A stretch of 24,416 nucleotides of DNA from positions 1 to 24,416 of IMG/VR virus record IMGVR_UViG_3300024513_000082. One strand, 5' to 3'. This document shows positions 1 through 24,416 of this stretch, piece after piece; the first letter of the stretch is position 1, and every line of letters begins with the position of its first letter. Position numbers and translations under genes: made by a program. Source of the stretch: a virus. The notes beneath the pieces were generated by a model. The model ran no database searches. It was not told the origin of the DNA and saw only the letters and a list, made by a program, of their open reading frames with translations.

Positions 1-242
1 CAAGCCCTGCTGTCAGACTCTGCTTGTTGTTTGAATGCTTCACCGATAGCATCTAATTCATGCTCTTGTAGACGCTGATGTCCCTGCTGTAGAGCAAACT
101 CTGCTTGCATCTTAGCGATAGAGACTTCAACATCTAACTTCTTCAGTTCATGCTCTCTTTCAAACTTCCTATCTAAGATCTTTAGGACTTCTGGAGCAAG
201 ACGAAAGACACCACCGATAAGAGCACCAATGAGTTCAAACAT
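1..242 (-). CDS. Small phage protein with hydrophobic N-terminus and coiled coil (partial)
   Basis: An open frame starts at 242 and runs off the left edge with 80 codons visible. The start is preceded by GGGAG about 10 bases upstream and overlaps the stop of the 738-aa gene by 8 bases, which supports the ATG. Residues 1-22 are hydrophobic and Gly-rich (LIGALIGGVF). Residues 24-80 are charged and rich in E, K and Q with heptad-like spacing, so a coiled coil is likely. The layout of a short hydrophobic start plus a long helix would suit a membrane-anchored lysis accessory (spanin-like) or a minor virion component, but no signature decides this. The C-terminus is not in the window. The gene follows the internal virion protein genes in the same leftward operon. 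Confidence 0.75.
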   Translation of the reverse strand, partial: MFELIGALIGGVFRLAPEVLKILDRKFEREHELKKLDVEVSIAKMQAEFALQQGHQRLQEHELDAIGEAFKQQAESDSRA

Positions 243-2451
243 TGATGAAGTCTCCCATGATCTGGCGAACAACACTTGATGAAGGTGCGCTTGTCTGAAT
301 ACCCCTACGCCTTAGTTCTTGCTGAATCTCTTCTAATGATGGTCCTGGCTCTACAGGAGATGTTGTTGGTAATTGCTGCATAGATTGATCTTCTGGTGTC
401 TCTGGTGATATTTGAGGACCAGCACGAAGAGCCATAGCACCTGTATACTTACCAACAGCTTCAATACCACGCTGAATAACCTCTGCTTTTGGTTTCTGTC
501 TTTGAGCTTCTTTTAACGCATTGTTTATGTTAGGATCAAAGAATACCTCAGACAAAGCCTTTGGAGAAGCAACATAGTCAGCTAATCCTTTAATACTGTC
601 TGTTAAGATCTTAACTAAGTTACCAGACTGTGCTGTACCGCCTAATGCCCTAGTAGTGGCATAAGCCTCACCACCAGACATCATAGAAGGACCACCTGCT
701 CTTCCTTCAGACTGTAAAGCCTTTTGCATAAAAGACATTGCTTTGATAGCATCTGCTTTATCTGCTGCTGTTGGGAACAAGAAGTTAAACTCACCAGACT
801 GAATACCCTTTAGGGCTGCTTGGATATTAAAGGTAGGTGTGTTCGCAGCAGCACCTTTGATGTCTGCTTTGTTAAGTACATCTTGAAATAAGATACCACG
901 TACTTGATTAGCTACATCAGGTGCTTGTTGACCTAGTGTACTGAACACAATAGCTTGCTGTGATTTAGGAAGTGTTGCTAGCTTCATAGCAACATCTTCA
1001 GGAACTAAGTCAGTAACTCTTTCTACATCAAAAGTCTTAGTAATAGGATAGTTAGCAAATTCTTCAATCTTGTCTATGTTTTTAGCAAAGTTGTCTCTTG
1101 CTGTTTTTAAACGATCTGCTCCAGGGACACCTTGATCAATAGCTAAATCTAAAGCATCTTTGTAGGCTCTTAGAACCTGTCTAGCAAAGTTCTTTACTTG
1201 TCCTTGAGCAACACCAGCGAACATATCACTACCACCAACATCAGCTAAGGAACCAGCACCTTTAAAGGCTGCTTCACCCCATGCTGATATGTTCTTCTGT
1301 AAACGTTCAATATCAATATTTCTTGCTCTATCAGGGACAGCAGGAACTACTGTAGTTGTTGCGGGTTGTCCACTAGGACCAAGAACTGTTGACTGAACAG
1401 TCTGTGCTGGTTGTCCAGGTTCAACAAATTCTTCTCTTATTTTCCTAAGAGCAGATATAAAAGAAGAATTCTGTGGTGTCTCTGGACCTAATTGAGCTAA
1501 CTGTTGATCTACCATTTGCAATACAGGTGTAGTATCAACTAAACCACCAGCATTCTTTGCAGCAGCAAAGTCTCTTTTAGCTTGTGACTTAAGTTGTCCT
1601 GATAGGGCAGATCCAAAGTTGTTGAACGATGACCATACTTGATTAGTTAATGCAACAGGATCAACATTCATATCTCCTGCTCTGTTAAACAAACCAGTTA
1701 GGTAGTTACGAACATCAGAGGCTTGCTGTATGTCAAACTGTCTTGGGAGTTCTCCGCTTTCTGGAGCAGCACGAACACGCTCTTCCCTAGCTAGTTGTTG
1801 ACGGTTTCCTGTGAACTGTCCTGGTGTAAGCCTACCTACATCAAGGACACCAGTATCAGCCGGTGTTCGCATACCTTCAGGCTTTAACAACTGACTTCTA
1901 CCAGCTCTTAAACCACTAGCAATAGCGTATGGAGAAGCCTGTAGAGCAAACTGTGCAGCAGGAGAATCAGGTGCTATTGTACTTGCAGCTACGCCTGTAG
2001 CACCGGCTACAGGAGCCTCTATAGCAGCAGCGCCCATACCAGCCCTGCCTGTAATACCAGGAAGACCAGCAGCAGTCAATGCAGCAGCAGGGGCAGCAGC
2101 AGCACCAAATTCGTAAGCACCTCGAAAACCTGGGATAGTGTTTAAGTCTACTCCTGATAGTTCTTTTACACCTCTAACCATACCTTGTGTTGAAAAGGCA
2201 GACGGATCTTGTTTTTTCTTAAGGTAATCGTATAGGTTACCCCAACCACCAACAATGTCTAAAACACCTTTAGCGCCTCCTTTAACTAGAGACTCACCAA
2301 AGTCTCTTACATTCTGTGTGAATGTCTTTTCTTGAGCTGGCTCAAACACAGATCTTTGGTTTTTTGCATCACCACCATAAGCGTTAGGATCAATACCACG
2401 CCTACGCATTTCAGCTTCAATGGCTTGCATTTCCTCAAGGTTCATAGCCAT
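235..2451 (-). CDS. Large internal virion / DNA-ejection protein candidate (738 aa)
   Basis: A 738-aa protein follows the other two large presumed internal virion genes, the position where podoviruses encode proteins ejected with the DNA. Residues about 114-160 form an Ala/Gly-rich hydrophobic stretch that could insert into a membrane. The rest is mostly predicted helix, with many Q, A and K residues and a Pro/Thr-rich linker near residues 340-370. The extreme ends echo each other: EEMQAIEAEMRRRGID near the N-terminus and LEEIQQELRRRGIQ near residue 710. No peptidoglycan-hydrolase motif is visible. Its ATG lies 2 bases past the stop of the preceding gene; a second in-frame ATG two codons on is also possible. 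The role as an ejection protein is inferred from gene position, size and composition. Confidence 0.8.
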   Translation of the reverse strand: MAMNLEEMQAIEAEMRRRGIDPNAYGGDAKNQRSVFEPAQEKTFTQNVRDFGESLVKGGAKGVLDIVGGWGNLYDYLKKKQDPSAFSTQGMVRGVKELSGVDLNTIPGFRGAYEFGAAAAPAAALTAAGLPGITGRAGMGAAAIEAPVAGATGVAASTIAPDSPAAQFALQASPYAIASGLRAGRSQLLKPEGMRTPADTGVLDVGRLTPGQFTGNRQQLAREERVRAAPESGELPRQFDIQQASDVRNYLTGLFNRAGDMNVDPVALTNQVWSSFNNFGSALSGQLKSQAKRDFAAAKNAGGLVDTTPVLQMVDQQLAQLGPETPQNSSFISALRKIREEFVEPGQPAQTVQSTVLGPSGQPATTTVVPAVPDRARNIDIERLQKNISAWGEAAFKGAGSLADVGGSDMFAGVAQGQVKNFARQVLRAYKDALDLAIDQGVPGADRLKTARDNFAKNIDKIEEFANYPITKTFDVERVTDLVPEDVAMKLATLPKSQQAIVFSTLGQQAPDVANQVRGILFQDVLNKADIKGAAANTPTFNIQAALKGIQSGEFNFLFPTAADKADAIKAMSFMQKALQSEGRAGGPSMMSGGEAYATTRALGGTAQSGNLVKILTDSIKGLADYVASPKALSEVFFDPNINNALKEAQRQKPKAEVIQRGIEAVGKYTGAMALRAGPQISPETPEDQSMQQLPTTSPVEPGPSLEEIQQELRRRGIQTSAPSSSVVRQIMGDFINV

Positions 2452-2453
2452 TA

Positions 2454-3737
2454 TTAACGCCTTCCGCTTTTGTAAGCATCAATGAGTTCTTGATCAGTCA
2501 TATCAGACGCTTTCTTTGCCGTCTGTGGAGATATAGTCAGTGGTATTGTTGGTACATAACCAGATAGTCCTTTATTTTGTCTTGCGTAACTTTCTAAAGA
2601 ACTAGATTCTTTAATAACATCGTTAGCACGTTTCTGTAAGTAAGAAATAAGCTCTGCTCTTGCCTGGGGACTGTTCTCAAGCTGTGGGACAATACGAACA
2701 ATAAACTCTCTATCAGCATTAGATGGGTTAGATCCAAGAGCTTTAATCTTCGCTAACACAAGATCACCAGCACTCTTTGTATAAACTTCAGAGTTAGCTA
2801 GTTTTTGAACATCATTAGCACCAAGTAAACCAATCGTATTAAAGAAGTTTGCTACACCAACCCTACCAGAAGCAAATGTACCACTAGTGATGTTTTGCTG
2901 ATTACGCCTAGCCATTTCATTTAAGCTATTCAGTTCACCAATAGCAGTTGTACGTAATTCCCTGGCTTTAACAACTGCTTTAGCGTCTTCTTGGCCTATC
3001 TGTTTTTGAAACTCAACTTCTTGTGGAGGCATGTTAGCTGATGCGTTGACATTAACTCGTGAGGCTTTATCAACAGGCTCAATCTGATTAGTTTTTAAGT
3101 TACGTTGAACTGCCATTGGTCTGCCATCAGCCCCAGGTATTTGATATACGTCAGAATACTTAGTAGAGTCTACTGGGACAAGGTCTTTGTAATTTCTTGA
3201 TTGTTTAAAAGCTTCTAAACTCTCTGGTGTAAACTTAGCAGGATCTACATTACCAAATAGTTTTACTTCTTGTTCTTTCCTGGCTTTTTCAGCCAAGGCT
3301 TCCGCTTGTGTTTTTTGTGCGCCTGTTTTACCAATCTGAGCCTCTAACAAACCACGCTTAAGCTCACCCATCGTCCTAGACTCTTCAGCAGCCTTAACCT
3401 GTGCAGCAGCAGCGATAGCTTCCTGTGTTAGACCAAGCCTAGTAGCCTCTCTAGCCATAATCTTGTAAGCTTCAGCAGGATCTTCACCATCCCATTGTGC
3501 TGAGATAGCATTCTTTAATTCCTGTCTAGCTGCAGCTTCTTTCAGTTTAGGATCTTCTACACCGAACAAACCACCAATAGCTCTACCAGCCTGTGTACCT
3601 GCCATACCCATACCAGCCCTGATACTCTGGTATGGTGTTAATCTAGCTTGTGCTATTGCATTAGCTTGATCCTGTTGCATCTGCTGTTGTTGTACATCAT
3701 AGATGCTTGGACCAAATAGACTTTGTTGCTGTGCCAT
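2454..3737 (-). CDS. Internal virion protein candidate (427 aa)
   Basis: A 427-aa Q- and A-rich protein. Residues 1-30 are strongly Gln-rich (QQQQMQQDQ), residues about 40-60 are Gly-rich, and residues about 65-160 look like a long charged helix. The C-terminus ends in a small helical MTDQELIDAYKSG segment. It has no enzymatic motif that I recognise. It lies between two other large, low-complexity genes at the end of the tail module, where short-tailed phages carry proteins packaged in the capsid and ejected with DNA. The ATG at 3737 has AAGGAAC about 5 bases upstream. The gene ends 2 bases before the next ATG, so the three large genes are probably translated as a coupled set. The function is inferred from context. 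Confidence 0.78.
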   Translation of the reverse strand: MAQQQSLFGPSIYDVQQQQMQQDQANAIAQARLTPYQSIRAGMGMAGTQAGRAIGGLFGVEDPKLKEAAARQELKNAISAQWDGEDPAEAYKIMAREATRLGLTQEAIAAAAQVKAAEESRTMGELKRGLLEAQIGKTGAQKTQAEALAEKARKEQEVKLFGNVDPAKFTPESLEAFKQSRNYKDLVPVDSTKYSDVYQIPGADGRPMAVQRNLKTNQIEPVDKASRVNVNASANMPPQEVEFQKQIGQEDAKAVVKARELRTTAIGELNSLNEMARRNQQNITSGTFASGRVGVANFFNTIGLLGANDVQKLANSEVYTKSAGDLVLAKIKALGSNPSNADREFIVRIVPQLENSPQARAELISYLQKRANDVIKESSSLESYARQNKGLSGYVPTIPLTISPQTAKKASDMTDQELIDAYKSGRR

Positions 3738-3746
3738 TATTGTTCC

Positions 3747-6095
3747 TTAGATCGAAAAACCGTTGTAGCCAACACCAGCACCTGATTGAGCTAACGCATT
3801 TAAGGTAGCTTGATCATAACCTGATGTTGGTGTATTCAGTAAACCACCAAGTAGATTACCGAACATACCACCAACAGCACCTGTATTACCTAACACCTGA
3901 TTAGCTACATTCTGTCTAGCTCCTAACAAGCCTGCTAAAGCCTCTTGTTGAGCTTGTAAGTTACCAGCTAATCCAAGGCTTTGAAGGTTACCTTGTGCTT
4001 GTAGACCAGCCAAAGAAGGTTGTAGGAAAGCTTGTGTTTGAGCAACGTTACCTTGTAGTGCTTGCTGACCTAACTGACCGGACAACTGAGCCTGTTGTAG
4101 CTGTTGTTGAGTTAGATTCTGGATAGGTGCCAATGCTGCTGCACCTTGACCAATCAACGTACCACGTTCACCCAATGCAGCCTGTCTAGACTGTAGTTCA
4201 CGCTGTAGTTGCTGTTGTGCTATGGCTTGTTCTTGAGCTAACAACTCTGGTGAAGAACCACCAAAAGCTGAACCACTTACACCCAATCTTCCTTGAGCAC
4301 GTAACCTAGCCTCTGTAGCTAATCGTTGACGTTCAATCTCTGGTGCAGACAATGCAGATAGTTTATTGTAGTAATCCCTTGTTAACTGATCTACGTTAGT
4401 CATGTTAGCAGCCTGTGCAGACTGCATAGCTACCTGAGCAAATGGATTATACATTGCTCTAGCATCTTCAGTCAAGACTGTGTTAACAGTACCTGTAGCA
4501 GGATTGTACGTAGTACCGAACAATGAGCCAGTAACACCAAAGGGTGTAAACTCTCCTACCATGTTCGATGCTTGTGTAGCTAATGTATTGTATTGACCAC
4601 CAAGACGGTTAGCTAAGTTAGTGTACTCAGTTTGTGTTAGCTGACCTTGCTGACGTAATTTATCGGCAGCATCCTGAACCATAGCTAAATTAGCACCAGA
4701 ACTAACCAAACCACCTAAAACATTCTGAGCACTTGTATTTGTTAGATCACCGAACAACGATGAAGCAATATTCCCTAATGTACTTGTTAAAGCAGCTGGC
4801 AATCCAGTTAGTGTTGTTAGTAGATTAGTAGGGATTGGTGTTGTTACTGGAGGCACTGCAGGAGGTGTTGTTACTGGAGGCACTGCAGGAGGTGTTGTTA
4901 CTGGAGGCACTGCAGGAGGTGTTGTTACTGGAGGCACTGCAGGAGGTGTTGTTACTGGAGGTACTATTGGTGGTAGTAGTGTTGAAGATAATAATGATCC
5001 AGTATTACTGATAATTTCAGGCAACGCTGTTGTTCCAATTGCTTCTAATGTAGCTAATGTCGATGCAGGTAATCCAGATGCTGTTGCAGCTAACGATTCC
5101 GCCCCACCACTAAGCAAACCACCAGTAGTAGTAGCACCTCCAGTGGCTGCTGCCTCTCCACCTAATAAACTACTACCTAATAAAGCACCACCAACAATAC
5201 CTAGAGCTTGTAACCATCCTTTACCTTCTGATGTATTCGGACTAGCAAGACGAGTACCCGTAGGTTGACCATAGGCATCGTACTGCTGAACAACAATCTT
5301 ATCGCCTTGAACACCAATAGCTTTTTCAATAACCCTATCTTCACCAGTACCTAACTGAACAATGTTTTGATTAGTACCTGTTGTAGGGCTTAGTGATCCA
5401 GTAAGTAGCGTGCCTTGTGGTAGACCAGCATTTAAGAAGAATTGATTAACCTGTGAGACAGGTAAACCAGTAAGGCCTGACAAATCCTCAGCAGTTAAAC
5501 CATAAGTCTTAGCTGTTTGAGCAATGGTTTGTCCGCTAGTATTTAAGTTATTAACAAGGTTGTTGACAACAGAATCTAACGTATTCTGAGGAACCATGTA
5601 GCTATTCATGATAGCTTGGTCTGTCATCAACGGAGATACACCTAGTAGACTAAACTCTTGATTAGACACTGAAGGCTGAATAGCCTTGATAGCGTTACGG
5701 ATCTCTGTTGGTGTACGTCCTTGACTAAGCAATGTATCGATGTATCCTTGCTTAGTTGATAACGATGCTGCAGGGTCCCATGTTAGTCCGAACAAACTGT
5801 ATGTTGTTGGTGCTGGTGTGGAAGCAGGAGGTGTATATACAGGCTCTTGATACACAGGCTCAGCAGTCTGTGTATAAACATTCTCTTGCTGAATAGGCGC
5901 AGGAGCTGGTGTTGGAGCTGGAGCAGGGGCAGGAGCTGGAGGAGCATAACCATTACCCAACATCCAGGTAATATCAGACTGAGGTACTCCGGCACCTAGT
6001 AGTTCATCAACTGTTGTTCCATTGGCGTTAAACCAAGAAATCTTTTGTTGAGGTGTATAGCTAGACCAACCAGAAGGAAGTGCGGGTAGCGCCAT
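3747..6095 (-). CDS. Large Pro-repeat virion protein candidate (782 aa)
   Basis: A 782-aa multi-part protein. It has an N-terminal domain (1-50), an Ala-Pro linker (about 52-66), a helical middle with repeated QxIxxxAxxxGL elements, and a hydrophobic Gly/Ala segment near residues 295-330. A Pro-Thr-Val linker at about 376-420 consists of four identical 9-residue units plus one diverged unit. The C-terminal third is Gln-rich and helical. The linkers suggest separate modules joined by extended spacers. It follows the tail-nozzle gene and a short fibre-like gene, so it is probably a virion protein that sits inside the particle or at the tail tip. No catalytic motif was seen. The start at 6095 is 2 bases past the previous stop. 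Confidence 0.78.
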   Translation of the reverse strand: MALPALPSGWSSYTPQQKISWFNANGTTVDELLGAGVPQSDITWMLGNGYAPPAPAPAPAPTPAPAPIQQENVYTQTAEPVYQEPVYTPPASTPAPTTYSLFGLTWDPAASLSTKQGYIDTLLSQGRTPTEIRNAIKAIQPSVSNQEFSLLGVSPLMTDQAIMNSYMVPQNTLDSVVNNLVNNLNTSGQTIAQTAKTYGLTAEDLSGLTGLPVSQVNQFFLNAGLPQGTLLTGSLSPTTGTNQNIVQLGTGEDRVIEKAIGVQGDKIVVQQYDAYGQPTGTRLASPNTSEGKGWLQALGIVGGALLGSSLLGGEAAATGGATTTGGLLSGGAESLAATASGLPASTLATLEAIGTTALPEIISNTGSLLSSTLLPPIVPPVTTPPAVPPVTTPPAVPPVTTPPAVPPVTTPPAVPPVTTPIPTNLLTTLTGLPAALTSTLGNIASSLFGDLTNTSAQNVLGGLVSSGANLAMVQDAADKLRQQGQLTQTEYTNLANRLGGQYNTLATQASNMVGEFTPFGVTGSLFGTTYNPATGTVNTVLTEDARAMYNPFAQVAMQSAQAANMTNVDQLTRDYYNKLSALSAPEIERQRLATEARLRAQGRLGVSGSAFGGSSPELLAQEQAIAQQQLQRELQSRQAALGERGTLIGQGAAALAPIQNLTQQQLQQAQLSGQLGQQALQGNVAQTQAFLQPSLAGLQAQGNLQSLGLAGNLQAQQEALAGLLGARQNVANQVLGNTGAVGGMFGNLLGGLLNTPTSGYDQATLNALAQSGAGVGYNGFSI
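4837..4971 (-). repeat. 27-bp in-frame tandem repeat (4 perfect copies plus 1 diverged)
   Basis: Units begin at 4837, 4864, 4891, 4918 and 4945. The first four are identical over 27 bases and the fifth diverges in its second half. Each unit encodes nine residues of the Pro-Val-Thr-Thr-Pro-Pro-Ala type, so copy-number change would alter linker length without a frameshift. Identity at the DNA level suggests recent slippage or recombination. Confidence 0.97.
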
Positions 6096-6097
6096 GA

Positions 6098-6310
6098 TTA
6101 GTAAGTCCCGTCATCGTACACAACACCACCAGTAGGTAGTGTCACTGTACCTGTAAAAGTAGGGGAAGCAACATCAGCTTTAGACGTGATAGCACTGGCT
6201 ATGTTGTTGTATTCAGTATCAATCTCAGTACCTTTGATAATCTTACTAGCATTACCAGTTGGTAGTGTGTCCTTAGCTGCAAAGTTTGTGGTTTTGGTAT
6301 AGTTACTCAT
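6098..6310 (-). CDS. Small tail/fibre-associated protein (70 aa)
   Basis: A 70-aa protein beginning MSNYTKTTNFAAKDTLPTG and ending with a Thr/Gly-rich TFTGTVTLPTGG stretch of the kind found in phage fibre repeats. It looks like a free-standing fibre N-terminal segment: an attachment-type start followed by a single beta-type repeat. Its ATG overlaps the stop of the tail-nozzle gene in a TAATG junction at 6310-6312, so it is probably translated by coupling. Whether it is a structural adaptor or an assembly factor cannot be told from sequence. Real-gene confidence is high because it fits exactly between two coupled genes; functional confidence is low. Confidence 0.8.
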   Translation of the reverse strand: MSNYTKTTNFAAKDTLPTGNASKIIKGTEIDTEYNNIASAITSKADVASPTFTGTVTLPTGGVVYDDGTY

Positions 6311-7854
6311 TAGATTGTCCTGCCTGCTTTAACAAAAATATCCATTTGTTGAACAGAGAAAGCATCGTTACTGATATCTGCTTCAATACCTAATTGAAAC
6401 ACCCTACCAGCACCACCAATAGTTTGTCCATAGCCTTGGAACTGCTTAGGTACTGGGTTAATGGTAATACCTGCGTTGTACTCAGCGATGTTGTATTCAG
6501 ATACATTGTATTCTGAGCGAACAACATTAGGGTATGTCCATAGAGCACTACGATAGTCTGTACCGTAGTCTACAGTCCACTTAAGGAATACATTAGTACC
6601 TGCTCCACCAACTGTTAAGGTATTAACCTTCTTCAGTATCTTAATGATGGAAGAATCACCAGCATCTAGATGAGAGGTGTAGTACAGGAATCTAAAGCTA
6701 CTACCGTTGTCTGTGTTGCCATAGTAGCGACCAATGTATCCTGGCCTACCTAAGTACATCTCTCTACTGCGTGTAGACAGTAAAGACTTAGGTGCGTACA
6801 TCCACTGAGTTACCTTACAAGACCCATCCTGTAGACGTTGTTTGAGGTCAAAACAGTAGGTAATACCTCTAGTGGGTAATGATAGTAGATAAAAAGCTTC
6901 TCGTTCGTGATACACTGAACGGATATTATCATAGTCGTTATTAGTCAATACGTCAAGTATTAATTGATCTCTGACATTCCTAGAGATATCGAACAAAGGT
7001 GGTGACTTCTCTTGAATAACCCTACCTAAGCTACGAACACCAGTATCAGATAAGAAGAAGATATCAGTGCCTACATCCTGTACTGAATCTCTAGCAATAC
7101 AACCAACACCATCAATAACTTCAACTAGCTTAAGATCTGCTGTAGGATCACCATCAGCACCAGAGTAAACAATAATAGTCTTCTTACAGAATATGACTAG
7201 GAAGCCATTAAAGCCTGCTAGAGCTACGATACTGTCAGTACCATTAGTAAGCACTGATTCAATGCTGACAGAGCCTGAAGCACCTCCAGACCATTTCATA
7301 CCAGATAGCGTATCTGACCACCATACCGTAGTTTTATCAGTAGTTGTGTCCGCTACCCATAGACGACCATAAGCTGACAATACTTCATTACCTAGCTGTA
7401 CTGTACCTGAATAGCCTGCATGAGCTGATACAAGCATCCATGTATTAGCTACATGGTCATAGATCAGTGGGTTATGTCCTCGTTGAAAGAAGTAAGTATT
7501 ATCATTAAAGTTTACTGCTTTCCAGTACTGAGCAGTCCATGTAGCTGAACCATTGTAGACTTCAGTCAGTGTTGTTGTACCAGTGTAGATCCTGTTGTTA
7601 CCGATACTGACAATCTCTGTAGTACCAGCTTTCTTAACAACTTCATGTAATAGTGTTGGCTCTGTGCTGTTGTAGCCAGCAGTGGTATTAACAGTTACCC
7701 AACCCTTACGAGCAGCTATGCGACCATACTGGTCAATCACTGCATTCTCTGCCCTAAGAGCAAACTCTTTAGGTAACGTGATAGGAGAGTCTTGAGTGTT
7801 TAATCCATAGAAGCCTGGAGCAACAAGACTAACAGGTCTAATAGGAGCAGCCAT
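6310..7854 (-). CDS. Tail nozzle / tail-stabilisation protein (tube B-like), 514 aa
   Basis: The protein starts MAAPIRPVSLVAPGFYGLNTQDSP and continues with an AENAVIDQYGRIAARKGW segment. This opening is typical of podovirus nozzle or stabilisation proteins (T7 gp12 or P22 gp10 type roles). The body is rich in beta-strand patterns with repeated aromatic residues, consistent with a beta-propeller-like nozzle. I place the start at 7854 rather than at the in-frame ATG at 7869, because ATG 7854 overlaps the stop of the upstream gene as TAATG. It follows the tail-tube A gene, the usual partner with which it builds the short tail. The exact family (T7-like or P22-like) is uncertain. Confidence 0.85.
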   Translation of the reverse strand: MAAPIRPVSLVAPGFYGLNTQDSPITLPKEFALRAENAVIDQYGRIAARKGWVTVNTTAGYNSTEPTLLHEVVKKAGTTEIVSIGNNRIYTGTTTLTEVYNGSATWTAQYWKAVNFNDNTYFFQRGHNPLIYDHVANTWMLVSAHAGYSGTVQLGNEVLSAYGRLWVADTTTDKTTVWWSDTLSGMKWSGGASGSVSIESVLTNGTDSIVALAGFNGFLVIFCKKTIIVYSGADGDPTADLKLVEVIDGVGCIARDSVQDVGTDIFFLSDTGVRSLGRVIQEKSPPLFDISRNVRDQLILDVLTNNDYDNIRSVYHEREAFYLLSLPTRGITYCFDLKQRLQDGSCKVTQWMYAPKSLLSTRSREMYLGRPGYIGRYYGNTDNGSSFRFLYYTSHLDAGDSSIIKILKKVNTLTVGGAGTNVFLKWTVDYGTDYRSALWTYPNVVRSEYNVSEYNIAEYNAGITINPVPKQFQGYGQTIGGAGRVFQLGIEADISNDAFSVQQMDIFVKAGRTI

Positions 7855-8504
7855 TATACCCAGTTCCAAGTTATTTCATCTTCGTACCTAGCTGATTCAA
7901 TAGCAATGTACGTAGCTACAGCTTTCCTATAAAGATCATTCTGTTGATCAGACAATCTACCTTGATCTTCTCCACGTTCATTGATAGCACGTAGATAAGC
8001 ACCTTGTATTACTAACTCTGAAGGTACATAGATAACATCAAGATCATTAACTAAATTAGCTTGTGGTACAACACAGTCAACCTTAACTGCATACGCTTGA
8101 TCAGGTATAGGCCATAGATCTAACGTAATCTCATCGCTGGTGTTGCTATTACCTATGGAGAAATACTGAGGACCACCAGTGACTGTACCTTGCATGTTCA
8201 CCCAAGCATGCATTTGATCCTGTGAGGCTTGCTCAAGATCACGCTTAAGTGTAGGTATGTAGACCTTTAATAGTCTTGTCCGTGATGATGTACCTGTGAT
8301 AGCGTAATTCTGAGTACCGTTAACTGTATTGATTGTCTTGGTTGTACGTAAGATAGACCAATTCCAAGCATCTTCGATCTCACGTTTAGTTTCATTGACC
8401 ATTGCACCGATAAGGTACGAATAGTCAGACTGTATCACTGTCGATACAGTACTCTCTCGCATACGCAAGAGAACGCCATTAACACAGTCTAAGTAAGTAG
8501 CCAT
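7854..8504 (-). CDS. Tail tubular protein A / head-tail adaptor (gp11-like), 216 aa
   Basis: A 216-aa protein of typical size for T7 gp11-like tail-tube A proteins, which form the ring between portal and nozzle. It opens ATYLDCVNGVLLRMRE, and the segment ETKREIEDAWNWSILR resembles the adaptor helix. It also has DLWPIPDQAYAVKVDCVV strands and a C-terminal helix rich in R, D and Y. The start at 8504 is preferred over the ATG at 8510: it forms a TAATG overlap with the preceding stop and has AAGGTGA at proper spacing, whereas that motif would be only 2-3 bases from the upstream ATG. The gene lies next to the nozzle gene, as in other podoviruses. Confidence 0.85.
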   Translation of the reverse strand: MATYLDCVNGVLLRMRESTVSTVIQSDYSYLIGAMVNETKREIEDAWNWSILRTTKTINTVNGTQNYAITGTSSRTRLLKVYIPTLKRDLEQASQDQMHAWVNMQGTVTGGPQYFSIGNSNTSDEITLDLWPIPDQAYAVKVDCVVPQANLVNDLDVIYVPSELVIQGAYLRAINERGEDQGRLSDQQNDLYRKAVATYIAIESARYEDEITWNWV

Positions 8505-8761
8505 TACCATTTCACCTTATCAGCCCAGTATGCAGCGGACATCTTACCTTTAGCGATGTTCTTTGCATGACGAGCCTTAAATGATTTATTCCTAGCAGAA
8601 CCTTCTGGAGAGCCTGAAACACCTTGTTGACCAAACCTGATAGTCTTTATCTGATCACCTTCTTTAGCAACAACGACATGACTTTTAGTAGGATGCGAAG
8701 GTGTACGTTTAGGTTTGTTGTAACCAGATACACCAGCTTTTTCTAGCCTAGAATCTTTCAT
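8504..8761 (-). CDS. Conserved basic podovirus protein (85 aa)
   Basis: An 85-aa basic protein with a conserved-looking core (HPTKSHVVVAKEGDQIKTIRFGQQGVSG) and a Lys/Arg-rich C-terminal half ending AKGKMSAAYWADKVKW. I recall this pattern from short uncharacterised proteins next to tail-tube genes in marine and freshwater podoviruses (possibly DUF6321), but could not check it. Basic charge and small size would suit a nucleic-acid-binding or minor virion role. Its ATG overlaps the stop of the upstream 52-aa gene (ATGA), and its stop overlaps the tail-tube A start (TAATG), so it is embedded in a coupled series. Confidence 0.8.
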   Translation of the reverse strand: MKDSRLEKAGVSGYNKPKRTPSHPTKSHVVVAKEGDQIKTIRFGQQGVSGSPEGSARNKSFKARHAKNIAKGKMSAAYWADKVKW

Positions 8762-8916
8762 TTCTTCTTCTTAGGTTTAGTCATACCAGCTTCGGACAAA
8801 GCAATGGCAACTGCTTGCTTACGAGATTTAACAACAGGACCACCTTTACCACTGTGTAGTGTTCCTTCTTTATACTCTCGCATTACTTTTCCAACTTTAG
8901 CAGGTTTCTGCTTCAT
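8758..8916 (-). CDS. Small basic protein, DUF6496-like (52 aa)
   Basis: A 52-aa open frame whose product starts MKQKPAKVGKVMREYKEG, continues TLHSGKGGPVVKSRKQ and AVAIALSEAGM, and ends in a lysine tail. The pattern MREYKxGxLxSG...VKSRKQAxAIALSEAG is that of the small DUF6496 family, seen in phages and bacteria, function unknown. Start and stop both overlap neighbours by ATGA junctions (8913-8916 and 8758-8761), strong evidence that this short frame is translated. The high lysine content suggests nucleic-acid binding or packaging with DNA; that is inference only. Confidence 0.82.
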   Translation of the reverse strand: MKQKPAKVGKVMREYKEGTLHSGKGGPVVKSRKQAVAIALSEAGMTKPKKKK

Positions 8917-9065
8917 GATGGATAACCCATCTTACGCTCTTTAGCCTTCATTGTTTTTGATTCTTTCTTCTCATGCATCTTCTTTGCTGACTTTGATGCA
9001 TACTCTTCTGCTGCTTTCTTACCCTTAGCAGTGTAAGGAAACTTTTTATTCCCGACCATTGGCAT
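8913..9065 (-). CDS. Small lysine-rich protein (50 aa)
   Basis: A 50-aa frame starting MPMVGNKKFPYTAKGKKAAE and ending KERKMGYPS. About a third of the residues are Lys or Arg. The start at 9065 has GGAG with 7 bases of spacing; an internal ATG at 9059 is less well placed. The frame overlaps the 3' end of the holin-like gene by 20 bases and its stop overlaps the next ATG as ATGA. The FPYTAKGKKAAEEYA segment is a pattern I associate with short uncharacterised phage proteins. The function is unknown; with the next two genes it forms a run of three small basic proteins. Confidence 0.78.
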   Translation of the reverse strand: MPMVGNKKFPYTAKGKKAAEEYASKSAKKMHEKKESKTMKAKERKMGYPS

Positions 9066-9249
9066 TTCTATTCTCCTTTTTTTTGAACATACACTGTACT
9101 GTATCTGTTTCCCATATACGGATAGCAGTCCATAGAATTGTTAGCACAGCAGCTATAGCAGGTAATAACTCAGCTAGCGTACCTACAACTGTGATGATAG
9201 AGATGGCATCACCTAACTGTTTAACTTGCTCATCAGCTTGCAAAGCCAT
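9046..9249 (-). CDS. Putative holin, T7 gp17.5-like class (67 aa)
   Basis: A 67-aa protein with a short polar N-terminus (1-14), a hydrophobic core from about 15 to 46 (SIITVVGTLAELLPAIAAVL plus ILWTAIRIW), and a strongly basic C-terminus (KKKENRNANGRE). Length and layout match the small type II holins of T7-like phages, which permeabilise the inner membrane for lysis. The core may form one long or two short membrane helices. The ATG at 9249 has AAAGGT about 9 bases upstream. No endolysin gene is visible beside it, so it could also be another small membrane protein. It lies between the fibre genes and the tail-tube genes. Confidence 0.7.
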   Translation of the reverse strand: MALQADEQVKQLGDAISIITVVGTLAELLPAIAAVLTILWTAIRIWETDTVQCMFKKKENRNANGRE

Positions 9250-9285
9250 TTCATATACCTTTCTTTAATTGCCTAACAAGGAGCC

Positions 9286-9945
9286 TCATACGGCTACTTT
9301 ACGAATGGCTCTTACAACTAAGGATTGATTCTTAGCGTTGTTGAACTGACCACCGTCTATAAAGTCAATCCTCGTCGCTGTTGTCAAACCTACACCAGGA
9401 TTGGTAGAACTCCATGTCCTTGCTGACGTAGCAAAGGCTTCAGAGCCACCAGATTGAAAGGCAGCTACAGAGGTCTGTGCAGGCGTTCCTGTTGTGTAGT
9501 TAGAGCCTCTGGAAGGCACTGCATAAGAGTTAGTGCCGTAAGACGTAGAGTTGGATGCCGTTGTAGGCTTGAGGTTGTAGTAACAGATCTCTAGCTCATA
9601 CAAAGCAGGTAGATACCAGTCTGAGTAGCCGTTGATTGTTAGTGCGGCACACCACTGAGCGGCAGGATAAGTAGCTGAGTCTAGCTCTGCTGTATTAGTC
9701 GCACCATCGTAAGTAGATAAACCTAAAGAGTCTGAGGTTGCAGCGGTCTTGTAGTTGAGAGCTGTGTTCTCACCCGATGCTTTGGGCGAGACAAGTAGAT
9801 AGTAAGTATTGCCACCAAAGGAGATCTGTCCTGCGTAGTAGCCACCTTCCCAGAACTCACCGATAGCAGACGGTCCAAAGCGGTTACGAGCACCTGGGCC
9901 AAAGCCTCTGACAGAACCGCCTCCTAATGCTTCTAGGACAGGCAT
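9286..9945 (-). CDS. Tail-tip adhesin candidate with DUF1566/Lcl-type C-terminal domain (219 aa)
   Basis: A 219-aa protein with a Gly-rich start containing SVRGFGPGARNRFGP, then a domain with the hallmarks of the DUF1566/Lcl C-terminal fold: DWYLPALYELE (109-119), RTWSST (176-181) and a terminal VRAIRKV (211-217). This fold resembles C-type lectins and is used in phage tails and bacterial surface proteins for binding. The gene follows the fibre genes and is joined to the previous one by a TAATG overlap at 9945-9947. I infer a receptor-binding or fibre-tip role. The last 60 codons could be a variable region, but no reverse transcriptase or template repeat is visible in the window. Confidence 0.78.
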   Translation of the reverse strand: MPVLEALGGGSVRGFGPGARNRFGPSAIGEFWEGGYYAGQISFGGNTYYLLVSPKASGENTALNYKTAATSDSLGLSTYDGATNTAELDSATYPAAQWCAALTINGYSDWYLPALYELEICYYNLKPTTASNSTSYGTNSYAVPSRGSNYTTGTPAQTSVAAFQSGGSEAFATSARTWSSTNPGVGLTTATRIDFIDGGQFNNAKNQSLVVRAIRKVAV

Positions 9946-10529
9946 TATGCGTACCTGGACTGGCTAGCCAAGACAGTAAATGTTGCCGATCCTGTCTTGA
10001 TGATGGAGTAAGAGTAAACGTCTATCGAGCTAGCATTACCTGCCGAAGGAGCAGTACCACCTAGCCATTTAGGTATGATGTTTGCACCATCGACCTGAAC
10101 AGGAGATGTGGCAGAACCGGTTGCTGCGTTGTAGTAAGCAGTGCTTCCATTAGTCACTAAGAAGGCACAGGTTAAGACTTCTCCGGTCGCCATTGCGGTA
10201 TTCAGTGACGTACCAGAAGAGGCTCTGAAGTTGACCGTAAAGTTCCCAGAGGCATTGGTTGTGTAGTACAGGACACCTTGGGTTGTCGTGTCGAAGTTAA
10301 TCGTGCCTGTTGCTGCTGTTGCTGATACCGTGATTGTCTCAACAACACCTTGCAGCTTTGCGCCGATCTGCGAGGATGTAGACGCTAGAGAGAGTTGTTT
10401 AGCAAAGGTCGCAGCCTGTGCAGAGGAAATCGTAAGTGCTAGCGTACCTCCGGTCTTGACCTCAAGAATGTTTGTGTTGTCAGACGTGATCGAGGTTCCA
10501 GCGGTAGCTGCGTTTAATACATTAGCCAT
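9945..10529 (-). CDS. Tail-fibre-like protein (194 aa)
   Basis: A 194-aa Ala/Thr/Ser-rich protein. It begins MANVLNAATAGTSITSDNTN, has a central beta-rich part (TINFDTTTQGVLYYTTNASGN), and ends in YSIIKTGSATFTVLASQSRY. This composition and ending resemble proteins of the fibre modules of aquatic phages. It is probably a distal fibre or fibre-associated trimeric domain. Both ends are TAATG overlaps (10529-10531 and 9945-9947), so it belongs to a translationally coupled run of adhesion genes. No enzymatic motif is seen. Confidence 0.78.
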   Translation of the reverse strand: MANVLNAATAGTSITSDNTNILEVKTGGTLALTISSAQAATFAKQLSLASTSSQIGAKLQGVVETITVSATAATGTINFDTTTQGVLYYTTNASGNFTVNFRASSGTSLNTAMATGEVLTCAFLVTNGSTAYYNAATGSATSPVQVDGANIIPKWLGGTAPSAGNASSIDVYSYSIIKTGSATFTVLASQSRYA

Positions 10530-10840
10530 TAGATCACCTGTGATGTTGTTAGGTTGGCTACCTGTGAAGAACTGAAGAAGGTTACATCAACAGTGGTTAA
10601 AGGCTGGATAACCTCTACAGTCCCCCACGATCCTTCTACCCAGCTTCTTGTGTCATGCTGCCAATTCCACTGGTAACCTGCTCTGTCTTGTGGCTTAGGG
10701 TCTCTTACGATCCATTCCCAGTTTAGCCATACCAGTTCCTTGCCTTCAGGAATGTCTGTCGGTGGTGCTGGAGCTTGTTGCCAGCCCTCTGTGCCGTCAG
10801 TTTCTTGTGATGGGATAGACCCGTTCTTAGTCCAGTACAT
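10529..10840 (-). CDS. Trp-rich small protein in the fibre cluster (103 aa)
   Basis: A 103-aa protein with nine tryptophans (positions 3, 20, 38, 41, 43, 58, 60, 67, 72), several in alternating W-x-W patterns (WLNWEW, WNW), plus a Pro-rich segment near 24-30. The C-terminal 30 residues are Thr/Val/Ser-rich. Paired tryptophans on beta strands suggest a small carbohydrate-binding or fibre-interface domain. A fibre-assembly chaperone is the main alternative, given its place beside adhesin genes. I do not recognise the family. The stop overlaps the next start as TAATG. Confidence 0.72.
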   Translation of the reverse strand: MYWTKNGSIPSQETDGTEGWQQAPAPPTDIPEGKELVWLNWEWIVRDPKPQDRAGYQWNWQHDTRSWVEGSWGTVEVIQPLTTVDVTFFSSSQVANLTTSQVI

Positions 10841-10848
10841 ATCTATTC

Positions 10849-12891
10849 CTAAAGGGTCGGAAACGCTGCTGTTGGTGGCGTAAAGTTGGCTGTATAGCGA
10901 GCGTAGCCTTTGGTGATGCGGAAGTCTTGTAGATAGCCGTTCAATGGGGCTGCATTATCAAAGCCGGATGCAATAGAAATCCTTCCAGGGCAAGTCATTG
11001 TTGTTGAATAGGTAGCCGTCGCAGACTGCACACCATTCATATAAACAGCAAGGGTACTACCCGATCTGGCTAAAACAATATGCGTCCAAGTGCTTGCGGT
11101 TAATGCAGATGCTGCCGTTATTCGGTCAGCATTGCTTGAAAAAAGAGCCAGCCTGCTAGAAGAGTTAATATAAAAGGCCCATCCAGAATCTGATGCTGAT
11201 GCCCTAGTGTCAAGCAAAACAATAGCTCCAGCTACCGAATTAGGATAAATCCACATCTCAACCGTGAAGTCGCCTGTGTTGAACGACAATAAGTCCGTTG
11301 TTTTTCCTACTAAATAATCCCCCGTCCCATCAAAGTACATACTCCCCGTACTTGCACCAAACGGATTATTGATCGCCGTACTTATCTTCGCATCTGCCAC
11401 CGTCTCCAGATCATTCTTGCTTGTGGCATCGTAAATACCAGCGTTGGTGAAGTTGAGGAGGAGGGATGTGTTAGTGATGTTGGTGAGAGGTGCTGTGGGG
11501 ACGGTTATGGTTGATGATGTTGGGTCGTAAGGAGTTGAACCTTTAACAAAACGAAGATTGGACATGTACCCCAGTGTGGGAAGCCCTATAGCGTGATATT
11601 CGCCGACATACGGAGTTGAAAAATTTATGCTTGATGAATATGATGCGTTGGTGTATACACGCGCCCCATTACAAAACATAGAAAGCGTAGTGCCAGACCT
11701 ACACAAAACAATATGATTCCACTGATTTGCGGCAAATGTTCCAATTTGTCCAGAAAAAACAATGGAAGAACTATAAAAATATAAATATCTAGGCCCGTTT
11801 CCAGGATCATACCCGATTTGAGTTGACGCATTGTTTGGTGCTGATAAATAAATACGAAATGCTAAATCCGACGGGAACACCCAAAACTCAACTGAAAACG
11901 TTCCGGTACTGAAGTCAAACGCTGCATTACTCGGCCCCGTCAAATAATCCCCAGTCCCATCGAAATACCCTGACCCACCATAAGTAGCAGCAGACCAGCT
12001 AGCACTGGGGTTGAAGGGTGAGAAGGCTTGTACGGAGGGAGAGCCGGAAGTGGTTATGGTGAAGTTGTTGGTGCTGTTGTCTACGAAGCGATTGGATTGG
12101 CAGGTTAATAAAGAGGTTTCTGTGCCTTGTGGTGGGTTTTGACCACCAGAGGTTGCGCCTAATGGGGATGTTGGAGGCGTAAACGCTGATGTGTAGACAG
12201 CACGACCTTTGACAACCCGTAGGTTGCTTATATAGCCAGTTAAAAAGTTTACTGAGCTATAATCTCTAGCTATTCTATAACCACCTGCAGCACCATTGGT
12301 CATCGTTCCTGTATAAGTAGCCGTACCTCTACTAACACCATCGATGTATAAAACAATATTGTTAGAACCTGACCCAGATCTAACTAACGCAAAATGAAAC
12401 CAAGAGTTGGCGGAAACCGTAGTGCTAGATGTTATCTGAAAATTTAAACTTCCCCCGCTTGTATAAGCAGCAACAACTAAATTATTTCCACTGTTTAACG
12501 CAATATTCAGCTCATAATTACCGTTATTGTGACCATAAATGGGTCTGGTTGTACTTGTTGTTGTAGCGTATACCCATCCCTCAACAGTAAAGTCGCCAGT
12601 GCCTAAATGAAGAGCAGCAGCATCTGGCGTTTCTAAATTACTACTACCATTAAAGTAGTTTGACCACCCCGTCTGCGAGAACGGGCTAAACGTACCTTGT
12701 GTGGTGTTGCCGTTACGAGTGATGGTGAAGTTATTGGTAGAGCTATCTAAGAACGTGTTGTTTTGTGCGCCGTTGGTTCCGTTTCCGGGTAACAATAGCG
12801 TGGTGTATTCATAATAAGGATCAGACGTTACTGGAGGTGCAGCGCTCCCAGAGAACGCCGCAGCAATCATCGCCGTTAAGTTACCAGCCAT
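10849..12891 (-). CDS. Tail adhesin with three LamG/ConA-like lectin domains (680 aa)
   Basis: After a short start (MAGNLTAMIAAAFSG) the protein holds three related concanavalin A/LamG-type domains at about residues 26-240, 255-455 and 470-675. Each has a GDFTVEGWVY / GTFSVEFWVF / GDFTVEMWIY strand, a WxHxxLxRSG strand and a final GYISNLRVVKG / GYMSNLRFVKG / GYLQDFRITKG strand. These folds bind glycans, so a role in recognising host surface polysaccharide is likely. The start at 12891 is chosen over the ATG at 12921 because it makes a TAATG overlap with the 248-aa gene. The middle domain looks, by eye, richer in AT and different in codon choice from its flanks, which could mean domain exchange. 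Confidence 0.85.
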   Translation of the reverse strand: MAGNLTAMIAAAFSGSAAPPVTSDPYYEYTTLLLPGNGTNGAQNNTFLDSSTNNFTITRNGNTTQGTFSPFSQTGWSNYFNGSSNLETPDAAALHLGTGDFTVEGWVYATTTSTTRPIYGHNNGNYELNIALNSGNNLVVAAYTSGGSLNFQITSSTTVSANSWFHFALVRSGSGSNNIVLYIDGVSRGTATYTGTMTNGAAGGYRIARDYSSVNFLTGYISNLRVVKGRAVYTSAFTPPTSPLGATSGGQNPPQGTETSLLTCQSNRFVDNSTNNFTITTSGSPSVQAFSPFNPSASWSAATYGGSGYFDGTGDYLTGPSNAAFDFSTGTFSVEFWVFPSDLAFRIYLSAPNNASTQIGYDPGNGPRYLYFYSSSIVFSGQIGTFAANQWNHIVLCRSGTTLSMFCNGARVYTNASYSSSINFSTPYVGEYHAIGLPTLGYMSNLRFVKGSTPYDPTSSTITVPTAPLTNITNTSLLLNFTNAGIYDATSKNDLETVADAKISTAINNPFGASTGSMYFDGTGDYLVGKTTDLLSFNTGDFTVEMWIYPNSVAGAIVLLDTRASASDSGWAFYINSSSRLALFSSNADRITAASALTASTWTHIVLARSGSTLAVYMNGVQSATATYSTTMTCPGRISIASGFDNAAPLNGYLQDFRITKGYARYTANFTPPTAAFPTL

Positions 12892-13637
12892 TAGGTCACT
12901 CCTGCACCAGAGACATACCATGTATCCGTAGCAACCTTAAGTAAGGTAGCCATTCCCTTTGTCGCTACTGTCCTGTTACCCGTTGCACCATTGGCAAGCT
13001 GAAAGGTAACACCAGCACCAGAGATCGTTAGGTTTCCAGAGTTGTTATTAACGACAAGGATCGTTGTACCCACATCAATCGCCGTAGTTGCGTTTGTGTT
13101 TACCGTAAGGGTTGCTGTAGAGCCACCAGTGAAGTAAATATGCTTACCTGCATCGCTTGCAGCCACAGTCGTATTCGTGCTCTGTGGAGCGCCGATATAA
13201 CCAACCTTGTTAGTACCGTCTACCGTACAGTTAGATAAGTTACCCGATGTAGGTGTTCCTAAGATCGGAGTTACTAAGGTAGGTGTATTAGCAAAAACAT
13301 TAGCACCTGTACCTGTCTCATCCGTTAGTGCTGCTGCTAAGTTTGCAGACGATGGTGTGGCTAGGAAGGTAGCTACGTTAGAGCCTAGACCCGATACACC
13401 TGAAACTGGTAAGCCTGTACAGTTTGTAAGCGTACCTGACGATGGTGTGCCTAACGCACCGCCAGAGGTTAGCCCTGTAGCAAAGGTTAGGTTGCCTGAA
13501 CCATCAGTCTGTAGAAACTGATTAGCACTACCGTCTGTGCCAGGAAGCGTAAAGGTTGTGTTGCTGCTGGTATTGGCAGATTGGACGGTTGTTGTCCCTG
13601 TCCCAGAAGCGTTACCCTGAATTTTAAGTTTAGACAT
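12891..13637 (-). CDS. Repetitive tail-fibre protein (248 aa)
   Basis: A 248-aa Gly/Thr/Ser/Asn-rich fibre protein. The N-terminal half has repeats of the type LGTPSSGTLTNCTGLPVSG and LGTPTSGNLSNCTVDGTNKVG. The C-terminal part (LTVNTNATTAIDVGTTILVV and VTFQLANGATGNRTVATKG) looks like a beta-rich distal domain ending VSGAGVT. The composition fits a trimeric beta-structured fibre shaft. The gene lies just after the 786-aa fibre with a 6-base gap, and its stop overlaps the start of the lectin-domain gene. Confidence 0.82.
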   Translation of the reverse strand: MSKLKIQGNASGTGTTTVQSANTSSNTTFTLPGTDGSANQFLQTDGSGNLTFATGLTSGGALGTPSSGTLTNCTGLPVSGVSGLGSNVATFLATPSSANLAAALTDETGTGANVFANTPTLVTPILGTPTSGNLSNCTVDGTNKVGYIGAPQSTNTTVAASDAGKHIYFTGGSTATLTVNTNATTAIDVGTTILVVNNNSGNLTISGAGVTFQLANGATGNRTVATKGMATLLKVATDTWYVSGAGVT

Positions 13638-13643
13638 ATTGTA

Positions 13644-16004
13644 TCACCCTAATACCATCCAAGATTGTCCGTCTGGGACTGTAACTGCAAAACCAGCCGC
13701 TACTGTTACAGGGCTGACAGATAGTCCGTTAGTATTACTTGTTAGTGTTACGTTTGAAGAAATAAGTATTTGAGACTCTAGAATAGGGCCACCAGCACCG
13801 CCTCCAGTAGCGGACAATGTACCAGCAGAATAGCTCAGGCCAGAGCCAACAGTAACGTTAGCAAAGCCACCAGAGCCATCATTAGCTAGTAATTGTGCTG
13901 CTGTGCCTGTCGTTGAAGAACCACCTGCTGGTGTATCCCAAGCAAAGGCAGTACCATTCCATTTAAGGTAAGTATTCGATGTTGTAGGTGCTGTAGCAAA
14001 TGTTGTTGTACCAGAACCACTCTGATACACAATACGATTAGCACCACCACCAGTGATTGCTGCTGTGGTTCCTGAAGAACCAGTGATATCGATACCCCAA
14101 GTACCAGTAGCATTAGTACCTGTAATGGAGGGAGCACCTACTGTATTATAACTGATTGTACGTGCTACAGAACCATCAAAGGTTACTGTTGGTGTATCAC
14201 CACCACTGCTTGAGAATGTTGCTGCATTGGTTGTTGTACCGCCACCACCTGATACAGCAGCCCAACTTAGTACAGAGCCATCCCACTTAAGATAAGTATT
14301 AGATACTGTAGGAGCTGCTACGAATGTTGTTGTTCCTGATCCACTTTGATAAGGAATACGATTTGCTGCACCACCAGCTAAGTTAGTTGCTGTGGTAGCT
14401 GTCGTTGCTGATGTAGCAGAGGTTGCTGTAGCAGCGTTACCTGTGATATCAATAGACCATGTACCTGAAGCATCTCCACCTGTTCTTGTAGGTACATTAA
14501 GGTTTGCTCTAGCATTTGCTTCAGTGGTTGCGTTAGTACCACCTTTGTTGATAGGTACAGCAGAATCTAATGTAATGTTTGGTGTTGCACCACCAGAGGA
14601 TGCTAAAGGAGCTGAAGCTGTAACAGAACTAACACCACCACCAGTACCGCTAGTGGCTGCTGTGATACGACCTTGAGCATCAACTGTGATGTTAGCGTTG
14701 GTGTAAGAACCAGCAGTAACAGCAGTATTTGTAAGACTGATTGAACGATCTGTACTTAGATCACCACCACCTGATAAACCTGTACCAGCGCTAAGACTAC
14801 GTGTTGTCGGTACAGCACCAATACTTGCTGGTGTGATGGATGCGTTTGAAGCTGCTGTAATCCTTCCCTGTGCGTCAACTGTGAATGTAGCTACTTGCGA
14901 AGTACTACCATAACTGGTAGCAGTAACACCTGTGTTGGTCAGGCTAATCGAACGATCAGAACTAAGATCACCTCCTCCCGTCAGACCACTTCCAACTGAG
15001 ATGGTCCTTGTTGATGGAACAGCGCCAATACCTGAAGCAGTAATGCTTGTATTTGATGCTGATGTCAACCTACCTTGTGCATCTACAGTAAAGGTTGCTA
15101 CTTGAGAACCTGAACCATAAGAACCAGCTGTGACTGCTGTGTTAGCTAATGCTACAGTACCTGATGTTGTTATCGTACCACCGCTAAGACCTGTACCAGC
15201 AGTTATCGATGTAACTGTCCCTGTACCTGTAATGGTAGCATATTCAAGACCTGTACCGCCTGTGTTAACACGAACAACTTGACCTGCTGTGCCTAAAGCA
15301 GTTAATCCAGTACCACCGTTAGCGACAGGCAATGCAGAGCCTGAATAGCTAACAGCTAATGTACCAGAGGAAGTAATAGGAGTACCACTAACACTTAAGA
15401 AACCAGGGACAGTCATCGCTACAGAGGATACAGTACCCCCTACAGCTTGCCATTTAAGACCTGATGTTTCAGTAGAGTCAGCAGCTAGTACGTAACCATC
15501 CGTACCTTTTGGTAAGCGAACATTGTCACTACCATTGTGAACAATGATATCGCCTTTAGTTGTTGTCGGAGATAAAGCATCAAATGCTTCAGTCTTTGTT
15601 GTTTGACCAGTACCACCATTAGCGATAGCTACTGTACCGCTTACGTTAGTTGCTGTTGTTGCTGATGTCGCAGTAGCAGCATTACCTGTAATAGCAATGT
15701 TCCATGTACCGCTAGCGCCTGTGCCAGTAGTAGATGGAACACCTAAATTAGTTCTTGCTGTTGCTGCATCAGAAGCACCAGTACCACCGTCTGCTACAGC
15801 AAGATCGGTAATACCAGCAATAGAGCCGCCAGTAATCGCTACAGCATTAGCTTCTTGATTCCCTAGAGAACCAACAACCTTTTGTACCGTTGATCCATCA
15901 CCAACATAGAGTTTCTTGTCCGTTGTGTTAACGGCTAATTGTCTATTCTCTAGTGAGGTAGGTACTGACCCTGCTGTAGAAGATCCTTTGATCTTAACCG
16001 CCAT
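13644..16004 (-). CDS. Long repetitive tail-fibre protein (786 aa)
   Basis: A 786-aa fibre protein. Residues 1-45 form a head-like start (SLENRQLAVNTTDKKLYVGDGS). A shaft follows, dominated by Gly/Thr/Ala/Ser with GGTG motifs at about 73, 130 and 230. Residues about 266-450 contain three near-copies of a 65-70 residue unit with TVDAQGR at 306, 375 and 440. A second pair (NRIPYQSGSGTTTF and NRIVYQSGSGTTTF) recurs 108 residues apart at 548 and 656. The last 45 residues (ILESQILISSNVTLTSNTNG and so on) look like a conserved tip or trimerisation element. It probably projects from the tail as a trimer for host recognition. It is the largest gene after the capsid terminator. Confidence 0.88.
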   Translation of the reverse strand: MAVKIKGSSTAGSVPTSLENRQLAVNTTDKKLYVGDGSTVQKVVGSLGNQEANAVAITGGSIAGITDLAVADGGTGASDAATARTNLGVPSTTGTGASGTWNIAITGNAATATSATTATNVSGTVAIANGGTGQTTKTEAFDALSPTTTKGDIIVHNGSDNVRLPKGTDGYVLAADSTETSGLKWQAVGGTVSSVAMTVPGFLSVSGTPITSSGTLAVSYSGSALPVANGGTGLTALGTAGQVVRVNTGGTGLEYATITGTGTVTSITAGTGLSGGTITTSGTVALANTAVTAGSYGSGSQVATFTVDAQGRLTSASNTSITASGIGAVPSTRTISVGSGLTGGGDLSSDRSISLTNTGVTATSYGSTSQVATFTVDAQGRITAASNASITPASIGAVPTTRSLSAGTGLSGGGDLSTDRSISLTNTAVTAGSYTNANITVDAQGRITAATSGTGGGVSSVTASAPLASSGGATPNITLDSAVPINKGGTNATTEANARANLNVPTRTGGDASGTWSIDITGNAATATSATSATTATTATNLAGGAANRIPYQSGSGTTTFVAAPTVSNTYLKWDGSVLSWAAVSGGGGTTTNAATFSSSGGDTPTVTFDGSVARTISYNTVGAPSITGTNATGTWGIDITGSSGTTAAITGGGANRIVYQSGSGTTTFATAPTTSNTYLKWNGTAFAWDTPAGGSSTTGTAAQLLANDGSGGFANVTVGSGLSYSAGTLSATGGGAGGPILESQILISSNVTLTSNTNGLSVSPVTVAAGFAVTVPDGQSWMVLG

Positions 16005-16006
16005 GT

Positions 16007-16165
16007 CTAGTCCTCTTTAGCGTTTTTAGCGACCTTCTTAGATTCTACTTTTTTCTCTTCTTCTTTTACTTCTTCGTAGTCAGGATGGATACGCATTTGT
16101 TCAATGTCGTATTCATACTCAACATTCATTAAGTTATTAGACCACTTACAACGAAAAGTAACCAT
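16007..16165 (-). CDS. Small acidic/charged protein after the capsid gene (52 aa)
   Basis: A 52-codon frame with product MVTFRCKWSNNLMNVEYEYD, then IEQMRIHPDYEEV and a C-terminal half of almost only E, K, V, S and A. The start at 16165 has AAGG about 9 bases upstream, and the stop is 2 bases before the fibre ATG. It lies between the capsid terminator and the fibre gene. The tail looks like a charged helix. The frame is well placed and its codons look like those of neighbours, so I consider it real. The function is unknown; a capsid decoration or fibre-assembly role is only a guess from position. Confidence 0.7.
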   Translation of the reverse strand: MVTFRCKWSNNLMNVEYEYDIEQMRIHPDYEEVKEEEKKVESKKVAKNAKED

Positions 16166-16180
16166 GATGTGACCTTATGA

Positions 16181-16208
16181 AAAGAGGACCACCGAAGTAG
16201 TCCCCTTT
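16181..16208 (-). terminator. Rho-independent terminator after the capsid gene, UUCG tetraloop
   Basis: Read on the minus strand, a 12-bp stem closes on a C(UUCG)G tetraloop. The arms are AAAGGGGACTAC and GTGGTCCTCTTT with two G-U pairs, followed by a short run of U (UUUUC). It begins 10 bases after the capsid stop. The U-tract is short, so termination is probably partial, allowing read-through into the fibre genes at reduced level. Confidence 0.85.
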
Positions 16209-16218
16209 ATTGTAGCTT

Positions 16219-17193
16219 TTAGCCTGGAATGATCAAGGCAACAGCAGCATCGTTACGAAGCTCTGCAACACCGTAGAGGGTGTCAGCAGTGTACAACGTA
16301 GCAAGGTACTCTTGCTTGTACTGAGCTTGCGAACGAACAGCCATTTGCTCTGCAAGAACCATGGAGTCCTTGTGGAACATCAAGCAAGCACGAGGAGCCG
16401 TACCAGACGAGCTATAAGCAGTGTCAGCGTTGCTAGAAACAAACACTTTAACACCGTACACATCACCAATCTGACCATTACGGATGGTGTTGTTGTTGCC
16501 CTGCTCACCAACGAAAGCCTGCTCAGTAAAGCGAGCAAGACCCATGAGGGTGTTACGTGCAACAGGAGGAATCACCAAGTAACGGCTATCTTGAGGAACG
16601 TTAGCATCATCAAGACGCTGGATCGAACGACGAATTGCTGCGTCAGTCAATGCAGTTGCGTTACCAGCACCAGCACCGCCTACGAAGGCTGTAGTGCCAT
16701 CACCGCCGATGAAGGCAGTAGACGGACCGGACACACTGTAGTCGCCAGTAGCGCCAGCAGCGTGAGTACCTTGGAAGAGACGACCGATCTGGATAAGATC
16801 GCTGTCAACCTGGGTAGCAAGAGCGTAACCAGCATCTTCCGTGTAGAAACGACGAAGAGAAGCAAGCGCCTGAACTTCAACGATGTCCTCGATGAGGCGT
16901 GAGTATTCGTAGTGCTTGTTGATGCTGACCTGTACTTCTGACTCAACGTTAGCCTGAATCGTAACAGCAGTGTTAGCTGCCTTAGCAAAGGCTGCGCCAC
17001 GGGTGGGGCTAGGAATATGAAGCGTATCACCTTTCTTACCACGCATCGTCATCTTGTTGACGAGGTTCGCCATAACAAGATTCTTTTTGTAGGAAGCGAT
17101 GATTTCGTCTGACCAAATTTCTGGGATAAATTTATCCGCATTGGTCTTGTTAACAATGGAGGAACTACCTCCAGGATAAGCTGCTGATGCCAT
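16219..17193 (-). CDS. Major capsid protein (HK97 fold, podovirus type), 324 aa
   Basis: A 324-aa protein directly after the scaffold gene. The N-terminal region (NADKFIPEIWSDEIIASYKK then NLVMANLVNK) and the following GDTLHIPSPTRG segment match the N-arm and E-loop pattern of podovirus capsid proteins of the HK97 fold. The EYSRLIEDIVEVQAL helix and a C-terminal TLYTADTLYGVAELR segment fit the P- and A-domain elements. The ATG at 17193 has AAAGGAC upstream. Position between scaffold and a strong terminator, plus an upstream consensus promoter, suits the most abundant virion protein. Codons here look more GC-rich than in neighbours, as expected for high expression. Confidence 0.94.
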   Translation of the reverse strand: MASAAYPGGSSSIVNKTNADKFIPEIWSDEIIASYKKNLVMANLVNKMTMRGKKGDTLHIPSPTRGAAFAKAANTAVTIQANVESEVQVSINKHYEYSRLIEDIVEVQALASLRRFYTEDAGYALATQVDSDLIQIGRLFQGTHAAGATGDYSVSGPSTAFIGGDGTTAFVGGAGAGNATALTDAAIRRSIQRLDDANVPQDSRYLVIPPVARNTLMGLARFTEQAFVGEQGNNNTIRNGQIGDVYGVKVFVSSNADTAYSSSGTAPRACLMFHKDSMVLAEQMAVRSQAQYKQEYLATLYTADTLYGVAELRNDAAVALIIPG

Positions 17194-17213
17194 TTTAAGT
17201 CCTTTAAGTTAAG

Positions 17214-17990
17214 TTATCGGACCCTACCTTCGTTATATGCTGAGATGATGTCATCTTGTAAGGACATATAACGCTCAGGGTCAGTCATTTGGAGCCGAAT
17301 AAGATCTGCTCGACGATATATTTTCTTGCTCGTTTCACCAGTAGCGCCATCAACGGCTACGGTAGCTGCTTTTAGTGTTTGATTACGTTGATCCTGTAGT
17401 TGCTGTGCTGCTTGCTGAACAGTGTCCTGTTTAGCTTTCTTCAGTGCTTTGAAGTTAGACAACAACTCATTTGCTGAATCAAAATCAAACTGCTTATCTG
17501 CTGCTGCGTAGAGTCTCTGACGAACAGGTGACTCATTAACCCAACCAGCAAACTCTGGATCAGCGATCACTTGAGTATAATCTGGATGTGTTTGAGCTAG
17601 CCTGTTTGCTGTTTGCATCCTAGCCATTTGTGCTGCTGCTTGCTGGGCTTGCATCACTGCTGGATGGGAGGAAACCGCTTTATTTACTGCCTTAACAGGA
17701 TCGGCAAAGAAGTCAGTATCATCTTCGACGGCTTTAACAGGTTGTTCCTGTGGTGTGATTTGTCTCTTGATGAGTTCATCAGCGAGTTTACGTACTTCAC
17801 CAACTTCCTGTGCTTGACGACCAATAAGCTTTTCAGCTTCTTGATGCATCTTAATAATGTCATCCAGTGATTTACCCTTATACTTCTCAGGGATCGCTGG
17901 TTCTTCAGGTGTTGGTGGAGCTTCAGCCTTTACTTCTTCAGCTTGAAACTCGTCTTGTACATCATCAATAGAATCTACAAATTCAGCCAT
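17214..17990 (-). CDS. Capsid scaffolding protein (258 aa)
   Basis: A 258-aa protein. The N-terminal 35 residues are very acidic (DSIDDVQDEFQAEEVKAEAP). The rest is helical, rich in K, A and Q, with a YKGKSLDDIIKMHQEAEKLI segment common to scaffolds of podoviruses. The C-terminus carries basic residues (SKKIYRRADLIRLQ), the usual capsid-binding part. It lies directly before the capsid gene. ATG 17990 has AGGAG with good spacing. Scaffolds template capsid assembly and leave or are degraded before packaging; that role here is inferred from order and composition. Confidence 0.88.
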   Translation of the reverse strand: MAEFVDSIDDVQDEFQAEEVKAEAPPTPEEPAIPEKYKGKSLDDIIKMHQEAEKLIGRQAQEVGEVRKLADELIKRQITPQEQPVKAVEDDTDFFADPVKAVNKAVSSHPAVMQAQQAAAQMARMQTANRLAQTHPDYTQVIADPEFAGWVNESPVRQRLYAAADKQFDFDSANELLSNFKALKKAKQDTVQQAAQQLQDQRNQTLKAATVAVDGATGETSKKIYRRADLIRLQMTDPERYMSLQDDIISAYNEGRVR

Positions 17991-18043
17991 CTGCTTCTCC
18001 TAGTCGGGATAACCCAATTGTTAGGAATTAAAAGGAATCTAAG

Positions 18044-18283
18044 CTACCCTTCATAAAAGGACTTAGATCTTGCTACTTTAGTTGCCTGTTCGTGAACCGT
18101 AGCCCATCGACTATAAGCAGTTGGAAAAGCTCCAGTGATACCTTCTAGTTTGCTTCTCGGTGCTGCTAGTTGTCTATAAGCTAGTTTGTCACAATGTGGG
18201 CATTGCACATATTCAACAGAATGATCAACAAAGTGTTCGCTTAGATGTCCATCTTCGCATTGAAAATCATTCATTAATCTCAT
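18044..18283 (-). CDS. FmdB-like zinc-ribbon protein (79 aa)
   Basis: A 79-aa protein with a C9-x3-H13 pair (FQCEDGHLSEHF) and a C28-P-x-C31 knuckle (VQCPHCDK), which fits a compact zinc ribbon of the FmdB type, followed by QLAAPRSKLEGITGAFPTAY. Such small zinc ribbons are often found between portal and scaffold genes in aquatic podoviruses; their role is unknown. It starts inside the end of the upstream gene with a 17-base overlap; a second ATG three codons in (18274) is an alternative. It is the second gene read from the internal promoter at about 18.5 kb. Confidence 0.8.
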   Translation of the reverse strand: MRLMNDFQCEDGHLSEHFVDHSVEYVQCPHCDKLAYRQLAAPRSKLEGITGAFPTAYSRWATVHEQATKVARSKSFYEG

Positions 18284-18512
18284 TCGTTATATCCTCGTAG
18301 GCTTTTTCCCAGACTTGTTCCATCGTCAGGAGCCAATCTAAAGCTTTAATTTGACCTTTACGCTCTTGCAATTCATTACCATCAGAGATGGTTGTAATGT
18401 CAGCAACAGCGTTTCTGTATTCTTTAGCGTCTTCCAGAAGTGTTTTCCATCCTGGATGACTCATTAAATCAAATCGTTCTTCGTAGTACTTTGTAAGTTT
18501 TACTTGATCCAT
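18267..18512 (-). CDS. Conserved phage protein, possibly leaderless mRNA (81 aa)
   Basis: An 81-aa charged, mostly helical protein (YYEERFDLMSHPGWKTLLED and LKALDWLLTMEQVWEKAYED-like segments). I do not recognise a function, though short genes of this type lie beside the zinc-ribbon gene in related phages. The ATG at 18512 has no ribosome-binding sequence upstream (AACAACA). A consensus -10 ends at 18520, so the transcript should start at about 18512-18513, at or one base before the ATG. Either the first gene is read as a leaderless message, or it is translated mainly from longer transcripts. Confidence 0.82.
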   Translation of the reverse strand: MDQVKLTKYYEERFDLMSHPGWKTLLEDAKEYRNAVADITTISDGNELQERKGQIKALDWLLTMEQVWEKAYEDITNEINE

Positions 18513-18548
18513 TGTTGTTATTATACCACACTTTTTTTAATTTGTCAA
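18513..18548 (-). promoter_or_regulatory. Consensus sigma-70 promoter for the capsid block
   Basis: On the minus strand TTGACA (18548-18543) and TATAAT (18525-18520) are separated by exactly 17 bases, a 12/12 match. The -35 lies 2 bases past the portal stop. The spacer contains an A-tract. Predicted initiation is at 18512-18513, abutting the ATG of the 81-aa gene. It shares ACTTGACAAA and an A-tract spacer with the promoter at 22.4 kb. Confidence 0.9.
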
Positions 18549-18549
18549 G

Positions 18550-20484
18550 TCAATTCATCATATCTTGTTTACTTTGTTCTTTGACAATGTTTAGCTTATT
18601 GTCAATGTCCTTTTCTTTAAGTAGTAGTTCAGCAATCTTTACACGTCTTTCAAACTCTCTGTTAGGGTCATCAATGTTAGTAGAGGCTGCCTGTACTACA
18701 TCAACTTTAAGCTTCTCAGGCATCAATTGAGCCTCCATAGCGGCTTTCTGAGCCTCTGCTGTAGCTTTCTGTGCTCTAGCTTGTTTTTCCTGTACAGAAG
18801 CCTGTGCATCCGCTAATTGAAGCTGTGTAGCCTGCATTTGAACCTGTTGTTGCTCAGGATTAGGCTGTGTTAGCTGCTGAAGTTGCTGTAATAGGCTTTC
18901 ACGGTTAGGTAATGACGAGTATTCAACGATACCTTGCAGCAATAACGGTACAATAGGGCTGTTTGGTCCTAGTGTAGACATCATTGCCATCATTTGAGCC
19001 TGTTCAAACTCTCTAGCAACCATACCCAGAGTACCTGTTGGGATAAATTCAAAGTCTTTTACAGGATAACGCTCTGGTGCAAACTGCATATAGCGCCATG
19101 CAGCCTTTTGAACGAACGGAATAAGGAAATCTTCTTGGAAATTGACCAATGAACGTTTGTTTTTCTTGATGATACCGCTAACAGCCATGGCTAAACCAGC
19201 TGCTGCTGCGTCTCCACCACTAACTTGAGCTGGTAAATTAGCTGTGTCAAGGGTTCCTGTAGCCTGTAGCATCATTCTTTCGAAGATTTGAGCTGTTTCG
19301 ATGTTAGCTTTGTCTGTAACACCGAACTTAAAGGGCTGTAGGATCTCTTGAGGGTTACCATTGACAAGAATATTCTTACCAGGACGTATCTCAAACTTCT
19401 GTCCACGAGGCATTCTAGAGGCATCTATAGCCATCATAGGGGCTGCTGTAAGCCCTAAAGAGTCAACATGGCTACGAATCTGTGCATCCACAGCCTTTTG
19501 CATGTTGTAGGCCTTCTCAGCCGTTCCACGACCCCAGAAACGACCAGGAACACTGTCAGCTTGGTAAGCAACAACAGGTCTGTCTTGCATCATGAAAGGG
19601 TTTTCTTCACCTTTCAGGAGTACTTCACCGTTAGCAATAACGATAAGAGCCTCTACCATCTCTGAATAGAGTTCATCGTCTGTTGTTGTACTATCTTCAG
19701 GGTTTTCTAGTAGCTTCTTAGGTACTAAGCCATAGTAACGAAGTAAGAGTACTTTGTCTTGTTGATAGTATGTTAGATCCTGATTAGGCTCTAGATCTGT
19801 ATCTAAGTAAGCATCACCAATCGCTACTTTCTTATAAACACCATCTTCCATGCCTTTGATAACAGCATGTCTTCCGACATACTCTTCAATAGCACAACCC
19901 ATCGCATCATCAATACTTGTTGCGTTAGGATCAATTAAAAAGTTACGTGGATTGATTGGTTTTAAGTCTACGGACACTCTGTACGATGTATTAACACCGA
20001 TCATCCTCAGTCCAGGCTGTGCTGTGGGCTGTGTTGCTGGTGCTAGGTTCTTCTTTTGTTTTACAATCAATTCACCGATACCAGTGCCATAGACCTCAGC
20101 TAAGGTCATAACTTGACCAATGTTCTTACGTACTTTATCTTTCTTAAAGTCTTCAGACAATAAAGACTTCATGGCTTCAACGTCTGTCTTGTCTTGATCA
20201 CTGACATCATCACTGATATCAAAGAACACACCTTTAGCGAACACAGCTTCTTCTAGATCAGCTTGTTTGTTATCTACTGCTTGCTGCAGTGCTGGTGAAA
20301 TCAGTTTAGAACGTTCAGTGCCTCTGGTCTTATCTTCATCAGCCCAAAGACCACGCCATAGACGTTCATACTCGTCCCAACGCTCTAGGAAGTTTTCATC
20401 TCTGTAGTTACGCCAATCGTTACATCGATCCATAACAAATGCTACAAGAGCATTCTGAGGAGAGATTTCAGATTCAAATTTCAT
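18550..20484 (-). CDS. Portal protein, P22-like (644 aa)
   Basis: A 644-aa portal in the standard place after the large terminase. It has the N-terminal WRNYRDENFLERWDEYERLW helix, a LKPINPRNFLIDPNATSIDD segment, and GRFWGRGTAEKAYNMQKAVD in the wing/stem region. The C-terminal tail (about 525-600) is very rich in Q and A and predicted as a long helix, comparable to the barrel of P22-type portals. The dodecameric portal forms the DNA entry vertex and docks the terminase. I place the start at ATG 20484, 2 bases past the terminase stop. Upstream in-frame TTG 20493 and GTG 20490 lie inside the terminase gene and are less likely. Confidence 0.93.
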   Translation of the reverse strand: MKFESEISPQNALVAFVMDRCNDWRNYRDENFLERWDEYERLWRGLWADEDKTRGTERSKLISPALQQAVDNKQADLEEAVFAKGVFFDISDDVSDQDKTDVEAMKSLLSEDFKKDKVRKNIGQVMTLAEVYGTGIGELIVKQKKNLAPATQPTAQPGLRMIGVNTSYRVSVDLKPINPRNFLIDPNATSIDDAMGCAIEEYVGRHAVIKGMEDGVYKKVAIGDAYLDTDLEPNQDLTYYQQDKVLLLRYYGLVPKKLLENPEDSTTTDDELYSEMVEALIVIANGEVLLKGEENPFMMQDRPVVAYQADSVPGRFWGRGTAEKAYNMQKAVDAQIRSHVDSLGLTAAPMMAIDASRMPRGQKFEIRPGKNILVNGNPQEILQPFKFGVTDKANIETAQIFERMMLQATGTLDTANLPAQVSGGDAAAAGLAMAVSGIIKKNKRSLVNFQEDFLIPFVQKAAWRYMQFAPERYPVKDFEFIPTGTLGMVAREFEQAQMMAMMSTLGPNSPIVPLLLQGIVEYSSLPNRESLLQQLQQLTQPNPEQQQVQMQATQLQLADAQASVQEKQARAQKATAEAQKAAMEAQLMPEKLKVDVVQAASTNIDDPNREFERRVKIAELLLKEKDIDNKLNIVKEQSKQDMMN

Positions 20485-20486
20485 TG

Positions 20487-21743
20487 TCACCAACCTATCG
20501 TAGTGTCTAGGACTTCATACTCTTCTTGGTCCAGATTCTGATTCCAATCCGCTACTTGAATCTGGTCAATGTAACTTAACGCATCAATTAAGTCATCATG
20601 TGTCTTAGGATCAGGGAACTGCATAAGTTGATCTACAAACTTATTATTCCAATCACCTTCATTCAACACAATCCTACCGTGTTCAAAGCGTCCCTGTAAT
20701 GACCAAACAATCCTATCTGCTTTCTTCTTATTACCGTGTGTTAGCTCTTCAATGCGAGGATAATAATTTAATCTTCTCATCAAATCATTCATATAAGGCA
20801 TCACTGCATTCTTCAGTGAACCTTTCTCAATCCCTACTGCATTAACTCTGTAGTCCTTTGCAGCCTTTAGAATCCTCACTGCTGTTTCTCGGACATCCCA
20901 TCTACCGTGTTGAATGTCAGCAACCCACCAGCCTTTAGTATTGATCTTAACAATAGCTATCGCTGTGTCATCAAGCTTTTTATTCTTCGTTTGATTCGTC
21001 TGAGATGAATCGCTGAAACCACATAGATCCACCGCAATAAAGTAGTTACCTTCTTCCGGCTCTTCTTCACTGATCTTAATCCATTCATCTTTGAAGATCT
21101 CCGACTGTGCTGCCTCAAACGAAGCCATAAACTCTTGTCTAAAAGCAAAGCTAGACATCGAACCTCTAGCTGCTTCAATCTCTAAAGGATCTAACAATGG
21201 ATTATCAAAGCTAGTGAAGTGCCAAGACTTGTAATCTTTATCTTTACCTGAATCACCTACTTTGTACAATTCATAAAAGTGATTCCTACCCATTGGTGTT
21301 CCAATGAACATTGCTCTACCCTTCTGATCCGCTAAAGCAGGTCTAAGGATTTGTTCGAACACCTGTGGCTTCATGTCTGCGTACTCATCCATCACTAAGT
21401 ACTTCAAACTAACACCACGCATAGTCTCTGGTCTGTCAGCACCCTTTAGCGATATCATTGCACCGTTGATCAACGTAATCTGCATGTTATTGACATGACT
21501 ATTCTTGATCACTGTATGGCCTAGCTCTAACAGCGTAGACCACATAATATCCCTAGCTTGTCCCTGTGTTGGGGCTACATACCAGACATGGCCTTTCTCA
21601 GTCTGTAGTGCCTCAATAATCAATGTCCAAGCAGCTAACCTTGATTTACCTGTACGTCTACCAGCAGCGATGATCTTAAACCTTGCTGGATCTTTGAAGA
21701 CCTCTTGCTGCCAAGGAAGAAGAGATACCGTCAAATTACTCAT
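20487..21743 (-). CDS. terL: Terminase large subunit (418 aa)
   Basis: A 418-aa packaging motor. The ATPase half has Walker A GRRTGKS (28-34), Walker B YLVMDEYAD (115-123, catalytic E120) and a coupling IGTP motif (147-150). The nuclease half has AVDLCGFSD (D239), VGIEKG (303-308) and THDDLIDALSY (381-391), supplying acidic metal ligands. The protein pumps DNA into the prohead through the portal and cuts it. Its ATG overlaps the small-terminase stop as ATGA, so the two subunits are coupled. The length is short but within the family range. All motifs are intact. Confidence 0.97.
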   Translation of the reverse strand: MSNLTVSLLPWQQEVFKDPARFKIIAAGRRTGKSRLAAWTLIIEALQTEKGHVWYVAPTQGQARDIMWSTLLELGHTVIKNSHVNNMQITLINGAMISLKGADRPETMRGVSLKYLVMDEYADMKPQVFEQILRPALADQKGRAMFIGTPMGRNHFYELYKVGDSGKDKDYKSWHFTSFDNPLLDPLEIEAARGSMSSFAFRQEFMASFEAAQSEIFKDEWIKISEEEPEEGNYFIAVDLCGFSDSSQTNQTKNKKLDDTAIAIVKINTKGWWVADIQHGRWDVRETAVRILKAAKDYRVNAVGIEKGSLKNAVMPYMNDLMRRLNYYPRIEELTHGNKKKADRIVWSLQGRFEHGRIVLNEGDWNNKFVDQLMQFPDPKTHDDLIDALSYIDQIQVADWNQNLDQEEYEVLDTTIGW

Positions 21744-22225
21744 TCTTCTTCTTTATCGTAATCAATTAGTGTAGTCTCAACGTCTACAGGCTCATGTTCA
21801 ATCATCTCAACTGGTTTGTCGTTAATACCAGTGATGTTTATAGTGATTGCTTTAGCCCCTGATGCTGTTCCTTTATCCTCAAAGTAAGATACTGGAAGCA
21901 TCCGATCCATACACATCTTAAGCGCTGCAATCTGATCCTTATCATTATCATCTAATGCTTTATGTACTATCTTTCTGATAATCGCATTAGAGTGTGTCAG
22001 CAACAGCGAAGCAGTGAACTCTTTAATCCTTGCTGCTTCTCCTGGTGGTCTACCTCTTTTCTCTCTCTTAATGTACTTCTGTACTTCTTCCTTCTTAGGA
22101 CGACCTCTAGATCTCTTCTTTTTCGCAGGCACTTTCTTCTCTTCATTGACTGCCAAGACATCCTGGCTGACCGATGAAGGTAGCGAACAATCCTCAGTAG
22201 GAGAAGTAATTTTAATTTCTGACAT
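21740..22225 (-). CDS. terS: Terminase small subunit candidate with two AT-hook-like motifs (161 aa)
   Basis: A 161-aa protein directly upstream of the large terminase, first gene of the late operon, with an acidic C-terminus as in many small terminases. The first 30 residues are polar. Residues 35-65 are very basic and hold two AT-hook cores, RSRGRPKK (38-45) and KRGRPPGE (57-64). Residues 66-115 form a helical part (FTASLLLTHSNAIIRKIVHK) that could provide oligomerisation. The small subunit recognises phage DNA and starts packaging. The assignment rests on position, size and basic DNA-binding region. ATG 22225 has GAGG with 7 bases of spacing. Confidence 0.82.
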   Translation of the reverse strand: MSEIKITSPTEDCSLPSSVSQDVLAVNEEKKVPAKKKRSRGRPKKEEVQKYIKREKRGRPPGEAARIKEFTASLLLTHSNAIIRKIVHKALDDNDKDQIAALKMCMDRMLPVSYFEDKGTASGAKAITINITGINDKPVEMIEHEPVDVETTLIDYDKEEE

Positions 22226-22385
22226 CAGATCCCTCTATATAGTTTCTCTGCTGAAAGCAGGACTTTAGGGTGTATATAATTTTATGTATCTCTACAATGT
22301 AGTCAGTATGAAGTTAGTATGTAGTAAGTATAAAGTAAGTTTTATTTATTGTTTGTACATCGTCTGTTCATCGTTTCTACATAGA
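22226..22385 (-). promoter_or_regulatory. Long untranslated leader of the late transcript
   Basis: About 160 bases separate the predicted late start site from the small-terminase ATG. The leader contains most of an 11-bp repeat array, an 11-base dyad CTACA-A-TGTAG (22292-22302), and a 5-bp hairpin CTGCT/AGCAG (22248-22260) placed 23 bases before the ATG. No open frame with a ribosome site was seen in it. Such a long leader is unusual in this otherwise gapless operon. Confidence 0.7.
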
Positions 22386-22388
22386 AGG
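22301..22388. repeat. Array of 11-bp phased repeats at the late promoter
   Basis: Four units of AGTNAGTATNN type start at 22301, 22312, 22323 and 22334. After one unrelated 11-base step, three units of TNCATMGNNNN type start at 22356, 22367 and 22378, in the same 11-base register. The last overlaps the predicted transcription start. A period near one helical turn suggests protein bound on one face of the DNA, although the array is also transcribed. Confidence 0.85.
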
Positions 22389-22421
22389 GTATATTATAGC
22401 ATATTTTTTAAGTTTTGTCAA
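22386..22421 (-). promoter_or_regulatory. Consensus sigma-70 late promoter
   Basis: On the minus strand TTGACA (22421-22416) and TATAAT (22398-22393) are separated by exactly 17 bases, with a TGC extension before the -10, so the match is 12/12 plus an extended -10. Predicted initiation is about 22386. It reads into the small terminase and the whole late block, and must use host RNA polymerase since no phage polymerase or phage-type promoter is visible. Confidence 0.92.
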
Positions 22422-22435
22422 GTTGTTTCTTTTTA

Positions 22436-22467
22436 ACCAGCACAGAGTGTACTGACACCAGCACAGA
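22436..22467. repeat. 11-bp direct repeat, 21 bases apart
   Basis: ACCAGCACAGA occurs at 22436-22446 and again at 22457-22467, two helical turns apart. It lies directly upstream of the late promoter -35, where an activator would bind, and just left of the GAGGCT repeats. Confidence 0.85.
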
Positions 22468-22473
22468 TTGCAC

Positions 22474-22618
22474 AGTCTTTAGAGGCTATGGCGGGACTCC
22501 ATTTACATGGTGTCAGAGGCTCCGCAGAGGCTTTATTACTAAGCTATTGATTTTATTAGATATTATTAGATAGACTGTTTAGTCTTTAGAGACTTCCATT
22601 TTAGCTTTTTTTGAGGCT
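22474..22618. repeat. Iteron-like GAGGCT repeats
   Basis: AGAGGCT occurs at 22481, 22515 and 22526, with variants AGAGACT at 22588 and TGAGGCT at 22612. Two copies share a longer form, AGTCTTTAGAG(G/A)CT, at 22474-22487 and 22581-22594. Around 22572-22594 three arms (AGACT, AGTCT, AGACT) could form two alternative hairpins. The spacing is irregular. They may be sites for a phage initiator or regulator. Confidence 0.65.
22544..22572. repeat. AT-rich 10-bp tandem repeat, possible DNA unwinding element
   Basis: TTATTAGATA occurs twice without a gap (22553-22562 and 22563-22572), and the preceding bases (from 22544) are a degenerate third copy. AT-rich tandem repeats beside DnaA boxes are the typical unwinding element of bacterial origins. 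The distance to the first DnaA box is about 105 bases. The function is inferred from this arrangement. Confidence 0.6.
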
Positions 22619-22677
22619 AGGTAGCACCACAACATTTACACTACAACCACACCCCTCCCCCTATACTGCACTGCAAC

Positions 22678-22761
22678 ATATCCACAGGTTATACAGAGTT
22701 ATCCACAGGATACAGCATAGTTATCCACAGCTTATCCACAGATATCGTAGAGTTATCCACA
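22678..22761 (+). promoter_or_regulatory. Cluster of DnaA boxes (putative replication origin)
   Basis: Four exact TTATCCACA boxes lie at 22699-22707, 22721-22729, 22732-22740 and 22753-22761. A one-mismatch copy (ATATCCACA) lies at 22678-22686 and a weaker two-mismatch one at 22689-22697. All have the same orientation. Starts of the five better sites are 21, 22, 11 and 21 bases apart, multiples of about one helical turn. This is the consensus box bound by bacterial DnaA. No GATC (Dam) site occurs from about 22240 to 23045. The cluster sits where transcription diverges. Confidence 0.88.
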
Positions 22762-22773
22762 GGCTAGGTAGTT

Positions 22774-22793
22774 TACTGTATATCTGTACAGTC
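22774..22793. promoter_or_regulatory. LexA-type SOS box
   Basis: TACTGTATATCTGTACAGTC has the exact CTGT-N8-ACAG core and matches the E. coli LexA consensus TACTGTATATATATACAGTA at 17 of 20 positions. It begins 13 bases after the last DnaA box. I see no good -35/-10 pair overlapping it on either strand, so it may control a weak promoter or act on the origin itself. Confidence 0.65.
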
Positions 22794-22839
22794 TGCACTG
22801 GATTGGTGCATAGGCTACGAAGGTTGCGGAGGTGTATCT

Positions 22840-22908
22840 ATGAAGCACCCCACAGAAGTACTTCGAAGATACTTCAAAGCCTGCACAATCTGCACTGGTT
22901 CCACGTGA
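22840..22908 (+). CDS. Possible 22-aa leader peptide overlapping the parS-like site
   Basis: A short frame encodes MKHPTEVLRRYFKACTICTG plus two residues (22 aa). It is preceded by GGAGGT with 6 bases of spacing, the best ribosome-binding site in the region. It has a CTIC (CxxC) motif. Its stop codon lies inside the parS-like site. It starts 46 bases after the LexA-type box. Such a small frame can occur by chance, so the claim rests on the ribosome site. If real it may be a regulatory peptide or leader for the genes downstream. Confidence 0.35.
   Translation: MKHPTEVLRRYFKACTICTGST
22855..22875. repeat. Adjacent palindromes GAAGTACTTC and GAAGATACTTC
   Basis: A perfect 10-bp palindrome (22855-22864) abuts an 11-base dyad with a 3-base centre (22865-22875). 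Together they put four GAAG/CTTC half-sites at near-helical spacing, 20 bases left of the parS-like site. They could be an operator for a dimeric protein. Confidence 0.55.
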
Positions 22909-22912
22909 AACA
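22897..22912. promoter_or_regulatory. parS-like centromere site
   Basis: GGTTCCACGTGAAACA matches the bacterial chromosomal parS form TGTTCCACGTGAAACA at 15 of 16 positions; only the first base differs. Chromosomal ParB proteins of most bacteria bind this site. No ParA or ParB gene is visible in the window. A second dyad, TGTTGT-N6-ACAACA, follows at 22914-22931. Confidence 0.75.
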
Positions 22913-22913
22913 A

Positions 22914-22970
22914 TGTTGTATTCGAACAACACTACCGTTCATCCTTGGATATTGTCCGTTCGTCGGATAG
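22914..22970. repeat. Dyad and phased repeats right of the parS-like site
   Basis: There is an inverted repeat TGTTGT-ATTCGA-ACAACA at 22914-22931, then CCGTTC at 22935 and 22956, again 21 bases apart, each followed by a GGATA element. The dyad ATCC-TT-GGAT lies at 22941-22950, and a small hairpin TCCG/CGGA with a five-base loop at 22955-22967. No gene lies here. Possible operator elements of the rightward promoter. Confidence 0.5.
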
Positions 22971-22983
22971 GCCTGAAATGCCG

Positions 22984-23019
22984 TTGACAACGCAAAATCA
23001 GTTAGTTAGTATGCATACA
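22984..23019 (+). promoter_or_regulatory. Rightward sigma-70 promoter with overlapping operator
   Basis: TTGACA at 22984-22989 is followed after 17 bases by TAGTAT at 23007-23012 (4/6 match), so it is weaker than the late promoters. A perfect 10-bp palindrome GTATGCATAC (23009-23018) overlaps the -10 and start. AGTTAGTATGC at 23004-23014 matches a unit of the late 11-bp array at 10 of 11 bases, which suggests the same protein binds both promoters. Confidence 0.7.
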
Positions 23020-23045
23020 TCAACAACAAACCAGGAGTAAATCAA

Positions 23046-23342
23046 ATGCTTTTAATCAGTAAGACATATGACGTAGTAACCGAAGAATCAGCAGAAGACG
23101 GTGAAACAGCGGAGGATGGCTTTGTGTTCGAATTCGAAGAATTCTCATTCAGAGACTTAGTTCGTCACTTACGTTACTTTCCGCACTTATCCAGTTCTGT
23201 CATTACACCGGACACTTGGGTATCATCGGAGAGTGAGCAGGATTACATGACAGGGGAATACAGAACAGAGCATCTACATTATGTTGGACCAGCTAATAAA
23301 CAAAAGTACTGGGTAAAAGCTTTAAAGCTTGCTTTCAAGTAA
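23046..23342 (+). CDS. Acidic early protein (98 aa), unknown function
   Basis: The first rightward gene, with AGGAG 8 bases before the ATG and a promoter 60 bases upstream. The 98-aa product has a very acidic N-terminal third (EESAEDGETAEDGFVFEFEE), then FRDLVRHLRYFP and an ending with DYMTGEYRTEHLHYVG followed by KQKYWVKALKLAF. I recall the TGEYRTEHLHY-type motif from small uncharacterised phage proteins, but cannot name the family. Early position and acidity would fit a host-takeover or DNA-mimic role; this is speculation. It is followed after 33 bases by the cysteine-rich gene, likely in one operon. Confidence 0.82.
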   Translation: MLLISKTYDVVTEESAEDGETAEDGFVFEFEEFSFRDLVRHLRYFPHLSSSVITPDTWVSSESEQDYMTGEYRTEHLHYVGPANKQKYWVKALKLAFK

Positions 23343-23375
23343 ACTTCAATCAATCACCACAAAGGATTAACTATC

Positions 23376-24047
23376 ATGGCAATGCAGGCAGCAGAGTATA
23401 GTAAACCTCAAGTCAAAATCAGCGTTACGTCCAAGCTTGACGGCATTCGATCATGGTCACTTCAGGCACTAGATACATGTCCAGGTTCGAGGGCTAGCGA
23501 TGGATCCTTAGTCGATGCTTGCAAAGGGTGTTATGCAACCACGGGCAACTATAATTATCCTAATGTCAAAGCACCAAGGATTCACAATCGTGAAGATTGG
23601 CAGCGTGATAGTTGGGTCGATGACATGGTCAAAGCTTTAGACGCTGATAGATACTTTCGCTGGTTTGACTCTGGTGACATGTACGCTTTAGGGTTAGCAG
23701 AGAAAATGCTTCAGGTTATGCAGCGTACACCATGGGTCAAGCACTGGTTACCGACTAGAATGCATAAGTTTACTAAATTTCAAACTATCATCGACAAGAT
23801 GGATGCATTGGACAATGTTGTTGTCCGTAGATCATCGGATTCTATTGTCGGTGAGGTACTCGATGCACCATGGTCGAGCACTATAGCAACAAACTTTGAT
23901 GCTGATAACATCAAAGTCTGTGAAGCATACCAGCACGAAGGTAAGTGCAATGGATGTCGTGCTTGTTGGGATAAATCAGTAAGCACTATTGGCTATATCG
24001 CTCATGGTGTTAAGATGTCAAAAGTAATCAAACTCAAAATCGCATAG
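23376..24047 (+). CDS. Gp88-like cysteine-rich phage protein (223 aa)
   Basis: A 223-aa protein with seven cysteines: C35 (DTCPGS), C49-x2-C52 (ACKGCYA), C182, and C191-x2-C194-x2-C197 (CNGCRACW). The pattern TCPG...C-x2-CYA, then RIHNREDW, then RWFDSGDMY (95-103) and a WLPTRMHKF segment matches what I know as the mycobacteriophage gene-product-88 family, whose function is unknown. The clustered cysteines suggest an iron-sulfur or zinc site, perhaps a radical-type or redox enzyme. ATG 23376 has AAAGGA upstream. It is the second gene of the rightward operon. Confidence 0.82.
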   Translation: MAMQAAEYSKPQVKISVTSKLDGIRSWSLQALDTCPGSRASDGSLVDACKGCYATTGNYNYPNVKAPRIHNREDWQRDSWVDDMVKALDADRYFRWFDSGDMYALGLAEKMLQVMQRTPWVKHWLPTRMHKFTKFQTIIDKMDALDNVVVRRSSDSIVGEVLDAPWSSTIATNFDADNIKVCEAYQHEGKCNGCRACWDKSVSTIGYIAHGVKMSKVIKLKIA

Positions 24048-24057
24048 GGATATCATC

Positions 24058-24294
24058 ATGCTTAATAAATTATGGCAAGCTTACAAATTGGTGTACGTAG
24101 TGAAGAAAACTTCATCAACGAGGTTTATCACAGCGTACACTGCTAAGGGTAGAATCAACGGAATTATGATCAAACGAGGTTTTTTAAGATCAACAATACG
24201 TGTACCATTGTCCGGTGATGTTACAGTGTGGAATCATCATATTAAGACTGTGCGTCATCAACGTGTTAGCAGTAACCAATACATGAAAGGGTAA
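24058..24294 (+). CDS. Small basic protein (78 aa), unknown function
   Basis: A 78-aa protein rich in K, R and T (LWQAYKLVYVVKKTSSTRF and IMIKRGFLRSTIRVPLSGDV), with a beta-like pattern and a C-terminal HHIKTVRHQR segment. No family is recognised. ATG 24058 follows the Gp88-like stop by 10 bases with AGGGA upstream. It is third in the rightward operon. Net positive charge makes nucleic-acid binding possible, but nothing more specific is supported. Confidence 0.75.
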   Translation: MLNKLWQAYKLVYVVKKTSSTRFITAYTAKGRINGIMIKRGFLRSTIRVPLSGDVTVWNHHIKTVRHQRVSSNQYMKG

Positions 24295-24298
24295 TGTA

Positions 24299-24416
24299 AT
24301 GGAAAACTTTAAGATTGTAGGCTATCTAGTCACGTACAAACTATTCTATGATGGTTTAACCCATATGGATAGATTCAATACACTATTTGATGCTGAAGAA
24401 TGGGCAGACCGTAGTG
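24299..24416 (+). CDS. Start of a further rightward gene (partial)
   Basis: An open frame from ATG 24299, with AAAGGG about 8 bases upstream, runs off the right edge. The visible 39 codons read MENFKIVGYLVTYKLFYDG, then LTHMDRFNTLFDAEEWADRS. The YLVTYKLFYDG...FNTLFDAEEWA pattern suggests a small alpha/beta protein. It starts 4 bases after the previous stop, so it continues the operon. The family is not recognised. Confidence 0.7.
   Translation, partial: MENFKIVGYLVTYKLFYDGLTHMDRFNTLFDAEEWADRS

Follow-up and report, generated by a model that had tools for sequence, protein, structure and literature searches.

A DnaA-box array in an uncultured podovirus-like phage is one allele of an exchangeable intergenic slot and may belong to a decoy cassette for host regulators

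Results

The DnaA-box array lies between two divergent gene blocks

We analyzed a 24,416-base, possibly incomplete record of an uncultured bacterial virus (this whole stretch is called the window below). The array of DnaA boxes sits in an intergenic region that separates a leftward block, containing the gene at the terS position, TerL, the portal, the major head protein, and other virion genes, from a rightward early block. The features of this region are the following:

21740-22225, minus strand: gene at the small-terminase position, named terS by position alone, without a PHROG match; left border of the region
22393-22421, minus strand: predicted sigma-70 promoter from a consensus scan (TTGACA-17-TATAAT, 12/12, with TG), facing the terS/virion operon
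22530-22590, no strand: AT-rich segment, the least stable of the region by nearest-neighbour stability; possible unwinding element
22651-22664, plus strand: conserved ACCCCTCCCCCTAT, left edge of the exchangeable slot as defined by comparison of relatives
22660-22680, plus strand: CCTATACTGCACTGCAACATA, a motif common to Burkholderiaceae-type promoter regions, from its pile-up of host matches
22678-22686, plus strand: DnaA box with one mismatch, ATATCCACA, by sequence
22689-22697, plus strand: degenerate DnaA-like box TTATACAGA, by sequence, fitting the next slot of the ~10.5-bp helical register
22699-22707, plus strand: exact DnaA box TTATCCACA
22721-22729, plus strand: exact DnaA box TTATCCACA
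22732-22740, plus strand: exact DnaA box TTATCCACA
22753-22761, plus strand: exact DnaA box TTATCCACA, the last of the array
22775-22791, no strand: LexA (SOS) box ACTGTATATCTGTACAG, CTGT-N8-ACAG, of the beta/gammaproteobacterial type, by pattern and host copies
22897-22912, no strand: parS-like ParB site GGTTCCACGTGAAACA, 15/16 to TGTTNCACGTGNAACA, by sequence, conservation, and a host copy
22984-23012, plus strand: predicted sigma-70 promoter from a consensus scan (TTGACA-17-TAGTAT, 10/12), facing the early operon
23046-23342, plus strand: first early open reading frame; right border of the region

A first-pass annotation of this DNA had described four exact boxes and one near match in a single orientation, with start spacings of 21, 22, 11, and 21, and both statements were confirmed at 22678-22761 on the plus strand, the spacings following from the box positions. 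All four exact boxes are held within 63 bp. The annotation had also put the chance expectation of an exact 9-mer below one per window; the computed value is 0.31, while four were observed, and none of 100 shuffles gave four. The helical phasing that it proposed was equally found, and the degenerate TTATACAGA is in register as well. We also scanned viral contigs for three clustered exact DnaA boxes, permitting spacings of 10-22 only, and recovered at least 120 stretches (L254-L372), in which start spacings show clear peaks inside that range at 11-12 and 21-22 bp. Therefore, such phasing is not special to the window. The same array was seen again in five independent metagenome contigs (L001, L002, L122, L127, and L133). 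An open frame of 119 amino acids (22611-22970, plus strand) crosses the array; the repeats give it many H and R residues, and it looks spurious.

The array lies between both predicted promoters, about 220-255 bp away, and overlaps neither of them. By nearest-neighbour stability, a distance of about 90-150 bp separates the array from the closest unusually unstable DNA, the segment at 22530-22590, which is also found in a relative, L006, that has no DnaA array. Two sites that were absent from the first-pass annotation lie past the last DnaA box, the LexA-type box at 14 bp and the parS-like palindrome at 136 bp. The latter matches 15/16 positions of the chromosomal-type parS consensus TGTTNCACGTGAAACA (PMC7022226) and is conserved in relatives. 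In 45 sequences picked only by their 6-bp core CACGTG, this site was recognized as a conserved island, the 14-bp GTTYCACGTGRAAC. An Rfam scan gave no match. A reading of CCCTCCCC as an FtsK KOPS was considered and is not claimed.

Relatives exchange the array for other sites

Relatives were collected via TerL, the terS-position protein, and the early phrog_1392 protein, and the slot was compared in 63 distinct syntenic regions of sufficient length with terS at least 75% identical. Results showed that the alternatives begin directly 3' of the conserved ACCCCTCCCCCTAT. The slot between the terS and early operons is thus swappable, and the DnaA array represents one of its alleles. DnaA arrays were found in 15 of the 63 regions, in plus orientation in 5 (window included) and in minus orientation in 10. 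The palindrome ATTTCATAATGTGAAAT was present in 13 regions, two of them with a DnaA array in addition, and 4 of these 13 carry an NrdR-like pair, 31 bp apart (4/63). Fur-like boxes occupy 4/63 regions; array C, made of ATTGTC-N8-GACAAT palindromes with a 39-bp period, 8/63 (L103, L131, L179, and others); array D, a 10-11-bp repeat GYAAGATAGC, 15/63 (L102, L144, L145, and others); and allele type F, which has other repeats and lacks parS or a host-like array, 7/63. Some slot alleles are tandem repeats. Beside the slot, a parS-like site was found in 43 and a LexA box in 22 of the 63 relatives. More distant relatives carry DnaA arrays too, three of which (L048, L237, and L238) have both parS and DnaA boxes. 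No gene clearly tracks the slot allele in the small sample of 15 records that we compared.

The sites match regulatory regions of bacterial chromosomes

We searched the stretch 22640-22960 by BLAST, with no motif named, against 393 Burkholderiaceae-type (Pseudoduganella family) genomes. The 132 matches formed separate pile-ups at 22660-22680, at the DnaA array, at the LexA box, and at parS, with only 0-2 matches in 22800-22875 and 22920-22960. Host neighbours were inspected for a sample of the matches, and several neighbours of Fur-box and LexA-box matches could not be named. Six of the seven loci examined for the DnaA array are oriC, between dnaA and dnaN, and the seventh lies between parA and parB. 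The LexA-box matches were upstream of imuA (and cho) in 2 of 5 loci examined, and one parS match is an identical 20-mer adjoining host mnmG. In 385 Paracoccus-family genomes, the LexA and parS pile-ups were gone and the DnaA pile-up was still there.

The largest host pile-up, with about 42 matches, belongs to CCTATACTGCACTGCAACATA, whose host copies are found 20-25 bp upstream of small open reading frames and of a conserved protein of about 460 amino acids without an NCBIfam match. The candidate reading of 22660-22680 as a PhaR site was dropped, as the neighbouring host genes do not show a PhaR context.

The remaining alleles were tested with one joined query in the same unbiased host search, which gave pile-ups at three Fur-like boxes and at the aceE/aceA palindrome. 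In the loci sampled, the Fur-box matches adjoin TonB receptors, a FecI-type sigma factor, Fe-SOD, and ABC binding proteins, the match of the NrdR-like pair precedes nrdA, and the palindrome matches precede host aceE and isocitrate lyase genes. For arrays C and D, the one genome family searched yielded no host pile-up; a single C-like match upstream of an ABC transporter gene (L569) is too little for naming a regulator. Taken as sequence matches, these data make the reading of the region as a mosaic of host-regulator sites well supported. Moreover, as relatives exchange the sites for those of other host regulators (of iron, ribonucleotide reductase, and carbon metabolism), the array seems to be one form of an exchangeable regulator-capture device and not just an origin of replication.

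From the sites alone, we infer that the host belongs to a betaproteobacterium-like group, with a gammaproteobacterium as the second candidate. A TerL-based host search of genome contigs returned only phage contigs in unrelated metagenome-assembled genomes (MAGs), plus distant terminases. The phage-group contigs (L389-L395) were in MAGs labelled Sphingobacteriales, Verrucomicrobiales, Acidimicrobiaceae, Flavobacteriales, and Euryarchaeota, and with labels so scattered the bins give no host.

Gene content of the phage family

The relative G002, of 39,963 bases, ends in direct repeats (the first 100 bases are found again near the end), and its gene products include a T7-like primase-helicase, PolA, a 5'-3' exonuclease, ThyX, and a class II ribonucleotide reductase. 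The T7-like primase-helicase and PolA are common to relatives with and without DnaA arrays. Among 16 related records, fragments included, we found neither ParB (PF02195), the phage's own partition protein expected of a phage-plasmid, nor a tyrosine recombinase integrase (PF00589), expected of an integrating temperate phage. The first-pass description of a podovirus-like phage whose structural genes look lytic was supported insofar as the phage appears podovirus-like and non-integrating. A search for cultured relatives found no close phage record. Among the structural genes of the window, a 782-amino-acid protein (3747-6095, minus strand) contains tandem PPVTTPPAV repeats.

Discussion

A decoy cassette as the preferred explanation

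The window holds an oriC-like DnaA array, a LexA box, a chromosomal-type parS, and one further host promoter motif, and we give an even chance to the idea that together they would form a cassette of host-regulator sites acting by titration, as a multicopy decoy. Such a mechanism is proposed from sites that exist, are conserved, are exchanged between relatives, and are host-like, in a phage family whose sampled members lack ParB and integrase. As the phage genome multiplies, its sites would be bound in the infected cell and would sequester DnaA, LexA, and ParB of the host (in relatives NrdR, Fur, and others), acting in trans by depletion and not in cis. Such depletion would hold back new rounds of host replication and free repressed host functions of use to the phage. 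Titration would explain why the identity of the regulator changes with position and phage genes constant. Direct precedents exist, as a Fur-regulated gene is derepressed by multicopy Fur boxes (PMC10253897) and chromosomal box clusters titrate DnaA (PMC12371093).

Extending this idea to the whole family, we tentatively suggest, with confidence a little short of even, that these podovirus-like phages use a modular DNA sponge, swapping host-operator cassettes that deplete chosen regulators with no protein encoded. The cassettes would be oriC-type DnaA arrays, NrdR pairs, Fur boxes, and the aceE/aceA operator, with a ParB site as a usual and a LexA box as a frequent companion. LexA and parS are each represented by a single site, which fits titration poorly. 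Also against this explanation stand the common arrays C and D, for which the genome family searched showed no matching host motif, and allele type F. The location between divergent promoters also fits a control in cis.

Alternative explanations

According to this control in cis, host DnaA, LexA, Fur, and NrdR would adjust the two divergent phage promoters and thereby let the infection sense replication state, DNA damage, iron, or dNTP supply. Every regulator found is a physiological sensor, the slot lies between the two predicted promoters, and phages controlled by LexA, CTXphi and GIL01, are known. The distance of the DnaA array from the predicted promoters argues against it, as do the LexA box, which no predicted promoter overlaps, and the swapping of regulator identity while phage genes and position stay. 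We consider regulation in cis unlikely, though more probable than the alternatives that follow.

The first-pass annotation had favored a host-dependent DnaA origin. In this reading, DnaA would bind the array and open the origin; with parS as a piggy-back partition site in addition, the phage may persist in a plasmid-like state, borrowing host DnaA, ParB, and LexA. Part of this claim stood, as the boxes are consensus boxes, clustered, phased, in one orientation, resembling oriC and matching host oriC in most loci examined. The unstable DNA at 22530-22590, the GC-skew minimum of G002 at the divergent intergenic region, the conservation of parS though phage ParB was not found, and the renewed appearance of DnaA arrays in distant relatives are also in its favor. 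The pattern of conservation speaks against the claim as stated: an origin role predicts that the array is kept with the same replication genes, and 48/63 relatives lack it in the slot while the replication genes are common to the alleles, so an origin is less favored. The unstable segment is present in an allele without boxes, and neither integrase nor partition protein was found. In addition, the phage has its own primase-helicase, so there is no obvious need for DnaA to load the host helicase. GC skew, proposed as a check of the origin, was rejected as evidence, since its minimum falls in this intergenic region even where the allele has no DnaA boxes, and since it tracks gene orientation as well. 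We conclude that the array probably does not serve mainly as a host-dependent origin, and rate the combined origin and partition reading as quite improbable, although this allele may have an origin role.

Finally, the arrays could be iterons that bind phage-encoded proteins, their likeness to host motifs being coincidental, an idea suggested by the unmatched arrays C and D and by the tandem-repeat alleles, but one that we regard as very improbable given that the unbiased search, which had internal controls, recovered exact motifs of several unrelated host regulators, whose chromosomal copies occupy oriC or the promoters one would expect, and that no phage gene clearly tracks the allele in our small sample.

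Relation to known systems

The putative decoy cassette shares features with several known systems. Bacterial oriC of the Burkholderiaceae type (dnaA-dnaN) provides the best chromosomal matches of the array and has the same consensus boxes, phased and in one orientation, whereas the phage array is an optional allele, lies near a LexA box and parS, and has no clearly adjacent unwinding element. The LexA-controlled phages CTXphi and GIL01 also have a LexA box of the host, and the phage-plasmids P1 and N15 a parS-type site; however, the repressed promoter is identified in the former, and the latter encode ParA/ParB themselves. Neither was found here, and in the phages studied here several host sites are bundled and swapped. 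As in datA and DARS of E. coli, which lower free DnaA (PMC12371093), dense high-affinity boxes are found outside an origin, but the phage sites, with titration as their proposed effect, are on a replicating phage genome and are replaced by sites of other regulators in relatives. The multicopy plasmids of the Fur titration assay (FURTA), in which added operator copies derepress a host regulon (PMC10253897), are similar in principle, while the phage cassette is natural and bundles several regulators.

The individual parts are therefore already known, as oriC, datA, SOS boxes on phages, and parS on plasmids and phage-plasmids. Known tools of phage takeover are proteins and RNAs. In a limited search of the open-licence literature, we found no paper on phage operator decoys, nor on an exchangeable bundle of host operators in a phage without the matching proteins. 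Any newness lies in the bundled, swappable arrangement and hinges on confirmation of its function. If true, a DNA-only device capturing several unrelated host regulators at once and re-aimed by cassette swaps would add a new strategy of host takeover and would mirror, in nature, the operator-titration assays of the laboratory. The natural alleles offer a ready comparison set, with one phage backbone and different target regulators, which makes the decoy hypothesis easy to test. The sites also suggest which host group this uncultured phage family probably infects.

We also looked at parS and DnaA boxes in other viral contigs. A general viral pairing of the two was rejected, as 0 of the 120 perfect-parS stretches listed had two exact DnaA boxes within 600 bp. 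The perfect 16-bp chromosomal parS was found in at least 120 viral contig stretches (L405-L524), compared to 33 (L525-L557) for a control palindrome with rearranged core; some of these stretches may be prophage flanks or misfiled chromosome, and some hold 5-12 sites (L420, L447, and L490).
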